Positions 1 to 64,000 of a stretch of DNA of 64,000 nt are shown one piece after another. This stretch comes from a virus: the IMG/VR virus record IMGVR_UViG_3300049460_000312, positions 219,374-283,373 of that record; one strand, given 5' to 3'. Both the position numbers and the translations under genes were made by a program. The notes beneath the pieces were generated by a model, which saw nothing but the letters and a program-made list of their open reading frames with translations, was not told where the DNA came from and ran no database searches. The stretch's first letter is position 1; each line of letters starts with the position of its first letter.

Positions 1-216
1 CGTCATTTGTAATTTGTTGGTACGGATACTACACCAGAAGGAAATCATCTGGACCACACTTTTGTGCTCAGTGGTAAGCTTCACGCACTGCAGGTCTCGT
101 GTCTTCGCCGGTTCCAGGCGAACACTGTGACCACTGGCGCTGATAAAGCTCACCAAAGCGTGGCCTGCCAAGAACTTGGCGGTGTCACTTGAAAACAGGT
201 TGGACAAGAAACCCAT
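1..216 (-). CDS. hypothetical protein, 3' end outside window
   Basis: The ATG at 216 has a good GGAG Shine-Dalgarno 7-8 bases upstream, and 72 codons are open to the edge of the window. The visible N-terminus begins MGFLSNLFSSDTAKFLAG. I do not recognise it. A promoter-like motif (349-372) and a leader hairpin (251-285) lie upstream. The true length and C-terminus cannot be seen. Confidence 0.75.
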   Translation of the reverse strand, partial: MGFLSNLFSSDTAKFLAGHALVSFISASGHSVRLEPAKTRDLQCVKLTTEHKSVVQMISFWCSIRTNKLQMT

Positions 217-250
217 GGTTGACTCCAAAAAGAAAAACCGGTGAAAAGAA

Positions 251-285
251 CGGGGAAGAGCTTGCGCCCTTCCCCGTATAAAGGC
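251..285 (-). other. leader hairpin upstream of the first gene
   Basis: Eight-base-pair inverted repeat (CGGGGAAG / CTTCCCCG) followed on the minus strand by a T-rich run (TTCTTTT). It lies between the promoter-like motif at 349-372 and the gene starting at 216, so it could be an attenuator. It could instead simply be a second terminator. Confidence 0.5.
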
Positions 286-348
286 GTAACCCAGAAGGGA
301 AACGCAATCGAGAAAGAACCAGAAGCAGCCACATGGATGCTTATGTTC

Positions 349-372
349 AGGTTTGTTATATGTGGTTGAAAA
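349..372 (-). promoter_or_regulatory. promoter-like CATATNAC motif
   Basis: Minus-strand reading CACATATAACAAAC, a member of the motif repeated upstream of genes through this window. It follows the terminator at 402-429 and precedes the gene starting at 216. The assignment is by recurrence and by likeness to the phiKZ early-promoter core TATATTAC; no start site is known. Confidence 0.5.
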
Positions 373-401
373 TTATTAGACTTTAATCCAGCGGCATAAC
401 A

Positions 402-429
402 GCCAGAGCAGGCGTATGCCCGCTCTGGC
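402..429 (-). terminator. intrinsic terminator, GGCATAA type
   Basis: Arms GCCAGAGC / GCTCTGGC, followed on the minus strand by TGTTATGCCGC. It lies directly after the stop of the gene at 438-1220. Confidence 0.75.
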
Positions 430-437
430 GAAAGCCT

Positions 438-1220
438 TTACTGAACGTGCGCCTGGGCGACCTGCCGGGCGAAATAGACCGTGTGGGTCGACTCCGTCGG
501 ATTGCGATCCTTGATACTCGCGATCACGCGTACCAGAACCTGTGGTGCTACCGCCATATTCTTGCCTGCGTCCGGAGTGGCATCCATCACAAACGACAGC
601 GACACGCGAATCGACCCGCTGGTCTGGTTCTGCGCGCAATGCTCGGTGATATACTTCTCATTGTTTTTCAGGCAATGGTAGAGGTAGACACCCAGTTGCT
701 CGACGCTATCGTTCATGCACATCCAGCCGTCCTGCGCCATGGCCGCAACCATCTCTTCTGTCAACACGGTCATAACAGAATAGTCCATCTCCAGTTGCTT
801 AAGCTCATGCCAGCGGTTCTTCTCGTAGCCCGCCACATTGCTGTAGTTGGTCACGCGCTGTTCACCCTCCGCTGTGTAATGGGTGGTGGTCACCAGGTTC
901 AGGCGCACCGGCCCCTTGCGGACGCCGGAGAGTTTGCGGATATGGCTCAGAATCGAAATGCAGGCACTACGCGGATCTTGCGGTTCGCTGATCGCCTGGA
1001 CATACGAGGACAGATCGATGAAGGGAATCGCTCGTGCGCTCGTCTGCTGCATCTCCTCAAGACTGTCAACCACTGATTCCTTGCGATCTTCCGGTACGGT
1101 TTCCTTCTTAGTGGCAGGCACTTCACGAGCACGATCGGGCAAGACATAGCCCGCGATAAACAGCAGCAGGTAGCCGAAGAACAGCCGGATACCGCGCACA
1201 CACCTGGCGATGGTTTTCAT
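438..1220 (-). CDS. membrane-anchored hypothetical protein
   Basis: 260 aa. A basic N-terminus is followed by one hydrophobic segment at about residues 12-27 (FFGYLLLFIAGYVL), which suggests a signal anchor with the rest in the periplasm or exposed. The remainder is mixed, with no recognisable motif. The start ATG overlaps the stop of the upstream nucleotidyltransferase gene (ATGA), so the two are probably translationally coupled. The function is unknown. Confidence 0.85.
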   Translation of the reverse strand: MKTIARCVRGIRLFFGYLLLFIAGYVLPDRAREVPATKKETVPEDRKESVVDSLEEMQQTSARAIPFIDLSSYVQAISEPQDPRSACISILSHIRKLSGVRKGPVRLNLVTTTHYTAEGEQRVTNYSNVAGYEKNRWHELKQLEMDYSVMTVLTEEMVAAMAQDGWMCMNDSVEQLGVYLYHCLKNNEKYITEHCAQNQTSGSIRVSLSFVMDATPDAGKNMAVAPQVLVRVIASIKDRNPTESTHTVYFARQVAQAHVQ

Positions 1221-2164
1221 TTGCCTCCTTCGAGCAACATTTCAGCAAAGCGAGTGTTCAGCCTGTTGATCTGCTTGAGATAGTTTTCCATACTCCGGTC
1301 CGCCAGATGCGGCGGGACGATGATCACCGGACGGCTCAGGACCAACGGGTGCAGCTTATCGATCACCCGAATACAGGTCGGGTGCCAATAGCTGTGACCG
1401 TTCTTGAACAAGCCATCGCGCAGATGCGGCAACATATTGCGTTGCAGGAACGAGACGTTGACATCCTGACCCACGTCCTGCAGATAGCCGTCGATGAGTT
1501 CGGCTAGGGTGAGGGTTTTGTTCAGCACCAGCTCGCTCACAAAGCGCTGGCTCGTCACTGCCCAGCCAAGGAACAACCGGTAGATCGCATCCGAGATTTC
1601 CGAATGCTTGATCTCACCGCCTGACTTCATCAAGCCCCGGGCTTTGCTGGCGCGCCCGGCACAGGAATGCCGATAGCGCTCTGCGTCGAACGTAGAGGCT
1701 GCGAACGTATCGATCTGCTTGGTAAGGACGTCATTGCCCATGAAGTCGATCACGAGGTTGTCGTGCCCGATGCGGAAGTCCAGATTACCCTTGCCGATTT
1801 CCCGCACAAAGAAGTCCAGGCTGACGAAGTTCAACTGCACCTCTTTTTCATCCACGGTGAAGTCTGCGTGCGTGCGTTGAAGCACTGACAGCGTGACTTG
1901 GGGCGGCACCGATTCTTCTTCAGCTACCTGACGCGTATCGGCGGGGATCATCCGGGCATACTGGGAGATACCGCCCAGATACACCACGTACAGATCGATG
2001 TCCGATTCCGGACCCGCATAGCCTTTGGCCTGTGAGCCGAAAACTCCGGCATAAACCGGACGGATGTGAAAACGATCGCACTGCGCCTGGATCTCACGCA
2101 TCAACATCCCGTAAAACGCTTCGCCGAACTGACGTTCGAACGTCTTGTTATCGAAAAGCCCCAT
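1217..2164 (-). CDS. COG3541/RlaP-like nucleotidyltransferase, copy 1
   Basis: 315 aa from the ATG at 2164, which has GAGGGTGG just upstream; a longer reading frame would run back through the preceding terminator, so I reject it. Residues 43-57 carry the pol-beta nucleotidyltransferase signature, G-S at 43-44 then S54-D55-I-D57 after a GYAGP-type spacer. This fits the COG3541 (RlaP, RNA-repair-associated) type, known for a GSRxxG...SDxD pattern. A helical C-terminal half follows. It is adjacent to a second family member (2218-3156). The substrate is unknown; tRNA or RNA end modification is only a family-based guess. Confidence 0.7.
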   Translation of the reverse strand: MGLFDNKTFERQFGEAFYGMLMREIQAQCDRFHIRPVYAGVFGSQAKGYAGPESDIDLYVVYLGGISQYARMIPADTRQVAEEESVPPQVTLSVLQRTHADFTVDEKEVQLNFVSLDFFVREIGKGNLDFRIGHDNLVIDFMGNDVLTKQIDTFAASTFDAERYRHSCAGRASKARGLMKSGGEIKHSEISDAIYRLFLGWAVTSQRFVSELVLNKTLTLAELIDGYLQDVGQDVNVSFLQRNMLPHLRDGLFKNGHSYWHPTCIRVIDKLHPLVLSRPVIIVPPHLADRSMENYLKQINRLNTRFAEMLLEGGK

Positions 2165-2193
2165 ACCACCCTCAATGTGTTCAGATGTTAAAC

Positions 2194-2212
2194 GGGCCGC
2201 GCGAGGCGGCCC
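2194..2212 (-). terminator. intrinsic terminator between the two nucleotidyltransferase genes
   Basis: Arms GGGCCGC / GCGGCCC, followed on the minus strand by GTTTAAC. It is just downstream of the stop at 2218. Confidence 0.65.
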
Positions 2213-2217
2213 GGGTC

Positions 2218-3156
2218 TCATGCAGCCAACAACTCCGTCGGCGGCGTTTCGGCTTTGCTCTTGCCGTTACGCTCGTCTTCGTGATCGAGCAACTCCTGGT
2301 AGAGGTCGATCATTTCGCGAGTTTCTTCGGGCAGGTTCGGATACTGCTTCGGATGCTCGCGCAGGTAGTCCGTCGCCAGACGCAGTACGCGGCCGGTGAA
2401 CTGCCTGAGCAGGCTGACGGCGTTCTCGTTGATGCCCTGCGGCATGTCGAACGGGCTACGTTCGGTACGCGCACGAATCACGCCCGTGACTTCCCGAAGA
2501 AAGCCTTCGGACATCGAGGTGGCCCAATTGGCACGATTCATTTCGATCAGTTCCTGAATCGTACGGCAATGCTGCTTGTCGCCATCCAGGTAGGCGAGCA
2601 TGCGGTGCGCCGACCAGAGCGTACCGAGGTAAGTGCGTTCCTGCTTGTACTCACGGCCATGATCGTCAATGGCTTGTAGCGTGCGCATACCGTTGGTGAT
2701 ATGTTCACCGCAGCGATGCACCAGGTTCGGCAACAGGAAATAATCCTGCGCGATGTCCTCGAACAGGAACCGTACCTGAGCGTTGTCCGCGGCGAAGCGT
2801 TCGTACGCCATCAGCGAGAAGGTGCTCGCATTCATGATGCCGCGCAAGAGACTACGCATATCCAGCAGCGATACCATGATCTGCCAGCCGAGCTCCCGCG
2901 ACATCTGCGTGGAGAGCTTGGCGAGCTTGTCGCGCCGGTCATCCAGCGTGCCTTCGAAAATCGGCGCGTTGGACATGTTCAGGTAGTCCGAGACGGGTCG
3001 GTTCAGCAGGAAGCAGATGTCCGTGTCGGAGTTCGGGTCATTGAAGCCGCGCAGGATCGATCCGTGGATCGTCGCTGCCGTTACTTCCAGTCCCAGGTGA
3101 CGAGAGACTAGGGCGGTGGCTTCAGCAAGTCGTTGCTTTTTGAGTTGTTCGTTCAT
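2218..3156 (-). CDS. COG3541/RlaP-like nucleotidyltransferase, copy 2
   Basis: 312 aa. Residues 31-46 carry the nucleotidyltransferase signature H-G-S...SDTD (G32-S33, D44, D46), the metal-binding pattern of the pol-beta superfamily. Overall layout and length match the downstream gene at 1217-2164, so the two are probably ancient duplicates with low identity. A promoter-like motif lies about 50 bases upstream (3204-3227). The family is known from phage RNA-repair clusters, but no RNA ligase is visible nearby. Catalytic residues look intact; the substrate is unknown. Confidence 0.7.
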   Translation of the reverse strand: MNEQLKKQRLAEATALVSRHLGLEVTAATIHGSILRGFNDPNSDTDICFLLNRPVSDYLNMSNAPIFEGTLDDRRDKLAKLSTQMSRELGWQIMVSLLDMRSLLRGIMNASTFSLMAYERFAADNAQVRFLFEDIAQDYFLLPNLVHRCGEHITNGMRTLQAIDDHGREYKQERTYLGTLWSAHRMLAYLDGDKQHCRTIQELIEMNRANWATSMSEGFLREVTGVIRARTERSPFDMPQGINENAVSLLRQFTGRVLRLATDYLREHPKQYPNLPEETREMIDLYQELLDHEDERNGKSKAETPPTELLAA

Positions 3157-3203
3157 TTTGGTATCCTCGATGTGGTTTTTGGCAATAGACCTAGATCCAT
3201 TCT

Positions 3204-3227
3204 ACGTTTGTGATATGTGTCTGAAAC
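3204..3227 (-). promoter_or_regulatory. promoter-like CATATNAC motif
   Basis: Minus-strand reading GTTTCAGACACATATCACAA. It is about 50 bases before the start of the gene at 2218-3156. Confidence 0.55.
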
Positions 3228-3308
3228 TAAGTCCAGATCACCATCCAAGCCAGTTGCTCACAACAAGGACACCGTGCTGTATTTTCTAATTACTTACAAC
3301 TATCCTAC

Positions 3309-3716
3309 TCAGAAATATATCTGGATAGAATGACCGTCTGCTTCCCGGTGCAGTGTATCGGTATTATGCAACCGCATCGAGACCACGCCGTGACAGCCCT
3401 TGGCATTGTCCTTCGCCCATTGGCTTGTGACCTTCTCAAAGCCCGCGTACGTGCAGAACCACAGGCGTTCGTCACTGTTGTTGACGGTCTTGATCACGCC
3501 CTTCTCGTAAAAGGCTTCAGAAGTCACGACGTCGAAGATATCGCTGACTTCCGGACTCATCTCGGGATCGGTATCACCCCAGTAAGCGAGTAGGATAGCG
3601 ATGATCAAGCGAAAGTTATCGCGTAGCTCAGCCTGCGAGCGAGCGCGACCGACGCCGTAGAGCAAAGCCCGTGTGTAGATCTTGTTGTTCGGTGTGATAA
3701 GGTGAAGGAAAGCCAT
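3309..3716 (-). CDS. hypothetical protein
   Basis: 135 aa from the ATG at 3716; a TTG three codons earlier is possible. It begins MAFLHLITPNNKIYTRALL. The start follows the stop of the HTH gene (3733) by about 17 bases, so both probably share a transcript. No strong Shine-Dalgarno is visible. No recognised domain. Confidence 0.75.
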   Translation of the reverse strand: MAFLHLITPNNKIYTRALLYGVGRARSQAELRDNFRLIIAILLAYWGDTDPEMSPEVSDIFDVVTSEAFYEKGVIKTVNNSDERLWFCTYAGFEKVTSQWAKDNAKGCHGVVSMRLHNTDTLHREADGHSIQIYF

Positions 3717-3732
3717 AGTAAGCAATAAAAGG

Positions 3733-4140
3733 TTAAGTTTCCCAGGGACGAGGGCACGCTACCCCAAGCGCGCGTTTTCTTTGCAGTTCGTCCCGCCGTT
3801 TTGTTTCTTTGATACAAATCTGTCGCACCCGCTGATATGAGATATCCAACGCCTGCGCAATCCTGCGATACGTGTAGCCCCGGATGTTGTGCTGAATGAC
3901 GATGTGACCAAATAACTGCGCCACGCAATACACGCTGGTCTGTAAGCCGGTTTCCTTTCTCGCCACAAGCATGTTCTCCCGCGTACGGACTACCCACTCT
4001 TTCTGAGCGGACGTCAGTAATGGGGAAAGCTCTTGCTCCAGCTTATTCAGCTTGACCAGAATCTCGTCAAAACGCTGCAGATGAAAAGACTTACGCTCGT
4101 TGAGCTGCTCCATGGTTAGGGAATGGGGCTTAGCGATCAT
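3733..4140 (-). CDS. HTH protein, sigma-70 region-4-like
   Basis: 135 aa. The N-terminal half is helical and probably coiled coil (residues 20-60). At residues 88-113 a helix-turn-helix of the sigma region 4 type reads GYTYRRIAQALDISYQRVRQ, with a basic tail after it. This suggests a DNA-binding transcription regulator or a short sigma-like factor. No region 2 is present, so it is not a complete sigma factor. Its target is unknown. Confidence 0.7.
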   Translation of the reverse strand: MIAKPHSLTMEQLNERKSFHLQRFDEILVKLNKLEQELSPLLTSAQKEWVVRTRENMLVARKETGLQTSVYCVAQLFGHIVIQHNIRGYTYRRIAQALDISYQRVRQICIKETKRRDELQRKRALGVACPRPWET

Positions 4141-4312
4141 CGTTCTTCCTCATGTGGGTGCATGCGATAAAATAACCCTCCGAGTAAGAATTAGCAGCGC
4201 GCCCGCATTCTGTAGCCGCCACAACCCAATCCCGGTGGCTAGTTACATTCCATTTAACCTGGGTCGCTGTTCAGCTCGTTGGTTGAGGAAGTGCCGGTAA
4301 CGCCCGCAGTAC

Positions 4313-4383
4313 CTGCTCTGGTAGTAGATTGGAATAACGCCGGTTACGACCCGGAAAAGTGGGTTCGATTCCCATCCAGGCAG
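4313..4383 (+). tRNA. possible degenerate tRNA-Arg(ACG)-like element
   Basis: A convincing T-arm (GTGGG-TTCGATT-CCCAT) and an anticodon-like hairpin (CCGG-TTACGAC-CCGG, ACG in the anticodon position) are spaced as in a tRNA. The acceptor stem pairs only with one bulge, the D-arm is poor and CCA is not encoded. It is followed by a terminator on the plus strand. It may be a decayed or unusual tRNA, or coincidence. Confidence 0.3.
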
Positions 4384-4410
4384 TGTCACAGCAAAAAAAA
4401 AAATAAAGCA

Positions 4411-4428
4411 GGGAGGCCGAAGCCTCCC
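4411..4428. terminator. bidirectional terminator
   Basis: GGGAGGC-CGAA-GCCTCCC. On the plus strand it is followed by TTTATGCCG, on the minus strand by TGCTTTA and an uninterrupted T run. It ends the gene at 4442-4792 and would also end any plus transcript over the tRNA-like element. Confidence 0.8.
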
Positions 4429-4441
4429 TTTATGCCGCTGA

Positions 4442-4792
4442 TTACCAGTAACGGGCATCCCCGGGCTTCTCGTACACCTGCACCTCGTGGTCTGCGTTAC
4501 GCGTGTAGCGATGCAGTTCTTTCGAGACCTGTTGACGATAAGTCCGTTCTGCCGTATTGCGATAGCTCCAGGGCACACTCGCGTGAAGGTATTCCTTGGT
4601 CAGGCAATCGCCGCGCTTCTTGCGAAGTTTGGCGTACTCGACTTTGGACAGCATTTCCTGCGCCGCCTTCCATCCGCCCGATGCGACTGGAATCCAGTGC
4701 AGATCCCACAGATAACCGCCGTCCACCGGACGGGAGTTATCGATGCAGTATTCGAGTGTACGGCTGGCGTTGCTGCGATAGGTGCGAGACAT
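4442..4792 (-). CDS. hypothetical protein
   Basis: 116 aa from the ATG at 4792 (GGAG six to seven bases upstream), chosen over an ATG 13 codons earlier that has no ribosome site. Basic, rich in Tyr and Arg, begins MSRTYRSNASRTLEYCIDN. No recognised family. The gene ends just before a strong terminator. Confidence 0.8.
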   Translation of the reverse strand: MSRTYRSNASRTLEYCIDNSRPVDGGYLWDLHWIPVASGGWKAAQEMLSKVEYAKLRKKRGDCLTKEYLHASVPWSYRNTAERTYRQQVSKELHRYTRNADHEVQVYEKPGDARYW

Positions 4793-4883
4793 GGTTTTCT
4801 CCGAATGAAGGGCACATTCGGGTACTGGCATGCCAGCGTGTGGCGACGTGATACATGAGAGACTCCAAAGTTGGACTACAGTA

Positions 4884-5555
4884 TTACAGGTCGTGAAGCA
4901 TCGCGATCAGTTCCTGATACTGGGCACGCGTCCAGCTCGCCAGCATCTGGTGCTGGGTGTTGTCTGCCTGCAGCTCTTCACGGAATTCGATCGTGCTGGC
5001 GTCACCATTCAATAACTTGGCGACACCATTCGAAAACGGTGTGGTGGTGCAGCCGAGCCATTGGCTGAAGTGGAAGAGCCAGTAGCATTCGCCAATCGTC
5101 AGCGGCAGCGGTTCCTTGCTGTTAAAGCGCTGATGAAACAGCGCGGTGTGACGTGTGGTCGGCGCTGTCTGGTAGTTGGTGAACACGTTCTTGCGAGCGT
5201 ACTCGGCGAGCAGGAAGCGATCGAAGTCCGGATCGTTCGAAGCGATCAAACGCATGACTTCGTTGCTGCCCATATACAGATCGCGCGCCAGGTGACTCGG
5301 CACACAGACGAGGTAACGAGCGACTTTCACGTTGGCAGCGAGGGTATCGAACATCTCGTAGATACCGAGCTGCAGCGTGTGACGGGTCATCTCGACGTGT
5401 TCGAGATCGCGCTGTTCTTCAAGCGACAGGGTGTTCCAGTTCGCAGGACGCGGGCGCGTGACCAGCGCGCCACGACTGGCCGCGCTGCGCTGAATCGCTT
5501 GTTCGAACTTTTCAGCCAGCGCCTTGGTCTTTTCTTGGGTGGTGATGATGCTCAT
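4884..5555 (-). CDS. hypothetical protein
   Basis: 223 aa from the ATG at 5555, with AAAGGAG at ideal spacing. The open frame extends further upstream but through a terminator, so the longer form is rejected. Soluble, largely helical, no recognised motif. It is the first gene after the terminator at 5605-5626. Confidence 0.85.
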   Translation of the reverse strand: MSIITTQEKTKALAEKFEQAIQRSAASRGALVTRPRPANWNTLSLEEQRDLEHVEMTRHTLQLGIYEMFDTLAANVKVARYLVCVPSHLARDLYMGSNEVMRLIASNDPDFDRFLLAEYARKNVFTNYQTAPTTRHTALFHQRFNSKEPLPLTIGECYWLFHFSQWLGCTTTPFSNGVAKLLNGDASTIEFREELQADNTQHQMLASWTRAQYQELIAMLHDL

Positions 5556-5604
5556 GGTAAAACTCCTTTGTGGTGAGAGAACAGAGGGATTGAACGGCAT
5601 AAAG

Positions 5605-5626
5605 GCCCAGAGCCAAAGCCCTGGGC
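5605..5626 (-). terminator. intrinsic terminator, GGCATAAA type
   Basis: Arms GCCCAG / CTGGGC, followed on the minus strand by CTTTATGCCGT. It is downstream of the gene at 5635-5988. Confidence 0.8.
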
Positions 5627-5634
5627 AGACAGCA

Positions 5635-5988
5635 TTACAGGAACACCAGTAGCACGTGTGCCGTGGCCGGATTCTCCAGCACCGTGATGACGAGCTCATA
5701 CCCCGCTTCAGGATGCTGCGCCAGCGCCCACTTGCTGCTGGTGGCGCGCAAGCCCGTGCGACCGAAGGTGAGCGGCTTGAGGAGGTCGAACGGCAGCACG
5801 ACGTTACCCTGCTTCTCGGCCGCCTGCAGGTACGCCAGCGTATCGGTCACCAGCTCCTGGATGTTCAACGACGTGCCACGAAAATCGATGGTGGCGACGT
5901 CCAGCTGCAGCGCGTCGTGCTGATGGACCAGCTGGACGTCATGAGGGTCGGGGATGATCTGATGCAGATCGATAACAGCAATACTCAC
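5635..5988 (-). CDS. hypothetical protein (GTG start)
   Basis: 117 aa from a GTG at 5988 preceded by AGGAG about nine bases away. It begins MSIAVIDLHQIIPDPHD. No recognised domain. It lies in a short run with the gene at 6015-6344, about 26 bases apart. Confidence 0.8.
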   Translation of the reverse strand: MSIAVIDLHQIIPDPHDVQLVHQHDALQLDVATIDFRGTSLNIQELVTDTLAYLQAAEKQGNVVLPFDLLKPLTFGRTGLRATSSKWALAQHPEAGYELVITVLENPATAHVLLVFL

Positions 5989-6014
5989 GGGGAAGACTCC
6001 TGGAGGGGGGGGGG

Positions 6015-6344
6015 TTAGAGCAGACAGCGTTTGAGCGTGGGATTGGAAATCAGACGACCCTTCACCTTGCCTTGTTGTGCCAGTTCAGCCGCTGCCGTGT
6101 GTTCACCTAACAGCACGACGAACTTGCCTTCAAATTTGGCGAACACAGGTTCCCGATAGAAGAGCTTGGCGCGCACCCGGTCAGTCAGCTTGTCCCGAGG
6201 TTCCACATTGGCTTGGTGCGACAACGCAGCCTGCGGGACTTCCACCGCCGGTGCCATGGCCAGATGAGCCAGCACTGCCTCAGCATTGTACTGGTGACCC
6301 TTGAACGCGATAAATGGCTTGGCCTTCAGAGTGAGGGTAGTCAT
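6015..6344 (-). CDS. hypothetical protein with ParB/Srx-like C-terminal motif
   Basis: 109 aa, with AAGGA just upstream of the ATG. The C-terminal part (about residues 70-109) reads GKFVVLLGEHTAAAELAQQG and then a short basic stretch. This resembles the G-(H/E)-H-R-x-A-A motif of ParB/sulfiredoxin-type folds. The match is short, so the fold is a guess and no activity is assigned. Confidence 0.7.
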   Translation of the reverse strand: MTTLTLKAKPFIAFKGHQYNAEAVLAHLAMAPAVEVPQAALSHQANVEPRDKLTDRVRAKLFYREPVFAKFEGKFVVLLGEHTAAAELAQQGKVKGRLISNPTLKRCLL

Positions 6345-6373
6345 GATTTCCTTTGGAAGTTAAGGCGAATTAC

Positions 6374-7720
6374 TCAGACACTGAGCGTGTCTGCTTTGCT
6401 ACGAAACACTTCGTCAGCAGCAGGCGTCGATGACGTGACAGCCTGCACAAAACCTTCTGGGTCGTCCTCGTGCTCACTGAAGAAGGCGCTGATGTCGCAG
6501 GCCCGCAGCGAGCGCTCAATGGGCGTATACGCCGGCCAGGAGCGTCCGTAGGACTTCTCGTAATACTCCATGATCGAGCGGGGTTCCATCCGACCCACTT
6601 CAATCAGACACGTCACGCGACCCGGGCGATACAGAGCAGGATCAATCTGCTCCAGATGGTTGGTGGTGAAAATCACCACGCAATCCGTGACCTCTGTGGG
6701 TGACTGCAGACTCGCCAGCATGCGACCCAAAACCGGATCATCGTCCATGATGAATTCACCAGGCTTTGGTTCAGTTTTCTGACGCTTACGCAGCCCCTGC
6801 ATATAGGTGTCGAAATCATCCATCAAAAGGACAGGCACTTCCCCTTCAGTGATGTTCTCGCGCGCGGCGTAGACCATCTCGGAGAGCAGTACCGGATTGT
6901 GTCCGGAGCTGCTGATGGCGTTGACCACAAAAAGCGAAGTCCGTAAACGCCAGGCGATATACTCCGCCAGTGCGGACTTACCGGTGCCGGGCTCACCATA
7001 CAGCATGATCACGAGCTTGTGCGGGAAGTCCATCCTATTCTTCTTCTCGCGATGCCGAAGAAAAGTATCGATAGCTTCATCGATCTGCTGCTTGACCTTG
7101 TGGTCCAGTGCTAGAATGGGTAGCCCGGTAAAATTACGCTGACGCATGGCTTTAGGCTCAGCGCTCGACCACGGCGGCGTGATCAACTGATAGATACCAG
7201 GCACGGTATATTCACGCGCACTTTCACCCAGCACCTCCAGAATCCGCTTGCGATGCATGCGCAGCGAGGTCAATGACAGGGTGATGATGCGGCGTTGCTT
7301 CTCGCCCTTTTGCTGCTGTTCCTGCCGCCGCGACACCCAGATCCAGGCGCCAGCATAATAGAAGAAGAAACCGCCATCGGCCAGCGTCTCAGCGAGCCGT
7401 TTCTTACGGGTGGTGAGGCGCGCGGTCGAACGTTGTCCGGAGATCCGTTTCTGGAGCGCATGCTCAAACTTCTCTGCCACCATCTGGATCATGGTGCGAC
7501 CATCATCGTAGTCGTACTCGATGTAATACGTGAAGACCACGAAGCGACGGGCAGCGAACCAGAACTTCTTGGGTAAGCCCCGCGCGAAATACGCAATCGA
7601 TGCAAAGATGGACGCTGTCGCTGCCCCGGCGATAAGCGGATTACCATTCAGCGCACTGGAGACCCAGCCCGTGAACATACCTACTAACTGCTGGACCTGC
7701 ATAAGGGAGCTTGAAATCAT
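6374..7720 (-). CDS. BCS1-like membrane-anchored AAA ATPase
   Basis: 448 aa. A hydrophobic segment at residues 29-46 is followed by a BCS1-N-like region (about 55-200, including the YYIEYDYDD stretch). The AAA core has Walker A GEPGTGKS (242-249), Walker B VLLMDD (297-302), sensor-1 TTNH (352-355) and arginine fingers in YRPGR (364-368). In mitochondria BCS1 translocates a folded protein across the inner membrane; close relatives are known in some phages, where the role is unclear. All ATPase residues look intact. It probably acts at the host inner membrane. Confidence 0.85.
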   Translation of the reverse strand: MISSSLMQVQQLVGMFTGWVSSALNGNPLIAGAATASIFASIAYFARGLPKKFWFAARRFVVFTYYIEYDYDDGRTMIQMVAEKFEHALQKRISGQRSTARLTTRKKRLAETLADGGFFFYYAGAWIWVSRRQEQQQKGEKQRRIITLSLTSLRMHRKRILEVLGESAREYTVPGIYQLITPPWSSAEPKAMRQRNFTGLPILALDHKVKQQIDEAIDTFLRHREKKNRMDFPHKLVIMLYGEPGTGKSALAEYIAWRLRTSLFVVNAISSSGHNPVLLSEMVYAARENITEGEVPVLLMDDFDTYMQGLRKRQKTEPKPGEFIMDDDPVLGRMLASLQSPTEVTDCVVIFTTNHLEQIDPALYRPGRVTCLIEVGRMEPRSIMEYYEKSYGRSWPAYTPIERSLRACDISAFFSEHEDDPEGFVQAVTSSTPAADEVFRSKADTLSV

Positions 7721-7793
7721 GTTGTTCTCACAGGGGATATTAGGATTGGTCTACTAACAAATCCCCTTGGTCGGTAAAAAGACGGCATAAGAG

Positions 7794-7809
7794 GCGGGTT
7801 ACCCCGCCC
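7794..7809 (-). terminator. intrinsic terminator, GGCATAA type
   Basis: GGCGGG / CCCGCC hairpin with GAGGC flanks, followed on the minus strand by CTCTTATGCCG. It is after the stop of the gene at 7817-8416. Confidence 0.7.
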
Positions 7810-7816
7810 CTCATGT

Positions 7817-8416
7817 TTAAGCCGCCATGGCTTCGTAGCTGTAGTCCAACGTGAGACTGAGTACCGATTTGCCAGCCACCATAAAGGCGACGTGCATGCC
7901 GGTCTGTGTGGGCGTGAAGCGCACGTGATGCGGCGTGGTCGCGTCTTTCGGCTTGACTGACGTTCGCAGGGCTTTAAAACCTTCCACAGCGTAATGGGAA
8001 AAGCGCGGATTGGCCATCAGCACTTCATGCGCCTTAGCCCACTCCACACTCTTACCGAGCAGTGACAAGTCATGCTTGCGTGGCACCACAGGCTCACGTA
8101 CCACGTCGGTATAGACCGCCAGACTCTCACCACGTTCAGCCACCAGCACATTCACCACCTGAGAGACCGTCTCGTTTGAGCACAACGCAATGCGCAGTAC
8201 TGGCACGCTCGTATGTTCGCGACTCTCCCAGGTCTGGATATGGAAGCCGCGTGTCTTGGCCTGTTTCCACAAACGATCCAGCGCATCCCACAGCGCACGC
8301 ATGACCAGACCGTTATCGAACTCGTGATCGAATCCCGCATCCCGGAATGTGTACATCAATTCCATTACATCCTTGAACTGCTTGCCGTTAAAGGCTTTGA
8401 GCTTACTCGTGGTCAT
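7817..8416 (-). CDS. hypothetical protein
   Basis: 199 aa, begins MTTSKLKAFNGKQFKDVME. No recognised domain and no membrane segment. It is the last gene of an operon with the genes at 8447-9100, 9108-9518 and 9532-10143; gaps are 7-30 bases. Confidence 0.85.
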   Translation of the reverse strand: MTTSKLKAFNGKQFKDVMELMYTFRDAGFDHEFDNGLVMRALWDALDRLWKQAKTRGFHIQTWESREHTSVPVLRIALCSNETVSQVVNVLVAERGESLAVYTDVVREPVVPRKHDLSLLGKSVEWAKAHEVLMANPRFSHYAVEGFKALRTSVKPKDATTPHHVRFTPTQTGMHVAFMVAGKSVLSLTLDYSYEAMAA

Positions 8417-8446
8417 GGCGGTCTAGTCCTCAAAGACTACATCCAG

Positions 8447-9100
8447 TTATCCCCATGGATGCCAGTTGGCGTCCCGGTCCTTTTTCTCTGCAGCCACCAG
8501 CGCTTCGACCTCGGGCAAAGTCCACGGCGGTTCGAAGTCTGGGTCTTGCTGATAGCACTGAAACGGGGTGAGCTCACCCGTCGCAAGCTTTTCTTTCTGC
8601 TCGCGCGAATATTCGTGGTGTTTCGGATGCCGGCTGTCACTGACGAAACCGTGATCCCCATCGTAGCGCATGCCTTGGCGCTCCACAAACTGCTTGCCGT
8701 CATAAACGAGCACGCTTTCCCACCAGGAGTCTTCCCCGGCTTCGCGCATCAGGATGTCGCCTTCAGTGAGCACCAGGTACTGTTCGATGCCGAACATCAG
8801 GGAGGCGAAGAGTTGCATGTTCGGGTGCTTGGTGGCGGCCCGGCTTTGATACAGCCAGTAGTCACCGCAGTCTTCCTTCACGCGCCACTTATACGTCTTG
8901 AAGATCACATCCTCGATACAGCTCGTGAGGCGCTGTAGGAGCGGGATAGCGTCCTGCACGAACGCGCTCTGTGCATCGGTCATCGGATAGACCGATTCAC
9001 CTTCCTCCAGCTCGAACACGCGGTCCAGAAATTGATACACCTCTTTAGGTGCAAACTTCCGGACCTTGATACGCGTTGCGATGGCAGTGTAGTAACCCAT
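8447..9100 (-). CDS. hypothetical protein, paralogue of the gene at 9532-10143
   Basis: 217 aa. The N-terminus (ATRIKVRKFAP, residues 8-18), the WRVKE motif (72-76) with the following Y-Q/E-SRAA, and GDIL match the protein at 9532-10143 in order and spacing. This indicates an old tandem duplication with one gene (9108-9518) between. GAGG precedes the ATG. Function unknown. Confidence 0.85.
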   Translation of the reverse strand: MGYYTAIATRIKVRKFAPKEVYQFLDRVFELEEGESVYPMTDAQSAFVQDAIPLLQRLTSCIEDVIFKTYKWRVKEDCGDYWLYQSRAATKHPNMQLFASLMFGIEQYLVLTEGDILMREAGEDSWWESVLVYDGKQFVERQGMRYDGDHGFVSDSRHPKHHEYSREQKEKLATGELTPFQCYQQDPDFEPPWTLPEVEALVAAEKKDRDANWHPWG

Positions 9101-9107
9101 ATTAGCC

Positions 9108-9518
9108 TCAGATAAGTGAAAGGAGGGTGTAGTCGTTTGGTGAGAGCCTGTAATGGTCAGGGTCTAATCCCTGCTCATCAAAGCTTCCGTACGGCTTACC
9201 CTGATCCAGCGTTTCGAGCGCCATGGTCTTAATCTTGAAACCACCAAAGCGCAACCGATCAATGCCTCGGGAATGACCGATCCACAGCACAGCTTTCTTG
9301 TTCGGCACGGTGTGAGGTGCGCCTTCGTCGAACTCCACCTCAAAGCCGCGCTTTTCCAGGATAACCCGGATCTCGTTATAGAACGCGTCAGCCAACGGCT
9401 GGATCTTGGGATCGTCCAGATATTTCGGATTACCCTTGATTACCACCGCCAGAGGTTTCTTCTCGACCAGTCCTTCCAGACCGGCGACACTCAGCACTGC
9501 TTTCAGAAAGCTTTTCAT
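9108..9518 (-). CDS. hypothetical protein
   Basis: 136 aa with AAGGA upstream. The N-terminus MKSFLKAVLSVAGLEGLVEK is amphipathic; the middle alternates beta and alpha stretches (AVLWIGHSRGIDRLRFGG). GHSRG recalls small alpha/beta folds but is not diagnostic. It sits between two paralogous genes in one operon. Confidence 0.85.
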   Translation of the reverse strand: MKSFLKAVLSVAGLEGLVEKKPLAVVIKGNPKYLDDPKIQPLADAFYNEIRVILEKRGFEVEFDEGAPHTVPNKKAVLWIGHSRGIDRLRFGGFKIKTMALETLDQGKPYGSFDEQGLDPDHYRLSPNDYTLLSLI

Positions 9519-9531
9519 TCCTTGTTTTCCT

Positions 9532-10143
9532 TTAAGCCGCCTTTTCTACCGCGTCCAGTAGACGGGTATTCCAGGGCGGCACAAAACCTTCACAGGCCGC
9601 CTTACGGGAGGTACGGCTAATGGCCCCACAGAGGATCTGGGTGCGCTGGTCCTGCGGGTATTTGAAGTGGGTCGGATGGCGTTCGTCATCCAGCGTCTCC
9701 GAGAAACCCCGGAAGCTGGCGTTGTATTCGAAACCAATCGACTCGATGAACTTCATGCTCCAGTGACAGAGGACGATTTCCCGCACACTTGTAGTGTAGA
9801 GTTTACGGGCGAGGATGTCTCCGTCTTTCACAATCAGCCACGGCTGAATCGAGCGCAGCAACATCGCGAAGAGGTCGAGACTGCCAAAGTGGCAGGCTGC
9901 CCGACTTTCATAGACCCAGTGATTGCCCTTGTTCTCTTTCACCCGCCAGCCCCAGGTCTCGAACGACTCAGCGCCCGAGGTCAGCATCGTGCGCAGTGTC
10001 GAGCTGTTGTGCAGACCCAGTAACGAGTCTTTGAACTCCGGCGGATTCGTGATGCCATACAACTGATCCAGCATGGCGATGGTCCGCGCCGGAGCTGACT
10101 TGCGGATTTTCAAGCGGGTAGCGACACCTTCATAAGCACTCAT
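9532..10143 (-). CDS. hypothetical protein, paralogue of the gene at 8447-9100
   Basis: 203 aa. It shares the ATR-x-KIRK-x-AP N-terminus (residues 8-18), WRVKE (66-70), the YESRAA segment and GDIL with the protein at 8447-9100. It is the first gene of the operon, preceded by a promoter-like motif at 10168-10195. Function unknown. Confidence 0.85.
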   Translation of the reverse strand: MSAYEGVATRLKIRKSAPARTIAMLDQLYGITNPPEFKDSLLGLHNSSTLRTMLTSGAESFETWGWRVKENKGNHWVYESRAACHFGSLDLFAMLLRSIQPWLIVKDGDILARKLYTTSVREIVLCHWSMKFIESIGFEYNASFRGFSETLDDERHPTHFKYPQDQRTQILCGAISRTSRKAACEGFVPPWNTRLLDAVEKAA

Positions 10144-10167
10144 TGGTAAGACCTTTCAGATATATTC

Positions 10168-10195
10168 CACGTAGTAATATACGCCCAACGGAAAG
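10168..10195 (-). promoter_or_regulatory. promoter-like GTATATTAC motif
   Basis: Minus-strand reading GGCGTATATTACTACGTGG, about 25 bases before the ATG at 10143. It contains TATATTAC exactly, the published phiKZ early-promoter core. Confidence 0.55.
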
Positions 10196-10249
10196 TTAGA
10201 ATCAATTCCACACTATAAATTGGACAATGCCTATAAAATTTGACGGCAT

Positions 10250-11045
10250 AAAAAAGGGAGAGGGCCAATGCCCTCTCCCGGAGTGCATTGCCTCGCGGGA
10301 ACGTTCCACCAAACGTCCCGAGATTCAACCCGCAAACAAACCACAGCTGAACGACGCCACCAGTCTTAGTGAGCGCGGGGAGGGGATACGGGCCCATCTA
10401 CCTATCTTACCCCTCCCCACCGCCTCGTCCCAGGTCACCATCAAACCTGAGCGGAGTGTGGCTAAGCCCACTCACTACCCTCATTGTTCTCCGCACCCGT
10501 AAGTGCATTGGGTCAGCTCCCAACTCAATGAAGGAACTACGCTCGTTCTAACGTAGCTTTGCTTTTTACCGCATACCAAGATAGCGGTGTTGACCTCTCC
10601 TCGTTTGCTTGGGTCTTCGAGGTTTCGCAATACCCATATCCTTCTCAGATAGGCTGGTGCTGCTGAGGTAGAGACATGCTGACGCCACTGGCGGACCTGC
10701 ACTTTTCCCTACGCTGCTGCTACCCAGGCTAGCCTTCTAAACTGATCCATGACCTTTGCATGGCTGCGTCGGCTCGTCTGCATTTGACTTTAATTGTCGA
10801 TCCCAACCGCTACACTACCTTAGTTCGTTCGAGGTGTTGTCGGTCTTACTTATCCTACTACTGGTCCGATGACTCGGGTGGAGGAACCAGTGGCAGGCTG
10901 CCGCTGTAGGAGGAGCTGGTGATCGCCTGTCACTCACGCCAGACGAAAAATGTTACCGTTCAGAAAGATAGTCCACGAGCTGCCGAACATAAAAGTTCCA
11001 TGCTGGCTTAGGGGGACATAATAATTAGGGAACTTTTTTACAGTT
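10250..11045 (-). ncRNA. large structured non-coding RNA candidate (~800 nt)
   Basis: About 950 bases without a credible gene. Hairpins visible: 10377-10385 with 10410-10418 (nine pairs), 10296-10305 with 10312-10320 (nine pairs, one bulge), 10451-10456 with 10489-10494, 10506-10510 with 10526-10530, and 10537-10541 with 10552-10556. The segment begins in an AT-rich, promoter-like stretch near 11020-11060 and ends in a strong minus-strand terminator. Short frames inside have no ribosome sites. Large ornate phage RNAs such as GOLLD and ROOL are known near tRNAs; membership cannot be judged by eye. Confidence 0.6.
10256..10279 (-). terminator. intrinsic terminator ending the large RNA candidate
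   Basis: Ten-base-pair stem GGGAGAGGGC / GCCCTCTCCC with loop CAAT, followed on the minus strand by T6 and ATGCCGTC. No protein gene ends here, so the transcript it closes is the non-coding segment 10280-11040. Confidence 0.85.
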
Positions 11046-11076
11046 ATCATACATAACAGCAAAAAAAAAGAACTCA

Positions 11077-11092
11077 GGTGGCCGAAGCCACC
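11077..11092 (-). terminator. intrinsic terminator
   Basis: GGTGGC-CGAA-GCCACC, followed on the minus strand by TGAGTTC and T9. It closes the mini-gene cluster at 11098-11734. Confidence 0.85.
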
Positions 11093-11097
11093 CAAGC

Positions 11098-11226
11098 TTA
11101 CTTGAGCCAGTGCACCAAGAGAGCAATCGCACCCAGAGCTACAACCAGCTTCAGCTTGTTCTTCTGCACTTGCACGTAGAACTCGGGTTCTTCTACGAGG
11201 CGAACGAAGACGGTACGCTTTTTCAT
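11098..11226 (-). CDS. mini membrane protein, 42 aa
   Basis: Begins MKKRTVFVRLVEEPEFYVQV. A basic segment then leads into one hydrophobic helix (residues about 26-40, LKLVVALGAIALLVHWL). The ATG overlaps the stop of the upstream gene (ATGA). The size and single C-terminal helix suggest a tail-anchored phage membrane peptide. Function unknown. Confidence 0.7.
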   Translation of the reverse strand: MKKRTVFVRLVEEPEFYVQVQKNKLKLVVALGAIALLVHWLK

Positions 11227-11390
11227 GTCAGGGCTTGCACTGCGGCGTGCAGTTCTTTGTTTTCCTTGAGCACGGCGTCCAGGCGAGAACCTGCGTCACG
11301 ACACTCGGTACAGTTGCTGTGGATCAGATGCTCGACAAGTTGTTCATCGGTGAACTCTTCGTCCAGGTCCTTCTGGTGACAAATCGTCAT
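11223..11390 (-). CDS. small acidic hypothetical protein, 55 aa
   Basis: Begins MTICHQKDLDEEFTDEQLVE. The segment HSNCTECRDAG (residues about 24-34) has a CxxC pair, possibly metal-binding together with the Cys and His near the N-terminus. GGGAG precedes the ATG. The end overlaps the next gene's start. Confidence 0.7.
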   Translation of the reverse strand: MTICHQKDLDEEFTDEQLVEHLIHSNCTECRDAGSRLDAVLKENKELHAAVQALT

Positions 11391-11393
11391 GGC

Positions 11394-11507
11394 TTATCTC
11401 CCGTAAAGCGCGATCGCGCCGACCACTAGAAGAATAAGTGACGCGGTTGAAAGTAGCCGAGGCCAGAAGAACTCGGCCAGACTGACTTCGTGTTCTCCGA
11501 CCCGCAT
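11394..11507 (-). CDS. mini membrane protein, 37 aa
   Basis: Begins MRVGEHEVSLAEFFWPRLLS, followed by one hydrophobic helix (TASLILLVVGAIALYG). Its ATG overlaps the stop of the upstream gene as TAATG, and GGAGGGG lies a few bases upstream. It has the same build as the 42-aa gene two places on: soluble N-terminus and C-terminal helix. Function unknown. Confidence 0.7.
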   Translation of the reverse strand: MRVGEHEVSLAEFFWPRLLSTASLILLVVGAIALYGR

Positions 11508-11734
11508 TACTGCCCCTCCGGCCACATCAATGCATCAGCCTTGCCGGTGAACACCCGCCAGGCGGCCCGAAAGCGCGATACGATGCCAATGGCACATTGC
11601 GGTCGCATCGGCACCCACTTGCCATTGATTTCGGTGGAGACTTCACGGGTACACTTGACCAGGCCTGCCAGGGTCCAGATCGTGGGTTCTTGTTTGAATT
11701 CCGGCCATAGTTTCAGTTTGCGCAACAACTTCAT
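11507..11734 (-). CDS. hypothetical protein, 75 aa
   Basis: Starts at the ATG at 11734, preceded by AAAGGAAAG. Basic, with several Trp (MKLLRKLKLWPEFKQEPTIW). It is the first of four tightly overlapping mini-genes. No recognised family. Confidence 0.75.
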   Translation of the reverse strand: MKLLRKLKLWPEFKQEPTIWTLAGLVKCTREVSTEINGKWVPMRPQCAIGIVSRFRAAWRVFTGKADALMWPEGQ

Positions 11735-11787
11735 TTTTCTTTCCTTTGGTGTTGGTGACAAAAAATAACAGCATAAAGGAGCGCAGG

Positions 11788-11833
11788 GGGCGGCGATGAC
11801 CCGAGGCTAACCCGTCCCCGTCCACCGCCGCCC
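11788..11833 (-). terminator. terminator of the tRNA/structured-RNA unit
   Basis: Eight-base-pair GC stem GGGCGGCG / CGCCGCCC with a structured loop, followed on the minus strand by CCTGCGCTCCTTTATGCTG and then a T6 run. Confidence 0.65.
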
Positions 11834-12038
11834 TTCTCCTACACCGCCCTCCCCGGATTTGCCGGACGGAGGACTATTTTCGATCGCATGCACGAAAGGT
11901 CGCACTTCCGGATACTCCCGCGTAGGAAGCAATCCGACATGGCGTACCGCACGCGACCGACGTCGCGGGAACTCCCGCGAGGGTCAGCGCCGTCGGGTCT
12001 CTCTTCCCGGGGGCGCCAGACTCTTTACTACAACAATA
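11788..12038 (-). ncRNA. structured RNA downstream of the tRNAs (candidate)
   Basis: No gene. Strong hairpins include CGCGGG-AGTT-CCCGCG (minus strand), a GCGCC/GGCGC stem with an inner CGGG/CCCG helix, and CCGG-CAAAT-CCGG. It follows tRNA-Asn without a terminator and ends in the hairpin at 11788-11833. It probably belongs to the same transcript as the tRNAs and the structured segment at 12212-12605. Confidence 0.5.
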
Positions 12039-12040
12039 CT

Positions 12041-12116
12041 TGGCTCCCCGGGTTGGACTTGAACCAACGACCAACGGATTAACAGTCCGCTACTCTACCG
12101 ACTGAGCTACCAGGGA
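12041..12116 (-). tRNA. tRNA-Asn(GTT)
   Basis: Full cloverleaf on the minus strand: acceptor TCCCTGG with CCGGGGA (one G-U pair), anticodon loop CTGTTAA giving GTT, T-arm GTTGG-TTCAAGT-CCAAC. CCA is encoded at 12041-12043. 76 nt. Confidence 0.95.
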
Positions 12117-12132
12117 TCTACTACAGAAACAA

Positions 12133-12209
12133 TGGCGCGGCGTAGGGGACTTGAACCCCTGACCCCTGGCGTGACAGGCCAGTACTCTAACCAACTGAGC
12201 TAACACCGC
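12133..12209 (-). tRNA. tRNA-Asp(GTC)
   Basis: Full cloverleaf on the minus strand: acceptor GCGGTGT with ACGCCGC, anticodon loop CTGTCAC giving GTC, T-arm AGGGG-TTCAAGT-CCCCT. CCA is encoded at 12133-12135. 77 nt, 16 bases upstream of tRNA-Asn. Confidence 0.95.
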
Positions 12210-12211
12210 AA

Positions 12212-12605
12212 ACTACAAAACAAGAGGCTATACTCCCAGGGGCGACAGTTCGTTCTCTCAACCGCCGCTAACGCCGCAGTCAACTCTCGATCCTGCCCTA
12301 GGGGCTATAGTCTCGCTGCTAACGAGTTAATAACTTGAAGTTCCGATTGATGGTCTTCCCTTCCTACACTTTGACGCAAGGGTATCAGCCTTCGTCTCAT
12401 TGAGTCCCCGATGGGCGCGCCTCCTTTCGGTTAGCGCGCATGAGGCGATCGCGGCCTTTCGCCGCGCTCTACGTAGTTTCCGGCACCGTCCCCTTCGGGC
12501 GGCCGTGTCTTTGCCAGAACGCCAAAGTAGCTGCTTCAGGATTCTGGTAGAGCCGGATGCGAATGCTAGTGTGAGTCTTCGCATGTAATTGACCGAACGT
12601 GTATT
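12212..12605 (-). ncRNA. structured RNA upstream of the tRNAs (candidate)
   Basis: About 390 bases of GC-rich, gene-free sequence. On the minus strand it holds GCGCGC-TAA-CC(GAAA)GG-A-GGCGCGC (12415-12439), CGCGGC-GAAAG-GCCGCG (12450-12466), CCAGAA/TTCTGG (12514-12519 with 12542-12547) and a hairpin near 12490. GAAA loops appear in the minus reading. An Arg-rich open frame (12327-12584) is a composition artefact. It runs into tRNA-Asp with no terminator. Confidence 0.55.
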
Positions 12606-12621
12606 TTTTCACTCAATCAGG

Positions 12622-12738
12622 TTAGGAGAAAGCCTTGAGTAAACCCACGATAATCACCTCGACAATGATGCAGGCTAACAGCAAGTCATCGAGGTCACAC
12701 GAGGGTTCGTTCCAGGGTTCGTTCGGATCTTCGACCAT
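12622..12738 (-). CDS. mini membrane protein, 38 aa
   Basis: Begins MVEDPNEPWNEPSCDLDDLL with a C-terminal hydrophobic helix (LLLACIIVEVIIVGLLKAF). The ATG is four bases after the stop of the upstream gene, which suggests coupled translation; there is no separate Shine-Dalgarno. The acidic head plus tail anchor recalls the mini-proteins at 11098 and 11394. Confidence 0.5.
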   Translation of the reverse strand: MVEDPNEPWNEPSCDLDDLLLACIIVEVIIVGLLKAFS

Positions 12739-12742
12739 CGGG

Positions 12743-13450
12743 CTAGTGAACCACTCGGCCAGGCACGTCACCGTACTGCTCGTACGGCGCTTCGTCGAAG
12801 TCCTGCTGCTCGATTTCCTGTTCCGACTTCCACTGGTATTGCGAATGGAAGCCAATCAGAATTTCCAGCCACCAGACACGGGCAAAGGGCGACGGCGAGA
12901 TGGCGATCTTGTGCTCAACGCCTGCGTCGTCGGTCACGAGCAGCACGGGCATCGCCAGCCACTTGTACTTCTCCTTGATCGTGCCCGACTTGTAATCCAT
13001 CGCGATGCGCAGCTTGTGCTTCTTGAGGAAGGTGTCCTCGAACTGCTTGTTCAGCTTGAGCGACGAGAAGACGGCTTCCCAGTCTTCCTTTTCCAGCGCG
13101 GCCTTGTTCTTCACGCAGGTGATGCCGAGATTGGCCACCGCGTCACAGAAAGTGAACCAGCGATTGAAACGATCAGCCCACTCCTTGTGGGTGAGCTTGT
13201 CCTTGCGCAGCGCCGACTGTTGGTCGCTGATAATAAACGGCAGAGCTGCTTCGAATTCCGCGCGGTCGAAAATGTAGCCATCAGCTTTCGAACGCTCTTC
13301 CTCGATCTGCTTTTGCACCTCTTCGAGCGTCTGCACGATGCTGTTGTAATGCGGGTCGACTGCGTCCACCGATTCCATTTCTTGTTGCACAGCAGAGATG
13401 CCGGCTTCGATGTCAGCCTGGACGTCGTCGGGAATCTTTGAATCAGACAT
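12743..13450 (-). CDS. hypothetical protein
   Basis: 235 aa. The acidic N-terminal third (residues 1-55) looks coiled coil (IVQTLEEVQKQIEEERSKAD); the C-terminal two thirds are mixed alpha/beta with conserved-looking Trp residues. No recognised domain. It is followed at once by the 38-aa membrane mini-gene. Confidence 0.85.
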   Translation of the reverse strand: MSDSKIPDDVQADIEAGISAVQQEMESVDAVDPHYNSIVQTLEEVQKQIEEERSKADGYIFDRAEFEAALPFIISDQQSALRKDKLTHKEWADRFNRWFTFCDAVANLGITCVKNKAALEKEDWEAVFSSLKLNKQFEDTFLKKHKLRIAMDYKSGTIKEKYKWLAMPVLLVTDDAGVEHKIAISPSPFARVWWLEILIGFHSQYQWKSEQEIEQQDFDEAPYEQYGDVPGRVVH

Positions 13451-13514
13451 GGTGTACTCGGATTAGTTTGAGAGAGATGTTACGAAGGATATAGCTCGGG
13501 GTAAAAAGCGGCAT

Positions 13515-13542
13515 AAAGAGGGAATCCAGCGACTCCCTCTTT
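13515..13542 (-). terminator. intrinsic terminator, GGCATAAA type
   Basis: Arms AAAGAGGGA / TCCCTCTTT, followed on the minus strand by ATGCCGC. It is downstream of the gene at 13576-13926. Confidence 0.75.
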
Positions 13543-13575
13543 GAATGTTTTGGTCTTTCCCGTAAAAGTGCGTTG

Positions 13576-13926
13576 TTATTGCTGATCCGTCATTTCCACG
13601 ACGATATCAAACCCCGGGGCACGAACCAACGCGCAAGCTCGAATGTGCGGCGTGCTGTGATGCGTGACCAGCTCTAGACCAGTTTCGTGGCAGAAGGTCA
13701 GCAGCGCTGACAGTCTGACCGCTTTAGTTTGCGGCTCGATGAAGGTATTCTTCATCGCTTCCAACAACTGGCCTTTTTTCTGATTGAAGGCGACGGTCTG
13801 CCCGGCCTTGTTGCGATTACGCGACAGGACGAGTCTATTACCATCTTGAGAGACAACCGTCGACTGGGAGACGAACATATCAAATTCGTCGATCAGTCGC
13901 GCACACTGTCGATATGCTGCGTCCAT
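13576..13926 (-). CDS. hypothetical protein
   Basis: 116 aa with TAGGAG upstream of the ATG. Begins MDAAYRQCARLIDEFDMFVS. No recognised motif. It stands alone between two terminators. Confidence 0.8.
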   Translation of the reverse strand: MDAAYRQCARLIDEFDMFVSQSTVVSQDGNRLVLSRNRNKAGQTVAFNQKKGQLLEAMKNTFIEPQTKAVRLSALLTFCHETGLELVTHHSTPHIRACALVRAPGFDIVVEMTDQQ

Positions 13927-13977
13927 TTTTTATTAACTCCTACGCAGTTGGTCTTAACTGCATAAGATGGACAGCAT

Positions 13978-14003
13978 AAAGCGCAGGCCGAAACCCGCGC
14001 TTT
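13978..14003 (-). terminator. intrinsic terminator, GCATAAA type
   Basis: AAAGCGC / GCGCTTT arms with an inner GG-CC pair, followed on the minus strand by ATGCTGTC. It follows the stop at 14025. Confidence 0.75.
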
Positions 14004-14024
14004 ATTGACAGGCGAGCGACTCGC

Positions 14025-14399
14025 TTAGAACGTTCCCCAGAAGGCTTTCTCGGGGAGATGCTTTGCCCATTTGCTATCAAACAGACAGTTGGGCGGCGCA
14101 TCAGCAAACAACGGTGCGATCTGCACATCGCGGAAACCCGCGTAACCACAGCCGATCCGAGTGACGTGGAAAATCCTCAGGGGATGCTGGCGAGCGTAAT
14201 CCAGAAACTTTCTCACGTTCCAGCTCACTTCCTGCAAAGACAGACTCTTGCTCCAGTCGTAGTCCTTGGTGGGAATCGCGTAACTGTTGCCTTGCGGGCC
14301 CGCGCCATTGCCTTGGAATGCACCGTAGTGTTCGACCGCAGCAAGCGCCGCGCCCGCGCCGTGGTGGCCGCTCATGTTGGAACCGAAGACGAAGATCAT
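14025..14399 (-). CDS. A1S_2505-type phage non-structural protein, macro-like
   Basis: 124 aa. The N-terminus MIFVFGSNMSGHHGAGAA, then GAGPQGNSYAIPTKD (about residues 33-47), and later VTRIGCGYAG (79-88) form the characteristic pattern of a widespread phage/bacterial family named after A1S_2505. Its fold is thought to relate to macro (ADP-ribose-binding) domains. No enzymatic role is established to my knowledge. GGAG lies upstream. It shares an operon with dcd. Confidence 0.85.
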   Translation of the reverse strand: MIFVFGSNMSGHHGAGAALAAVEHYGAFQGNGAGPQGNSYAIPTKDYDWSKSLSLQEVSWNVRKFLDYARQHPLRIFHVTRIGCGYAGFRDVQIAPLFADAPPNCLFDSKWAKHLPEKAFWGTF

Positions 14400-14411
14400 G
14401 AGTGATTCTCC

Positions 14412-15014
14412 TTAAACCATCGGGTTCTGGGTGCCGACTTGCTTGTCGTACTTGCCACCCCGGTCCTTGTAGCTGACCGTGCATTGTGCATCCGTCTTGT
14501 TAAAGAGCAGCTGCGCGATCCCCTGATCGACGTAGATCTTGGAGTGGGTATTCGTCGAGTTGACGATCTCCACCACCAGGTTGCCTTCCCAGGTCGGCTC
14601 CAGCGGCGTCACCAGCGGGAACACGCCAATGCGAGCATACGTGCTCTTACCCAGACACGTCACCAGGATGTCACGCGGGATCTTGAAATACTCACGTGTG
14701 TGACCGAGCATCATGCTGTTCGGGGGCAGCACCACGTATTCCAGCCCGTCGTCGTCGACACACAGCTTCGGCTCCGTGTAGACATCCACGTTCAGCTTGC
14801 GCGCGTCCGAGAGCACACCGTTCAGGTTCGTGAACAGCTTCAGGTCGTGCGGGGAAAGGACGATATCGTAACCATACGACGACACGCCGTAGGACAGGAT
14901 CTTCTGGACGCCCTTGGGGGTTTCTTTGGTTTTGACCGATTCCCGTTCAAACGGGTAGATCATGTTTTCTTCTTCGCAGCGTTTGATAATCTGCCAGTCA
15001 GCGAGCATGGACAT
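14412..15014 (-). CDS. dcd: dCTP deaminase
   Basis: 200 aa, normal length for Dcd. Converts dCTP to dUTP (some relatives go on to dUMP) in the dTTP pathway. Motifs: SSYGYDI (residues 45-51), the nucleotide-binding CLGKSTYARIG (120-130), the VTPLEPTWEGN stretch (135-145) that carries the catalytic Glu region, and KIYVDQGIAQL (159-169). All are trimeric dUTPase/Dcd-fold signatures. It fits with the phage ribonucleotide reductase genes in supplying DNA precursors. Confidence 0.92.
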   Translation of the reverse strand: MSMLADWQIIKRCEEENMIYPFERESVKTKETPKGVQKILSYGVSSYGYDIVLSPHDLKLFTNLNGVLSDARKLNVDVYTEPKLCVDDDGLEYVVLPPNSMMLGHTREYFKIPRDILVTCLGKSTYARIGVFPLVTPLEPTWEGNLVVEIVNSTNTHSKIYVDQGIAQLLFNKTDAQCTVSYKDRGGKYDKQVGTQNPMV

Positions 15015-15039
15015 ACGTGGCTTCTTTCAGGAGAGAGGG

Positions 15040-15558
15040 TTAGCGGTTAAGTCGGGCGAGTACAGCTTTCGCCAGATCGGTGAAGGCCTTGCAGTCTTCT
15101 TCGGTAAGGAAACGGCTGAACGAGCAGGTGACGTCTTCCAGCTCATGGCGGTAATACACCTTGGCGGTGAGCAGGTTCACGTGATCAAACTCGACAAGCG
15201 AGTCAAACTGCGGGCGCAGATGGATGCCCTTGGTCTGTTCGATGAACCAGCAGTTGTTCAGCTCGACCCGGCGACGCCCTTCACAGGTGTCGTTAAAGTG
15301 CTTGACGAGCATCCCTGCGGTTTCCGGAATGATCAGCGTCGAGGTCTTGCTTTCGTACGGTGTGCCCTTCAGGGCGAAGTCACGGTGGATCTGTCGCACC
15401 GCTTCCTCGTATTCGAGCTTGTTGAAGTAGGCGAGCGCAATCGCCTGCGTGTGCAGGGCAGTGGCGAGGTGGCCACGGGCGAAGAAATTGTCTTCGTTGC
15501 TGGGCGTGTGGTTAAGCTTTTCCTGCAGGGAATGAATCAGCAATGCATTGGAAGTCAT
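15040..15558 (-). CDS. hypothetical protein
   Basis: 172 aa with GAGG upstream. Begins MTSNALLIHSLQEKLNHTPS. Largely helical and soluble, no recognised domain. It is the first gene of the operon with dcd and the macro-like gene, 50 bases downstream of a promoter-like motif. Confidence 0.85.
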   Translation of the reverse strand: MTSNALLIHSLQEKLNHTPSNEDNFFARGHLATALHTQAIALAYFNKLEYEEAVRQIHRDFALKGTPYESKTSTLIIPETAGMLVKHFNDTCEGRRRVELNNCWFIEQTKGIHLRPQFDSLVEFDHVNLLTAKVYYRHELEDVTCSFSRFLTEEDCKAFTDLAKAVLARLNR

Positions 15559-15606
15559 GAGAGCCTCACTAAGTGGGGGAAAGGGGTTTGTGACAAAGCC
15601 CTGTCT

Positions 15607-15631
15607 ACGTTAGTAATATGTCGCCAAAGAA
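15607..15631 (-). promoter_or_regulatory. promoter-like CATATNAC motif
   Basis: Minus-strand reading TTGGCGACATATTACTAAC, about 50 bases before the ATG at 15558. It would drive the dcd operon. Confidence 0.55.
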
Positions 15632-15691
15632 TTCTAGACTTCACTTGTACATGCCATGGTTCTAGCAGGTAAAAAGTTTATAGCAGCATAG

Positions 15692-15714
15692 AGCGGGGCT
15701 TTTGGCCCCGCTCC
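15692..15714. terminator. bidirectional terminator with GCATA arms on both sides
   Basis: GAGCGGGGC / GCCCCGCTC, nine pairs, flanked by CAGCATA on one side and TTATGCCG on the other, so the palindrome extends beyond the hairpin. Confidence 0.8.
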
Positions 15715-15722
15715 TTATGCCG

Positions 15723-17528
15723 TTACAGCGCCGTAATCGTGCCGTCTGTGTTCAGCTGGTAATACGCACTATCCACTGTGCTCTGAACCTTTCGAGGCGA
15801 TCCGTAAAAGTCATGGGGCTTCAATCCCACGATTTCCTGGATCGTGCCACTCTTGTACGCATACACCTTGCTGGTCTGCGCGTCAATGATGACGGTGCCC
15901 GGATTCGCTGGCGCGGCTGCTACCGCCGTCGCCGTCAAGGCCGACGTCTTGTAGAGCTTCCCAGTGAGACCTTCCACGGTTTGCAGCTTGCCATCACGCA
16001 GAGACTGCAGGAATGCCACGTTCATAGCGAGCGAGAGCTTCTGCGGCATCAACCCAGGCGGTAAGGTAGCGCTGAGGCTATTGAAGATCTGCACTGCCAC
16101 ATTCCCGCCAGGTGACAAACCAAACAGGGTACGGGCTTCTGCCATCAGCTGGGCCAAGGACACCTTGCCTGCTCGGAAGGTCAATTCCGGTCGTACCACC
16201 GTACTGGCCTTGTTATACGAGAAGGGCACCCCAATGGCCTGAGTAATCACATCCCCATTCTTCATGGGCGTATTGCCCGCTGCGCCCGCATACCAGTAGG
16301 TGTAGGCCACACCACCTGAGTAATACTGCTCGCCGATGCGCTTGCCATTGAGCAGAATCTCGCCCCACACCGTACCCAGCGTGGAACCATCCAGATTCAT
16401 CGACATATTGGCCTTCCCCAGGAAAGACGCATACGCCTTGCCGCTATTCTGTTCATCCTGGTTTGTCGTCGGATTGCGCGAAGTCGAGAAGACGAATTCC
16501 GCGCCCTGGATGTTGTACACATAGCGGCCGGTGATCACGGACCCATCCGAAAGCGTCGCCAGCACGTTCAGGGTATTCAGACCAGCCGTTGAGACGCTCT
16601 GAGAGGGCACGGAGGCGGGCGCATACAAAGTCGTAGGGGTAACGACGACGATCGACTCCGAGCCGCCTGCAGCGATGTTATCGCTGTCTGCCATGCCTGC
16701 ATACAGCGGGTGGTCGCCGTAGTGGCTGCGGATGAAGCCTACGTTCACTGGCACCCGGTCCACGTTCCCCGTCAGATAGGCACCAAACTTCGAGGCGATT
16801 GCATTGGCGGTCTTGAAGAACGCCGGGTCGGTGGTCGCGACATCGGCAATCGACGTCAGGTTGTAGCCGTGGTCAGTGATGATAATAATGCCGTTCCCGT
16901 TTTCCCGGTAGGTCACGATATCGTTCACTGCTTGCGCTGTAATCCCGGGTGTAGGCTGCCAGTTGGAGCTGAGCATCAGCACACAGGCAAACTGCTCGTA
17001 ATACGCCAGATTCGGATTGAGCAGGCCACCACCATAGTCGTCCGGCGCGAGGAACGTCGGGGTGAAGCCCGCCAGCGCACAGACATTGGTCATGGTGTCG
17101 TAAAAGCCGCTACTCGATGCAGCATTATTGGCTTTCACCGCATAGTTCGCCGGTGAGATCACATCGCCCATGATCAGGACTTTCTTGTTCCCCGCTGCTA
17201 CCTTGGAGGGATTGGCCACCCAGTTCAACGCGTTATACAGATACTTACAGGCCGGGGTCAACCCCGCAAAGCTCGCCTGGGCCGGGTTCGCTCCATTGTA
17301 GAACTTGGGGAAGCCGCCGTCGTACACCACCCGCCCGCGCCCGTCTTCCGTGACTGCAATAAACGGATTGGCAGGCGTGAGGGTGTCGTAAGCGATGTAC
17401 TTGGAAATGGATGGCGCCGCCGCATTCTTCGTGACTGCGACCTGGGTGATGTCACCACTGAAGGTGAAGGAGATCGTTTGGGGATCGAAGTACGACCCCG
17501 GAGCGACGCTAGGCGTAATGGTCCCCAT
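15723..17528 (-). CDS. virion-type structural protein, 601 aa
   Basis: Low-charge, Ala/Thr/Gly/Asn-rich composition typical of phage virion proteins. Residues about 116-235 look like an alpha/beta (GATase/ThuA-like) domain: KKVLIMGDVISPANY, then a VLMLSSNW strand and GNGIIIITDHGYN. The C-terminal region is beta-rich. GAGGTGAAAC precedes the ATG. The gene at 17537-17896 is immediately upstream in the same operon. A tail or baseplate-associated role is inferred from composition only. Confidence 0.8.
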   Translation of the reverse strand: MGTITPSVAPGSYFDPQTISFTFSGDITQVAVTKNAAAPSISKYIAYDTLTPANPFIAVTEDGRGRVVYDGGFPKFYNGANPAQASFAGLTPACKYLYNALNWVANPSKVAAGNKKVLIMGDVISPANYAVKANNAASSSGFYDTMTNVCALAGFTPTFLAPDDYGGGLLNPNLAYYEQFACVLMLSSNWQPTPGITAQAVNDIVTYRENGNGIIIITDHGYNLTSIADVATTDPAFFKTANAIASKFGAYLTGNVDRVPVNVGFIRSHYGDHPLYAGMADSDNIAAGGSESIVVVTPTTLYAPASVPSQSVSTAGLNTLNVLATLSDGSVITGRYVYNIQGAEFVFSTSRNPTTNQDEQNSGKAYASFLGKANMSMNLDGSTLGTVWGEILLNGKRIGEQYYSGGVAYTYWYAGAAGNTPMKNGDVITQAIGVPFSYNKASTVVRPELTFRAGKVSLAQLMAEARTLFGLSPGGNVAVQIFNSLSATLPPGLMPQKLSLAMNVAFLQSLRDGKLQTVEGLTGKLYKTSALTATAVAAAPANPGTVIIDAQTSKVYAYKSGTIQEIVGLKPHDFYGSPRKVQSTVDSAYYQLNTDGTITAL

Positions 17529-17536
17529 GTTTCACC

Positions 17537-17896
17537 TCAGACTTCATTCAGGACAACAAATACCCGGATGATAAACGACAGCGTCGCCGTGTGCTGGTTT
17601 ACCACCCGTACCTGGCCGGTTTCCTTGAAGCCGATGCCGGCCACCGCACCCGCCGGCACGTAAAAACCGTTAGTGGGGGAACCTACGTCCGTATCGAGCA
17701 CATACACTTCAATTTCGGTCTTGGTCAGGTTGTACTTGGCTGCGTCGGCGCCTAGCGCAGCGGCACAGTCAAAGTCCCACACCTGAGCTGCAGTGAGGTC
17801 AGTCTTGGCCACATTGAGATAAGAGCGCCGCCCATACAGCGCCGCCTTGGACACGAGAATCGCGTCCTTCAGATTAGGGTAAGGTCCGGTAGCCAT
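17537..17896 (-). CDS. putative virion-associated protein
   Basis: 119 aa from the ATG at 17896; the longer open frame would cross a terminator. Begins MATGPYPNLKDAILVSKAAL and is beta-rich. It sits eight bases before the 601-aa virion-type gene, so a structural role is plausible. Family unknown. Confidence 0.75.
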   Translation of the reverse strand: MATGPYPNLKDAILVSKAALYGRRSYLNVAKTDLTAAQVWDFDCAAALGADAAKYNLTKTEIEVYVLDTDVGSPTNGFYVPAGAVAGIGFKETGQVRVVNQHTATLSFIIRVFVVLNEV

Positions 17897-17928
17897 AACT
17901 CGCTTGTCGAAAACAAAAAAAAAATAAA

Positions 17929-17947
17929 GACTCACGGGTTGTGAGCC
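17929..17947 (-). terminator. second terminator/attenuator in leader of the gene at 17896
   Basis: Seven-pair stem GACTCAC / GTGAGCC with loop GGGTT, followed on the minus strand by TTTA and a T10 run. It lies between the operon terminator at 17974-17997 and the start at 17896, about 30 bases before the ATG. Confidence 0.65.
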
Positions 17948-17973
17948 AAACTCATAGTAATCGACGGCATAAA

Positions 17974-17997
17974 GGGGAGAGGTGTGACCCTCTCCCC
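17974..17997 (-). terminator. intrinsic terminator, GGCATAAA type
   Basis: Nine-pair stem GGGGAGAGG / CCTCTCCCC, followed on the minus strand by TTTATGCCGTCG. It follows the gene at 18043-18561. Confidence 0.8.
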
Positions 17998-18042
17998 CGA
18001 GCTTCAAGAACCTACGAGAAAAGCTTACACCGATCTACTACG

Positions 18043-18561
18043 TTAAGACAAACGTAAGGTATGCGTGTCCAAAACGTTTTTGACGTGCAAGATGCCACCC
18101 AGCGGAACGTGTTGATTGTCCAGACCAGGGAGTACATTGCCGCTATCCCGGACCACGGGTTCGATATGAGTTTGCCAGAACTCCACCGGACACCCCGCGT
18201 ACGGCTGAAACTGGTCGCCTTCCAGAACTGAGAGGAAAGGCAACTGTCGATCGACGGCTTCGTGAGGGTCACGCAATGCCACCACGTGACGACCCCCACC
18301 TACTACCAAATAGTTACTTTCACACAGCAGTTCGCCACCGATGTAGCCCACCGTCGTACGACAGATGTAATGCATGGGTTGCGTCTTGTACTGGTGAATG
18401 AAGTGCGCCCCGCTCTCGTGAAGACTCTGTAAGAAGTCAAACGCGAGCACTTCTACAAACTTGCACAAACGATTGCGCACGTTGCGATAAAGCATTTCAT
18501 ACTGCTGGAAACGCATCCGGTCCTGCATCGTAACGTGACCACAAACTTCGTTGTTGAACAT
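18043..18561 (-). CDS. hypothetical protein
   Basis: 172 aa, rich in His, Cys and aromatics; begins MFNNEVCGHVTMQDRMRF. No recognised domain. The start is uncertain: neither the ATG at 18561 nor the one at 18528 has a clear Shine-Dalgarno. The 268 bases upstream (18562-18829) hold no gene; they are AT-rich and may contain the promoter. Confidence 0.75.
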   Translation of the reverse strand: MFNNEVCGHVTMQDRMRFQQYEMLYRNVRNRLCKFVEVLAFDFLQSLHESGAHFIHQYKTQPMHYICRTTVGYIGGELLCESNYLVVGGGRHVVALRDPHEAVDRQLPFLSVLEGDQFQPYAGCPVEFWQTHIEPVVRDSGNVLPGLDNQHVPLGGILHVKNVLDTHTLRLS

Positions 18562-18829
18562 CTCTAGCTACACCTTTCTCTGAGGTTATCGAATAGAAGA
18601 GATTTTCAGGCTGGCTTCTTTCCCTGTCACTATTAGTATCATTTTTATCGTGCTACATTGGCCGTTACTGAATTCTTACGGAAAAACCCTTCCACCAAGA
18701 TTACTGCTTCCTAGTAAAAAATATATTTTCCTCATCTTCTTACTTTTGGTTGATCTCCAGCAACGAGGGATGGATTTCGCCTGCCTCCCCAGGACAGGTG
18801 TCTATCTTTTTTCCTCGCGCCACCCCCGA

Positions 18830-19141
18830 TTACCGTGCTATCGTAATGCCCTTCACACGGGTCTTTCTCAACTGCGGTGCTGCCTGGCGTCGAGATGCCA
18901 AGCGACGCACTTGATGCGCTTTACGGCTTTGCTGCGTGCGCACTTCCTTGTTGATGGCATTCACCCACCCCATCTGGGCATGCATCGTGGTGTTTTCGTA
19001 ACGCGTGTGGCCAGTGGCCCACCAGCTACGCCATGACCAATCCTGATCGGCAGCACTGGCTGCTGAAACCAGTGCCCCGAGCTTCTGTCTAAGCATGGTC
19101 CGTACGGTGGCTGAGCCACCGATCACGAGTACGTTACTCAT
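18830..19141 (-). CDS. small basic hypothetical protein
   Basis: 103 aa from the ATG at 19141 with GGAAGAAC upstream. Begins MSNVLVIGGSATVRTMLRQK; the C-terminal half is very basic (RKAHQVRRLASRRQAAPQLR). The VIGGSATVR start looks nucleotide-fold-like but is too short to assign. A nucleic-acid-binding role is a guess from charge. Confidence 0.7.
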   Translation of the reverse strand: MSNVLVIGGSATVRTMLRQKLGALVSAASAADQDWSWRSWWATGHTRYENTTMHAQMGWVNAINKEVRTQQSRKAHQVRRLASRRQAAPQLRKTRVKGITIAR

Positions 19142-19223
19142 TTCTTGTTCTTCCTGTTTTGCGAACTGACTTCGGTCCGTACTATGTTCCTCGCGGTATA
19201 TTCGTGCATATGCACACGGCATA

Positions 19224-19520
19224 CTAGAGATTGCCAAATGTACCAGCAGGCATCCGCGCTTCAGCTTCGGTCACTGCGCGAGCCAATAGGACCTGCCGGG
19301 TAGCACCGGGGGTGGTCAGATAGACGTGCAGCATCGCCAGTAATTCATCCGGTGTGTACTCGCCTTCGAGCAGGATCACCGGTGTGCTGTCTTGCGTACT
19401 GCGCTGATGCCAGAGCGTGTCCGGCGTCTGGTCATTCCAGTCCGGTAGCGGGTCTTTCGTCGCATTCAGAATCACCCGTGCTTCGTCATCCGTCATCTGC
19501 GTGAAATTCATCACGGTCAT
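19224..19520 (-). CDS. hypothetical protein
   Basis: 98 aa. The ATG at 19520 has GGAG with six-base spacing; an ATG at 19526 touches the Shine-Dalgarno and is rejected. Acidic, begins MTVMNFTQMTDDEARVILNA. No recognised domain. Confidence 0.8.
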   Translation of the reverse strand: MTVMNFTQMTDDEARVILNATKDPLPDWNDQTPDTLWHQRSTQDSTPVILLEGEYTPDELLAMLHVYLTTPGATRQVLLARAVTEAEARMPAGTFGNL

Positions 19521-19595
19521 GATCATCTCCTAAGTGAGGTACGAATAAGGCAACAGAGCTGTGTCGTAGGCACAGCTAAAAATGGAAAAGCAAAA

Positions 19596-19693
19596 CCCCC
19601 CGTCAGGCTGGACTGGCTGTCTCTACAACCGCAAGGTCGTAGAGACGCGTCTCAGAGCAGCAGCAAGCTGCTCCATCGAATAGAGTCGGGAGG
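19596..19693 (-). ncRNA. three-way-junction RNA/complex terminator candidate
   Basis: Two perfect hairpins (GTCTCTAC/GTAGAGAC at 19619-19646; GAGCAGC/GCTGCTC at 19655-19673) are enclosed by a closing stem (19596-19604 with 19685-19693, one mismatch). On the minus strand T4-GC-T4 follows. It could be an elaborate terminator of the gene at 19702-20235 or a small stable RNA. Confidence 0.45.
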
Positions 19694-19701
19694 TAAAAAA
19701 T

Positions 19702-20235
19702 TCAGATCCAGCAGTTCAACTCATCGTCCCAGAACTTGGTCGCGCGGTACGCGCGTTCGAAGTCATAGCCGTCCCACTCGTGGAACTCCATCATGTCGTG
19801 GACTTTGATTCGGTCGTTGTTCAGATACACGGCGCGGATCTTGTTGTAACAGCGCACGATGATTTCCGTATCAGGAATCAGCTGACTCAGGGCCAGGGCA
19901 TCTTGATTGACAGAGAGTGCCGATGCCCACAGCACGAGCGGTCGTTGATGATGACCTTTGATCGCATTCGTGAGCACGATGAGTTCAAACATCGCCTGAT
20001 CACCACCGGCCTGACGGGTGAGTACGAGCTCGTGGCGCTGCTCACGAACCTGACCGCGACTGAGCAGCAAGCGACAGCTCGACGATTGATTGCGCTCGCG
20101 TTGCTCAGCGAACTGCTGGCGGGACTGGGCAATCTGCTCAATGGTGATTTCCAGATCCTTGGCCTTGAGCGTGCTCTCGGGCGTGGTGTCGTGTTCGTAC
20201 AACTCCGTGGTGCCGGGAAACTTCTTTCCAAACAT
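19702..20235 (-). CDS. hypothetical protein
   Basis: 177 aa with GGAGAAAC upstream. Begins MFGKKFPGTTELYEHDTTPE; residues 25-60 are probably coiled coil. The middle (ELIVLTNAIKG...PLVLWASAL) suggests a Rossmann-like core, not diagnostic. Preceded by a promoter-like motif. Confidence 0.85.
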   Translation of the reverse strand: MFGKKFPGTTELYEHDTTPESTLKAKDLEITIEQIAQSRQQFAEQRERNQSSSCRLLLSRGQVREQRHELVLTRQAGGDQAMFELIVLTNAIKGHHQRPLVLWASALSVNQDALALSQLIPDTEIIVRCYNKIRAVYLNNDRIKVHDMMEFHEWDGYDFERAYRATKFWDDELNCWI

Positions 20236-20258
20236 TGTGTTTCTCCTAGGGGTTTACA

Positions 20259-20283
20259 TGTAGGTGATATATGGTCAGAAGAA
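20259..20283 (-). promoter_or_regulatory. promoter-like CATATNAC motif
   Basis: Minus-strand reading TTCTGACCATATATCACCTAC, about 25 bases before the ATG at 20235. It differs slightly in spacing from the other copies. Confidence 0.5.
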
Positions 20284-20305
20284 GTTAGAAATGGCTCGAC
20301 GGCAT

Positions 20306-20331
20306 AAAAGCCAGCCCGTAGGCCGGCTTTT
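20306..20331 (-). terminator. intrinsic terminator, GGCATAAA type
   Basis: AAAAGCC / GGCTTTT arms with an inner GCC/GGC pair, followed by ATGCCGTCG on the minus strand. Confidence 0.75.
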
Positions 20332-20332
20332 A

Positions 20333-20557
20333 TTAGTAGTAGACTCGCTCGGCCCACCAGCCCATGTTGTCGATACCGCCGCCAGACGGATTCAGACGAA
20401 TCTGGATACGGATGTCTTTCGACAGTTCCTTCAGGTCATCCGTGATACCACTGGCAATCAACAACACGCGGTAACCACGGAACAGCAAGCGCTTGGCGTA
20501 AGCGCTGACCTCGGGGGCTTGTGCTTCAAAGAGTACGACTTTAGGGAGGGGTCGCAT
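20333..20557 (-). CDS. hypothetical protein, 74 aa
   Basis: Begins MRPLPKVVLFEAQAPEVSAY. Alternating beta and alpha stretches (YRVLLIASGI) suggest a small alpha/beta fold. No clear Shine-Dalgarno. It is the last gene of the operon before a terminator and follows adhesin-type genes. Confidence 0.7.
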   Translation of the reverse strand: MRPLPKVVLFEAQAPEVSAYAKRLLFRGYRVLLIASGITDDLKELSKDIRIQIRLNPSGGGIDNMGWWAERVYY

Positions 20558-20587
20558 GATGGTAGATAAAGGTGATGGAACACACCA

Positions 20588-21022
20588 TTAAGTCATCGCC
20601 ACGCCATTGAGCAGATAGATCTCCCACTCGGATTCGACGTAGAAGACCTTACCTGTCGCGAGTGTGATGAACATCCGGCCCGAGCCCTTGTCTTTAACGG
20701 GAGCGTGTGCGGCATCCGCCACCCAGGCGCTGCCGTTGTACGAGTACGCCACCTGGTTAGGTACATCGTAAATGATATCCGTTGGCGTCGCGGCTGCCTG
20801 GGCGTTCGTCAGTTCCGTCGACGAGGTAATGAAAAACGCCGGTTGCAGAGCGAAGTCGAACTTCAGCTGGTTGGTGCCATCCACTGCGATAAAACCAATC
20901 TTGCCGGCAGCCCCTGACTGAATCGTCTTGTCACGAGCCGTATTGAAAGCGGTTTCAGCAGCGAGCGCGTTAGCCCCATCGGCCAATTGCTTGCCGTTGA
21001 TATTGGGATACGGAACAGCCAT
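20588..21022 (-). CDS. putative tail-fibre/virion protein
   Basis: 144 aa, GGGAG upstream. Low charge, Ala/Thr/Asn-rich. Contains VPNQVAYSYNGSAWVADAAH, a GSxW type segment common in phage tail-fibre modules. It overlaps no gene but is four bases from the next in an apparent three-gene unit with 21026-21436 and 21436-22536. Confidence 0.75.
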   Translation of the reverse strand: MAVPYPNINGKQLADGANALAAETAFNTARDKTIQSGAAGKIGFIAVDGTNQLKFDFALQPAFFITSSTELTNAQAAATPTDIIYDVPNQVAYSYNGSAWVADAAHAPVKDKGSGRMFITLATGKVFYVESEWEIYLLNGVAMT

Positions 21023-21025
21023 CTC

Positions 21026-21436
21026 TTAACTCCCTGCGTGAATGACGATGGTGTTGCCAGTCTGGGTATAGCCCAGCACACCGTTGCTGCAGTAGACAAA
21101 GCGACCCGGTCCTACGTCGGCGAGTAGCCGGTTGCCAGTCACCTTGACCCAGGAACCACCACTCCAATCCCAGCGACTGCCGTCACGCAGATCGTAGATA
21201 GACCCGCCTGGGCCCGCCTGCTCGCGTGCTTTCGCATCGGCGAGCTGGGTATCGGTGAGGATAAATTCCCCCAGCGCTACCAGCCCGCCTGCTACCAGGG
21301 TCTTGCTCGCATCGCCTTTGGTAAAATACGTGGCGCTCACACCCAGGGCCGGCACATTAGCTGCGTGATACGTCGCTGCTCGTGACTGAATAGCCGTGGC
21401 TGTGGTGCTTGAGAGTACTGTTTTATTGGAAAGCAT
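21026..21436 (-). CDS. putative tail-fibre/virion protein
   Basis: 136 aa. Contains SIYDLRDGSRWDWSGGSWVK, an aromatic GGSW-type segment like the neighbouring genes. The ATG overlaps the upstream stop as ATGTAATG. Structural role inferred from composition and context. Confidence 0.75.
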   Translation of the reverse strand: MLSNKTVLSSTTATAIQSRAATYHAANVPALGVSATYFTKGDASKTLVAGGLVALGEFILTDTQLADAKAREQAGPGGSIYDLRDGSRWDWSGGSWVKVTGNRLLADVGPGRFVYCSNGVLGYTQTGNTIVIHAGS

Positions 21437-22536
21437 TACATGAACCTCCGCACCGTATCGGGTCCGGCGTGAAATGTTTTACCCGTAATCGGGTTATGGA
21501 AGATCCGCCATACGCTCAGGGCTTGCACCATCTGCAGATCGGTCATCACCGCACTGCCGCTCCAGGAGTTGTCCGCGTTCTGGGTCCAGATTTGCTTGTT
21601 AAACAAATCGAAGATATAACGCTGGTCGCCCGTGAACTTGAGCGTTTTGAACAAGGCATTCTGTTGCGATTCGGCGGTGTAACCGTACGCACACGGACCG
21701 CGGAAGATCGCCAGCGACGGATCAGCACTCAGATCCACCGTGAAGTCAGCGCTCGGCTTATACGTCTGGTAACTGGCGCCAAACTCCGTGGTCGAGAAGG
21801 TGATGATGTCACCATTACGGACGATCTTGATACGCGTCGGTCCCAGACTACCCCAGCCCTGACCGGCCGTATTAGCCACATAGCCTGCGGCGGTGGCTGA
21901 TGCGCCATAGCCACCGTTACCGTAGGCAATCTGGTCGCTGGAGAAAAGATTCTTGGCGCCCGTCTTTTGCTGGTAGTTCTTGCCCACGAACCAGGACTTG
22001 CTGTTGCCACCCGGACTACGGATTGCCGTGAGCTTGTTCTCGTAGCCCGTAACCGGATCACGGGCAAAGGCGGCGACCAGACCTACATCGTCATCATCCG
22101 TATTGTCCGATGAGATCTCAACTTCGAGCGTGTACTGGTCGTACTTCTTTTTGCTCACAAAGCCCAGAATCGAGGCTGAGTTAAGCGTACTCATGATCGT
22201 GTCGGTGCCGCTGTCATACGACCAGCTGGAGAGCTCGCTCGGCAGGGCTGGTTGTGCATCCGTGCCAGTCTGGTGCGAAAAGCGATACCAGTTATTGAAC
22301 ACGTCCGCCATCGAGACGGTGCGAGCTTTTTCGTTGGCCAGCTCAGTGGCGTTTTCAGTGATCGAGGCCAGCGTCACGAGCCGGAAAGGTTTGGGTATGC
22401 CGTTGTTATCAGCCTGGATATACGAGCCTTCCTGACTGATCGGGAAAGCAGCTTCCATGCGGGCTTTGGCCTCTGCCTGCACTGCAGCGATCGTGGTCGG
22501 GCTGGCAAGCTGGCCTTGGAGCGGAAATGTGGACAT
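21436..22536 (-). CDS. putative tail-fibre protein with LamG-like region
   Basis: 366 aa. Residues about 105-290 resemble a concanavalin-A/LamG-like jelly roll (WSYDSGTDTIMSTLNSASIL, later FTGDQRYIFDLFN). Low charge and many Asn, Ser and Thr. It is first of a three-gene unit. Divergent from the plus-strand gene at 22627. The ligand is unknown; carbohydrate binding is usual for the fold. Confidence 0.75.
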   Translation of the reverse strand: MSTFPLQGQLASPTTIAAVQAEAKARMEAAFPISQEGSYIQADNNGIPKPFRLVTLASITENATELANEKARTVSMADVFNNWYRFSHQTGTDAQPALPSELSSWSYDSGTDTIMSTLNSASILGFVSKKKYDQYTLEVEISSDNTDDDDVGLVAAFARDPVTGYENKLTAIRSPGGNSKSWFVGKNYQQKTGAKNLFSSDQIAYGNGGYGASATAAGYVANTAGQGWGSLGPTRIKIVRNGDIITFSTTEFGASYQTYKPSADFTVDLSADPSLAIFRGPCAYGYTAESQQNALFKTLKFTGDQRYIFDLFNKQIWTQNADNSWSGSAVMTDLQMVQALSVWRIFHNPITGKTFHAGPDTVRRFM

Positions 22537-22626
22537 GGCTTTATAAGAAGGGATTGAACATAAAATTACAGGACTAAATACACTTTATGAGCCGTCTCAC
22601 CTTTCTTCCTTTCCCCGGGGTCTACC

Positions 22627-23217
22627 ATGTTGTCCAAGCTGTCTCTCCTTGCACGGTTAGCCGTGATTGCTGTCGCCATCTATCTGTTTCTTGCTGAGAC
22701 CACCGGACCCGTGATGGTCTACTGGGCTGTTGGCGCGGGGATCTGTTTTGCCACACTGTTCAAGCTCAAACGCAAGACCCCGAAGGGCGAGGAAGTGACG
22801 ATGCCCAAGCAGATTCCGACCACCGATGGCCGTGTCGCTTATGCTGGTAAGGCAAAAGCGTTCACCACGTACTTCGGCGGCCGGGACATCGATCCCGAAT
22901 CGATCAGTATGGCAGCGATGCGCCGGGAAGACGGTTATATCGTGGCATTGGATAAGCAGGGTGGCTACGACGAGCTCGTCTTCGTGCTGTTTAACATGAA
23001 GCTGATTCGTGAGCCTGGCAGGCACACCACCATGAATTGGGAGAAGGGTTACCTGACATCGGAAGGCCGATTTGTCTCAGGCAAGAAGGTAATCAAAATC
23101 GCCCAACTCGCCGGCCAGTTGCCAAACGACACGCCGATGGAGCGTCTGTTCTCCATCAGGGATTTGTACCCGGACGAGCCGACTCTGGCCCGGCAGGCAA
23201 TGGCTGTAGTGGGTTAA
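22627..23217 (+). CDS. membrane protein of unknown function, plus-strand
   Basis: 196 aa. Two hydrophobic helices (residues about 10-24 and 29-46), then a soluble alpha/beta domain. Begins MLSKLSLLARLAVIAVAIYL. It is one of only three plus-strand genes in the window and sits within the adhesin block, with a shared convergent terminator at 23226-23255. The orientation and context suggest an independently acquired gene. Family unknown. Confidence 0.8.
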   Translation: MLSKLSLLARLAVIAVAIYLFLAETTGPVMVYWAVGAGICFATLFKLKRKTPKGEEVTMPKQIPTTDGRVAYAGKAKAFTTYFGGRDIDPESISMAAMRREDGYIVALDKQGGYDELVFVLFNMKLIREPGRHTTMNWEKGYLTSEGRFVSGKKVIKIAQLAGQLPNDTPMERLFSIRDLYPDEPTLARQAMAVVG

Positions 23218-23225
23218 TCGGAATA

Positions 23226-23255
23226 AAAAGCAGAGAGCGACCGCTCTCTGCTTTT
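23226..23255. terminator. bidirectional terminator, 14 bp stem
   Basis: AAAAGCAGAGAGCG-AC-CGCTCTCTGCTTTT, perfect arms with A and T runs at the ends. It serves the plus gene 22627-23217 and the minus gene 23262-23939. TTATGTCG follows on the plus side. Confidence 0.9.
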
Positions 23256-23261
23256 ATGTCG

Positions 23262-23939
23262 TTAAGATGTAAAGGGCGTAGCCTGAGGAGTAAAGGCGCT
23301 GGTGTAAAGAGCCTTCCCTTTTGAAAGACGAACCTCGTCCATATAACCTGGAAAGGTGCCGTTACCATTCTGTACGTTACCAATGATGAGTGGGCCCGTA
23401 TTTACCCCAAACGTTTGTGAGCTCACAAACGAACCCACTAACGCCCCGTTATACCATGCAGACCACGTGTTACCCGATCGCGTAACAGCAAAGTGAAACC
23501 ACTGCCCGGTGACGAGAATGTCATTTACCAACAACTGGGCCTGTCCGGCATTGCCTGCGAGCTTCAGATAAATTTTACGCTGATAGAATTCAATCCAGCA
23601 TCGATTAACCTGATTCATGTCGGGCGATTTTTCTATAAAAACGGTGTCGTTCGCCACCGTCGTCAGATAACACCAGGCCTCCATGGTACAGTCTGCATTG
23701 AACTGCAGGTCAGCTGCATTGGGAGTGGTGACCATCGCGTTCGCGCCAGTCGGCAATAGCGAGGAACCCCCGAACCTGGCCTGAACGGTGCTGAGCGCCG
23801 CACCATTCGAAGCCGTCATCGGGTGACCGTACACGTCAACGATATTGGTTGAGCCGTTTGCCCCGTCGGCATGCAGGAGAAGGGAGGTAAAATTAGCCGC
23901 GACTACCTGACTGCGAGTCGCTAGAAGGGATTCAAACAT
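23262..23939 (-). CDS. LamG-domain adhesin with MFESLL leader
   Basis: 225 aa. After an N-terminal leader MFESLLATRS a LamG/concanavalin-A-like domain covers residues about 20-225, ending in the family's GYMDEVRLSKGKALYTSAFT and PFTS. Such domains bind glycans or protein ligands; here they are probably receptor-binding tips of the phage tail. Four neighbours share leader and domain type. Confidence 0.85.
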   Translation of the reverse strand: MFESLLATRSQVVAANFTSLLLHADGANGSTNIVDVYGHPMTASNGAALSTVQARFGGSSLLPTGANAMVTTPNAADLQFNADCTMEAWCYLTTVANDTVFIEKSPDMNQVNRCWIEFYQRKIYLKLAGNAGQAQLLVNDILVTGQWFHFAVTRSGNTWSAWYNGALVGSFVSSQTFGVNTGPLIIGNVQNGNGTFPGYMDEVRLSKGKALYTSAFTPQATPFTS

Positions 23940-23958
23940 ATCGCTTTTCCCTTTTTCC

Positions 23959-24657
23959 TTAGGAGGTAAATGGTGCGCTCGGCGGCGTGAACGCTGTGGT
24001 GTAAAGCGCTATGCCCTTCACCGTACGAAACTCGTCGATATAGCCGTTATAGTTGAAGGGCTTGGAACTGGTCGTTAATCCCCAGTTACCAATCATCAGA
24101 GGTCCGGCATAATTACCGAAAGTTGCCGAGCTGGTCCGAGTTCCCGCAGCTACTCCATCTATCCACAGCGTATAAAGATTTCCCAGCCGGGTCAACGCGA
24201 TGTGTTGCCATTGACCTGCTTTAAGTGCACCGGCATTCACGATCTTGGTGGCGGGCTGCGGCTCTCCATCCAGTTTCAGATAGGCCGTGCCTTGATAGAA
24301 TTCAATATACGACGACTGTGCAGCACTTGACCAGTTCGACAGATACTTGCAAACCGGCATCGAATCGTAGTTACTGAAATCAATGAGATACGACCAGAAT
24401 TCCAGCGTGAAGTCGGCGTCAAACCGTAACGTAGCATCATCGGTCACGACGATACTCGATGCCCAGTTAGGAAAGGAGGCCGACGCTCCCCCAAATTTAG
24501 AAAACGCGGTAGTGAGGGAGCCTGAGTTCGATGCTGTACACGTCCGACCATGGACGTCGACAATATTGGTCGAACCATTCGTCCCATCAAAATGTAGCAG
24601 CAACCGATTTGGATCAAGCGCCTGTGGTTTTCTGATAGCTAACAAAGCTTCTAACAT
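23959..24657 (-). CDS. LamG-domain adhesin with MLEALL leader
   Basis: 232 aa. Leader MLEALLAIRK, then one LamG-like domain to the C-terminus with GYIDEFRTVKGIALYTTAFT. AAGGATAAATT precedes the ATG. Clear paralogue of the products of 23262, 24667 and 59517. Presumed tail-tip receptor-binding protein. Confidence 0.85.
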   Translation of the reverse strand: MLEALLAIRKPQALDPNRLLLHFDGTNGSTNIVDVHGRTCTASNSGSLTTAFSKFGGASASFPNWASSIVVTDDATLRFDADFTLEFWSYLIDFSNYDSMPVCKYLSNWSSAAQSSYIEFYQGTAYLKLDGEPQPATKIVNAGALKAGQWQHIALTRLGNLYTLWIDGVAAGTRTSSATFGNYAGPLMIGNWGLTTSSKPFNYNGYIDEFRTVKGIALYTTAFTPPSAPFTS

Positions 24658-24666
24658 AATTTATCC

Positions 24667-25965
24667 TTAGCTCGGCGACAAGAACTGCGACGGGTCGAGC
24701 GCAGTCCCTTTAATCAGCCGCACTTTACGGATATAGCCATTGAAATAGCTAGAGGAAATCGCGTCACCGCTATCACCGAGCCAGATAGCGTTCGCAGTCC
24801 CTACCACCTTCACGGTCGTCGCATACGTGGCTTCTTTCACCCCGTTCACATACAGACTCAACGAACCGGCTTTACGCACCAGCGCGAGGCGTGTAGGTGT
24901 ACCGTAGGCAATGCTCGACTGACTCTGCATTACCGGGAACGTACCATTGAAGCCCACGCCGTATTTCGTGGTATCACCAGCACTGTGACCCGCAAAGATC
25001 GACATTGAACCGTTAGCGCCCCAGGTACTGTAGTTACTGAACAGCGCCGGATACTGCACCGACCGCGCTGTTGGGTTGACCACCATTTCAAGCGTGAAGT
25101 CACCCGGCAAAATGAAATCAGGCTGAGTAGCCGTCAGCGTCAGATACTTGGAAGAACCATTCAGCGCAATACCACTTCCCGCTACTGATGCCGCGCCACC
25201 AATGCTGGAGATACTGCGTGTGTAGTGACTGGCGTCCGCGAGCGTGCCGTCCATGGCATTGATATCGAGCAGCGTGTCATAGTGATCGAATGGTGCGGTA
25301 GGTGGAGTGAAATCTCCGTCGTACAGTACTTGCTCCACCATGCGCATTTCATCCAAAAAGCCTGGGAACTGGGAGGCACCGTTGTACTGGTTACCGCCAA
25401 TGGTCCAGGTGCCGGTGGCCAGACCAAAGCCCAGTGCCGAAGCCAGTGTCTGCTGGCCAACTCCGTTGATATAGCCTTTGTAGACCCCTGCTTTCTTGAC
25501 CACCGCCCAGTGATTCCACTGGTTCAGCGGAAAAGCTGAAGTCGGTGCCAACGACTTCCAGCCGGCGCCATCAGTCAGGAAAATGCCCAGGCCCTTGTCA
25601 GACTGCTGGCCAATCGAGGTCTGACCGGTGCTGGTGTTCGCGGTCTTGCAGCTGAACATCGTGGTGTCACCAAACGCGCCATTACGGAACGCCCAGCCTT
25701 CGATCGTAAAGTTATCCGTGAGGACGAGACGGGATGAGCCCGGGAAAGAAAGGTTGCCTGTGCCAGGATTAAGCGCGGCGCCGCCAAACTTGGACTGGGA
25801 GGTACTCAGGGAGCAGCTGTTGGCCGTGGTGACGATGCCGTTCTCTTCCGGCATACTCGTTGAGCCATTGGTTCCGTCAAAGTGGATCAGCATCAACGTT
25901 TTGAGATCGACCGGTAGCACCCCGGTCGCCGGCTTTTTATACGCGGTAAGAAGTGCTTCTAACAT
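24667..25965 (-). CDS. double-LamG adhesin with MLEALL leader
   Basis: 432 aa. Leader MLEALLTAYKK, then two LamG-like domains (about 20-220 and 225-430); the first ends FLDEMRMVEQVLYDGDFTPP and the second GYIRKVRLIKGTALDPSQF. This is a duplicated version of the single-domain neighbours. Presumed tail receptor-binding protein. Confidence 0.85.
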   Translation of the reverse strand: MLEALLTAYKKPATGVLPVDLKTLMLIHFDGTNGSTSMPEENGIVTTANSCSLSTSQSKFGGAALNPGTGNLSFPGSSRLVLTDNFTIEGWAFRNGAFGDTTMFSCKTANTSTGQTSIGQQSDKGLGIFLTDGAGWKSLAPTSAFPLNQWNHWAVVKKAGVYKGYINGVGQQTLASALGFGLATGTWTIGGNQYNGASQFPGFLDEMRMVEQVLYDGDFTPPTAPFDHYDTLLDINAMDGTLADASHYTRSISSIGGAASVAGSGIALNGSSKYLTLTATQPDFILPGDFTLEMVVNPTARSVQYPALFSNYSTWGANGSMSIFAGHSAGDTTKYGVGFNGTFPVMQSQSSIAYGTPTRLALVRKAGSLSLYVNGVKEATYATTVKVVGTANAIWLGDSGDAISSSYFNGYIRKVRLIKGTALDPSQFLSPS

Positions 25966-25993
25966 ACGGAGAGGCCCAGGAGAATTTAGTTAT

Positions 25994-26012
25994 ACACATA
26001 CGATTTACGGCA
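25994..26012 (-). promoter_or_regulatory. repeated CGTATGT block between adhesin genes
   Basis: Minus-strand GCCGTAAATCGTATGTGT, one of three near-identical copies (also 27389 and 30531) directly after a terminator and before an adhesin gene. TATG resembles the phiKZ late-promoter core. Function inferred from position only. Confidence 0.4.
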
Positions 26013-26018
26013 TAAAGA

Positions 26019-26035
26019 CCCGGCTTTGTGCCGGG
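26019..26035 (-). terminator. intrinsic terminator, GGCATAAA type
   Basis: CCCGGC / GCCGGG stem flanked by CATAAAG and CTTTTATG arms. Confidence 0.75.
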
Positions 26036-26049
26036 CTTTTATGGGTAGC

Positions 26050-26165
26050 TTAAAGAGTGAACGGTGCGGTGGGTGGGGGGAAATGGCAGCCGTATAGACA
26101 GCCACGTCTTTCATGATCTGCACTTCATCGATGTAACCCGGAGAAACTCGTTGATAGAAATTACG
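26050..26165 (-). pseudogene. remnant of a LamG adhesin gene, frameshifted
   Basis: The minus strand encodes SPGYIDEVQIMKDVAVYTA, the conserved end of the LamG adhesins. A run of six C then breaks the frame; in the shifted frame the family ending PPPTAPFTL and a stop follow. There is no start, leader or N-terminal domain. It lies between two terminators, so it appears to be the leftover 3' end of a deleted adhesin gene. Confidence 0.75.
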
Positions 26166-26171
26166 GCACAA

Positions 26172-26191
26172 GGGTCGGGAGAACCCGACCC
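26172..26191 (-). terminator. intrinsic terminator of the gene at 26204
   Basis: GGGTCGGG-AGAA-CCCGACCC, followed on the minus strand by TTGTGCCGTAA, a variant of the usual TTTATGCCG tail. Confidence 0.75.
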
Positions 26192-26203
26192 TATACCTGA
26201 GCT

Positions 26204-27364
26204 TTACTGCAAAACTTCTTTCAATACATTTTCAGTCAGTGACAAACCAGTCACAGTTTTAAGCGTATCGAAGTTGGTTCCGTCATTGCTCCCCTGAATC
26301 ACAAAGTTGGTGGGTTGTTGATTAGCCCCCGTGAGCGCGGCAATCTTGATAGAGTCAAACGAACGCGCCTGCCCCAGATCTATCATCCACCAGTGCGGTG
26401 GTGTCTGGCTTCCAGATGACCAGCGATGCTCCGGAAGCTGATCGATATAACCATCAATTGCATTGCCCGGCGCCTGAGGAAGACCCGTCAGCGCATAGTA
26501 GGTGCTAGCCGTCGCGACAACGCCGCTCTGACGACACCAGTTCGTAGCACTGGCGGTATCGAGAACCTGTACTTCACTCAGTGTAGCGTACCCATTACCC
26601 ACTGGAACAATGCTGTTCAAACGCACATAGCGATACGAGCCGGAGTTCGAGAACGAGGTCGGTGGGGTGAACGAGGCGGCGGTGTAGCGTGCGACACCGT
26701 TAGTAAACCGGAAGGCATCCATCAAGCCCGGGAAAGAAACACCCGTCGGGCCACCCGCCGTGCGGGCACCCACCGTTGGCTTATAAGCGCTGTACCATGG
26801 AATCGCCACAGCACCGATACTGCCCTGAGCAATACGACTGCCGTCCAGGTACAGAGAGATCGTAGTACCCTGCCTTACCGCTGCAATGTGTGACCAGACA
26901 TTCTGCGTCATAGGTACGGATGTAGAGACCAGATCCAGCAACGTGCCTGAATCACCCCGGATTAGTATTCGCGGTTTCGCGCCTGTAGACGTGTTACCTA
27001 CCAGCTCAAACGAAAATATCTGCTGATTGCCGGCAGTCTCGCCCTGGTAGTAAATACCACAGTCGTTGTTCGTCGGAATGTCGCTGATCCGATTGAGGAT
27101 CGCTTCGATCGTCCAGTCGTTGGTGCCGAGGTTAAACTCGCTGGCGTTGGGCGTGGTGTAACACGACAGCGCGCTGCGCAAATCCACAGCGGTGCCATGG
27201 GTATCTGTTGTAAAAGAAGGCGCCCCCGAGGCAGTCATCGGGTGGCCTTTCACATCAGTTCCGTTGCCATTAAACTGCATCAACAGTTTGACATAGGAGA
27301 AGTAAGGATCAGCTGGCGCAACCGGTATGCCCGGCGGCTTTCCAGTCAACAAAAATTCCAACAT
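26204..27364 (-). CDS. LamG + discoidin (F5/8C) adhesin with MLEFLL leader
   Basis: 386 aa from the ATG at 27364. Leader MLEFLLTGKPPG, LamG-like domain (about 25-235, ending GLMDAFRFTNGVARYTAASF), then a discoidin-type domain (about 240-386) with SGSYRYVRLNSI, WWMIDLGQARSFDSIKI and FVIQGSNDG, the usual landmarks of F5/8 type C modules. Two ligand-binding modules suggest dual receptor recognition. Presumed tail tip. Confidence 0.85.
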   Translation of the reverse strand: MLEFLLTGKPPGIPVAPADPYFSYVKLLMQFNGNGTDVKGHPMTASGAPSFTTDTHGTAVDLRSALSCYTTPNASEFNLGTNDWTIEAILNRISDIPTNNDCGIYYQGETAGNQQIFSFELVGNTSTGAKPRILIRGDSGTLLDLVSTSVPMTQNVWSHIAAVRQGTTISLYLDGSRIAQGSIGAVAIPWYSAYKPTVGARTAGGPTGVSFPGLMDAFRFTNGVARYTAASFTPPTSFSNSGSYRYVRLNSIVPVGNGYATLSEVQVLDTASATNWCRQSGVVATASTYYALTGLPQAPGNAIDGYIDQLPEHRWSSGSQTPPHWWMIDLGQARSFDSIKIAALTGANQQPTNFVIQGSNDGTNFDTLKTVTGLSLTENVLKEVLQ

Positions 27365-27388
27365 AATGCGCACCGGCTAGAATAGAGG

Positions 27389-27404
27389 ACATACGATTTG
27401 CGGC
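27389..27404 (-). promoter_or_regulatory. repeated CGTATGT block between adhesin genes
   Basis: Minus-strand GCCGCAAATCGTATGTC, second copy of the block, 25 bases before the ATG at 27364. Confidence 0.4.
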
Positions 27405-27410
27405 ATAAAA

Positions 27411-27429
27411 GCCCGGGTTGCCCCCGGGC
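27411..27429 (-). terminator. intrinsic terminator, GGCATAAA type
   Basis: GCCCGGG / CCCGGGC stem with CATAAA and CTTATG flanks. Confidence 0.8.
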
Positions 27430-27448
27430 CCTTATGTCCACTAACTGA

Positions 27449-28447
27449 TCAAATCAGCTCCAGCACTGGCCGCCAGTACAGATTCGCGTTATACGCCGCC
27501 GTATTGGTTTTACCCGGATGATAGCTGATGGAGGACGCCGGCAAATAACCGCGCGTGATCGTCTTCAGCCCAGGGATCATCTCCTGATGAATGTTGTTTT
27601 CAGTCATGCCGATGTAGGGCGAACCGTTGTAGGCCATCTGGGCATCGTAAGCCGCCCAGTTCTCACCGCGCTGGGATGCCGAGGTCCAGGACAGCAGCTT
27701 CATGATCAGGTCGTTCCATTCCGAACCCACCAGATTCAGCGTAGTGTCGTAGGAGTCGGCCGTGTACCAGTTGGTGTTGAGCGGTGAGTTAGTTGCGCCC
27801 GTATTGCTATTGACAAAATCCGAAGTCAGGTCAAATCCTGGCGGCACGGCCGTCGGCAGGCGAACCTTGAACTGCGAGTTCTGGACGGTGATAATCCGCA
27901 GCTGGTTGGTCGCGGCCATCGTATTATAGGTACGCGGCCCCACGTCGTCGATACCGTACACCAGACCTCCCGCATACAGCGTAGACCAGGCACAGGTGCC
28001 CACCGGTTGGTACGGCATGAACAACGTTTTGCCCTTATAGGCAAACTTGAGCCACATCTGGTTGGCGTAGGGATTCTTCGCCGGTACGCTGACGTTAGCC
28101 CAGGCGATAAACGTCGTCCAGTCGATAAAGTCACTTGCATTCACGGTGCCGTAAAAGCCCATATCCAGATCGCCGGCGATCAGTGCCTGCGGTCCCGGTC
28201 CACTATAAGCCGCCGCCGTCGCCACAACGTTGGGGCTGAATACCCGGTCCGCGCCTTTATAGACTTCAAACATGTAGTAGTACGTCACTCCGATCAATAC
28301 GCTTGTATCGATGTAGGTGGCCGCATTACCGGCCAGGGTGGCGTAAACTGCCGGCAGATTTGCCGGATCAATAGCAGAAGCTGATCGATAGACACGTACA
28401 CCGTCTGCTGTCGTATTCAGGTTCTGCCAACCAATTTTAATTTGCAT
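27449..28447 (-). CDS. Fn3 + GPGPQ-domain tail protein
   Basis: 332 aa. Residues 1-78 look like a fibronectin type III module (GWQNLNTTADGVRVYRSAS, later TYYYMFEVYKG). A domain starting GPGPQALIAGDLDMGFYG runs to the C-terminal WRPVLELI and is shared with the next two upstream genes. Presumed fibre or adhesin; the GPGPQ domain's fold and ligand are unknown to me. Confidence 0.8.
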   Translation of the reverse strand: MQIKIGWQNLNTTADGVRVYRSASAIDPANLPAVYATLAGNAATYIDTSVLIGVTYYYMFEVYKGADRVFSPNVVATAAAYSGPGPQALIAGDLDMGFYGTVNASDFIDWTTFIAWANVSVPAKNPYANQMWLKFAYKGKTLFMPYQPVGTCAWSTLYAGGLVYGIDDVGPRTYNTMAATNQLRIITVQNSQFKVRLPTAVPPGFDLTSDFVNSNTGATNSPLNTNWYTADSYDTTLNLVGSEWNDLIMKLLSWTSASQRGENWAAYDAQMAYNGSPYIGMTENNIHQEMIPGLKTITRGYLPASSISYHPGKTNTAAYNANLYWRPVLELI

Positions 28448-28473
28448 GATAAAACTACCTTAAGAGTCAGCGA

Positions 28474-29499
28474 TTACAGAACCAGTTCCAGCACCGCGCG
28501 CCATGCCGGATTGACGGTGACCCCTGCGGCGTTGTTCACCGCGACTGTCGAAGTGGTGTTGCTCGTGACGATTGATCCTGCGCAGCCCGGATTCCAGCCA
28601 GAGCCGGCGCTGTTGAGTCGCCCACCGCGCCACGGGGCGCTGGTATTGGCCAGACCAGCCCATTGCTGGCAAAGATCGCTGATGACAAGGTTCGACACGT
28701 AGGCACCAAACTCGTCCCGCAGATTGGTGAGGCTACCGTAGAGTTTGTCCCCTACGTAACGCGGAGAGTAAGCACCGGTGGTGCCGACAATTGCTCCCAT
28801 GATGTCGTCCCATTCGTTGCTCGCCAGGGCGGCGGTCAGCAAAGAGTTGTTGGTCGACGTCGCGGGAATACCGCTCTGACTGGCAGGCATGCCCTGTAGA
28901 ATCCGGGGCAGTACCGTGAAGCCACCAATGACGAGCGGCTTGTACTGGTTAGTGGCAGTGACACCGCTCGGTGTGACTAATCCGTTATCATTGGTGCCGT
29001 AAATCAGACCCAGCTGATAAAGCGCATTGTAGGTGACGCCATATCGCAGGATGCCACGGGCGATAAAGAGCACCTTACCCTTATACGCCATCTTGACCCA
29101 GTCCTTGTCAGCCGGTCCAACCGTACCCGTTGTTACCCCTACCGCGGCTGTCAGGCTGGCATAGGTAATCAGATCAGAGGATTTCGCGATACCGAAATAG
29201 CCCAGGTCCCAGTCACCCGCCTGCAGTACCTGCGGGCCCGGGCCGGTATCGGTCGGCGCTACCGCTTTGACCACAATGTTTTTGGTCAGCAGGACGTCAC
29301 TACCCTTGACACTGCCCATGCGATAGTAGTATTTCGTGCCGCGTACAGCGGTCGTATCCACGTAGGTGTTGCTTCCTGCAGCGAGACTTGCCAGCGGCGC
29401 CGGCAAGGGTGTATCGGGGATCGGGTTGGTATCGCGGTACACATTGACGCCATCTTCCAGCGCGCCGTTATAATTGTTCCAATTAATGGTGAGGTTCAT
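28474..29499 (-). CDS. Fn3 + GPGPQ-domain tail protein
   Basis: 341 aa. Fn3-like N-terminus (INWNNYNGALEDGVNVYRDT, KYYYRMGSVKG), then the shared domain GPGPQVLQAGDWDLGYFG, ending WRAVLELVL. Paralogue of the product of 27449-28447, with extensive divergence in the middle. Presumed tail fibre component. Confidence 0.8.
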   Translation of the reverse strand: MNLTINWNNYNGALEDGVNVYRDTNPIPDTPLPAPLASLAAGSNTYVDTTAVRGTKYYYRMGSVKGSDVLLTKNIVVKAVAPTDTGPGPQVLQAGDWDLGYFGIAKSSDLITYASLTAAVGVTTGTVGPADKDWVKMAYKGKVLFIARGILRYGVTYNALYQLGLIYGTNDNGLVTPSGVTATNQYKPLVIGGFTVLPRILQGMPASQSGIPATSTNNSLLTAALASNEWDDIMGAIVGTTGAYSPRYVGDKLYGSLTNLRDEFGAYVSNLVISDLCQQWAGLANTSAPWRGGRLNSAGSGWNPGCAGSIVTSNTTSTVAVNNAAGVTVNPAWRAVLELVL

Positions 29500-29512
29500 A
29501 TCCTACCTGTGC

Positions 29513-30508
29513 TTAGGCATTAAAAGTAATGGTGGGGCTACTCGGCGCCTGAGGATTACCTGCGCTCTGAGGAACAATTACCGTGAGGCGGGTGAGATCG
29601 ACCACCGGGACAATAGCCGCACTACCCACGCTGCTCGCCGCCGTGGTTTGCGGAACAAACGCAGTCAGACGCTGCACGCTACTGGCGTCGACCGGATTAA
29701 CCGAAGCGCTGGCGAAAGCCTTATTGATATCCCCCACCTCCAGATCATTGATCTGGGGCTTGAACAGCTCACTGGCACCCACGAGCTCCAGCACCGGTCG
29801 CCAACTAGCCGAAGACACCTTGGTGTTCATGGTGTAAGTGCGAATATCTCCGCCCAAGCCTGGCCGAATCACGTACTTGGTGGTGTCTGAGCTGACACTT
29901 TCGCGCAGGACTTCACTCCCGGACGTAATCTGGCTATCGGTGTAGGCGGCCCACTTGTCACTGGGGTAAGCCGATCCCATGCCACGCGAGCAGACTCGAT
30001 ACAGCAGATCCGTCCACATTGATGCACGATAAGGCGAGATATCGGTACTGTAGCTACCGGCCGCGATATAAGCCAGCGTAGTAGGGTCCGACGCATCGCT
30101 GGTGAGGGTACGGATCTTGAAGCGATATGGACCTGTACTTGCCAACCGGATCTGGTTAGTGGGTGCGCCGTTATTGAACGTGCCAGCGTCGTCCGTACCA
30201 TAGACCAGGCCTGCCGCATACAGTTTGTTCCACGTCAGTGTATTAAAGAGCGGTCGCTTGGCGATAAAGAGATACTTGCCGTTATAGACAAACTTCAACC
30301 AGGGGTCACCTGCATTGATTTGGCTGTAGGCGGCGAGATCAGAAATCTGCGTAGCCAGGGCGGTCGATGTCAATACATCACTGGCTGCTACTTCACCAAA
30401 GAAACCGAGATTCTGATCACCGAAAAGCAACTGCTGAGGCCCAGGACCGGAGTCCAGTAAGATGGGACGATTCCCACCGCCTCCTGTCATCAAAAGAAGT
30501 TCGAACAT
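29513..30508 (-). CDS. GPGPQ-domain tail protein with MFELLL leader
   Basis: 331 aa from the ATG at 30508. Leader MFELLLMTGGGGNRP as in the LamG adhesins, no Fn3, then GPGPQQLLFGDQNLGFFG to WRPVLELV, followed by a Pro/Ser/Ala-rich tail of about 90 residues. It links the two adhesin types: same leader as the LamG genes, same domain as the Fn3 genes. Confidence 0.8.
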   Translation of the reverse strand: MFELLLMTGGGGNRPILLDSGPGPQQLLFGDQNLGFFGEVAASDVLTSTALATQISDLAAYSQINAGDPWLKFVYNGKYLFIAKRPLFNTLTWNKLYAAGLVYGTDDAGTFNNGAPTNQIRLASTGPYRFKIRTLTSDASDPTTLAYIAAGSYSTDISPYRASMWTDLLYRVCSRGMGSAYPSDKWAAYTDSQITSGSEVLRESVSSDTTKYVIRPGLGGDIRTYTMNTKVSSASWRPVLELVGASELFKPQINDLEVGDINKAFASASVNPVDASSVQRLTAFVPQTTAASSVGSAAIVPVVDLTRLTVIVPQSAGNPQAPSSPTITFNA

Positions 30509-30530
30509 GGTGCATTCCCGAGAAAGCTTA

Positions 30531-30546
30531 CATACGATTTGCGGCA
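30531..30546 (-). promoter_or_regulatory. repeated CGTATGT block between adhesin genes
   Basis: Minus-strand CCGCAAATCGTATGT, third copy, about 20 bases before the ATG at 30508. Confidence 0.4.
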
Positions 30547-30555
30547 GCATAAAAG

Positions 30556-30575
30556 GCCGGGGGTAACCCCGGCCC
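30556..30575 (-). terminator. intrinsic terminator, GGCATAA type
   Basis: GGCCGGGG-GTAA-CCCCGGCC, eight pairs, flanked by CATAAAA and CTTATG. Confidence 0.85.
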
Positions 30576-30591
30576 TTATGACTTTTAACGC

Positions 30592-31245
30592 TTAGACGTC
30601 CAGCGTCGCCGGGATCACCGGCAGGTCAGCCGCAACAGTAGCGGCATCAACCGCTTCCTTCAGGGTCCAGCTTGCTCCATAGACCGCGGAGACGCGCTGG
30701 AAAGCCGCGTTCGACATGGCCACGATCGCGTTGGCGGTAGCCATCACGACCTTGTTTTCGAGCGTCCGGAACGGCAGGGTCTGGTCACCCTGACCGGCGG
30801 CGATAAAACCGTCCGCCGTGACCCGCAGACCCGTGATGTTCAGACAGTCGCGCTCGCGCAGCTGCACGCCGAGCACACCATCAGTGCCACCGAAGTCGTA
30901 CTGGAAACCTTCACCCAGCTTGGCATCGCGCAGCGTGTCGATCTGTGTTGAGAGTGCCGCCTTCTGCGTGGTGAGCATGCCCGCCAGTTCATCGGTGGTG
31001 TAGTCACGCACGGCCCATTTCTGGGTCCACACACCATCGATCTGTTCGGGTTTGTCTTCAGTGACTACGTCGCCAGTCGGCGACGGGGCCGACTGCACTA
31101 CCGAATAACCGAGGTCTTCGATGAGCGATTCGTCCGGCTCCGCCGCGAAGCTGATCGTCGGATTGTCCTGACGGACCTTGAACAACGAGACCGGATACTC
31201 CAGTGTCTCGTTGTTGATCAGCAGGGTTGCTGCAGTGATTTTCAT
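30592..31245 (-). CDS. DUF4376-like tail-fibre accessory protein
   Basis: 217 aa. The C-terminal half (about 95-205) fits the DUF4376 pattern of phage tail-fibre assembly/accessory proteins: QIDTLRDAKLGEGFQYDFGG, DCLNITGLRVTADG, a TLENKVV stretch and AFQRVSAVYGASWTLKEAVD. AGGAACTCTC precedes the ATG. It lies directly downstream of the collagen-like fibre gene, the usual place for a fibre chaperone or cap. Confidence 0.8.
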   Translation of the reverse strand: MKITAATLLINNETLEYPVSLFKVRQDNPTISFAAEPDESLIEDLGYSVVQSAPSPTGDVVTEDKPEQIDGVWTQKWAVRDYTTDELAGMLTTQKAALSTQIDTLRDAKLGEGFQYDFGGTDGVLGVQLRERDCLNITGLRVTADGFIAAGQGDQTLPFRTLENKVVMATANAIVAMSNAAFQRVSAVYGASWTLKEAVDAATVAADLPVIPATLDV

Positions 31246-31297
31246 GAGAGTTCCTGAGGGGAGACGGGGCAGTCCCGAAGGACCACCCCTAGGTTAC

Positions 31298-34200
31298 TTA
31301 GGCCGTCGCGCCCACCGAGCCCGTCCACTTCGTGCCATCCCACAAGAGGATAACGTTGGTGTACGTCGCGCCCAGCGTCGGTGCCGTACCGCCGGACCAG
31401 CTGATGCTGCCCGGCCAGGTGATTGCAGCGGCGTTACCCGTCACGGCGATCACGACCGTCATGGCCCGGTTTGCACCCGGGGCATTCACGAATGCCAGCG
31501 TCTTGGCCGTTGCCGCGCTCACAGTGAATGCCTGGTTCGCAGCCAAGTCCAAGTTGGCTGTCGTCGCCACGATCGGCAGATCGTAACGGTCCAGACGCTT
31601 CAGACCCACCGTGGTGCCGTTGTTGTAGGCCACGTAGTAGGCGCTGTCATTCGGCGCCAACGGGGTCGTCAGCGTTGCCACGTCCGTCCAGTTGCCACCC
31701 TTTTGCACGTAGGCCTTTGCGTCATTCGGCGCAGCCACCGTGGCCAAGGTCGAGAGATCGGTCCAGTTACCGCCCTTCTGAACATACGCCTTCGCGTCAT
31801 TCGGCGCTTTCGTATCCGTCAGCGTCGACAGGTCCACCCACGCACCCGTCTTCTGTACGTAGGCTTTCGTGTCGTTCGGAGCCGGCGTGAAGGCCGTCCA
31901 TGCACCATCCTTACGGAGATACAGGCCATGGTCGAGCGGAGCTTCGCCAACAGCCGGAGCCGGCAGCGGCACCCACGCACCGTTCTCACGAACGTACGGC
32001 GTGTCGTCGAGGTTGGCATCGTAGACGTTACCACCGCCCAGATAACCCAGCCAGCTCCAGGCCACCGTGGTGGTCTTCTGGAAGAAGCGCAGTGTCGAGC
32101 TGTTGAGGAAGTAGTCACCCACCACCCCGTCAGCCGGATTCGGATCACGGCCGAGCACAATCCAGCGCGTGCCTTGGTCACCCTTATCGCCCTTCAAACC
32201 TTGCAGACCCTGGTCACCCTTCAGACCTTGCAGACCTTGCAGACCGCGATCACCCTTGGGACCCTGAATCGGACCCACATCGATGAACGCGGAACCGGTC
32301 CACGCCCAGCCATGCAGCGTGTCGGACGCGATGTACATATCGCCCGCATTGGTAGCCGAGCCCGGCAGAGCCGCGCTATTGGCCACCGTGCCAAGAATCT
32401 TGACGCCCGGACCCATCGGACCCGTATCGCCTTGATCACCCTTGTCACCGGTGTCACCCTTCAGACCTTGAACGCCTTGAAGACCTTGGTCGCCTTGGAT
32501 GCCTTGGAGACCCTGGTCTCCCTTATCACCCTTGTCGCCCTTCCACTGTCCCACATCCACCCAGACCGTACCGTTGTACGAGTAAAGGTGATCGCCCACG
32601 CGGTAAGCATCACCTTGCGTGTTGCCCGAGACTGGGAGGTCACCCGAGGTCGCAACAGTGCCGAGGATCTTGACGTTGTTACCGGCTGTGCCAGTATCGC
32701 CCTTATCCCCCTTCACGCCTTGCAAACCCTGAATGCCCTGAATACCTTGCAAACCGGTATCGCCCTTATCCCCCTTGTCACCCTTCAGGCCCTGGAGACC
32801 CTGGATACCCTGATCGCCCTTCGGACCTTGAATCTGGCCCAAATCGGTGAATGCTGCACCCGTCCAGCCCCAGAAGTGGCCCTGGATCAGATAACCATCA
32901 CCGATGGCTTCAGTGGTGTGCGCTGGCAGTTGCGAGGAATCCGCGTACGTACCGAGAATCTTGATACCGGGACCGAGGTCACCCTTGACACCCTGGATAC
33001 CCTGAATACCCTGGATACCTTGATCGCCTTGGTCACCCTTATCGCCTTTATCGCCTTTGACACCCTGAATGCCCTGAATACCCTGGATACCTTGGTCACC
33101 CTTCGGGCCGACGAACGGACCTGCATCCACCCACGCGGTGTTCACGTAGATGAAGAGGTTCGAACCGACGATGTACGCGTCTTCTTGCGCCGGGTTGCCG
33201 GGTAGAGCAGCCTGATTCGCAACCGTACCCTTGATGACGATACCACGACCCATCGGGCCAGTCAGACCCACGTCACCCTTGGCGCCCTTCAGCGAAGCGA
33301 TCCATTGAGCCTGCGTACCCACGTAGCCGTTGTCGACTGCTGTCTGGTAAGCTGAGTCACCGGACACACCCACCAGCGAAGCCAACCACTGGGCCTGCGT
33401 ACCGACAAAGCCACCGGCGACTGCTGCCGTGTAAGCCGAGTCGCCTTGATCGCCCTTGTCACCCTTATCGCCCTTGACACCCTGGATACCCTGAATGCCT
33501 TGGTCACCCTTCGGGCCTTGCACCGGACCGACGTCGATAAACGCAGTGCCCGTCCATGCCCAACCGTGGAGGGTATCCGCGGCAATATACATATCGCCAG
33601 CGGTCGTCGACGAACCCGGCAGTGCGGAGCTCGTAGTCACCGTACCGAGGATCTTCACACCAGGACCCATTGGGCCTTGGATACCTTGCAGACCTTGGAT
33701 ACCCTGATCGCCCTTCGGGCCAACGAGGGTTGCCAACCATGCCGATTGCGAGCCCACAAAGCCGCTATCCAGCGCGAGCTGGTAAGCCGTTTTGCCCACG
33801 AGCGATTGCAGCCATGCGGCTTGCGTACCCACGAAACCATTGGCTTGCGCCACCTGGAACGCGGTCTTACCGTTGAGCGACGTGATCCACTGCGAGAGCG
33901 TCATCGTGCCCGGGATCAGCCCCGCATCCTTCGCGAGCTGGTAAGCGGACTTACCGTCCGGCCCCACCTGACCCACCGGCACCCAGTTCGTGCCATCCCA
34001 CACCCACATCACGGCGTCAATGATGAACGCGTCGCCTGCGGTGTTGCCAGCCGGACCCGGCGGCAGATCACCCACGGTCTGGAACGAACCCAGCACCTTC
34101 AGGCCGATACCATCTGCACCATGCAACGACGCGAGCCAGTCATCGGCTGTGCCGCTGAACCCAGCGATCAACGCGAGGTCATAGGCCGACTTACCGTCCG

Positions 34201-34879
34201 GGCCTTGCAGGTTACCGAGATAGGTCCAGGCGCCACCCGACAGCGCCCAGAATTGCGGTCCGATCAGGTAGCAGTCACCTTCTTGCGATTCACCCACCGG
34301 CGGCAGGGAAGCCTGATCAGCAACTGCACCCAGCAGACGGGCACCATTACCCATCGCGCCTTGTGCGCCGGCGTCGCCCTTCACGCCTTTCAGCGAGGCC
34401 GTCCATTGCGCTTCCGTACCCACAAAGCCAGCCAGCACAGCGGACTCGTACGCGCTCTTGCCTGCAGCGCCGTCGTTGCCTGCCGTACCCGTATCGCCCT
34501 TGTCGCCTTTATCGCCTTTGAGACCCTGGATACCTTGGAGACCCTGGTCGCCTTTGACACCCTTCAGACTGGCGAGCCAGTTGGCTTGCGTATCGGCGTA
34601 ACCGCCAGCAACAGCGAGTTCGTACGCGGATTTACCGTTCGTACCATCTGCGCCCTTGGCACCCACCAGTGACGCGAGCCACTGGGCTTGGGTGCCGGCA
34701 TAGCCGCCGTCAACGGCGACCTGGTAAGCGGATTTCCCCGCTACCATCAACTGCGCCAGGGTGAACTTGACGTTCTTGCCACCCTGGATGGCCTCGACTA
34801 CTTCAGCACCGGTGATGGCCGATGCATCCGGAAGGTCAGAGATCCGGTAATACAGTGCGGGATCGAGTGTATCACTCAT
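31298..34879 (-). CDS. collagen-like long tail fibre, 1193 aa
   Basis: Several Gly-X-Y tracts (GDKGDKGDTG, GIQGIQGVKGDKG types) alternate with two repeat modules: nine copies of a ~26-residue (K/D)SAY...GTQAQWLASLxG motif and seven or eight copies of a ~45-residue LGTV...LP...GDxYxI...W/Y..W.D.G motif. The C-terminus has APNDAKAYVQKGGNW repeats and a beta-rich tip. Collagen tracts imply a trimeric fibre. The 45-residue motif also occurs inside NrdA (37036-37164). GAGGATTAAAG precedes the ATG. Confidence 0.92.
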   Translation of the reverse strand: MSDTLDPALYYRISDLPDASAITGAEVVEAIQGGKNVKFTLAQLMVAGKSAYQVAVDGGYAGTQAQWLASLVGAKGADGTNGKSAYELAVAGGYADTQANWLASLKGVKGDQGLQGIQGLKGDKGDKGDTGTAGNDGAAGKSAYESAVLAGFVGTEAQWTASLKGVKGDAGAQGAMGNGARLLGAVADQASLPPVGESQEGDCYLIGPQFWALSGGAWTYLGNLQGPDGKSAYDLALIAGFSGTADDWLASLHGADGIGLKVLGSFQTVGDLPPGPAGNTAGDAFIIDAVMWVWDGTNWVPVGQVGPDGKSAYQLAKDAGLIPGTMTLSQWITSLNGKTAFQVAQANGFVGTQAAWLQSLVGKTAYQLALDSGFVGSQSAWLATLVGPKGDQGIQGLQGIQGPMGPGVKILGTVTTSSALPGSSTTAGDMYIAADTLHGWAWTGTAFIDVGPVQGPKGDQGIQGIQGVKGDKGDKGDQGDSAYTAAVAGGFVGTQAQWLASLVGVSGDSAYQTAVDNGYVGTQAQWIASLKGAKGDVGLTGPMGRGIVIKGTVANQAALPGNPAQEDAYIVGSNLFIYVNTAWVDAGPFVGPKGDQGIQGIQGIQGVKGDKGDKGDQGDQGIQGIQGIQGVKGDLGPGIKILGTYADSSQLPAHTTEAIGDGYLIQGHFWGWTGAAFTDLGQIQGPKGDQGIQGLQGLKGDKGDKGDTGLQGIQGIQGLQGVKGDKGDTGTAGNNVKILGTVATSGDLPVSGNTQGDAYRVGDHLYSYNGTVWVDVGQWKGDKGDKGDQGLQGIQGDQGLQGVQGLKGDTGDKGDQGDTGPMGPGVKILGTVANSAALPGSATNAGDMYIASDTLHGWAWTGSAFIDVGPIQGPKGDRGLQGLQGLKGDQGLQGLKGDKGDQGTRWIVLGRDPNPADGVVGDYFLNSSTLRFFQKTTTVAWSWLGYLGGGNVYDANLDDTPYVRENGAWVPLPAPAVGEAPLDHGLYLRKDGAWTAFTPAPNDTKAYVQKTGAWVDLSTLTDTKAPNDAKAYVQKGGNWTDLSTLATVAAPNDAKAYVQKGGNWTDVATLTTPLAPNDSAYYVAYNNGTTVGLKRLDRYDLPIVATTANLDLAANQAFTVSAATAKTLAFVNAPGANRAMTVVIAVTGNAAAITWPGSISWSGGTAPTLGATYTNVILLWDGTKWTGSVGATA

Positions 34880-34902
34880 CTCTTTAATCCTCTTATGTTA
34901 AA

Positions 34903-35454
34903 TCAGGAAACCGGCTTTTCGAGAACGCGGATGCGGCGTTTCTCATCGGTCGGGATATTACCGTCGACATTCCGCGCAGCAGGCTGCTTGGAGTTAGGCG
35001 CGTAGGGGAAGAAATAATCCCCAGCGAGCCAGGCGAGAGACGTGGTGGTGATTGTCAAGGTAAGACCATTGACCGGGATGCTGTCAAGAGCGGCATCCAC
35101 GACTTCCGAGGCCACGAGGTTCAGACCCAGACCCGCATTGATCTGCGGCAAGATAGCATGAACCGTGGTGGGAAAAGTCATGGGATCGAAGGGGACTAAT
35201 TCCCCTTCCGGCAAGCGCGAGAGCGCATCCATGCTCAGGCGCTTATAATTCACGTCCCGCGCCGCGTCACGTCGCGTCGTCGTATACGCTGTGGCCGCAA
35301 CCGTTGTCGAGCCAGCAACCGGAGCGGAACCTGCAGCAGGCGTTCCGAAATCGAAGTTGACGTTACTCGGCAACACCGGCGTCTGGGCGTTACGAATCAG
35401 TTGTGACAGGCGCACTTGGCTCGTGCCTTGATAGGGCTTGATACGACTTGCCAT
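34903..35454 (-). CDS. putative virion protein upstream of the fibre gene
   Basis: 183 aa. The N-terminus is Thr/Ala-rich after MASRIKPYQGTSQVRLSQ; the C-terminal half (about 110-165) reads like a beta-sandwich adaptor (GLTLTITTTSLAWLAGDYFF). It is first in the operon with the collagen-like fibre, so a fibre-attachment or baseplate role is plausible. Family not identified. Confidence 0.75.
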   Translation of the reverse strand: MASRIKPYQGTSQVRLSQLIRNAQTPVLPSNVNFDFGTPAAGSAPVAGSTTVAATAYTTTRRDAARDVNYKRLSMDALSRLPEGELVPFDPMTFPTTVHAILPQINAGLGLNLVASEVVDAALDSIPVNGLTLTITTTSLAWLAGDYFFPYAPNSKQPAARNVDGNIPTDEKRRIRVLEKPVS

Positions 35455-35495
35455 ATTCGACCTTGTCTAGCTTGGTGGAAAAAACAAAAAAACGA

Positions 35496-35512
35496 CCCGT
35501 TAGCGAAACGGG
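35496..35512 (-). terminator. leader terminator/attenuator before the fibre operon
   Basis: CCCGTT-AGCGA-AACGGG, followed on the minus strand by TCG, T7, G, T6. It is 40 bases before the ATG at 35454 and downstream of the nrdB terminator at 35571-35590, which makes two consecutive terminators. Confidence 0.65.
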
Positions 35513-35570
35513 GCGCCAATTAAGTCTATAAAATTGCGGCAAAAAAATACAGTCGCTACCACAGCATAAA

Positions 35571-35590
35571 GGCCCGGGTTTCCCCGGGCC
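35571..35590 (-). terminator. intrinsic terminator of nrdB, GCATAAA type
   Basis: GGCCCGGG-TTTC-CCCGGGCC, eight pairs, followed on the minus strand by TTTATGCTG. Confidence 0.85.
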
Positions 35591-35617
35591 TCGTATGTCG
35601 GAGTTATGCGATACGCA

Positions 35618-36829
35618 TTAGAAGCCGAGATCGATGTCCGCGCCAATCACTTCCTTCGACACGTTCTCGGTAGAAACGACGTTGACCAAATACTGGTTGT
35701 TATCCTGCTCCTGGGGCGACTTCTGGTTTTCGTTGATGTCGATCCAGTCACGCATATAGTTCAGCGGCAGCTGGGCCGGCATCGTGACAGCCAGACGCGT
35801 TTCGACTTCCTGCAGGATGCCGAACGAGATACACACCGCGCGGCCATTGAACAGCGTCCAGTCCTTGAGCTTCGGTTTGGTGGCGCCGGGCAGTTCGTCC
35901 CCGTCCGAGTGCACGTAGTCGAGCCAGCTCAGCTCACCGGTGAGCACTTCACACACCGCGTCGATCAGCATCGGTCGGATGGCCTTGAAGGCTGCGCGAC
36001 CCCAGGACGTTGCCATCAGGTGCTTGAACACCGCTTCGCCGAACGGCACGTGGTTGGTGTACTCGTCACGACAGATGGATTGCACCGCGGCACCGATCGG
36101 CTCAAACAGGCTCATCTCGCAGATCGCGAAGGTCACTGCGAACGAAGCCATGAACTGAATACGTTCCAGCATGTACACGGCAGCAATCAGTGCCACTACC
36201 GCTTGCTCGATCTCCGGCGTGCGGATACCCGTGGTCTGCCACTCCAGCGAAGCGAGACGAGCACGCTCCATGATCTTGCCGACGGCAGCCATGCGGCCAT
36301 GCGCTTCACGCACCGCCAAGATCTCGTTCAGGATCACCGACGGGTCTTCAAACGAACCCCGCACGATTTCCGAGTACGTCATCGCGTGCAGGTTTTCGTT
36401 GTCGATGATCCGACCGTAACCGACGCGCGACTCCGTGGCCGTACACAGCGGGATCAGGACGTCTGCCAGGCCCCGGGCGGCCGTGCTGTCGCCTTCCCAC
36501 TGCCAGGCCAGCGTACGGATCATCATCCGGTAGATAGACGGCGAGCAGGTCTTGAATTGCGCCACACACAACGAGTAGTCGAACTCGTTGTGCTTCCAGT
36601 CACTCGCCTTCAGCTCCTCGAAGAGGGTGAAGAGATCCGGGTAGGCCATGTGGATCGTATCGAGCAGGCCGCCGGGCTGCCCCAGGAACAGTTCGGGCTT
36701 CTGGTAGTCGTTCTTGCTGACGTTGAAGATGCGCGACGACAGTTGTTCTCCCCGCTGCGCCAGCGTGAGGTCGATGTAGTCGGCGGGGGCGGTTTCAGCC
36801 AGCGTGAGGTTGTTTGCGTTTTCGGACAT
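35618..36829 (-). CDS. nrdB: class Ia ribonucleotide reductase small subunit
   Basis: 403 aa. Houses the diferric-tyrosyl radical cofactor for NrdA. With a constant offset to E. coli NrdB: D114 (D84), E145 and H148 (E115, H118), radical Y152 (Y122), E222 (E204), E256 (E238). The final ligand pattern is RDEYTNH, placing His at E256+4 rather than +3 (E. coli RDEALH), one residue longer. Otherwise a complete ferritin-like subunit. No good Shine-Dalgarno. Downstream of nrdA, separated by a terminator. Confidence 0.93.
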   Translation of the reverse strand: MSENANNLTLAETAPADYIDLTLAQRGEQLSSRIFNVSKNDYQKPELFLGQPGGLLDTIHMAYPDLFTLFEELKASDWKHNEFDYSLCVAQFKTCSPSIYRMMIRTLAWQWEGDSTAARGLADVLIPLCTATESRVGYGRIIDNENLHAMTYSEIVRGSFEDPSVILNEILAVREAHGRMAAVGKIMERARLASLEWQTTGIRTPEIEQAVVALIAAVYMLERIQFMASFAVTFAICEMSLFEPIGAAVQSICRDEYTNHVPFGEAVFKHLMATSWGRAAFKAIRPMLIDAVCEVLTGELSWLDYVHSDGDELPGATKPKLKDWTLFNGRAVCISFGILQEVETRLAVTMPAQLPLNYMRDWIDINENQKSPQEQDNNQYLVNVVSTENVSKEVIGADIDLGF

Positions 36830-36922
36830 GTTCTTACTGAGAGAGGGAGTGTGGAATGAGGTGCTGCTTCATGCAATACCGAAGGCCAGTATTTTCTCAT
36901 CCAGGAATTTTGAGGGCATAAA

Positions 36923-36948
36923 CAGAGGGGAGATTTCTCTCCCCTCTG
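36923..36948 (-). terminator. intrinsic terminator of nrdA
   Basis: CAGAGGGGAGA-TTTC-TCTCCCCTCTG, eleven pairs, followed on the minus strand by TTTATGCCC. Confidence 0.85.
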
Positions 36949-36963
36949 CCTAGGCTTGACTGC

Positions 36964-39669
36964 TTACAGCTTGCAGGCGCCGCCACCGCACGCGTCTTCC
37001 TGTTCGGATTCCACGTACTCCACCTCCGGCATGGTGAACAACTTGATCCACGCTTCGGTGTTCCAGACGTGCCAGCTATTGCCGATCAGGTAGCTATCGC
37101 CGAACTCGTCACCCGTGCTGGGTAAGTCACCGATACGCGAGACCGTACCACGGAACTTCACGAGACAGTCGGTGCCGAAAAGTTCACGTGCGACGGCGAA
37201 CTTCGCTTCTGCTTCCGCGTAAGCGGTCGGCTGCTTCACTTCAAACGACACGGCGTCTCCCGACGCTGCTTTACTGATGGCTTGCTGCGCCAGTGCTACC
37301 GGGGTCGGGACGTAGTGCTTGCTTTCTGCCGAGACAGCTTCGACAATTCCATGCGCTTCGGCTGCCGCTGCTGCTTCCGTAGCCGCTGCTGCTTCTGCTG
37401 CACCCGGAATCCGATCCACCAACGATTCCGCCTTGGCCGTATCCTTGACCTTCGGACGCAGCGTGTTGGTGTAGTAACGGCTCTTCATGCCACGCATGAT
37501 CATGTACAGGAAGGTGCGCACCACTTCTTCTTCCGAGACTTTCGTCTCACCCGACTTGAACTTGCGATACAGGTCCGCCGAGATCCCTTGGTCCGTCCAC
37601 TTCTGCGCGATTGCGTAGTCGTCGATCAGATCTTCGGTGGCGATGTCCCAGGCCGATTGATACGCGTCGCCGAGGATGTCGCCATCCACCGCGGCCCAAC
37701 GGATCATGTTGTTGTCGCCATCGCCCTTGGTGATCACGACCGACCGGATCGGGTAGATCGAGTTGGTCGACCCCAGCGCCTTCGACGACGACTCACCCGG
37801 CATCATCGACGACAGCACGCTGTGGCCGAGACCACCGTTGTCGATCAGTTCCTGCGAGAGCGCATCCCAGTCGTACACGTTGACGAAATCCGCGATCTTG
37901 TCGACGTTGCGGTTGTACGTCTTGAGCGGCGTCCAGCCTTCCGGCCACTTCGTCTTGTGCATCCATGGCGCGAGACCCCGTTCCTTCGAGATCTTGATCG
38001 ATGCCTTGATCAGCCAGTACATGTGACGTTCGAACACACGGTGAATTTCCTGCTTGCCTTCCACCGTGTCCCAGCGCAGACCCTTGCGCGCCATGTGCGT
38101 GGCGAGACCCATAATGCCGACGCCTGCGTTCATCCGTTGCTTGGCCGTGAAGCCCAGATGCGGAAACGGATACTTGCCGTTGAGGACCGTGAAGTCGATC
38201 ATCTTCAGCGCGTAATAACAGGCATCGAAGTAGTCAGCATCGTCCGTGATGTTCTCGATCGGAATCGCAGCCAGGTTACACATGGCGATTTCGCCCCGGC
38301 CGTGATCTTCTTCGCTGTACAGATCGCGCATGTCGTAGTACGGGGCCTGGATCTCGAAGATCTCCTGGCACAGATTCGACGAATGGATGCGATGCGTCGG
38401 CGTGATCTTGAACGGTGTGTGACGGTTTGCTTCATGGATGTTCGTGAGGTACGCTGTACCCGTGTCGAACGCTTCGGCAAACGAATGCAGCACCAGCTTG
38501 CGCGCCGAGATATACTTCTTCGGGAACAGCGGATCGTTCTCGTACTTGTTGTACAGCTCGACGAAGCCCTTGATGTCGTCCGAGAAGAACTTGTCAAAGA
38601 GATCCGGTGCCGAGAACTTGGTGAACGTAAAGATGTCTTCCGACTTCTGCACCTTCGCCGCGAACCACGGATTCACCAGCATCGAGAAGTGCAGTTCACG
38701 CAGCTGCTTGTCCGCCGGTTGCAGCGGATTGCGGTATTGCACAATGTCCACGGCTTCCGGATCGAAGGCCGAGAAGCTCGTCGTCCCAGCACCAGCACGG
38801 GCAGCTTGCTTGTTTGCGATGGTCGCTTCTGCATTCGCCTTGTAATAGCGATACTTGCCAGCGTGCTTGACCCGGCCCTTAGCGACGGGGTCGCCGACGG
38901 TACGCGTGTTGATGAACGAACCGAGCCCAGCCGAGTTCACGGTCATTTTGTACGCAATGTGGTCGCCAATCGCGAGCGACTCCGCGTCGTCGTCCGACGT
39001 GAAGATGCAGCACGAGGCGTAACCGTTGTGCGTTGAGCCCAGGTACAGGTAGTTCGGCGTCGGTGCCGACAGCTTCTTGCCCGAGAGCTTCTCGTAGAAC
39101 TTGCGCACGTGCATCATGCGCTGGGCCTGGGGTTCCTTCTCGGCCAGCTGCATCGCCATACGCATGTACAGGTGCTGCGGCGTCTCGAAGATCTCGCCCG
39201 TGGCGTGATTGCGAATCGCGTACTTGTCCCGAATCTGCTTCAGCGCAAATTCCGGATAGAAGAAATCCTTGTTGTGGTCGATCAGTGCTTCGATCTTCGT
39301 GTATTCCTCACGGGAATAGTCCAGCCTGCACATCAGGCCCAGTTCTTCACCGGCCAGACGCATGTGTTGTTCGTACACGGTCGGCGGAATGATAGAGCCG
39401 TACACGTCCTTGCGGTACACCGTTGCAAACAGGCGACCCGCCATCAGATAAGCCGGCCACGTACGGATCGCGAGCAACTCTTCGATAAGCGCGAGCATCA
39501 ATTCACGTGTGGAGGCCTTCTCGGGCAATTTCGCGACGGCAGCCAGCGCTGCCTGAGACCAGTCCACACGGTTCGAGAGGTGATTGGCGGCCCATTCACC
39601 CCAGCCGTTGAGCTTAGCCGGGATCATAGGCTCTTCGGAGCCGTTCCGCTTGATGAGAGTCTGCAACAT
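36964..39669 (-). CDS. nrdA: class Ia ribonucleotide reductase large subunit with inserted tail-fibre-type domain
   Basis: 901 aa, about 140 longer than E. coli NrdA. Reduces ribonucleoside diphosphates. Active-site set present: C220/C221 region, N432-L-C434-Q-E436, C464, radical-transfer Y732-Y733, and C-terminal C894 and C899 (CGGGACKL). Between the YY pair and the final cysteines lie ~160 extra residues: an Ala/Glu-rich linker (about 750-830) and, at 836-878, a module matching the repeated module of the collagen-like fibre. The swinging C-terminal tail is therefore rebuilt with a foreign domain. Confidence 0.95.
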   Translation of the reverse strand: MLQTLIKRNGSEEPMIPAKLNGWGEWAANHLSNRVDWSQAALAAVAKLPEKASTRELMLALIEELLAIRTWPAYLMAGRLFATVYRKDVYGSIIPPTVYEQHMRLAGEELGLMCRLDYSREEYTKIEALIDHNKDFFYPEFALKQIRDKYAIRNHATGEIFETPQHLYMRMAMQLAEKEPQAQRMMHVRKFYEKLSGKKLSAPTPNYLYLGSTHNGYASCCIFTSDDDAESLAIGDHIAYKMTVNSAGLGSFINTRTVGDPVAKGRVKHAGKYRYYKANAEATIANKQAARAGAGTTSFSAFDPEAVDIVQYRNPLQPADKQLRELHFSMLVNPWFAAKVQKSEDIFTFTKFSAPDLFDKFFSDDIKGFVELYNKYENDPLFPKKYISARKLVLHSFAEAFDTGTAYLTNIHEANRHTPFKITPTHRIHSSNLCQEIFEIQAPYYDMRDLYSEEDHGRGEIAMCNLAAIPIENITDDADYFDACYYALKMIDFTVLNGKYPFPHLGFTAKQRMNAGVGIMGLATHMARKGLRWDTVEGKQEIHRVFERHMYWLIKASIKISKERGLAPWMHKTKWPEGWTPLKTYNRNVDKIADFVNVYDWDALSQELIDNGGLGHSVLSSMMPGESSSKALGSTNSIYPIRSVVITKGDGDNNMIRWAAVDGDILGDAYQSAWDIATEDLIDDYAIAQKWTDQGISADLYRKFKSGETKVSEEEVVRTFLYMIMRGMKSRYYTNTLRPKVKDTAKAESLVDRIPGAAEAAAATEAAAAAEAHGIVEAVSAESKHYVPTPVALAQQAISKAASGDAVSFEVKQPTAYAEAEAKFAVARELFGTDCLVKFRGTVSRIGDLPSTGDEFGDSYLIGNSWHVWNTEAWIKLFTMPEVEYVESEQEDACGGGACKL
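37036..37164 (-). other. tail-fibre-type module inside nrdA (residues 836-878)
   Basis: Reads VKFRGTVSRIGDLPSTG, then FGDSYLIGN and later WNTEAWIKLF. The order VK-x-x-GTV...(G/S)DLP...GD-x-Y-x-I...W...W-x-x-x-x matches the fibre copies VKILGTVATSGDLPVSG / GDAYRVGDH / GTVWVDVG in the product of 31298-34879. Confidence 0.8.
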
Positions 39670-39762
39670 AATCGTGTTGTTTTGGAGAGAAATGGTTAAA
39701 TGTGTGCGTACCTATGGGAGAATGATGGCTTCTCCAACACACTAAGGAACTGCCAGGTAATT

Positions 39763-39825
39763 TTACCATGACGCATAAGGCGCCCATGTGACACGGACGG
39801 GATTCGTCGTGTCTTTAGAGGGCAT
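39763..39825 (-). CDS. 20-aa leader ORF upstream of nrdA
   Basis: MPSKDTTNPVRVTWAPYASW, with GAGGAGGG at good spacing before the ATG. It lies downstream of the terminator at 39892-39917 and about 95 bases before nrdA, so it would be the first translated frame of the nrdA transcript. Could be a leader peptide or a chance frame. Confidence 0.35.
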   Translation of the reverse strand: MPSKDTTNPVRVTWAPYASW

Positions 39826-39891
39826 GGTTATACCCTCCTCTGGGCTATCGGCATAGCATACAGACAAGAAAAAAATAAGGCGGCATAAAAC

Positions 39892-39917
39892 CCCGTGAGC
39901 CACGAGGGCTCACAGGG
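39892..39917 (-). terminator. intrinsic terminator, GGCATAAA type
   Basis: CCCGTGAGCC / GGCTCACAGGG (one mismatch), followed on the minus strand by TTTTATGCCGCC and, after TTA, a T7 run. Confidence 0.8.
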
Positions 39918-39927
39918 CGAGGGGCCT

Positions 39928-40377
39928 TTATGGCACGATAATGCTCGATGGTTCAGGCTCCGGCAAGCTCTCCGGGACCGGAAAGTAGATCGCCATTTCA
40001 CTGAGATCGACGTTTTCGTTGACCGACCCGTCCTTCGCCCAGATGACTTTGGGCAGAATGCGGATCTTGCCTTCCTTGGCGTCGAGTTCGTAGTGCATCC
40101 ACACCCGGAAACGGTCTTGTTCCGACCACGGGGTGACATCATCGTGGTCCGGCACCGGCTCCAGCGCGTTCATCATGAAGTTCAGGTCCAGAAAGATCCG
40201 TGAACCATTGACCGCAGTGTGGTTTTGCTGATCCGGGTGGTGACCCAGACACTGTTCCAGCACCGAGGCCATCCCTTCACAATACTCCACCAGCTTCTTC
40301 AAGCGCTCGTCCGGGTTACGCCGCACCTCAGCAGCCATCTTGGCCAGAAAGATGCGTTCACCTTCATTATTATCCAT
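39928..40377 (-). CDS. hypothetical protein
   Basis: 149 aa. Begins MDNNEGERIFLAKMAAEVRR; helical N-terminus, Pro/Glu-rich C-terminus (PVPESLPEPEP). Overlaps the upstream gene by eight bases. Last gene of a four-gene operon (40370, 40938, 41873). No recognised domain. Confidence 0.85.
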   Translation of the reverse strand: MDNNEGERIFLAKMAAEVRRNPDERLKKLVEYCEGMASVLEQCLGHHPDQQNHTAVNGSRIFLDLNFMMNALEPVPDHDDVTPWSEQDRFRVWMHYELDAKEGKIRILPKVIWAKDGSVNENVDLSEMAIYFPVPESLPEPEPSSIIVP

Positions 40378-40951
40378 GACAGATCCTGTTTCCCTCAGCG
40401 TCCTCTAGAGCGCCGTGGATTTGAGTGGGGTTACACATCTGAAATACAACCAAACCATTATCCCAGATGTCGGCCAGCCGGTAGACACTCCCGAAATCCG
40501 AGACGGCTGGACTCATGAAACGTTGCAGCACACTAATCACCGTGCCAATCAGTTTCTGCAACGCGCCGGTGAGCATAATCAGCTGTTCCTGGATTTGCTC
40601 TTCGATCCGTTTCGGATCTGATAGCGCCACTCTAAGATCTTGCCGGAGGGATTCGAGATCTCGGGAGGAAAGGAATTCGTCCGTGACGGCGACAACGCTT
40701 TCCCAATCGCAGTAATAATAGCAAGCCAAATCGATGACATCTGCCACCTCCACATGTAGACTTGGGGGCACGCTGGTGACAAAGCGTACGATTTCTTCAC
40801 GCAGCGTAATCGAAAAGCGCTCGGGCATGCGCTGGAGAATACGGGGGTAATGTTCATCATACTCTTCGACCGCGTAGATGGGAATGAAATCAAACAAACC
40901 CTGATCCACTCCCATCGTAAAGTAACGATCGTCCCCGTCAGGAACGATCAT
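40370..40951 (-). CDS. hypothetical protein
   Basis: 193 aa, acidic, begins MIVPDGDDRYFTMGVDQGLF. Predicted helical middle with IEEQIQEQLIMLTGALQKLI (coiled-coil-like). The N-terminus overlaps the gene at 40938 by 14 bases. Function unknown. Confidence 0.85.
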   Translation of the reverse strand: MIVPDGDDRYFTMGVDQGLFDFIPIYAVEEYDEHYPRILQRMPERFSITLREEIVRFVTSVPPSLHVEVADVIDLACYYYCDWESVVAVTDEFLSSRDLESLRQDLRVALSDPKRIEEQIQEQLIMLTGALQKLIGTVISVLQRFMSPAVSDFGSVYRLADIWDNGLVVFQMCNPTQIHGALEDAEGNRICHG

Positions 40952-41870
40952 CGTCGTAAGGTTTCATGTTGTCGACAGGTTTGGTGCCGTCTGCATTCAC
41001 CCACCTACCGTTCTCGTCGAAGTGCCCGTATTCGTCGAGATCACTGGAAGGAACAGGGTGCCACGTCGCGCCCGATTCCCGGAAGGCTTTTTCCCGTGCT
41101 TCTTGCTCAGCCATCTCCTGTTCAAAGAGCCGTAGCTCGATGTCCTCGCCTTCGAGCTCCGACACCGTCCCATCCGGATTCACCGAGTGCTTGGGCACGT
41201 TGACGCCGTCATGCAGGCGCTTGAGCGTCTCTTCCTGCTCCAGCGTCTGTTGCTCGATCGCGGTGTCGTCATCCACACCACCATAGGCTTCGACGAACTG
41301 TTCGTAGGACTTCACGCGCAACGCGAGAATGCCTTTCGAATACTCTTCGACGCCATAGATGGATTCCTTCTCCACGATCGGGAACTTGGCGTTGATGAGA
41401 TAACGCTGAACCACGTTGGCGATTTCGTAGACCACCTCCATAGACGAGTTAAAGGGCGAACCCATCAGCACGGCAGTGGTATCGGTGTCTTCCAGCCCGA
41501 GCTTGGCCTGGATCTCGGCGGCGACGTCGTCTTCGAAGTCACCCCAGAGCATATCGGGGATATTGGTGTCTTCACCGAGGAAGTCGCAGACGATCTGAGC
41601 AATACGCTTGACATCAATGGCGCCGACGCCGTCGATATTCACCACCTTCAGATACTTGGCAATGTCCGAGACGTCGATAAACACCACAAAGGGAATATCC
41701 CGAATACAGCGCAGGTACTCTTCCTTGTTGGCAAAGTCATCGAACTCCACCTTCGGCACATCAGCCAAGTCTTGCGCAGTAATTGGTTGTCGGAAGAAGT
41801 TGTCATCCTTCTGGTACTTCAGCACGCCGCGGTCTTCTGGCGGCTCCTGGTCATGTTCAATTATCGGCAC
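40938..41870 (-). CDS. hypothetical acidic protein (GTG start)
   Basis: 310 aa from a GTG with AAGGAT upstream. Very acidic; the C-terminal third is rich in Glu/Gln and then Asp (a flexible tail). No recognised domain. It is in one operon with the genes at 39928, 40370 and 41873. A packaging, scaffold or regulatory role would be speculation. Confidence 0.85.
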   Translation of the reverse strand: MPIIEHDQEPPEDRGVLKYQKDDNFFRQPITAQDLADVPKVEFDDFANKEEYLRCIRDIPFVVFIDVSDIAKYLKVVNIDGVGAIDVKRIAQIVCDFLGEDTNIPDMLWGDFEDDVAAEIQAKLGLEDTDTTAVLMGSPFNSSMEVVYEIANVVQRYLINAKFPIVEKESIYGVEEYSKGILALRVKSYEQFVEAYGGVDDDTAIEQQTLEQEETLKRLHDGVNVPKHSVNPDGTVSELEGEDIELRLFEQEMAEQEAREKAFRESGATWHPVPSSDLDEYGHFDENGRWVNADGTKPVDNMKPYDDDRS

Positions 41871-41872
41871 GG

Positions 41873-42334
41873 CTATATCCTTTTCATCACATACTCGATT
41901 AGGTCGAGCTGGCCCAGTTTCTCAAAGATCATGATCCTCTGGTTAGATCGAGCCACTTTGTAGGGGAAGAAGTCCCTGAAATCATTCATTACGCGCCCCA
42001 TCAGTTCCTCGTACTTATTAAGGAACGCTGCGTCCACCACTTCGTCGACTTGGGCAGACATACCAGCCTGTCGCATTGTCACGAGACTACGACGCTGGAC
42101 TTCGTCAGAGTGAGAAAGCTGCAGAGCTTGCGTCAGATCGAAACACCGTTCGCCCCAGATGTCGGCAGGCACCAGCGTATAGGCTTTCTGCATCACCGGC
42201 TCGTTATGCGAGACGAGGTGCTTGGGGAAGCGCAGAACGGTGTCGAAGAAATATTTGAGCGTGGTGTTGGTGGTGCGCGGCAAGCCCAATTGCTGGACGT
42301 CGCTGAGTTTCCTTACGTCGTAGGAGTTGGTCAT
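41873..42334 (-). CDS. hypothetical protein
   Basis: 153 aa with a strong GGAGGAG upstream. Begins MTNSYDVRKLSDVQQLGLPR; helical, ends DLIEYVMKRI. First gene of its operon. Function unknown. Confidence 0.85.
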   Translation of the reverse strand: MTNSYDVRKLSDVQQLGLPRTTNTTLKYFFDTVLRFPKHLVSHNEPVMQKAYTLVPADIWGERCFDLTQALQLSHSDEVQRRSLVTMRQAGMSAQVDEVVDAAFLNKYEELMGRVMNDFRDFFPYKVARSNQRIMIFEKLGQLDLIEYVMKRI

Positions 42335-42407
42335 TTCTCCTCCTCAAGATAATAGTCAAAAGATCCCATCTCGTGGTAAATTCGGGCATTGCCGGCATAA
42401 AAGCCGA

Positions 42408-42423
42408 GAGAGCCGCAGCTCTC
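42408..42423 (-). terminator. intrinsic terminator, GGCATAAA type
   Basis: GAGAGC-CGCA-GCTCTC, followed on the minus strand by TCGGCTTTTATGCCGG. Confidence 0.75.
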
Positions 42424-42434
42424 CCAGCCAGCAA

Positions 42435-42752
42435 TCAGTAGCTCGGTCGTTCGATGCCGAAGCTAAACGGCTGTCCAGCGTAACCCATCGCAGCCATATT
42501 CATGCGCATCTCGTCTTCCGACTCGCCTTCGATGACGATGGAGGTATCGAAGAGGTCCGGGTTCAGATGGCGCATGGCGCTGATGGTATCGGCGTCGTGC
42601 GTGGTGTGCATCGGGTATTCGACCGCGACATTCACGTCACGGAAACCAGCGGTGCGAAGTGCCGCAGCAACCACGGTGCACAGTTGGCTGTTTTCTTCGG
42701 CGCTACCGCCGTTGACGGCAATCGACATACCGGCAGAGAAATTGTTGAACAT
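42435..42752 (-). CDS. hypothetical protein
   Basis: 105 aa. Begins MFNNFSAGMSIAVNGGSAEE; alternating beta/alpha with an acidic SIVIEGESEDEMRMNMAAM stretch. No recognised domain. A 149-base gap upstream holds two hairpins but no gene. Confidence 0.8.
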   Translation of the reverse strand: MFNNFSAGMSIAVNGGSAEENSQLCTVVAAALRTAGFRDVNVAVEYPMHTTHDADTISAMRHLNPDLFDTSIVIEGESEDEMRMNMAAMGYAGQPFSFGIERPSY

Positions 42753-42902
42753 GATGGGCTTTGCGATGTTGAGGTGTGAAGGAGGCCGGTGAGTGGTTTT
42801 ATGGACCGGCGGTGCTATGAAGCAGAGGACTGAGGAGGTGACTCAATCCTCTCGCGCATAGCATAAGTAACTGGTTTTTTCTTTGCAGAAAATTCGTTTG
42901 GT

Positions 42903-43154
42903 TTAAGCGAGTTCGCCGATTTCGAGCAGCTCATTCTCCAGACTTTTGATGCGATCGATCGCTTCCTGGAGGACATCCACCTGTTGCTGATGGTGGTCGA
43001 TCTTAGTCTGGTCGGCACGCTGGATGCGTTCTGCCCATTTCGGGTACTTGGCGTGTTGCACACCGTGCTTGTGATGCAGAGCCTGGTGACGGGCCACGGC
43101 GCTTTGATGATACTTCAGCATGTCTTGCAGACTAGCGATTTTCATAGTGGTCAT
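42903..43154 (-). CDS. small coiled-coil protein, 83 aa
   Basis: Very His- and Gln-rich (HQALHHKHGVQHAKYP; DHHQQQVDVLQEAIDRIKSL). Residues 50-80 have heptad-like spacing, so it is probably a coiled-coil dimer. Two possible ATGs (43154, 43145). Follows ligA; two hairpins separate them. Confidence 0.75.
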   Translation of the reverse strand: MTTMKIASLQDMLKYHQSAVARHQALHHKHGVQHAKYPKWAERIQRADQTKIDHHQQQVDVLQEAIDRIKSLENELLEIGELA

Positions 43155-43169
43155 AAAAGATGGAAAAAG

Positions 43170-43208
43170 CCCCAGAAGAGTTCGGACGTGAACAATCCTC
43201 TTCTGGGG
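43170..43208 (-). terminator. long hairpin downstream of ligA
   Basis: Eleven-pair stem CCCCAGAAGAG / CTCTTCTGGGG with a 17-base loop, followed on the minus strand by CTTTTTCC. Confidence 0.75.
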
Positions 43209-43213
43209 TGAAA

Positions 43214-43229
43214 CCCTCCCCCCGGAGGG
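43214..43229 (-). terminator. intrinsic terminator of ligA
   Basis: CCCTCC-CCCC-GGAGGG, followed by TTTCACC on the minus strand. First of two hairpins after the ligA stop. Confidence 0.65.
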
Positions 43230-43240
43230 CTTGGAGAGAC

Positions 43241-45196
43241 TTACGCGAAGAAGCTGAGGAAGGTGCGATAGTCGATGACGTCCACACCGAGCATGCCAGC
43301 CTTGCGCACCTTGGAACCAGGTGACTCTCCAGCGACTACATAGTCGGTTTTCGCACTGACACTACCGGCGACGTGACCGCCGCCCGCGAGCACCTTGTTT
43401 TCCAACGCGTCCTTGGTTTCCGGGAACTTGCCCGAGAAGACAAAGGTCTTGTCAGCCACTCCTTCAATCTTGACGACTTCACCCATCTCGTCGATCCTCA
43501 GACACGCATAGAGATCCAGGGCGTCCTGGCGCTTTTGCGGATTGGCGAAGTAGTTGGCGATATTGGTGGCGGTGCTCGGCCCGACATCTGGCACCTTAAG
43601 TTCAAGCACCTTCTCAGGTGTATCGAGCTCAAAGAGGGCAGCGTGTTTGTGGATGCGGTGTGCCAGTTTGCGTGCGGTGGACTTCCCCACCTCCAGAATG
43701 CCCAGAGACATGATAAAACGGTCCATGGTGGTCTCGTAGGAGGAGGCAATAGCAAACCGTAGCTTCTGCGCCGAGTAGGCCGTGTAGCCCTCTAGCGTCT
43801 CGATTTCATCCAGGGTGAGCTTGTACAGATCTGCCGTGCGTTTGATGAGTCCAGCTTTGAGCAACAGGTCGATGGTGTTTTCCGCCAGCCCATCAATGTC
43901 CAGTACGTCCCGGGACACCGCGTAGGCGATGCTCGCGACGGCTTGCGCTTCGCAGCGTGAGTTGTCGCAGTAATACGCTGCACCACGTTTGACCACAGGA
44001 GCCGAACAGCACGGACACTGGTGCGGAAACACGGCGGGCCTCGCGTCAGGCACCGTCTTGAGCAGCTTGCCAATGTGCGGGATTACGTCCCCCGAACGAT
44101 AGACTTCGTAGTTGTTGCCAATGGCGATCTGCTTCTCACGCATCCGGTCTTCGTTGTGCAACGAGACCGAGGTTACAACGACACCCATAAGTGGCGTTGC
44201 GGTAATCTTGGCCACCGGCGCGATTTCACCTGTACGCCCAACCTGGAAAACAACATCGACGACAGTGCACTCTCCTTTAATTGGAGGAAACTTGTATGCA
44301 AAGGCCCATCTTGGCGAATGCGACGTTTCGCCAAGCTGCACTTGCTTAGCTGTATCGTTAATCTTGAAGACCATCCCGTCAATGTCAAACGGGATATCCC
44401 CTCGTTCCCGAATCTCAGAGATTTGGTCGAATACTTCCTGGATCGCAGACGGCGTGAGCAGGAAGCAGCTAAGCATGGAGAACCCGAGGTTTTTGAGTGT
44501 CTCAAGCTTGTCGGTGTACGCGTTGAAGACAAAATCGACTCCTTCGATGTCGTAAGGAACGAAGGAAATGCCGTGCGTGTGTCGACCAGGCTCGTCTCGG
44601 CCGAGCAAACCGACTACCGCGCTGCGACAGTTCGCATACCGTTCTGATGTCGAATTCATGAGATCCAGCCAAGACTTCTTGACTAGCGCTTCCCCACGGA
44701 TTTCCACCGATCCCATGGTTTCAATCCGGTCCCGCACAAACTGCGCCGCGTGCTTGGTAATGTCCTCTCCATACTCGCCGTCCCCACGCGTGAGTGAACG
44801 AGTAAACACTCCGTCCATATAGCGGTTGGACACCGCCATACCGTCGTACTTGAATTCCCCCACTACTTTGACGTCTGGGCCAAAGGTTGAGACCCACAGG
44901 TTGATCCATGCCTGGGCTTCATCTTCGTCCAGGGCGTTTTCCAGCGAGAGCATCGGATACTCGTGCCGCAGGTGTTCCTTCTCCCGGCTCTGCGGCTCCA
45001 CAAAGCCCACCTTGAAGGTCGGCGAGAGTTCCAGCGTCTGGTCGGGATTGGCGGTCTCCCAGGCAATCAGGGCTTTACGGGTTTCGTCATACTCAGGGTC
45101 CGTGATCGGCGACTCGCCACCCGAGTGATAGATGCGATGGTACTCTGCCATCTTACTAGCGAGACTTACGTACTCAAGGTAGTTGGTAATAATCAT
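43241..45196 (-). CDS. ligA: NAD-dependent DNA ligase
   Basis: 651 aa, near the bacterial LigA length. Seals nicks using NAD+. Domain Ia has YHRIYHSGG and DPEYDE (residues 19-37); catalytic K116 in KYDG (116-119); RGDGEYGEDIT (137-147); an OB fold; a zinc finger with C394, C397, C410 and C415; a helix-hairpin-helix region (about 480-560); and a C-terminal BRCT domain (about 575-651, ending with GSKVRKAGMLGVDVIDY). All parts are present. The start overlaps the stop of the ligase-like gene at 45193 (ATGA). Confidence 0.95.
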   Translation of the reverse strand: MIITNYLEYVSLASKMAEYHRIYHSGGESPITDPEYDETRKALIAWETANPDQTLELSPTFKVGFVEPQSREKEHLRHEYPMLSLENALDEDEAQAWINLWVSTFGPDVKVVGEFKYDGMAVSNRYMDGVFTRSLTRGDGEYGEDITKHAAQFVRDRIETMGSVEIRGEALVKKSWLDLMNSTSERYANCRSAVVGLLGRDEPGRHTHGISFVPYDIEGVDFVFNAYTDKLETLKNLGFSMLSCFLLTPSAIQEVFDQISEIRERGDIPFDIDGMVFKINDTAKQVQLGETSHSPRWAFAYKFPPIKGECTVVDVVFQVGRTGEIAPVAKITATPLMGVVVTSVSLHNEDRMREKQIAIGNNYEVYRSGDVIPHIGKLLKTVPDARPAVFPHQCPCCSAPVVKRGAAYYCDNSRCEAQAVASIAYAVSRDVLDIDGLAENTIDLLLKAGLIKRTADLYKLTLDEIETLEGYTAYSAQKLRFAIASSYETTMDRFIMSLGILEVGKSTARKLAHRIHKHAALFELDTPEKVLELKVPDVGPSTATNIANYFANPQKRQDALDLYACLRIDEMGEVVKIEGVADKTFVFSGKFPETKDALENKVLAGGGHVAGSVSAKTDYVVAGESPGSKVRKAGMLGVDVIDYRTFLSFFA

Positions 45197-45939
45197 TTTT
45201 CTTCTTTGTATTCGTCGAGTATGAAATGCCGCGCAGTGAAAGCACCCGGGGCGTTAGGGAATTCGTCACTGACTACCAGACCACGCATCGGCAGCATATA
45301 GGTGTCGTGACCGCGAATCATTTCGGCGATGGTATTCTCAATCGTCTCGTAGGTCGCGTACATGGAGTATTCAGTCGTCATCGACTTACCGATGTCATCC
45401 AGTACGTCATCTACGTCGGCTGAGAGTCCGTCGACATAAAGACGCTCCACCCGACACACCACCGATTGACTGGAGTAACGCGGTTGCGTGCCGAGCCGGA
45501 TAAACTTGCGTACTGCCGTTGGCACCTTATGCGCAGGCAACAGCTTGCGGCGAAACTTCTGCGGGTCTGAAATCGTCAGGATCACGTGCATGGTGATCTT
45601 ACCCTGATGTGGGATATCGAACGGCACAAAGCGTAAGGCTGTGATATCAGACAGCCGCTCTCCTTCTTCACCTGTACCTTTCAGGATCAGGCTCCGGAAT
45701 TTCCCGCCTTCGTAATTGACGCTGGCTTCGAGCCCGTAGTTGTCGTAAGAGACAAGCACAGTTCGATCCTGAAAGGGCGTTAGCGCCGCTTTCACCCGGG
45801 AAAGGATATTCTGGCGATCTACTGTTTCAGAGACGAAGTCAGGAAAGACAACCGGATGACGTTCGATACCTCGCACCGGTCCCTCTTTGCCCAACAAGTC
45901 TGTGTTGTCGTCGAGTTTCATGATGAAGGCCTCGTTCAT
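45193..45939 (-). CDS. ligase adenylation-domain-like protein lacking the catalytic lysine
   Basis: 248 aa. Residues 61-96 align without gaps to LigA 111-146: YDNYGLEASVNYEGGKF then KGTGEEGER matches KYDGMAVSNRYMDGVF then RGDGEYGED. The catalytic K116 position is D66 here, so adenylation should be lost. No zinc finger, HhH or BRCT is present. It is encoded directly upstream of ligA and coupled to it, so it may be a regulatory or structural partner, comparable in layout to the two-subunit ligase of phage T5 (known) but with a dead site. Confidence 0.65.
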   Translation of the reverse strand: MNEAFIMKLDDNTDLLGKEGPVRGIERHPVVFPDFVSETVDRQNILSRVKAALTPFQDRTVLVSYDNYGLEASVNYEGGKFRSLILKGTGEEGERLSDITALRFVPFDIPHQGKITMHVILTISDPQKFRRKLLPAHKVPTAVRKFIRLGTQPRYSSQSVVCRVERLYVDGLSADVDDVLDDIGKSMTTEYSMYATYETIENTIAEMIRGHDTYMLPMRGLVVSDEFPNAPGAFTARHFILDEYKEEK

Positions 45940-45994
45940 TTTGCGTTTAGCTCCTACACACTTTAATGCCCGTCAGAGTAAAAAGCGGCATAAG

Positions 45995-46020
45995 CCCCAG
46001 AGAGCCGAAGCCCTCTGGGG
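45995..46020 (-). terminator. intrinsic terminator, GGCATAA type
   Basis: CCCCAGAG / CTCTGGGG with an inner GC pair, followed on the minus strand by CTTATGCCGC. Confidence 0.8.
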
Positions 46021-46029
46021 AACCGCGTT

Positions 46030-46410
46030 TTATGCCTTCGCAGGCTCGTCATGCTTACCTGCCTCACACTTGTGCAGCCGCCACGAGGAAATCTCTTTCA
46101 ACGTGTAGACCTGCCAGTCCTGGGTATTGCGGCTACGGCGCCGCTCCACTACAAGCGGTTCAAGCTTGTCTGTAGCGCCATCCGGTCCACGCCACTGTAC
46201 CGACGTCGTATAGCCCGACAGGATCGGATCACCCCCGAAGCCAACAGCGTGGCGGAGAATGAACTCGATACAGGCGTCTAGCGGCGGCCAGTAGCCCTTC
46301 GGATGATGCGTGTTGCAGAATCGCGTATCCCATAGCGGGATCATGTCCTGCACCGGATCGGCCGTCGAGGGCAACGGGTCCTGGAGATTGACTTTGAACG
46401 TGCCCGTCAT
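46030..46410 (-). CDS. hypothetical protein
   Basis: 126 aa from the ATG at 46410 (AAGGA seven bases upstream); an ATG six codons earlier overlaps the preceding gene. Begins MTGTFKVNLQDPLPSTADPV. Contains a Trp-rich middle. No recognised domain. Confidence 0.8.
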   Translation of the reverse strand: MTGTFKVNLQDPLPSTADPVQDMIPLWDTRFCNTHHPKGYWPPLDACIEFILRHAVGFGGDPILSGYTTSVQWRGPDGATDKLEPLVVERRRSRNTQDWQVYTLKEISSWRLHKCEAGKHDEPAKA

Positions 46411-46412
46411 TA

Positions 46413-47024
46413 CTACGTCCTTAGGCATGCCGGGCCGCTGTCGTAGTTACCGTCAGCGTCAATTTTGCCTTTCTCGCGCAGCGTGTACTCCAGCGCCTTC
46501 CACTCGTTGTAGGTGAGATCAGAAGCTTCCCACATATCCGTGACCTCACATTGCGTCCAGCAGTTGGGCACTGAAGTTTCGACGAGCTTGAGCATAGCTG
46601 GTGTGAACTCGGCATAGTCGTTGATCTGCCGCCACTTACAGACTTCGGTGAATTCGTAGAGCGTCGTCGACGTTTCACCCAAGACTGCAAAACCACCGAT
46701 GTTTCGGTAGAATGGTCCGATCGGCTCACCCACCGGGGTATAGGCGCCCTTGAGCAGTACGTCGGGTTCCGCGATCAGCGAGAACTCGATGAAGATACCC
46801 ATCGGCGGGATCACACCTTCGATCTGGACATCTTTCGACTCCCGAAGGAATTCGAATTCACCCTGCCTGGCTTTGCTCCTGCAATCAAAGTACGGCTGCG
46901 GCGGCATCCGCACGTCAAGGCGCTTGGACTCGCCGCCCTCGGCATAAGGCTTGAAAATACGATGCAGCAAGGCGAGGCGTTTACTTTTATTCTCTGTACC
47001 GAACGAGACTGGAAAATCAGCCAT
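46413..47024 (-). CDS. hypothetical protein
   Basis: 203 aa from the ATG at 47024 with AAGGAG upstream. Begins MADFPVSFGTENKSKRLALL. The middle is beta-rich. It is in one operon with 47044-47598 and 46030-46410. Function unknown. Confidence 0.85.
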   Translation of the reverse strand: MADFPVSFGTENKSKRLALLHRIFKPYAEGGESKRLDVRMPPQPYFDCRSKARQGEFEFLRESKDVQIEGVIPPMGIFIEFSLIAEPDVLLKGAYTPVGEPIGPFYRNIGGFAVLGETSTTLYEFTEVCKWRQINDYAEFTPAMLKLVETSVPNCWTQCEVTDMWEASDLTYNEWKALEYTLREKGKIDADGNYDSGPACLRT

Positions 47025-47043
47025 GATACTCCTTAATAGTTTA

Positions 47044-47598
47044 CTACTGCGCTGGCAGGGCGAGAGGCTCACAAACAATCCAGTCATACTTGCCCGGCAT
47101 TCTATCTGGGGACCCTTTACCCGTGGTATTCAACCACGCGCCGGCCAAAAGACAATCGACGCCAGCCCCACCCCGTGCCTTCACGTACTCGTTGCAGAGG
47201 TGGATGACTGGCAACAGGTCTTTACTCCAGTGGGGCGCGTTGTCGGTAATCCGATCTTGCAAGTCGGGCTGGTGGAAGCGGCTGAGGACGATGGTGACCT
47301 GGCCGAGCAGGCGCCGATAAGTAAGCTCATCGAAACCCTCAGACCAGTTCGGCGGCTCAAACTTTTTACAAGTCAGCTGAAAAGCAGCGTGCGACAAGTC
47401 GCCGATTTCGCAACTGGTCAGATGTGCGAGATGCTTCTCATAATCGAAGCACCGCAACCCATTCAGTTCGGAATAGCGCAAGCGCAGATAGTCGATCATC
47501 GATTGAATCGTGCGCACGTCGTTCTCATCCGGCTCATCACCACCCAGGCCAAACATCCCGTCCTCACTTTCATAGTGCCACTGTTTCTTGGAACTCAT
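47044..47598 (-). CDS. hypothetical protein
   Basis: 184 aa from the ATG at 47598 with AAGGAGAAGG upstream. Begins MSSKKQWHYESEDGMFGLGG; six Cys spread through the protein. First gene of a three-gene operon. Function unknown. Confidence 0.85.
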   Translation of the reverse strand: MSSKKQWHYESEDGMFGLGGDEPDENDVRTIQSMIDYLRLRYSELNGLRCFDYEKHLAHLTSCEIGDLSHAAFQLTCKKFEPPNWSEGFDELTYRRLLGQVTIVLSRFHQPDLQDRITDNAPHWSKDLLPVIHLCNEYVKARGGAGVDCLLAGAWLNTTGKGSPDRMPGKYDWIVCEPLALPAQ

Positions 47599-47630
47599 CG
47601 CCTTCTCCTTATCGACAATCAACTAGAATA

Positions 47631-47652
47631 GCAGGTAGTTGCGACTACCTGC
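47631..47652 (-). terminator. intrinsic terminator, tail TTTATGCCG on plus side
   Basis: GCAGGTAGT-TGCG-ACTACCTGC, nine pairs; CTTTATGCCGTC follows on the plus strand. It follows the gene at 47671 on the minus strand. Confidence 0.75.
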
Positions 47653-47670
47653 CGCTTTATGCCGTCAACC

Positions 47671-49524
47671 TTACTTCCAGCTGGTAAGCGCGATCGTCTG
47701 CTTCGTGCCGTTCTTCAGCGTGGCTTCAAACACCATGCCGACGCGCAGCATCGCGCCACCGACCGTGTGCTCGGCATCCCGCCCTTCCATCGGGATACGC
47801 TTGGAGATCTCGCACAGCGGACGCGACATGCCGAAGTGATCGCTACGAATCGAGCTGCCGAGAATCATCGTGCCGAAGCTCGCCAGCTGGGTAGCGAAGC
47901 CCGAAGCAAAGCCTTCGACATGCACGAGATAATTCGGCTCCGTACCCGGAATGCGATGCGAACGTATGATCGCGCCGACCGGCAGATCTTTCGTCGCGGA
48001 CAGGATACGATCGTTGCCCATCACCGAACAGAAGTCCGCGTAGGTAATCGGCTTCGGCGTATGGAGCGTCGCGGCGTACGGCCCGAGTTCCTTGTCGAAC
48101 GTGAGCAACTGATCGTGATCGCCTTCGGTCGCGGCAGTCGTCACCAGCGCAGCCACCGCATTCACATTCAGCTGCGACAGACGAAGACTTTCGAAGTTAT
48201 CCAGTCCAGCGATAAAAGCCAGCACCGACATTGACACCTGTACGTTGACGTTACCGAGGAGCTTGTCCATCTCAGCGCCCGCGTTCAGGTCGGTGTTCTT
48301 CTCGACCTTGAGTCCGGCGATGGCCTGCGCCACCGGATCGTAGTCTTCTGCCGCCGTCGGTTCGAAGTCCGACTTGTTCCGCAGCGCGTCTTCTGCCGAC
48401 CACAGCACCGACTGCACTTCGTCCAGACGCATCAGGCGACGACGCATCGTGTCTTTCAGGCCGCGCTCCATCAGGAAGGCGACTGCCTGATCGAAACTGG
48501 CTTCTTTCGACGGTGCAGTCTTCTGCTTGTGGTTCTCGGGATCGGTTGCGGACGCCAACAGCGTCTTGACATTGCCCAGGATCAACGCCATCTTGCTCGG
48601 ATCAGCCTTGACTTCGCGTTCACCGTCCAGCACGATCCCCAGACACGAGCCGTTGATGTGGCGCATCCAGCTGTTCTGGCGTCGCTGCATCGTCGACCAC
48701 AGCCACAGTAGGCCACGACCCGTCTTGTCCTGAACCCGACGTGTGTCCAGAATCAACTGCACCAGGCGTTCACCGTGCACGAGTGCGGTGTGTTCCTGCT
48801 TGCCGATCTGCACTTCGATGTAGGTGAAGATCTTCGCGAGCAGATCGGTGTTCAGTTCGTTGGTTACGAACCGTTGGAACAGCGTCTGCACATATTCGAA
48901 ATCGAACACCGGGCGCAAACCTTCGTTGAACTCACGCAGATGTACCCCGTGCTTCAGGCCGTAGAAGTGCGACCAGCCACCGACGTCGTTTTCGAGCACT
49001 ACTTGCGAGAGCGACGAGACGGGGGTGAGGATCGCCCGCTGCGCTTTACGCTCGCCGAGCTTGTCGAGCAGGAGCGCGGCGAACGGATCGCCTTGAGCCA
49101 CTTCCTTTAGGGCGTCGACCAAAGGGTAGGTAATTACCCCATTGTCGTCCAGTACCGCGATACCTGACATCTGCGACCACACCTGGCGGCAGTGCGAGCA
49201 GTTGTAATACTGGTGCGTGGATGCTGGCAGTGCGAGTCGGAAGTCGTCGAAATTGAACGGGCCGTAGCTCATCGTAAGATCGCCGGGCGCCGAACCGTAT
49301 TGGGCTTTTTCGACAACGATATGTTTGCCGCTGGTGAGCGCCGCTTCGAAGTGACGGCCAATAGCGTCGCGCATCCGGTCGTAACAGCGGTCGGCGTCGT
49401 CGTGATCTTGCTTGAGCTGCAGGTCTTGTGACGAGAGTTCTGCTGCGTCGTTAACGTCAACTAGCGTTTGAATATTGTTCTCTTGCACGTTCTGGTCTTG
49501 AGGTTCGTTGAGAGGAGACGACAT
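47671..49524 (-). CDS. large hypothetical protein with CxxC zinc-ribbon-like site
   Basis: 617 aa from the ATG at 49524 (CAGGA at good spacing). A YYNCSHCRQVW segment (about residues 107-117) looks like half a zinc ribbon. A long helical region follows, and a beta-rich end (residues about 530-617). I recognise the NCxxCR type from other large phages but know no function. The frame stays open upstream to about 49671, with a Cys-rich segment described separately. Single-gene unit between terminators. Confidence 0.85.
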   Translation of the reverse strand: MSSPLNEPQDQNVQENNIQTLVDVNDAAELSSQDLQLKQDHDDADRCYDRMRDAIGRHFEAALTSGKHIVVEKAQYGSAPGDLTMSYGPFNFDDFRLALPASTHQYYNCSHCRQVWSQMSGIAVLDDNGVITYPLVDALKEVAQGDPFAALLLDKLGERKAQRAILTPVSSLSQVVLENDVGGWSHFYGLKHGVHLREFNEGLRPVFDFEYVQTLFQRFVTNELNTDLLAKIFTYIEVQIGKQEHTALVHGERLVQLILDTRRVQDKTGRGLLWLWSTMQRRQNSWMRHINGSCLGIVLDGEREVKADPSKMALILGNVKTLLASATDPENHKQKTAPSKEASFDQAVAFLMERGLKDTMRRRLMRLDEVQSVLWSAEDALRNKSDFEPTAAEDYDPVAQAIAGLKVEKNTDLNAGAEMDKLLGNVNVQVSMSVLAFIAGLDNFESLRLSQLNVNAVAALVTTAATEGDHDQLLTFDKELGPYAATLHTPKPITYADFCSVMGNDRILSATKDLPVGAIIRSHRIPGTEPNYLVHVEGFASGFATQLASFGTMILGSSIRSDHFGMSRPLCEISKRIPMEGRDAEHTVGGAMLRVGMVFEATLKNGTKQTIALTSWK

Positions 49525-49671
49525 CTGGTCGTCCTGAGGATAACAGCAGGGCATGACATGCATGACGCCCGGCACCCTGTGGCAGGAACAGGTACAGCCG
49601 CCATAGCTAGGATCACAACCCTCGGGTAATAAGGGAGGAGGCAACATCGTGAGTGGAAATAGTTGGTACAC
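49525..49671 (-). other. in-frame Cys-rich extension upstream of the 617-aa gene
   Basis: In frame with 47671-49524 and without stops, the translation reads GGCTCSCHRVPGVMHVMPCC, a CxCxCH...H..PCC pattern found in many small phage zinc-binding proteins. A GTG at 49671 with GGAAG five bases upstream could start it. The real start may therefore be here, giving an extra metal-binding N-terminus. Confidence 0.45.
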
Positions 49672-49714
49672 AACAACTTCCAGATGGGTTAAAAAACGAC
49701 TGCGGCGGCATAAA

Positions 49715-49740
49715 GGCCAGGAAGCCATCGCTTCCTGGCC
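49715..49740 (-). terminator. intrinsic terminator, GGCATAAA type
   Basis: GGCCAGGAAG / CTTCCTGGCC, ten pairs, followed on the minus strand by TTTATGCCGCCG. Confidence 0.85.
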
Positions 49741-49783
49741 TGTGCCCTGCACGTAGCAGTGTGCTGGACTTTTGTAAGTGTTG

Positions 49784-50425
49784 CTAATGCCCGGCGGCTA
49801 AGAGAGTTGCACGCGGGGGTGTCGGGTTAAACACGACAGATGAGGCAGCACTAACAGAAGTGGCGGTAGTTCCACGGGGGTTTTCAAAACGGGACGCATC
49901 GACGAGCGGATACCCATTCTGAAACCGGTACAAAAGGTCGGCCTTCCGGGCCAACGTATGTCCTGCTTTGAGTAAGGCAGCGTAATTACGCGCGTTACCC
50001 GAGTAACATCTCAGGGCAGGATGAATCTTGCCCTTGTAATCATCCAGGCAGTCTGCGAGGATTTGTGTACCGACTTGAATGTTGGTGTCGATGTTAAAAG
50101 GACTTCGGCCCTTGAGCTTGTCGCGGTGAAAGCGTGGCACAATCTGCATGAGACCAGTGGCACCGTAGCGATTTCGCACATTGGGCTTGAAGCGGCTTTC
50201 TTGTCGCATCACCGCCATGATCAGAAAGGGATCGACGCTATACCGTTGAGCATTGGTAAAGACGGCGTCCACGATATGGGCGGCTTCTGCGGGAGGGACA
50301 GCGTGTTTCGTTTCATCCACAATCAACTGCGCCATAGCGGCCTCAGTGGGTGAAGGATCAGCGTAAGCGAACGCTGATAGCAGAAGCACGGTGACCATTG
50401 CGATCACTGACTTCAGATTCGTCAT
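49784..50425 (-). CDS. lytic transglycosylase with signal peptide
   Basis: 213 aa. N-terminal signal peptide (about 1-22, VIAMVTVLLLSAFAYA). SLT-type catalytic domain with catalytic E76 in MRQESRFKP, then YGATGLMQIVP and a later CYSGNARNY stretch, the usual order for family 1 transglycosylases. Cleaves peptidoglycan; with a signal peptide it acts in the periplasm, in lysis or in localised wall opening. Tail assembly is less likely given the export signal. Confidence 0.9.
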   Translation of the reverse strand: MTNLKSVIAMVTVLLLSAFAYADPSPTEAAMAQLIVDETKHAVPPAEAAHIVDAVFTNAQRYSVDPFLIMAVMRQESRFKPNVRNRYGATGLMQIVPRFHRDKLKGRSPFNIDTNIQVGTQILADCLDDYKGKIHPALRCYSGNARNYAALLKAGHTLARKADLLYRFQNGYPLVDASRFENPRGTTATSVSAASSVVFNPTPPRATLLAAGH

Positions 50426-50600
50426 GTGTTACTCCATGAGAGAGTTAAGCCGCAAGCTGCTGTGTAAGAACAGCTGGACTCGGATGAACCGTGTATTGGT
50501 TGTTACTTTTGGTTCATGCGCTTGTACAGGATACTGCTTTCGGAACACAAAGATGCGTCCGGTGTGTTTAATTCTCACCTCTCTCCTCGTGGAGTATTAC

Positions 50601-50624
50601 CTAGTGGTAATATGTGGCTGGCGA
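50601..50624 (-). promoter_or_regulatory. promoter-like CATATNAC motif
   Basis: Minus-strand reading CGCCAGCCACATATTACCAC, 177 bases upstream of the transglycosylase start. The leader in between holds no gene that I can support. Confidence 0.55.
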
Positions 50625-50657
50625 ATCTTTAGCTACAGTCAACGACCTACGGCATAA

Positions 50658-50677
50658 GGGCCAGCTTGCGCCGGCCC
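50658..50677 (-). terminator. intrinsic terminator, GGCATAAG type
   Basis: GGGCC / GGCCC with an inner GC-TTGC-GC, followed on the minus strand by CTTATGCCGT. Confidence 0.75.
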
Positions 50678-50690
50678 CTATACCAGATAA

Positions 50691-50705
50691 GGATCACCTC
50701 CTTTA
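50691..50705 (-). promoter_or_regulatory. extended anti-16S (Shine-Dalgarno) sequence without a following gene
   Basis: The minus strand reads AAGGAGGTGATCC, complementary over 13 bases to the universal 16S rRNA 3' end. No start codon follows before the terminator at 50658-50677. It sits at the stop of a possible 27-codon frame (50703-50786). Confidence 0.5.
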
Positions 50706-50786
50706 GTTCGTCGACTCCATAACGCGCTCCTTACACAAAGGCGTCACTGATAGCAAAACAATCTTCAAAGCACTAACCGTTTTCAT
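50703..50786 (-). CDS. possible 27-aa peptide
   Basis: MKTVSALKIVLLSVTPLCKE and seven more residues. GGAG lies 13 bases upstream, too far for ideal use. An internal ATG with a better-spaced GGAG would give a five-residue peptide. Listed as a possible small gene only. Confidence 0.3.
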   Translation of the reverse strand: MKTVSALKIVLLSVTPLCKERVMESTN

Positions 50787-50864
50787 TGCGCTAGTGTTTC
50801 TCCTGTTTTTAAGAACTGCGGGAGGGAAAAGGTGATGTAGACTACTGCTCTACACAAGATAGTT

Positions 50865-51824
50865 CTAAATTGCTACTTCATCGCAGGTATGCAATTGGTG
50901 GACGAAATCCAAGCCTTCTCGCAACGGCAACCGGAAGCTGGCTGCATGGGGATGACCTCCGCCACCGAACTTCGTGGCCACCATTTTGGCGGTGATAGCG
51001 GTGTTTTCAGCCGAACGAACATTGAACACGACGATATCACGCTTGATCCGATAGCCGATCGACACATCCACCTGCTTTTCCTGGCAGATGAAGCTACCCA
51101 GCTGGGAATGCAAAATCCCCATGCCGTTGTGCGCGGCGTAACGCGCCACTTTCACAGCGTTCTGTAACAGAGGTGACTCGAAAGTGTCCGACTCCTCCGC
51201 GGTCATCGCACGCGACAGATTACCATACGTCAGGTTGCCGCCAAAGACGATCGTACGCATCGCGCTCTCGTTGCTCTGTTCCAGGATCATCCCGGTCTTG
51301 ATCGCGTTATCCATCGCCGATGCATCAGTCGAGAGCAGATCCCACTTCTCCCAATTCTGCTTGACCCGGTCGTAGTGCAGGTAGGCTTCAAACGCCGCAG
51401 TCTGCGCGTACTTCCACGCCCACATATCGAAGTCGTTCACTAGCAGACAGGCCAGCGGCGGAGAACGGTCCTCGAAGAAGTATTCCCAGGCGAGCAGCGC
51501 CCCGGACTTGGTCTTATCGAAAAACACGTAGGGCGCACCCTGCAGCCGCTCTTCAGCCGATTCGTGGTGGTCCAGGACTTTCAGGAAACCCACTTTGGCA
51601 AACACCCGATCGAGCGTCTCGCGATCATACGAGAAGTCGAGGATGTACATCTGGTCGTTCACCGTCAACGACTCGATGTCCAGTGGAAAGGCCTGTTGAT
51701 ACTGGACTTCCTTGAACTGCACGTCCTTCAGGTCAAACGCCGGGTTATCCCGGAAATAGCGCCATGCGCAGTAACCCGCAAAGCGGCCATCACTGTCTGC
51801 ATGGTGGAGAATGTGGATCGTCAT
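50865..51824 (-). CDS. DHH-family phosphoesterase
   Basis: 319 aa. Motif I HHADSDG (residues 7-13), D63 in LDFS, motif III DHH (85-87), and the DHHA1 C-terminal motif GGGGHPHA (287-294). This is the architecture of oligoribonuclease/pAp-phosphatase-type DHH enzymes, which use two Mn ions to hydrolyse phosphodiester bonds of short nucleic acids or cyclic din,ucleotides. Substrate cannot be read from sequence; removal of a signalling nucleotide or nanoRNA salvage are both possible. Confidence 0.88.
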   Translation of the reverse strand: MTIHILHHADSDGRFAGYCAWRYFRDNPAFDLKDVQFKEVQYQQAFPLDIESLTVNDQMYILDFSYDRETLDRVFAKVGFLKVLDHHESAEERLQGAPYVFFDKTKSGALLAWEYFFEDRSPPLACLLVNDFDMWAWKYAQTAAFEAYLHYDRVKQNWEKWDLLSTDASAMDNAIKTGMILEQSNESAMRTIVFGGNLTYGNLSRAMTAEESDTFESPLLQNAVKVARYAAHNGMGILHSQLGSFICQEKQVDVSIGYRIKRDIVVFNVRSAENTAITAKMVATKFGGGGHPHAASFRLPLREGLDFVHQLHTCDEVAI

Positions 51825-51833
51825 AAACTCTTC

Positions 51834-52130
51834 TCAGCTTTGAATAGGTTGGACAGGTGGACTGGACTCTCCGGCTGGGTCGGCGACACTCAGTGCGCCA
51901 CGCACCGTATGCAACGGAATGCACTTGGCTACGGGAAAGAAATAACCTTTGTAGCCGTTCGAGAAGAAAACCATCGACGGATACTCTTTCGGATAACCAA
52001 CCAAGTCCGATTTCATTTCGGCATAACTCTCGCCGAGAAACTTCTTCAGCGCTTTCCGGAAGCCAGCTTGAGTCCGAACTATGTAAACACCCGGTGCCAC
52101 ACGGTGGAAGTTAGGCGAGAGATTGTCCAT
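51834..52130 (-). CDS. hypothetical protein, 98 aa
   Basis: Begins MDNLSPNFHRVAPGVYIVRT; an aromatic-rich middle (FFSNGYKGYFFP). AGGA upstream. Ten bases before the DHH gene. No recognised family. Confidence 0.8.
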   Translation of the reverse strand: MDNLSPNFHRVAPGVYIVRTQAGFRKALKKFLGESYAEMKSDLVGYPKEYPSMVFFSNGYKGYFFPVAKCIPLHTVRGALSVADPAGESSPPVQPIQS

Positions 52131-52146
52131 TCCAGATCTTTCCTAT

Positions 52147-52260
52147 TTAGCTTGCGCGGAGCATGTCAAAATGCTCGTAGCAGTAGTTGCTGTTAAGCAG
52201 GGGCGCATTCGTGCAGCCCTTGTGCATGCAGGGGAGATAAAAACTATAACGCTTGTACAT
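52147..52260 (-). CDS. mini zinc-binding-like protein, 37 aa
   Basis: Begins MYKRYSFYLPCMHKGCTNAP; Cys at positions 11 and 16, then NYCYEHFDM with Cys and His, a C-x4-C...C-x2-H pattern typical of small phage/bacterial zinc-binding peptides. GAGGAAC precedes the ATG. It lies between 52282 and 52130 in the operon. Confidence 0.7.
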   Translation of the reverse strand: MYKRYSFYLPCMHKGCTNAPLLNSNYCYEHFDMLRAS

Positions 52261-52281
52261 CCAGTTCCTCTTCAGTGTTTA

Positions 52282-52617
52282 TCAGTGGTACTTTGCTACC
52301 GGACTGGGCACCGCTTTGATTACCGCAGATGTCCCGTCCTCACCGAGCACGATCACCCGCACGTCATGACAGATGCGCTTTTCCAGTTGATGGATCAGCT
52401 GACGCATCACGCCGATTTCTTCACCTTTCTTGAAACCGCCCAGCTGGCCTGCGATGATGGGTAAGGTCGGGCTCTGGTCCGGTGTCGGGTTGGCTGACCA
52501 GTGGGGCAGTTGAATGCTGCACAGGTTCTGGTCGCTACCCACCAGAATCCGACGAGCGCTTTCCAGACACCGCTCACAGCGGATATATTCGGTACAGAAC
52601 GAGCCGAGTTTGGTCAT
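52282..52617 (-). CDS. hypothetical protein, 111 aa
   Basis: Begins MTKLGSFCTEYIRCERCLES; CxxC at about residues 14-17 with Cys8 suggests a metal site. Good GGGAG upstream. First gene of the operon leading to the DHH gene. Function unknown. Confidence 0.8.
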   Translation of the reverse strand: MTKLGSFCTEYIRCERCLESARRILVGSDQNLCSIQLPHWSANPTPDQSPTLPIIAGQLGGFKKGEEIGVMRQLIHQLEKRICHDVRVIVLGEDGTSAVIKAVPSPVAKYH

Positions 52618-52673
52618 GATGGTCTCCCGCTAACGGATGCTATACAAAACACAAGTGAAGTAAATAACCGCAT

Positions 52674-52697
52674 AGACAGAGGGTTTCCCCTCCGTCT
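52674..52697 (-). terminator. intrinsic terminator of the helicase gene
   Basis: AGACaGAGGG / CCCTCcGTCT with loop TTTC, followed on the minus strand by ATGCGG. It is just after the stop at 52705. Confidence 0.75.
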
Positions 52698-52704
52698 ACA
52701 CGCT

Positions 52705-55077
52705 TTACCAGCTGAACTTCTCCAGACCCAGATTAAGCGGCGCAGCGGTGACTGCCGGTTGCTTGTTTGCAGGCTGGTTCACAGCAATAGCGACACCTAC
52801 GTCTTCCACCGAGACGGCGCGGTTGATGTGCGGGAACTTGGCGTAGCGTTGTGTTTCCGATTCCTCCCGTCCCCACAGTGTGCCATCTGCGAAGTAATGG
52901 AACGGATCGAGTCCCAGGCTTTCCCCAGCCATGTGCCCCGGATGCTTCTCCGGCGTAATCGACGGCTCCCCCGGCTCGGTCAACGAAATCGAGCGCATGG
53001 TCTGCTCATTGATCTCGGTGGTGTTGTTCATCAACCCCCAGAGCTCAACGCCGTCTTCCGAGTCCAACCACTCCAGGGCTGCGGCGCCTGACGTACCAGC
53101 GGTGCCGAGCATCTGCTCCACCTGACTCTTGGACCAGGCCATGATGTCGAGACTGCGAGTGGAGATATTAGGCTCCTTACCGGTATCCAGATACACGTCC
53201 CAGATCTGCACGACTTCAGTCTGACCCAGACGATCCACCCGGGAGCAGGCCTGCTCGTACTCATGATCGCGGAACGGCGCGTTCAGGAACACAACGGTGT
53301 TCGCCATAATCAACGGCACCGCAGTGGAGAGCGACTGCAACGTCGCAATCAATGGATTGGCGCGACCGTCCTTGTCAAACCGCCCCACGATCTGCGGCAG
53401 CTCACCATTGGTCTGGCCATAGACCTTAAGCGGCGCGGCGCCTTCCTTCGTGAGGATCTCCGCACAGCGATCGACCACTTCCACGTAGCTCGTGAACACC
53501 ACGGTCTTCTTCACCGAGTTCTCGATGATGTCCACCAGGTTGGTGTCGAACTTCTCGCCGGTCTGCACATCCGTGACACTGTAACGGTTCCAGGCGTTGA
53601 GCATGTCCACGTTACACTGAGTGCGGCGCTTGCCGAGAATCCGGCCGAGCGCTTCACCCTGCACTTTGAGCTTTACGTACTTGTAGACCGAACGTGCGTT
53701 CTTGAAGTCTTCCTTCAGTTCCCGCGGCAACACCGGCAGGATCTTGTTCTTCTCAAAGGCGTTGCAGAAGATCGGCTCTTCCTTGTGGACCATCGGGTCG
53801 TAGTTCGTGTGCAACAGATTGGCCGTGCGCACGTACTCGTCAAAGAGCTTGACTTCCGCCGTAGTCTTGATCGTGCGTTCGTAAGCGCGCAAGCCAGCCC
53901 GGTACTGAGCCACGTACTTGTCCATGTTCTGCTTGTAATACTCCAGCCGCTCCTTGACGAACTTCGCCATGTCCTTGCTGATCGCATCCAACGTGTAATC
54001 GTGCCCGTTGGGGAGCGTCACGTCCACCCGGTAGTGTTCCACCGTATTGCCAACGATCTGCTTCTTGTCGATCTTGAAGGTCATGTAACCAAGGCGGTGC
54101 GCCAGGATGTCCAGTCCTCGTGCCGACGATAGACCAAAGATGGCCTTGAAACGTTCTTCCGCTTCCTCGTCAAAGTACGGATCGATCGAACGCAGGATAG
54201 GAATGACTTCCGAACCCATCGCCTTGATCGGCGTACCCGAGGACCACAACGTGTCCTGGCTGTGCGTGACCTTGACCAGCTTGAGGAACAGCTCAGTGCG
54301 CAATGACTTCAGCTCATTCAGATTGTGCGACTCATCCAAAATGATGTTGATCTGCTTGTCCTTGAACGCCGGATCACTGAAGAAGTCCAAAATCAATTGC
54401 AGCTGCTCGTAGTGGGCCACGTAATAGCGGCAACCCTTCTTGAGCGGTTCACCGGAGGTCGACTTCCAGTACGGTTGCTTGGCCTTGAACACCCAGTCGA
54501 GCGTATCGGCCCAGACGCGATCCACCGCGTTCTTCGGCACGATACAGATGGTGATGTCCGTGTTCAGACACTCGGAGAGGGCAATACCAGTGATGGTCTT
54601 ACCCGAGCCCGGTGCAGCTCCGAGGATCGAACCCTTCAGCTGCCAGCGCGAGACCATCTCGTTGTAGTACGCGAGGAACTCGTTCTGGTGCGGCAGCAGC
54701 GTCACTGACAGACGATCCAGCGCTTTCAGATCCAGACGGTTCGAGTATTTATCCTCGAAGGCGGTCTTCATCCAGATGTTCGTTTCCATCTGGTTCAGGA
54801 TGTCTTGCACCGCCGAGCGATTGATACGTGCCCGGCGTTCACCCATCAAACGCTTACAGACGTAGTAGAAGTCCGGCGCAAAGAACGGGTGCATGTCCAG
54901 CTGACGACTTTTGATCTTGCGGAACATGTTGTTCGAGATCTTGGACGTCTTCCACAGCTTGTCGATCTCGTACAGAAAAGGTGGCACTTTCATGCCTAAA
55001 ATGCGCACGGTCTTGGAGTCTTCTTGCTTGACCTCCACGCCCGTGAAGAAACTTGTGATGTTATCGATGTCGAACAT
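52705..55077 (-). CDS. SF2 (SNF2/DEAD-like) helicase
   Basis: 790 aa from the ATG at 55077; the longer frame is rejected because it runs into the preceding gene region. Walker A GAAPGSGKT (153-161), Walker B-type DESH (248-251), a SSGTPI motif III, and motif VI QACSRVDRLGQT (about 609-620) are in normal order. An N-terminal helical region (1-140) precedes. Probably remodels or unwinds DNA in replication, recombination or transcription; SNF2-like proteins are common in jumbo phages. Single-gene unit. Confidence 0.9.
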   Translation of the reverse strand: MFDIDNITSFFTGVEVKQEDSKTVRILGMKVPPFLYEIDKLWKTSKISNNMFRKIKSRQLDMHPFFAPDFYYVCKRLMGERRARINRSAVQDILNQMETNIWMKTAFEDKYSNRLDLKALDRLSVTLLPHQNEFLAYYNEMVSRWQLKGSILGAAPGSGKTITGIALSECLNTDITICIVPKNAVDRVWADTLDWVFKAKQPYWKSTSGEPLKKGCRYYVAHYEQLQLILDFFSDPAFKDKQINIILDESHNLNELKSLRTELFLKLVKVTHSQDTLWSSGTPIKAMGSEVIPILRSIDPYFDEEAEERFKAIFGLSSARGLDILAHRLGYMTFKIDKKQIVGNTVEHYRVDVTLPNGHDYTLDAISKDMAKFVKERLEYYKQNMDKYVAQYRAGLRAYERTIKTTAEVKLFDEYVRTANLLHTNYDPMVHKEEPIFCNAFEKNKILPVLPRELKEDFKNARSVYKYVKLKVQGEALGRILGKRRTQCNVDMLNAWNRYSVTDVQTGEKFDTNLVDIIENSVKKTVVFTSYVEVVDRCAEILTKEGAAPLKVYGQTNGELPQIVGRFDKDGRANPLIATLQSLSTAVPLIMANTVVFLNAPFRDHEYEQACSRVDRLGQTEVVQIWDVYLDTGKEPNISTRSLDIMAWSKSQVEQMLGTAGTSGAAALEWLDSEDGVELWGLMNNTTEINEQTMRSISLTEPGEPSITPEKHPGHMAGESLGLDPFHYFADGTLWGREESETQRYAKFPHINRAVSVEDVGVAIAVNQPANKQPAVTAAPLNLGLEKFSW

Positions 55078-55157
55078 AGCGCGCTCGGGGAGGAATATTT
55101 GTTCAAAAGATTGAGCGGGACTATGATGACAAAAAAAAAATAAAGCAGCGACATAAC

Positions 55158-55190
55158 GGAGAGAAGAGAGCCTTGTGCTCTCTTCTCTCC
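55158..55190 (-). terminator. intrinsic terminator, 13 bp stem
   Basis: GGAGAGAAGAGAG / CTCTCTTCTCTCC, followed on the minus strand by GTTATGTCG and, further on, GCTTTA plus a T10 run. Confidence 0.85.
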
Positions 55191-55201
55191 TAGCGAATTG
55201 C

Positions 55202-55675
55202 TTAAAACTTATTTGCACTCCAGCGACTGCTAACCGAAGCTCTTCCAGCTGGCGTGAATTCTTTCAGCACCGACATGCAGATGAAAAGAGATTTCTCACA
55301 CTCTCGGCGCTCGGCCACAGGGAGACTCTCTTCTCCAAACTTGCTCGCCGCGATCGCCCACGGCGGCGAGCAGTCGTTGTAGTAGTATTCAGCGCTCACG
55401 ATGTCCGGGACCCATTCATTTCGGTCAGCGTACGAGAGCGTGCCGTTGATGCGTTGAAGAATAGGCTGATACTCACGATTGAAAATGACTTCGCGCCCGC
55501 TCTTGCATGTCCACTTACCGTAAGGGAGTGTGCGACGCACCGAATGCACGATCATAAAAGCAATCGGATTCGTCTCAGGGCATGCCTGCGCGTAGCTCTC
55601 ACGAATCTCTTTCAATTTGAGCTTTTCAAAGCGCTCACGGGTTTCCGGGGCGTGCGCGGTAATAATTTCATCCAT
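55202..55675 (-). CDS. hypothetical protein
   Basis: 157 aa from the ATG at 55675 with AAGGAG upstream. Begins MDEIITAHAPETRERFEKLK; helical start and Trp/Tyr-rich middle (YYYNDCSPPWAIAASKFGEE). No recognised domain. Confidence 0.8.
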   Translation of the reverse strand: MDEIITAHAPETRERFEKLKLKEIRESYAQACPETNPIAFMIVHSVRRTLPYGKWTCKSGREVIFNREYQPILQRINGTLSYADRNEWVPDIVSAEYYYNDCSPPWAIAASKFGEESLPVAERRECEKSLFICMSVLKEFTPAGRASVSSRWSANKF

Positions 55676-55713
55676 GGCATTTCTCCTTTTTAAATTACGA
55701 GAAAACAGCATAA

Positions 55714-55739
55714 GAGCCAGAGCCCGAAGGCCCCGGCTC
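55714..55739 (-). terminator. intrinsic terminator, GCATAAG type
   Basis: GAGCCaGaGCC / GGCcCcGGCTC imperfect stem with CGAA loop, followed on the minus strand by TTATGCTG. Confidence 0.65.
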
Positions 55740-55749
55740 CCATCAACAA

Positions 55750-56760
55750 TTACTCAATGCGTCCGGCCAGCACTGCAGCCATGCGAATACCCGACGGATC
55801 AGGCACCTCGAACCCGTATTCGGTCCGCGTCCCGTTGCTATCGGTGATGATCTTCATCGCCCCGATAAACTCCTGGAAACGTACACGCGACTCCAGTTCC
55901 ATCTTGTTCAGCATCAGGGCGAGTTCCTTGCCCTTGCCGTCCCTATTGCGTTCCTGCAACATCGTGGCGGTATTGCTGGACAGATCCGTCATGTGGGTGA
56001 TGTTGACGCTCGGCATCGAATCAATCATTGCATCCGTCAGACGCAACGCCGACTCGTACCCAGGCTTGAACGATTCGCTCGCGCGCAGGTAGTCGGACAG
56101 CCTGAAGTTCTTGACGTCACGCAGCATCGCAGTAATGATGCCACGTACCGCTTCTTCCGGCTCATCATAACCAACCACGGCCTTGCCACCGGCCCGATGC
56201 GACAGCACGAAGTGGAACTCCGACGTGCCAAACAAACCCCCGGTCAAGCGATACAGCTTAAGCGTGATCGGAATCAGCCGCGGGTTCTTATCCTTCATCC
56301 GGCGCTGACGATCTTCATGATACGCCTGCAGACCCGCCTCGATCGTGTCCAGATGTTTCATGAACAGATCGAAGTTACCGACGTACACCGTGTCGGCGAT
56401 GTTAAAGAACTCCTCGGTCGACACCACCTGGAGATCCTCAGCCGGCCGGAACATTTCGGGTGCATTGGCCACACCCAGAAAGCGAATGGTCAGGTCCTGG
56501 ATGTCCTTGAGAAGCTTCTCGGCCTTCCCGTACATCGCGCGCTCATCAGCCGTGAGGGTGTCCAAGGTTTCCATCTTGGCCTTGACATCACGGTCCAGCT
56601 GATTGATGACTGCACGCATACGGCGTGAGGGCGACGCATTCCCGGCACGCACAGTCTTGAAGCCCGGTACGCCGAAGATCTCGAACGACATCACGACGAC
56701 CGACTTGCTCGTCGAATCAGGCAGAACTACCACTTCTTCATTGCTGATGAAATCAGACAT
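55750..56760 (-). CDS. hypothetical protein
   Basis: 336 aa from the ATG at 56760 with GGAGGGG upstream. Begins MSDFISNEEVVVLPDSTSKS; helical region about 50-110. No recognised domain. A perfect 8-bp inverted repeat lies 30 bases upstream (56790-56807), a possible operator. Confidence 0.85.
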   Translation of the reverse strand: MSDFISNEEVVVLPDSTSKSVVVMSFEIFGVPGFKTVRAGNASPSRRMRAVINQLDRDVKAKMETLDTLTADERAMYGKAEKLLKDIQDLTIRFLGVANAPEMFRPAEDLQVVSTEEFFNIADTVYVGNFDLFMKHLDTIEAGLQAYHEDRQRRMKDKNPRLIPITLKLYRLTGGLFGTSEFHFVLSHRAGGKAVVGYDEPEEAVRGIITAMLRDVKNFRLSDYLRASESFKPGYESALRLTDAMIDSMPSVNITHMTDLSSNTATMLQERNRDGKGKELALMLNKMELESRVRFQEFIGAMKIITDSNGTRTEYGFEVPDPSGIRMAAVLAGRIE

Positions 56761-56789
56761 GATTAACCCCTCCATGGGTCAGTTGAAAT

Positions 56790-56807
56790 GTGGGTATCCA
56801 TACCCAC
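56790..56807. promoter_or_regulatory. operator-like palindrome
   Basis: GTGGGTAT-CC-ATACCCAC, perfect eight-base arms, in the leader of the gene starting at 56760. It could bind a dimeric repressor or form an RNA hairpin. Confidence 0.45.
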
Positions 56808-56847
56808 AATAAAAATAGTGTCTGGGTAAAAAACAGAAAACCAGCAT

Positions 56848-56876
56848 GAGAGAGCGTGGCGAAACCACGCTCTCTC
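56848..56876 (-). terminator. intrinsic terminator, 12 bp stem
   Basis: GAGAGAGCGTGG-CGAAA-CCACGCTCTCTC, followed on the minus strand by ATGCTGG. It ends the operon of 56879-58007. Confidence 0.85.
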
Positions 56877-56878
56877 AG

Positions 56879-57133
56879 TTAATCGTGTTTGTCCCGATCC
56901 TGCTTCCTGCACACATGGCGCACGCCCAGATACCCGGTAACTAGCGCCACAGGCAGAGCCATAGGCCAGAGCAGAATCGTCAATACCGTTGTGATACTGG
57001 TGACGTACCACGGCAGAGCCAGCTCATACAGGCTGAGGATTAGGGCTACTGAGCGGTACTTGAGGACATAGATGACGAACCAGCCAACGGCCGTCCAAAC
57101 AGCAAAGACTGCCAGGAAGACATCCCAGCTCAT
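56879..57133 (-). CDS. small membrane protein, two helices
   Basis: 84 aa. Two long hydrophobic segments (VFLAVFAVWTAVGWFVIYVL and a second around residues 42-68) and a charged C-terminus (RHVCRKQDRDKHD). The ATG overlaps the stop of the upstream gene as TGATG. Could be a holin-like protein on topology alone, but nothing specific supports it. Confidence 0.75.
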   Translation of the reverse strand: MSWDVFLAVFAVWTAVGWFVIYVLKYRSVALILSLYELALPWYVTSITTVLTILLWPMALPVALVTGYLGVRHVCRKQDRDKHD

Positions 57134-57645
57134 CACAGGTCATCCGGCATCTGATACGGCGGATGGAAATACGTCTCAGGCTCGCCGAATGCACGGATCG
57201 GTGCTACGCGATCCCGTGGACCGATGACCGGCGTCTCGGCAGCAGCCAGTTTGCGCGTCCAGTAGTCCCCTTCGACCTTTTTCTTCAGGCGCTCCTGCGC
57301 TTCTTTCAACAGAGTGGCATTGAGCTCCGGATACTTGCCGCTACGCACTTCTTCGACGGCCTGCATGGCTGAGCGACGATTGCCAAAAAACCAGCGCTCA
57401 CCGTAGCCGTCTTCACGCTTCGGTTCAGCCAGAAAGCCTCTCCAGCTATCTTGCTTGAACCAGGCGGTAGGCGGACGGAAGAACATAAACATGCCTTGTG
57501 CCGGAAGAATCCGTTTCTTACCGAGCAACAGATGAGCTTTCATCTCGACGACCAGCTCCAGCGAGTCATCGACGTAGGCGTCGACGTAGTACAGCGTCTG
57601 GCCGGAGACTAAGCGACTGACTTTCTGCAAAGAAAGATGTTTCAT
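57133..57645 (-). CDS. hypothetical protein
   Basis: 170 aa with TAAGGAG upstream. Begins MKHLSLQKVSRLVSGQTLYY; contains an aromatic FMFFRPPTAWF segment and a basic coil (LLKEAQERLKKKVEG). Coupled to the membrane protein gene downstream. Confidence 0.85.
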   Translation of the reverse strand: MKHLSLQKVSRLVSGQTLYYVDAYVDDSLELVVEMKAHLLLGKKRILPAQGMFMFFRPPTAWFKQDSWRGFLAEPKREDGYGERWFFGNRRSAMQAVEEVRSGKYPELNATLLKEAQERLKKKVEGDYWTRKLAAAETPVIGPRDRVAPIRAFGEPETYFHPPYQMPDDL

Positions 57646-57663
57646 GACTTACTCCTTAAGAAA

Positions 57664-57681
57664 GGGTGGCCGAAACCACCC
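57664..57681 (-). terminator. hairpin between the genes at 57690 and 57645
   Basis: GGGTGG-CCGAAA-CCACCC, followed on the minus strand by TTTCTTAAGG. A short stem; may be a weak terminator. Confidence 0.5.
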
Positions 57682-57689
57682 TCGGTCCC

Positions 57690-58007
57690 TTAGGCTTGCG
57701 GGAACAGCGCGCGCATCATCTTGAGGAAGATCTTCTGGCCCATATTCGGGTTCGTCGCTTCCTTGATTAGATTACCCGCCAAACTCTTGGCGGTCATGCT
57801 GTCGCCCCAGATCGTTTTCGTGTAAGCATGCACACGTCGACGCAGTTCTTCCGGTGTCACTTGCTGATCCCGCAGAATCTGGGCATACATTGCCGAATAG
57901 ATCGTTGGTGAGTCATCGACAGCGGGCATATGCAACGCCGCCATCAAGAGGCCAATCTGATCTGCAGCGGCTTGTGAGACAACACTCACAACTTTCTGAC
58001 TTACCAT
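57690..58007 (-). CDS. hypothetical protein, 105 aa
   Basis: CAGGAG upstream of the ATG. Begins MVSQKVVSVVSQAAADQIGL; helical, ends QKIFLKMMRALFPQA. No recognised domain. Confidence 0.8.
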   Translation of the reverse strand: MVSQKVVSVVSQAAADQIGLLMAALHMPAVDDSPTIYSAMYAQILRDQQVTPEELRRRVHAYTKTIWGDSMTAKSLAGNLIKEATNPNMGQKIFLKMMRALFPQA

Positions 58008-58044
58008 GACAATGCTCCTGTCTAAAGGGGAGGAGGGGAGAAGC

Positions 58045-58386
58045 TTATGAGCGCGGGCGGCTCATCGCGGCCAGCTGCGTGGTGAGGATATACCACTTGT
58101 TAAACTTGCGCGCGTCAGCAGCCGTCTTGATCGACAGGTACGCGTGCTTGGTGTTGGGGGCGGTCGTGGACTTGATCTTGCCCGAGTCCTTATCGACCAT
58201 ATACACGGTGTAGCGGTCGCCCGCCCATTCGAGACGCACGCGGCCGATATACTTGCGTTCGTCGAAGTTGATTTCGATGACGTCGTTGTTGTCGAGCAGG
58301 CGTACACGGGCGATGCCCGGAATGTCTTCACTGTGACGCAGTTTGGTCAGGACTGCGACGATTGCATTTTTGCTGGTAGTTGCCAT
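58045..58386 (-). CDS. hypothetical protein, 113 aa
   Basis: Begins MATTSKNAIVAVLTKLRHSE; beta-rich middle (VRLEWAGDRYTVYMVDKDSG). Preceded by a promoter-like motif at 58436-58459. First gene of the operon. Confidence 0.8.
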   Translation of the reverse strand: MATTSKNAIVAVLTKLRHSEDIPGIARVRLLDNNDVIEINFDERKYIGRVRLEWAGDRYTVYMVDKDSGKIKSTTAPNTKHAYLSIKTAADARKFNKWYILTTQLAAMSRPRS

Positions 58387-58435
58387 TGTTCTAGTACCTT
58401 ATTGAGAGATAGACGGACTACGTGTTTGTATTCCA

Positions 58436-58459
58436 TCTTAGTAATATGGCTCTGAATAT
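58436..58459 (-). promoter_or_regulatory. promoter-like CATATNAC motif
   Basis: Minus-strand reading TTCAGAGCCATATTACTAAG, about 50 bases before the ATG at 58386. Confidence 0.55.
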
Positions 58460-58481
58460 TTTTAGAAACCAACGGCATAAA

Positions 58482-58503
58482 GGAGAAGGCCGCAGCCCTC
58501 TCC
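58482..58503 (-). terminator. intrinsic terminator, GGCATAAA type
   Basis: GGAGAaGGC / GCCcTCTCC with CGCA loop, followed on the minus strand by TTTATGCCGT. Confidence 0.8.
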
Positions 58504-58509
58504 TGGTGC

Positions 58510-58899
58510 TTAGTGGGAACTGCGTCGACAGAACTCACGGAACTGGTTCTGCATCTTGGCGCTGGTATAACTCCAGCCCCATGGATAGGCAGTATTAACT
58601 TCTCGCTCTAAAACCGTCGGGGCGAACTGACGCTCGAAGATTTCAGCGTCTGCCGCAATGGCTCGATTCACCGAGGCCATATGGGCGGCGACCGGTCGCC
58701 GTTCCTGTTGCTTGGCGAGCTCGGCGGAGAAGATTTCCCGGGCTACGTTTAAATTACCTCGCCAGTAGGCATGGCTGACTGCTTCGCGGATTTTGGTCCG
58801 AACGTTTTCATCCAAAGCATGCATCACTTCGGAGGGAAAGAATTCAGCCACCATCTTCTCAACTTCTGCGTCATGTGCTTCCTGATTCAAAGTGCTCAT
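58510..58899 (-). CDS. hypothetical protein
   Basis: 129 aa from the ATG at 58899 with AAGGA upstream; the longer frame overlaps the divergent plus gene and is rejected. Begins MSTLNQEAHDAEVEKMVAEF, helical. Function unknown. Divergent from 58991. Confidence 0.8.
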   Translation of the reverse strand: MSTLNQEAHDAEVEKMVAEFFPSEVMHALDENVRTKIREAVSHAYWRGNLNVAREIFSAELAKQQERRPVAAHMASVNRAIAADAEIFERQFAPTVLEREVNTAYPWGWSYTSAKMQNQFREFCRRSSH

Positions 58900-58935
58900 T
58901 CGTAGTTCCTTGTCGGATACAAAGGTATCTTGTGT

Positions 58936-58951
58936 GTCAGGATAACCTGAC
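58936..58951. promoter_or_regulatory. palindrome between divergent genes
   Basis: GTCAGG-ATAA-CCTGAC in the 91-base gap between the minus gene at 58899 and the plus gene at 58991. Position suits an operator for either side. Confidence 0.35.
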
Positions 58952-58990
58952 CGTTTCAACCCACATCTAAGAACGGGTGCAGGAATGGCA

Positions 58991-59428
58991 ATGAGAATCG
59001 CCTTGTGGAAAGGCACCGACCCCGGCTTTGCCGGTATTCTCGATCGCGCGATTCGCTGGTGGACCAGTGGACCGTACTCGCATTGCGAGGTGATCTTTTC
59101 TGATGGCTGGACGGGCACCGCCTCTGCAGCCGATAAGGGCGTTGCACTGGTGCAGCGGCCCGAGGGGTATTACGACCCCAAGGATTGGGACTTCATCGAT
59201 CTCGAAGGAGACGAGCTAGCTGTACGTGCCTGGTACAAGCTGCATCGTGGTCTTCCATACGATCTGTTAGGCGACTTCGGTTTTGTCTGGCGACCGATAC
59301 GCGGGGATGGCGGAGCCTACTTCTGCTCCGAGGCTTTTGGTGCCGCGTTCCGCTGGCCAGACAGCTGGCAATTCAGTCCCAACCAGGTCGCGAGTGTGTT
59401 GCGCATTCCTAAATATGTTCCGGCCTGA
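58991..59428 (+). CDS. NlpC/P60-YiiX-like permuted papain-fold hydrolase
   Basis: 145 aa from the ATG at 58991, where AGGA has six-base spacing; an ATG two codons earlier touches the Shine-Dalgarno. Candidate catalytic residues: H31 in YSHCEV and C112 in FCSEAF, the His-before-Cys order of the permuted NlpC/P60 (YiiX/YebB) group, plus E33 or E114. Such enzymes cleave peptides, amides or lipids. One of only three plus-strand genes. Ends at its own terminator. Confidence 0.75.
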   Translation: MRIALWKGTDPGFAGILDRAIRWWTSGPYSHCEVIFSDGWTGTASAADKGVALVQRPEGYYDPKDWDFIDLEGDELAVRAWYKLHRGLPYDLLGDFGFVWRPIRGDGGAYFCSEAFGAAFRWPDSWQFSPNQVASVLRIPKYVPA

Positions 59429-59446
59429 TAAAAAGAAGCATTGATC

Positions 59447-59470
59447 GCCAGAGCGGGACGCCGCTCTGGC
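59447..59470 (+). terminator. intrinsic terminator, plus strand
   Basis: GCCAGAGCGG-GACG-CCGCTCTGGC, ten pairs, followed on the plus strand by TTTTATGTCGG. Confidence 0.85.
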
Positions 59471-59516
59471 TTTTATGTCGGAATCCTATGTCATTCTTTG
59501 GGTTCCACTATACATC

Positions 59517-60221
59517 ATGCTTGAGGCGCTACTCACTGCCAAAAAAGCCGCAGCCCCCGCTGGGTTGCCACAGGATCAACCATTGATCGGCTTTAATTAC
59601 GACCGTAATGCCAGCACCGGCACCACGGCCATTACTTCCTCTCACTCCGCCAGCCAGTTGATTGTGCCGGGTGTAGCCGTCCCTGGTTACAACAAAGTGC
59701 TAAGCGCCAACGCGCAGTCCAATACCTTCACGAATTCATCGGCGATGAACGTAGGGACAGGTGACTTCACGATGGAGATGCGCGTGCTGTTAAAAGGCAC
59801 ATCCGGCTACGTACATCTTTGGTGGTCGACCAGTACGAACTCTACCGGTATCCGGATGGAAGATTCTGGCTTCGGCGATAAGCTCGCGTTCTTTATTAAT
59901 GCCAATACTCACGTCTTTTATGCCGGTGGTAAGACCAAAGCAGATATGCAGGTCTGGCGTCATTTGGTGCTGATGCGCAAGAACGGGAATGTCAGCTTTT
60001 ATTGGGATGGCGTACGCATCGGTATCGCTGCTGATCGTGGCGCTGACTTTTCGCAACAGGTATTGCCTGCTGCTGATGCACTATCGGCCTTCACGGCATC
60101 AGGCATTGGCTACGCAGGCTATGGTGCCGGGTACTGTGTAGCGGAATGGGCTTTTTACAACCGTGCCAAGTTTGACGGGATGACATCGTTCACACCGCCG
60201 TCTGGTTACATTGCGCCGTAA
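59517..60221 (+). CDS. LamG-like adhesin with MLEALL leader, plus-strand
   Basis: 234 aa from the ATG at 59517. Leader MLEALLTAKKAAAPAG is nearly identical to those of the minus-strand adhesins 35 kb away. A LamG-like jelly-roll domain follows (FTMEMRVLLKGTSGYVHLWW, later SFYWDGVRIG), ending FTPPSGYIAP. It must have been copied or moved to this place and strand. Presumed tail receptor-binding tip. Confidence 0.85.
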   Translation: MLEALLTAKKAAAPAGLPQDQPLIGFNYDRNASTGTTAITSSHSASQLIVPGVAVPGYNKVLSANAQSNTFTNSSAMNVGTGDFTMEMRVLLKGTSGYVHLWWSTSTNSTGIRMEDSGFGDKLAFFINANTHVFYAGGKTKADMQVWRHLVLMRKNGNVSFYWDGVRIGIAADRGADFSQQVLPAADALSAFTASGIGYAGYGAGYCVAEWAFYNRAKFDGMTSFTPPSGYIAP

Positions 60222-60252
60222 CAACAAAAAAAGAATGATCTCTCGCAGTACA

Positions 60253-60278
60253 GGCTAGAGCGCCCGGGCGCTCTAGCC
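60253..60278. terminator. perfect 26-bp palindromic convergent terminator
   Basis: GGCTAGAGCGCCC / GGGCGCTCTAGCC, 13-base arms with no spacer. Lies between the plus gene 59517 and the minus gene 60289; TTTATGCTGC follows on the plus side. Confidence 0.85.
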
Positions 60279-60288
60279 TTTATGCTGC

Positions 60289-60801
60289 TTATTCGCGGAC
60301 TTGACCCACCAACAGCACGTCACCGTCCATCACGAAGAAACCAACCGCCGGTTCGTTCAGCGCGTTCTTCTTGGTGCCGACGATCATCGGTTCGTGACCG
60401 GTCATTTCCTTGATCGTCTGGAAGATCGAGTTGACTGCCGGAGCATACTTCTCACCCAGGCCCGACTCACGAAGCATTGCGTCGATCGTGAGATCGCGCA
60501 GCGTGTCCGGTTCTTCGGACAGCATCAGCTCGATCGCACGCCCAATCGTCACCGGCGCTCCATCCGTGTAGGTGGCTTGCGAGATGCGCAGATGGAAGCT
60601 GATCTCATCACTGTCGTCGTCCTTGAACTGGTTCATGCCGTAGTCAGCCACCACGAACTTGACGTGACGCGAATTCATCGTCTGACCTTGCTGACCACCG
60701 AGTTCGAATTCCACTTCGGCGGCACGGTTATAACGGGTCACCACACGAGCTTCACAACCCAGAACTGCTGCCAGCATATTGATCGACTTTGCGTATTCCA
60801 T
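60289..60801 (-). CDS. hypothetical protein
   Basis: 170 aa with AGGAAG upstream. Begins MEYAKSINMLAAVLGCEARV; beta-rich first half, then helices, ending FFVMDGDVLLVGQ. Preceded by a promoter-like motif 50 bases away. Function unknown. Confidence 0.85.
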   Translation of the reverse strand: MEYAKSINMLAAVLGCEARVVTRYNRAAEVEFELGGQQGQTMNSRHVKFVVADYGMNQFKDDDSDEISFHLRISQATYTDGAPVTIGRAIELMLSEEPDTLRDLTIDAMLRESGLGEKYAPAVNSIFQTIKEMTGHEPMIVGTKKNALNEPAVGFFVMDGDVLLVGQVRE

Positions 60802-60850
60802 GATTCTTCCTGATTTAAAGTTAGATTGTTGAGCACCATGTAGGTATGGC

Positions 60851-60876
60851 TCTAGTTAGTATATGTGGTTAAAAGT
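60851..60876 (-). promoter_or_regulatory. promoter-like CACATATAC motif
   Basis: Minus-strand reading TTTTAACCACATATACTAAC, 50 bases before the ATG at 60801. Confidence 0.5.
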
Positions 60877-60918
60877 TTTTTCATTTGACCCGCAGGCAAA
60901 AAAAAAGAACGGCATAAA

Positions 60919-60942
60919 CGGAGAGGGCGCAGACCCTCTCCG
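60919..60942 (-). terminator. intrinsic terminator, GGCATAAA type
   Basis: CGGAGAGGG / CCCTCTCCG, nine pairs, followed on the minus strand by TTTATGCCGTTC and T9. Confidence 0.85.
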
Positions 60943-60949
60943 TATGCAG

Positions 60950-61549
60950 TTAAAAGAGTGGCTCTTTCCAGATGTCACCCGAGAGCATGCCAAGCACGAG
61001 TTCGTCCGTGATCTCGTCATCGTAAGCGAGCTCGGAGATCGAGATGAAGTCGCCGTTGGCTGTCGCGATGACCATGCCGTGGATATTGCACGACGGCCCC
61101 ACGAACGGCTCGCGCATGACGTAGAACACCTTGTCCGGCGCCCCCATGCACGCGGTCCGAACTTTCTCCACCCAGCCATCCATCGGGATCAAAGGAGTTG
61201 CGGGATCGCGATTGTAGAGGATGTCAAAGCCACGGGCATGGCGCAGAAACTCCATTCCGTGCGTCCACGCCTGCACAGTATGATTGGCTTCATCCAGATT
61301 GCCATACAGCGTAACCGACATCGACAACCTACGATCTGGTGTCATGTACCGGTATGTATCGGCCTCCGGCGGTTCAGCCGGGATATGACGATTCTCGAAC
61401 GTCAGCGCGTGCGTTTTCTGATCGTACTGAAAAGGCCGGAAATCAAAGATGCGCACCAGATCCATACCTTCCGGACCGACGGCCTGTGCCTCAGCCTTTC
61501 GGACCACCTCGTTGGTGAATGAACTTGGTACGATAGAACGTTTTGTCAT
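60950..61549 (-). CDS. hypothetical protein
   Basis: 199 aa from the ATG at 61549, which overlaps the upstream gene by 59 bases; an ATG at 61465 just beyond that gene's stop is an alternative (about 171 aa). Beta-rich, with PMDGWVEKVRTACMGAPDKV. Last gene of a three-gene operon. Function unknown. Confidence 0.75.
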   Translation of the reverse strand: MTKRSIVPSSFTNEVVRKAEAQAVGPEGMDLVRIFDFRPFQYDQKTHALTFENRHIPAEPPEADTYRYMTPDRRLSMSVTLYGNLDEANHTVQAWTHGMEFLRHARGFDILYNRDPATPLIPMDGWVEKVRTACMGAPDKVFYVMREPFVGPSCNIHGMVIATANGDFISISELAYDDEITDELVLGMLSGDIWKEPLF

Positions 61550-62024
61550 AGCCTTTCGCCTTTGCGTGTTCAGCCCAGTCACTGGCCAGGAGGATGTAAG
61601 GATCGTAGATACCCGAGACTTCGTGTTCTTCCACAAAACGGCACGCTTCTGCAATCGTCTGGCAGCCACGTAGCAGCCGCAGATAAGCGTACGTGATGTC
61701 GCGCGACGCATTGAGCAGTTGGAACGTCTCGGTAGTAACAGGCGTGATCGTGATCGAGTTATCTTCCGAGTCGGCATGCATCACCATCACTTCCCCGTCG
61801 TTGTCCACGTGGATGAAGTAGCAGCCAATGGCATTCTTCGGCAACACATCCTTCATGCCCTTGCGCACCCAACGGATAAACTGGTAGCCCGAGAGCGTGA
61901 TCGGAATGAACATCCCGTATTCAGTTCCGAAGGCTTCAAACGGATCGATATGGACTGGTCCAAAGTCACCGCCGTCGTAGTTACGGAAGGCAATCACGTT
62001 TTTGTTGTAGATGATATTAACCAC
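61491..62024 (-). CDS. hypothetical protein (GTG start)
   Basis: 177 aa from a GTG at 62024 with GAGGAAG upstream; overlaps the preceding gene by eight bases. Begins MVNIIYNKNVIAFRNYDGGD. No recognised domain. Confidence 0.8.
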   Translation of the reverse strand: MVNIIYNKNVIAFRNYDGGDFGPVHIDPFEAFGTEYGMFIPITLSGYQFIRWVRKGMKDVLPKNAIGCYFIHVDNDGEVMVMHADSEDNSITITPVTTETFQLLNASRDITYAYLRLLRGCQTIAEACRFVEEHEVSGIYDPYILLASDWAEHAKAKGYDKTFYRTKFIHQRGGPKG

Positions 62025-62934
62025 GCTGTGCTTCCTCTTTCACTTGTTCTTCTGTGGACAGCCTAAAGCCAGTGATCTCGCAAGCGGTATCGAACCACTG
62101 GGTCTGACGCGACTCTGGTGTGGAGAAGTCGAAGCAGATACTGGCTTTGTTGAAATGGATCAGACCATCGCGATACTCGCCTAGCGAGAGGAACGTAGCA
62201 ATCGTTTCCGTCAGACGTTTGAGCGATTCGGCTCGGTCCTTTTCCTCGATGAGATTAAGCTTGAGATCGACTTGCAGGACTTCGTCCACATTCGAGAAGA
62301 GCTCAAGCAGGAAATCGTTATCGAGCACGGGCGGAAAGAGACTCGCGTCGAGCTGGTCGATGCCGAGCGTCTCAAACTCGTACCCTGTCGGAATCCCGGA
62401 ATCCCGCAGCGACTCGTAGACGTCGCTTAACGGCAAGCCGTGATCCAGCAGGATGGCGGCTTGCTTGCGGCCCGCGCCAATGATGGCGGGCTCGTCGTTG
62501 TTGTAGACATGGAACGCCCCGTTGTAGAAAACAAAGGTGGTTTCGATGCCCACGGCGATCATCTGCTGGTCGCGCGCATTGATTGCCTCGGAGAGGGCCT
62601 GACCGAGCATCCCGCGTAGCCGTTCGAGGCGTTTGCGGAACTTGAAGAAGGCGTCGAGATCGAGGATCGCGAAGCGATAGAATTCGGTTTGGCGAAAGCG
62701 GTCTTCGAGGAAGTAGTGCAGGGCAAAGATCGTGGCCAGGCGCTGCTGGTGATTGAGCTTGGCTGTCTCTGCCTGGTCGTCGCTGAACTCAAAGCCCGAG
62801 CAGCCGTAGATACAATAGGGCGTCACAGCGAGCTTAGTTTCGTCGCGCACGCCGATGAGGCCCACACCGTGGCCGTTCACGATCTTGCGGCGGTCCGCTG
62901 AGATCTGTTTTTTCTGAGCGATGATGGTGGTCAA
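62017..62934 (-). CDS. proteasome/HslV-like Ntn-hydrolase (putative)
   Basis: 305 aa from a TTG with AAGGAAAAC upstream. After Met removal the N-terminus would be Thr: TTIIAQKKQISADRR. T2 (nucleophile), D14 and K35 (of DETKL) match T1/D17/K33 of HslV within a few residues. Residues about 145-190 read AIIGAGRKQAAILLDHG and later PTGYEFETLGID, similar in order to HslV AxGSG...A...G...A and TGG-x-I. No ATPase partner is visible in the window. A phage protease or self-processing factor is possible. Confidence 0.6.
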   Translation of the reverse strand: MTTIIAQKKQISADRRKIVNGHGVGLIGVRDETKLAVTPYCIYGCSGFEFSDDQAETAKLNHQQRLATIFALHYFLEDRFRQTEFYRFAILDLDAFFKFRKRLERLRGMLGQALSEAINARDQQMIAVGIETTFVFYNGAFHVYNNDEPAIIGAGRKQAAILLDHGLPLSDVYESLRDSGIPTGYEFETLGIDQLDASLFPPVLDNDFLLELFSNVDEVLQVDLKLNLIEEKDRAESLKRLTETIATFLSLGEYRDGLIHFNKASICFDFSTPESRQTQWFDTACEITGFRLSTEEQVKEEAQRG

Positions 62935-62975
62935 TTGTTTTCCTTAGCGAGTGCAAAAAATTCTACGTCATAGAA

Positions 62976-63001
62976 CCCCGAAGAGCCGAAGCCCTTCGGG
63001 G
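62976..63001 (-). terminator. intrinsic terminator
   Basis: CCCCGAAG / CTTCGGGG with inner GC pair, followed on the minus strand by TTCTATGACG, a diverged form of the usual tail. Confidence 0.75.
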
Positions 63002-63024
63002 AACTTTACAGCGTCGACGGGTGC

Positions 63025-63324
63025 TTAGAACAGCGCCTTCTCGGCAAAGCCATTGCAGCCCTGACGGGCGGCGGGCTTCGCGTTCTTCTCGGCAGCCGCC
63101 GGGGCGGTCGGCTGTTCTGCAGCGAGCACTTGCTCGTACGACTCTTCGCCGGTGACGGTGAGGTCGTAGACACCCGGTTCGACCGTGTCCTGGTCAGCCG
63201 GCAGGTCCATCTTGAGCGTTGCAGTGCCGTCGCTGAACGTGACGTTCTTGTCCGTGTAGGTGGCGGTGAGTTTCGTGCCAACGCCGAACACAGCGGCGAG
63301 CTTCTTGGCGATTGCAGTGGTCAT
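63025..63324 (-). CDS. hypothetical protein, 99 aa
   Basis: From the ATG at 63324 with AAGGAAG upstream. Begins MTTAIAKKLAAVFGVGTKLT; a beta-rich core (TATYTDKNVTFSDGTATLKM), then an Ala/Pro-rich linker and a short tail with Cys. Could be a small virion or single-strand-binding type protein, but no family is recognised. Confidence 0.75.
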   Translation of the reverse strand: MTTAIAKKLAAVFGVGTKLTATYTDKNVTFSDGTATLKMDLPADQDTVEPGVYDLTVTGEESYEQVLAAEQPTAPAAAEKNAKPAARQGCNGFAEKALF

Positions 63325-63403
63325 GATGCTTCTTCCTTTTGATAATAGGTGGGTGAGGTGGCACTCGCTGGTGCTCACGAGATGGTGGTGTAGGGTATTT
63401 TTG

Positions 63404-63592
63404 CTACGAGGCGCGCGTGGGCGGAATGGGCTGTGCGGGCGGCGCGTCGAGTTCGGCACGCAACGCATTCATGTCGTCACGCAGCTTGAGGATACGGTCC
63501 CGCAACTCGCCGGCATACATGTCTTTGTAGACCGGGTCCGCCAGATAGCCGTCTATCTCTTCCACAGCTTCAAACAGCACATCAGAAATCAC
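63404..63592 (-). CDS. small coiled-coil protein, 62 aa (GTG start)
   Basis: GTG at 63592 with AGGAGAACG upstream. Residues 25-50 have heptad-like Leu/Ile spacing (LRDRILKLRDDMNALRAELD), then a Pro-rich tail. Function unknown. Confidence 0.7.
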   Translation of the reverse strand: MISDVLFEAVEEIDGYLADPVYKDMYAGELRDRILKLRDDMNALRAELDAPPAQPIPPTRAS

Positions 63593-63613
63593 AGCGTTCT
63601 CCTGGAAAAATCT

Positions 63614-63637
63614 CTAGGGGTAATATGCTGCCGAAAC
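63614..63637 (-). promoter_or_regulatory. promoter-like CATATNAC motif
   Basis: Minus-strand reading TTTCGGCAGCATATTACCCC, about 25 bases before the GTG at 63592, and it overlaps the end of the gene at 63638. Confidence 0.5.
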
Positions 63638-64000
63638 TTAGTTCGATCGAGCCTCGATCACGCGATGCTTCTTGGCCACCTGACAGAGCGCGGCCGTGTT
63701 AAGCGTCTTGACCAGCGCCGAGCCAGAGCTCTTGTCGCGCACCAGACTGTCTTTCAGGTCCGGTCGACAGAGGATCTCGAAGTGTTCGGTAGCCCGCGCC
63801 CGCACGGACGCGACAAAAGCCTTGACGTCCGCACAGACCTCAGGACGGGCTGCTTCCATCAGTTCAGCGTTGGATACCAACGACTCCACGCGAACCAGCA
63901 GGCGACGCCATACGTCAGGCTGAGACACCCCCTGAGCGACAGAAATGAAGTACGACATCCCGGTCAGTCGATGCTTGTACTCAAACACGTCGGCATTGAC
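63638..64000 (-). CDS. hypothetical protein, 5' end outside window
   Basis: The frame is open to the window edge (121 codons). A GTG at 63988 is possible as start but lacks a Shine-Dalgarno. The visible part is helical and contains EILCRPDLKDSLVRDKSSGS. Function unknown. Confidence 0.75.
   Translation of the reverse strand, partial: VNADVFEYKHRLTGMSYFISVAQGVSQPDVWRRLLVRVESLVSNAELMEAARPEVCADVKAFVASVRARATEHFEILCRPDLKDSLVRDKSSGSALVKTLNTAALCQVAKKHRVIEARSN

Follow-up and report, generated by a model that had tools for sequence, protein, structure and literature searches.

A candidate large structured non-coding RNA gene near the tRNA genes of a phiKZ-like phage, with a homologue in Ralstonia phage RP12

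Introduction

Phages repeatedly carry very large RNAs beside their tRNA genes, and the task of these RNAs is unknown. The locus analyzed here raises the question of what is encoded by about 800 bases of phage DNA that lie close to tRNA genes. A sequence-only reading had described the region as a structured non-coding RNA (ncRNA) on the minus strand, similar in size, structure and position to the phage RNAs GOLLD and ROOL. We examined this proposal by comparison with a related phage, by RNA folding, and by searches with models of known RNA families.

The window, by which we mean the whole 64,000-nucleotide stretch of DNA that was analyzed, covers positions 219374-283373 of a virus record 283,373 bases long; coordinates are those of the window unless otherwise stated. 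The ribonucleotide reductase genes of the phage resemble those of phiKZ-type phages. Its nearest relative among the records searched is Ralstonia phage RP12 (IMG/VR record, 279,845 bases), for which a genome of 279,845 bases is reported (PMC11530567; PMC5468394). In a whole-genome alignment of the two phages, 59% was aligned at 73% identity.

Results

Location of the candidate and its neighbors

The candidate lies within a gap of 950 bases that has no codon-biased gene, between an ORF at 11101-11226 and a gene for a protein of 203 amino acids at 9532-10143, both on the minus strand. The ORF is the last gene of the tRNA-side operon located upstream, and tRNA-Asn and tRNA-Asp are found about 1 kb upstream of the candidate on the same strand; tRNA-Asn is likewise present in RP12. 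A terminator hairpin for the tRNA-side genes (11071-11098, minus strand), which RP12 has in the same position, stands between these genes and the candidate and thus isolates it from them. With the terminator at its own 3' end, the block is flanked by terminators on both sides in both phages. The premise that the genome has almost no spare space was only roughly true: the gap is real, but there are other gaps, several of them conserved and structured. A search of IMG/VR with the neighboring proteins returned no relatives.

Several other observations were made around the phage tRNAs. A second conserved structured non-coding element of about 270 nt (11763-12036, minus strand) lies directly 3' of tRNA-Asn and ends in the same type of terminator (CCTTTATGCTG); its RP12 counterpart is at 131577-131866, and the alignment of the two gave an alifold z of -4.6 and compensatory changes. 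Repeats of TAGTAG/TTGTAGTA, perhaps a processing signal, occur in the spacers between the tRNAs of this phage, RP12 and Burkholderia phage FLC9 (window 12029-12220; L029 4500-6120). In FLC9 the last tRNA is, in addition, followed by about 480 nt of non-coding sequence. An isolated, weak tRNA-Arg call (31 bits) at 4313-4384 on the plus strand is possibly a relic.

A homologous block is present in RP12

RP12 contains a homologue of about 800 nt on its minus strand (129694-130495), with 75% identity over the whole length (E 1.9e-128). On the minus strand of the window, the homology extends from about 11032 to about 10244. We place the structured ncRNA gene at 10249-11032 on this strand, a length of approximately 770-785 nt, with the 5' end lying between about 11032 and 11017. 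The sequence-only reading had put the start in an AT-rich stretch near 11040; the likely 5' end is refined to 11017-11032 by our analysis, and the AT-rich stretch contains no early-promoter-like ATATTAC. In RP12 the block follows the same upstream neighbors, namely small genes and the tRNA-Asn region, but the downstream gene differs: the 203-amino-acid family gene adjoins the block in our phage and is found about 1.1 kb further on in RP12. Because other genes follow the block in RP12, a role as leader of the 203-amino-acid gene is rejected.

Conservation is uneven along the block, the 3' half being 80% and the 5' half 60% identical between the two sequences available. Analysis by sliding windows ranks the 3' core within the few percent of the genome that are best conserved. 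Comparison by tblastx of the window block with the RP12 block gave 81-88% identity for the core in all six frames, with matching segments that jump between frames. Since the six frames are equally conserved and the matches jump frames, the conservation is not protein-coding. The claim that some 800 bases lack a credible gene is thus borne out, no codon-biased gene being present and the six frames being alike against RP12; a coding signal in the homologue, which would count against an RNA gene, was looked for in the same six-frame comparison and was not found.

The distribution of the block is narrow, with a homologue in RP12 only among the records searched. Motif scans of IMG/VR matched RP12 alone. 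A 16-base motif was present in ten other contigs, in which a covariance model (R1) built on the conserved core at 10467-10631 gave no credible match. Across 20 jumbo-phage records, including phiKZ, 201phi2-1, LucasX and FLC9, model R1 detected only this phage and RP12; the best further match, in 201phi2-1, falls within a virion protein gene and was rejected. Searches by blastn of phages and of plasmids revealed no further homologue. A motif scan of GTDB gave two Bacteroidota contigs, which were set aside as being without similarity.

The block has a conserved fold on the minus strand

Folding of the minus strand gave -299.8 kcal/mol, compared to -277 +/- 7.3 kcal/mol for dinucleotide shuffles (z -3.1), and a second folding script gave z -2.96 for the window block and -4.25 for the RP12 homologue. 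RNAalifold analysis of the two-sequence alignment yielded -175 kcal/mol on the minus strand against -124.5 +/- 8.8 kcal/mol for column-shuffled alignments (z -5.7), versus a z of -3.3 for the plus strand. The many strong hairpins noted earlier therefore hold up as structured RNA, with z near -3 for single sequences and -5.7 for the alignment, and the difference between strands supports the minus-strand orientation that had been proposed. It is the 3' half that carries the alifold signal (z of -3.6, -5.8 and -5.4 in its windows); the 5' half alone, the alignment of which is poor, had no significant alifold structure.

For the 3' half, 108 pairs were predicted, with 100% of cells paired in both sequences and eight two-sided compensatory changes. 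Sliding the partner by 1-3 columns reduced this to 42-52% of cells paired and 0-1 two-sided changes. Two of the eight changes are in the helix CCUUCAUUG/CAAUGAGGG against CCGACAUUG/CAGUGUCGG, and where only one side has changed, the minus strand retains a G-U pair. The covariation whose absence would have counted against the original reading was thus seen, as compensatory changes, in the predicted 3' helices, although covariation drawn from two distinct sequences is thin. Note that the structure was drawn from the same two sequences, so that the column-shuffle test is fairer than pair counts.

Parts of the predicted RNA

The predicted RNA, described here from its 5' end with all features on the minus strand, begins with a conserved start block (11008-11034), TTCCCTA..TTATGTCCC. 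The 5' domain (10720-10980) is the less conserved part at 60% identity and is closed by a helix between 10980-10958 and 10742-10722. The conserved core (10467-10631), about 92% identical to RP12, contains a hairpin CCUCR...YGAGG (10599-10622; helix 5) with one two-sided change from G-C to A-U, followed by an invariant hairpin (10535-10558) with the sequence GAACGA (10548-10543) in its loop. By base complementarity this loop could pair with a conserved UCGUUC at 10354-10349 to form a putative pseudoknot, which we treat as a lead. The core continues with a helix between 10534-10526 and 10486-10478 that has two two-sided changes and surrounds an invariant hairpin at 10524-10507 (10478-10534; helices 8 and 9).

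Beyond the core are a short hairpin AGGUU..GACCU (10432-10448; helix 12) with one two-sided change and a long G+C-rich hairpin (10372-10424) with two two-sided changes. The long hairpin bears an invariant apical palindrome GGGCCC (10395-10390) near its tip. This sequence is a possible kissing loop, again a lead; the palindrome is no more than chance would give, since about 250 conserved windows should contain approximately four conserved 6-base palindromes, compared to the one observed. A 3' hairpin (10293-10323; helix 16) is formed around GACGUU-UGGUGG-AACGUU and has one two-sided change.

Terminator and promoter signals

The block ends in a terminator (10244-10279, minus strand) that has the phage's own signature, consisting of a 10-pair hairpin, TTTTTT, and then ATGCCG. 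As had been claimed, this is a terminator without a protein gene: the ten pairs and six T residues occupy 10279-10250, and no protein gene ends there. A perfect hairpin followed by TTATGC was counted at 45 sites here and at 56 in the RP12 genome, compared to 0-3 per strand for control hexamers, indicating that the terminator type is not due to chance. The signature hairpin is often GGCCCGGG-GAAA-CCCGGGCC followed by TTTATGC(C/T)G, for example at 10244-10279 and 35455-35617 of the window. Because TATG, which is the late-promoter form in phiKZ, is part of the signature, the element may combine a terminator with a promoter.

The early-promoter-like sequence ATATTAC is biased toward the minus strand, with 18 minus and 5 plus sites in this genome and 21 and 0, respectively, in RP12. 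Motifs similar to CACATATTACTA, mostly on the minus strand (window 10174, 15613, 50607, 58441 and 63620), are likely early promoters of the virion polymerase. No ATATTAC was found directly before the ncRNA block; the nearest (10174-10180, minus strand) lies downstream of the ncRNA terminator and serves the next operon. The late polymerase of phiKZ starts at the G of TATG (PMC5312081), and by this rule and the alignment with RP12 the TATG in the start block, with its G at 11017, is a candidate late promoter. This assignment is a suggestion, because the motif used by the related phage AR9 is a different one. RP12 is able to replicate in the presence of rifampicin (PMC5468394), which makes a phage polymerase the likely transcriber of the ncRNA.

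Comparison with known phage RNAs

The resemblance to GOLLD and ROOL that had been noted remains a likeness only, and neither covariance model matches. The GOLLD model (RF02032, gathering score 150 bits) gave no match at E<=10 in the genomes of this phage or RP12. The ROOL model (RF03087) likewise gave none at E<=10 in the two phages, and control genomes gave none either. Neither RNA was detected in Rfam scans of each homologue alone at E<=10. In an Rfam 15 scan of the window, tRNAs alone scored above the gathering threshold, and sub-threshold matches to HOTTIP_1 and mir-1249 were rejected as implausible. A likeness of the string CUAAGGUAG to 23S rRNA was considered and rejected, as the string is not kept in RP12.

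The large phage RNAs GOLLD and ROOL, which have no known function, often occur near tRNA islands and form RNA-only cages; GOLLD has a conserved 3' region and a less conserved 5' region (PMC12286853). The RNA described here shares with GOLLD, whose RNA-only cage has 14 subunits, a length of about 800 nt, a phage origin, nearby tRNA genes, many helices and a 3' region better conserved than the 5' region. Unlike GOLLD, our RNA is known only from a small clade of phiKZ-like phages. With ROOL, which forms a multimeric RNA-only nanocage, it shares large size, a phage origin and closeness to tRNA islands (PMC12286853), but ROOL is about 660 nt compared to about 770 nt here, and the halves of our RNA are unequal in conservation. 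Because the likeness consists of size, place and, for GOLLD, unequal halves, we file the RNA under neither family. Its two sequences do show compensatory changes, an absence of coding and a bounded unit of its own, as befits the broad kind of large structured phage ncRNAs.

Non-coding RNAs of phiKZ itself have been found by Grad-seq (PMC8545117). One is a fragment of about 100 nt, presumed to arise by processing of a 3' UTR, and another is an RNA of about 180 nt from a 5' UTR; the source of one lies close to the tRNA-Asp/Asn genes. These are also ncRNAs of a phiKZ-type phage, one of them in a similar setting, but they are far shorter and linked to UTRs, whereas the RNA here is about 770 nt and stand-alone. 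The tRNA region of phiKZ has no gap near 770 nt, and model R1 had no credible match in phiKZ.

Other structured intergenic regions of the genome

Other intergenic regions also had conserved structure. One (G000:C1:133785-134263; L053 13785-14263) spans about 480 nt between divergent genes, is 81-85% identical to RP12 with about 90 identical bases in a row, and forms a long hairpin (alifold z -5.2, plus strand). It had no match in Rfam or the phage collection and is a candidate for another large ncRNA. Two minus-strand intergenic regions of the same record, 31147-31489 and 121625-121830, have structure conserved relative to RP12 with z -4.6 and -4.3, respectively.

Discussion

On the basis of the comparison of the two phages, the locus very probably contains a genuine gene for a structured ncRNA, encoded by the minus strand. 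The explanations that do without such a gene can be weighed against the same data. A conserved DNA element, such as a replication origin or a packaging or recombination site, would also be conserved, non-coding and rich in hairpins, but the folding signal favors minus-strand RNA over the plus strand, positions changed on one side only still form G-U pairs in the minus-strand RNA, and the block is framed by an upstream terminator and closed by a phage-type terminator; we consider this explanation improbable. Equally hard to sustain, and if anything slightly more so, is a riboswitch or attenuator in a 5' leader belonging to the 203-amino-acid gene, or a 3' UTR of the upstream small-gene operon. 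The block does share its strand with both neighbors, but terminators bound it on both sides in both phages, an early-promoter-like motif at 10174 serves the 203-amino-acid gene itself, and in RP12 the block has another downstream neighbor. It is highly improbable that the block is a protein gene, whether decayed or overlooked, or contains a very small ORF. ORFs in the region reach 91 amino acids, by chance, and the sole core ORF with an RBS-like start (about 22 codons, ATG near 10636) is preceded by AAGGAUAUGG; against this, the six frames are equally conserved, and in RP12 a one-base indel is found beside the ATG and the differences within the ORF are mostly amino-acid-changing.

A closer contender accepts the RNA but assigns it a different task, as a large regulatory or sponge RNA. 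Its partners would be a protein of the host or phage, the ribosome or other RNAs, whose activity it would alter in takeover, without self-assembly. The block is an independent unit on the early-promoter strand, with tRNAs and small genes of unknown function nearby, and partners could bind at invariant single-stranded stretches such as UAAAAAGCAAAG. In addition, phiKZ makes small ncRNAs, one of which was found in RNA polymerase and 30S fractions (PMC8545117). On the other hand, a simple sponge would not usually be so large or have conserved structure to this extent. We regard a regulatory role as a serious possibility at less than even odds, and about as likely as an architectural one.

In our best reading, the block represents a family of large phage ncRNA that is new and narrow in distribution, with an RNA of about 770 nt that is presumably transcribed independently. 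Transcription would most likely start near 11017-11032 on the minus strand, with a phage RNA polymerase reading the gene and ending at the phage-type terminator at 10250. The RNA would then work by shape, as a scaffold that binds itself or phage or host proteins, similarly to GOLLD and ROOL, a step that is less certain than transcription. Such a scaffold would be built from the conserved 3' domain joined to the faster-changing 5' domain. We favor the architectural reading because identity is higher in the 3' half (80%) than in the 5' half (60%), an imbalance also described for GOLLD, and because of the invariant GGGCCC near a hairpin tip. That the RNA is self-associating and architectural is nonetheless a tentative suggestion, and that it belongs to a new self-assembling (caged or otherwise oligomeric) class used by phiKZ-type phages and unrelated in sequence to GOLLD and ROOL is more doubtful. 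For the statement as a whole, that of a stand-alone structured ncRNA gene of about 770 nt, read by a phage polymerase and working as a scaffold by its shape, we estimate a probability of roughly 0.45.

We know of no earlier large ncRNA in a phiKZ-type phage. An unrelated family of large RNAs with a homologue in a cultivable phage, RP12, would make the question of what such RNAs do testable by comparison, and transcription by the phage-encoded polymerases of a phiKZ-type phage would make the timing of the ncRNA readable. If the large phage RNAs shared an architecture but no sequence, this would suggest that they have a task in common. If the RNA does belong to a self-assembling class, large RNA assemblies would have arisen more than once in phages.

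Follow-up and report, generated by a model that had tools for sequence, protein, structure and literature searches.

A tail-fibre-type module in the C-terminal tail of the ribonucleotide reductase large subunit of a giant phage

Ribonucleotide reductases (RNRs) are among the best-studied enzymes, and the C-terminal tail takes an active part in their catalytic cycle. The large subunits (NrdAs) of the phiKZ-like jumbo phages phiKZ (762 aa), 201phi2-1 (764 aa) and PS119XW (761 aa) are 52-56% identical to the NrdA considered here and have in common with it the all-alpha and barrel domains, the catalytic residues, the tyrosine pair (YY) and the C-terminal cysteine pair. The present nrdA lies in the window analysed in this study, a stretch of 64,000 nt with 295 open reading frames (ORFs) that makes up the 3' 64 kb of the 283,373-bp giant-phage record IMGVR_UViG_3300049460_000312 (Table 1). 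Comparison of its product with TIGR02506, the NCBIfam equivalog model for NrdE/NrdA, yielded 380 bits at a cut-off of 341. Residues N432, C434, E436, C221, C464, Y732-Y733 and the C-terminal cysteine pair are invariant in 29/29 phage NrdAs, and Y732-Y733, C894 and C899 are invariant in both alignments prepared, of 13 and of 29 NrdAs. The N432/C434/E436 active site, C221 and C464, the YY pair in radical transfer and the C-terminal cysteine pair presumably play the same roles as in E. coli NrdA. Judged by its sequence, the protein is a class Ia RNR large subunit, for which NDP reduction is predicted, and no fused glutaredoxin or thioredoxin domain was detected in its tail with Pfam. An earlier note on this DNA had described, in that tail and between the correctly placed YY and cysteine pairs, a module of the type repeated in a collagen-like tail fibre encoded nearby, and the coordinates given there for residues 836-878 proved to be exact.

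Table 1. Positions in the window of nrdA, its parts and its neighbours, together with the nuclear-shell homologues.
Feature	Position	Strand	Evidence or description
nrdA, class Ia RNR large subunit, 901 aa	36964..39669	(-)	Pfam PF02867 (E=1.6e-77), PF00317
NrdA catalytic core, residues 1-733, ends at Y732-Y733	37471..39669	(-)	AlphaFold2 pLDDT mostly >85
Ala/Glu-rich tether, about residues 741-837, helix 814-831	37159..37449	(-)	pLDDT <50 in the full-length model
Tail-fibre-type beta-module, NrdA residues 836-878 (HMM envelope 837-877)	37036..37164	(-)	HMM, AlphaFold2, BFVD
Flexible C-terminal redox tail, NrdA residues 879-901, with C894 and C899	36967..37035	(-)	pLDDT mostly <35
nrdB, small subunit, between nrdA and fibre	35618..36829	(-)	PF00268 (E=3.2e-19)
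ORF of DUF7941 / virion structural protein family, between nrdB and fibre	34903..35454	(-)	PF25613 (E=2.3e-12)
Collagen-like tail fibre, 1193 aa	31298..34879	(-)	Seven clear module copies and one degenerate copy
Nuclear-shell homologues (outside the window)	G000:C1:101358-103100; G001:C1:276545-278212		26-27% identity to the phiKZ shell protein

An HMM built from the eight copies of the phage's own fibre matched NrdA at residues 837-877 with 26.4 bits, compared to 6.1 bits for the best of 5000 shuffled NrdA tails. As a safeguard against circularity, a second HMM was constructed without any module of this phage or of the related phage L003 (IMGVR_UViG_2974641675), from 130 non-identical copies found in other phages. 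With this foreign-only profile, 37.5 bits were obtained for NrdA residues 837-876 (E=3e-11 in a search of the window's 295 ORFs; 6.3 bits for the best shuffle) and, apart from the fibre and NrdA, no ORF of the window exceeded 5 bits. Independently, the PHROGs family phrog_15437, annotated as 'tail fiber protein', matched full NrdA at residues 834-877 (E=6e-4), and a tblastn search with NrdA against its own genome found the fibre, with 40% identity across residues 837-876. Chance or composition as the cause of the match is ruled out by the shuffles and by the foreign-only profile. From these sequence comparisons we conclude that NrdA residues 837-877 are a genuine copy of the fibre's 42-aa module, which has the signature G.......LP......GD.Y.v......W....W. 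The fibre itself, for which seven or eight repeats had been counted previously, contains seven clear copies at fibre residues 180, 260, 408, 547, 639, 736 and 826 and a degenerate copy at about residue 906. In each of the two genomes, of this phage and of L003, the module is present in exactly two genes, fibre and nrdA. Proteins other than NrdA that have the module or its fold, as far as they bear a name or can be recognised, belong to the tail fibre, to the virion or to tail-type enzymes. Although a set of 130 non-identical copies could be assembled, there is no Pfam or NCBIfam model for the 42-aa module of the window's fibre gene and of about 80 viral loci (L054-L132), a widespread domain that deserves its own domain entry.

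NrdA residues 805-901 were modelled with AlphaFold2 from a 74-row alignment, and the module was predicted with pLDDT values of 92-95 and with strands at residues 838-843, 858-862, 865-869 and 874-879. When this model was compared to the predicted viral structures of BFVD, tail-fibre, collagen-like and virion proteins were matched with a probability of 1.00, the cleanest superpositions, each over 48 columns, being those with an unnamed phage protein (1.2 A) and with an Atu_ph07 tail fibre (2.0 A), and no RNR was present among the best 50 matches listed. The fold predicted for the NrdA segment is therefore that of phage fibre and virion structures and not an unrelated one. Among solved structures, no significant PDB match was obtained by fold (best match, cyanophage A-1(L) fibre, E=0.35) and no significant match by profile (best match, phiKZ gp184, PDB 8y6v chain I). 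Gp184 might be a solved example of the fibre module, at a profile match that is marginal (E=0.028). For full-length NrdA, the alignment held no module sequences other than that of L003, and the same module strands were recovered at pLDDT 62-72; values were below 50 for the greater part of residues 741-837 and 880-901 and mostly above 85 in the core. This pattern indicates an anatomy of core, disordered tether of about 100 residues, folded module and flexible redox tail of about 22 residues, and the Ala/Glu-rich linker noticed earlier in front of the module is present and predicted to be disordered. According to the models, the module would be an autonomous island between two disordered stretches, folding by itself while it hangs on its tether.

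To what extent such an arrangement occurs in other NrdAs was surveyed in 65 distinct tails from phage loci and named phages. The tail after YY comprises 23-170 residues, most tails having 23-48, and by far the longest are those of this phage (170 residues) and of L003 (156 residues). Only these two carry the module, which is absent from the other 63/65 distinct tails. L003, a phage of 279,845 bp, was encountered in a search of viral contigs and harbors the same fusion at the same NrdA position; because it is an independent phage, an assembly or sequencing artefact is ruled out. In a tree of NrdA cores, this phage forms a sister pair with L003 (SH-aLRT 100), and the pair joins L143 (92), the nearest branch, which has an ordinary tail of 44 residues. 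Presence of the module in both sisters and its absence from L143 point to a single capture before these two phages diverged, and one gain on their shared branch is the simplest reading. Taken together, the homology of the module and its shared gain are, in our judgement, close to certain. Three tblastn scans with the tail against 50,697 phage records, in which near-identical records may be hidden, returned no module-bearing NrdA among the best-covered matches listed and found the module in fibres, eight relatives from bacterial genomes have NrdAs without the module, and an RNR of such kind was not encountered in literature searches. The earlier statement that no RNR is known with a virion module at this place thus holds for the collections searched, with the exception of L003. 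NrdAs from Comamonas/Burkholderiales (L216-L220, L222) have moderately long, Ala-rich redox tails of 64-69 residues after YY, without the module.

The L003 NrdA (886 aa) is 79% identical to that of this phage, but the identity is distributed unevenly, with 83% in the catalytic core, 40% in residues 736-822 (with 14 gap columns), 61% in the module, which aligns without gaps, and 96% in the last 23 residues that form the redox tail. Within the module, 23.3 of 26.2 synonymous sites versus 31.7 of 105.8 non-synonymous sites are changed (p=6e-8), and the module is under purifying selection in this pair of phages. Between the two NrdAs, the second half of the module has an identity of 77%, the same as the average for the seven orthologous copies in the fibres (77%), and the module is therefore constrained about as strictly as that of the fibre. 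For the first 14 positions, the first third of the module, identity amounts to 50% in comparison with a fibre mean of 65%. The last 46 residues of NrdA, which comprise half of the module together with the redox tail, show 87% identity, a value reached by 37% of the 46-residue windows of the core. Constraint at the level of the fold alone could account for the conservation of the module.

These values have to be weighed against the explanation that a fibre module landed in an insert-accepting tail and has stayed there as a tolerated passenger without a job, selection removing only changes that cause misfolding or a sticky surface. It remains a serious, if rather doubtful, rival because the NrdA tail does accept inserts: in the NrdA of Xanthomonas phage LucasX, about 60 aa of unrelated sequence are inserted in the same place, and the tail is flexible and varies widely in length among the 65 surveyed. 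The weakly conserved first third of the module and the closeness of nrdA to the fibre gene in both phages also agree with it. An unused insert, however, could simply vanish, yet the module has remained gapless while synonymous sites became saturated, and the strictness with which its second half is kept, matching that of the fibre copies, likewise speaks against a jobless insert.

Regarding the origin of the module, some 2 kb separate nrdA from the fibre gene downstream of it in each of the two phages, which have the gene order nrdA, nrdB, DUF7941-like ORF and fibre in common; the DUF7941-like ORF of the window also matches phrog_2935 and phrog_1037, both 'virion structural protein' in PHROGs. 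Such closeness would favour local recombination. The earlier note had matched the module to the phage's own fibre, but this need not be the source: the NrdA module is only 20-38% identical to the fibre copies, and it scores best against modules from other jumbo phages, no copy of the own fibre being among its best 12 neighbours. In a tree of the 42-residue modules, the two NrdA copies group together (90) and the NrdA module does not fall inside the own fibre copies, with weak support; this tree is too weak for naming a donor. The NrdA copy thus appears no closer to its own fibre than to foreign fibres, and a recent copy of the own fibre is not supported. An accident of recombination, another suggestion made earlier, would have to be an old event, because L003 shares the module under purifying selection. 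Collagen or other fibre repeats are not detectable around the NrdA module by Pfam, and the HMM of the fibre's SAY-type helical repeat was negative, so that apparently only the beta-module moved. A transfer of the SAY-type repeat along with it, tempting in view of the helix at residues 814-831, was ruled out by this HMM. By its sequence, NrdA as a whole is not a fibre protein.

A module that folds by itself, a long loose tether and selection together look like a docking or assembly head, and that the module acts as such a tethered head is the reading that we tentatively prefer, at somewhat less than an even chance. On this view, the short C-terminal tail of NrdA would have grown in an ancestor shared by this phage and L003, through the addition of a disordered tether, rich in Ala and Glu and about 100 residues long, and of one tail-fibre-type beta-module, both ahead of the last 23 residues. 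We infer that the module binds a partner, be it some other protein of the phage, its counterpart on a different subunit or the surface of the enzyme itself; reductase molecules would in this way be fixed at a particular site, either as a whole or by their redox tail. The flexible stretches on either side would still leave the cysteine pair free to contact both the active site and a redoxin of the host. Against this reading speak the occurrence of the fusion in only two genomes and a conservation that fold-level constraint could explain without it. With two Pfam models, no glutaredoxin or thioredoxin was found in either genome, and therefore the partner of the redox tail is presumably a redoxin of the host; a phage redoxin carrying the same module was considered and discarded, as neither genome yielded a redoxin. 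This phage encodes a homologue of the nuclear-shell protein with 27% identity to phiKZ gp54 (E=2e-24) and, since L003 encodes one as well, both phages are probably nucleus-forming, and the position of NrdA in the cell could matter. That the module ties RNR physically to a phage-built structure, such as a virion part, the nuclear shell or a multi-enzyme cluster, is a more specific proposal and seems unlikely to us; if true, the attachment would represent a novel means by which nucleotide synthesis is positioned within the infected cell.

Many class I RNRs are regulated by oligomers of the large subunit, and the fibre module copies alternate with collagen repeats, sitting between trimer-forming collagen-like stretches, so the module might instead link NrdA dimers into larger assemblies and alter activity or regulation. 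We consider this improbable, as the prediction gives a well-folded structure already for one isolated chain, and neither the fibre's collagen repeat nor its SAY-type helical repeat came along into NrdA. Occurrence of the same module type in virion proteins would be in line with an incorporation of NrdA into the virion, or onto a part of the tail or baseplate, where the reductase would be delivered or stored with the particles. Also, phiKZ gp184, to which the module profile shows its marginal match, is reported to be an injected inner-body interactor (PMC10449902); this match is below significance, a single copy near a flexible end does not make an obvious packaging signal, and we consider such incorporation very improbable. 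Participation of the module in the redox cycle, by capping the mouth of the active site or recognising the host redoxin and so positioning the cysteine pair, is hardly to be expected, for in spite of a mere 15 residues between module and C894, a strongly conserved redox tail past the module and the apparent reliance on a host redoxin, most relatives manage with tails of 20-45 residues lacking the module and the full-length model shows no confident contact between module and core.

A natural fusion, kept by selection, in which a folded virion-type domain separates the core of an RNR from its redox cysteines tests what length and bulk the tail tolerates. It may also reveal where nucleus-forming phages put dNTP synthesis, and it demonstrates that a building block of tail fibres is reusable in a metabolic enzyme.

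Inserts are known from other sites of phage NrdAs. In Burkholderia phage SURPRISE13 (L052:5256-8276), an intein-like insert is located at the catalytic SSNLC motif and another insert just before the EVALC motif, and the NrdAs of LucasX (L136) and L177 have inserts at the pre-EVALC site as well, which from these sequences looks like a recurrent insertion point. With regard to the tail, the NrdA of Xanthomonas phage LucasX (MW825358; L136:6241-8862, 873 aa) likewise has an insert the size of a domain, located between the YY and cysteine pairs. That insert does not match the module and shows weak similarity to DUF2934 (E=0.023). The repeat module of fibres (phrog_15437, phrog_3904) has its sequence signature and predicted fold in common with the NrdA module, whereas the latter occurs as a single copy inside an enzyme, without collagen or SAY-type repeats around it, and both NrdA modules have Phe/Tyr in place of the usual final Gly of the fibre modules. 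The L003 NrdA differs from that of this phage in its shorter tether. In contrast to the NrdAs of phiKZ, 201phi2-1 and PS119XW, in which a redox tail of about 36 residues follows YY, the tail of this phage extends for 170 residues and contains a folded module.
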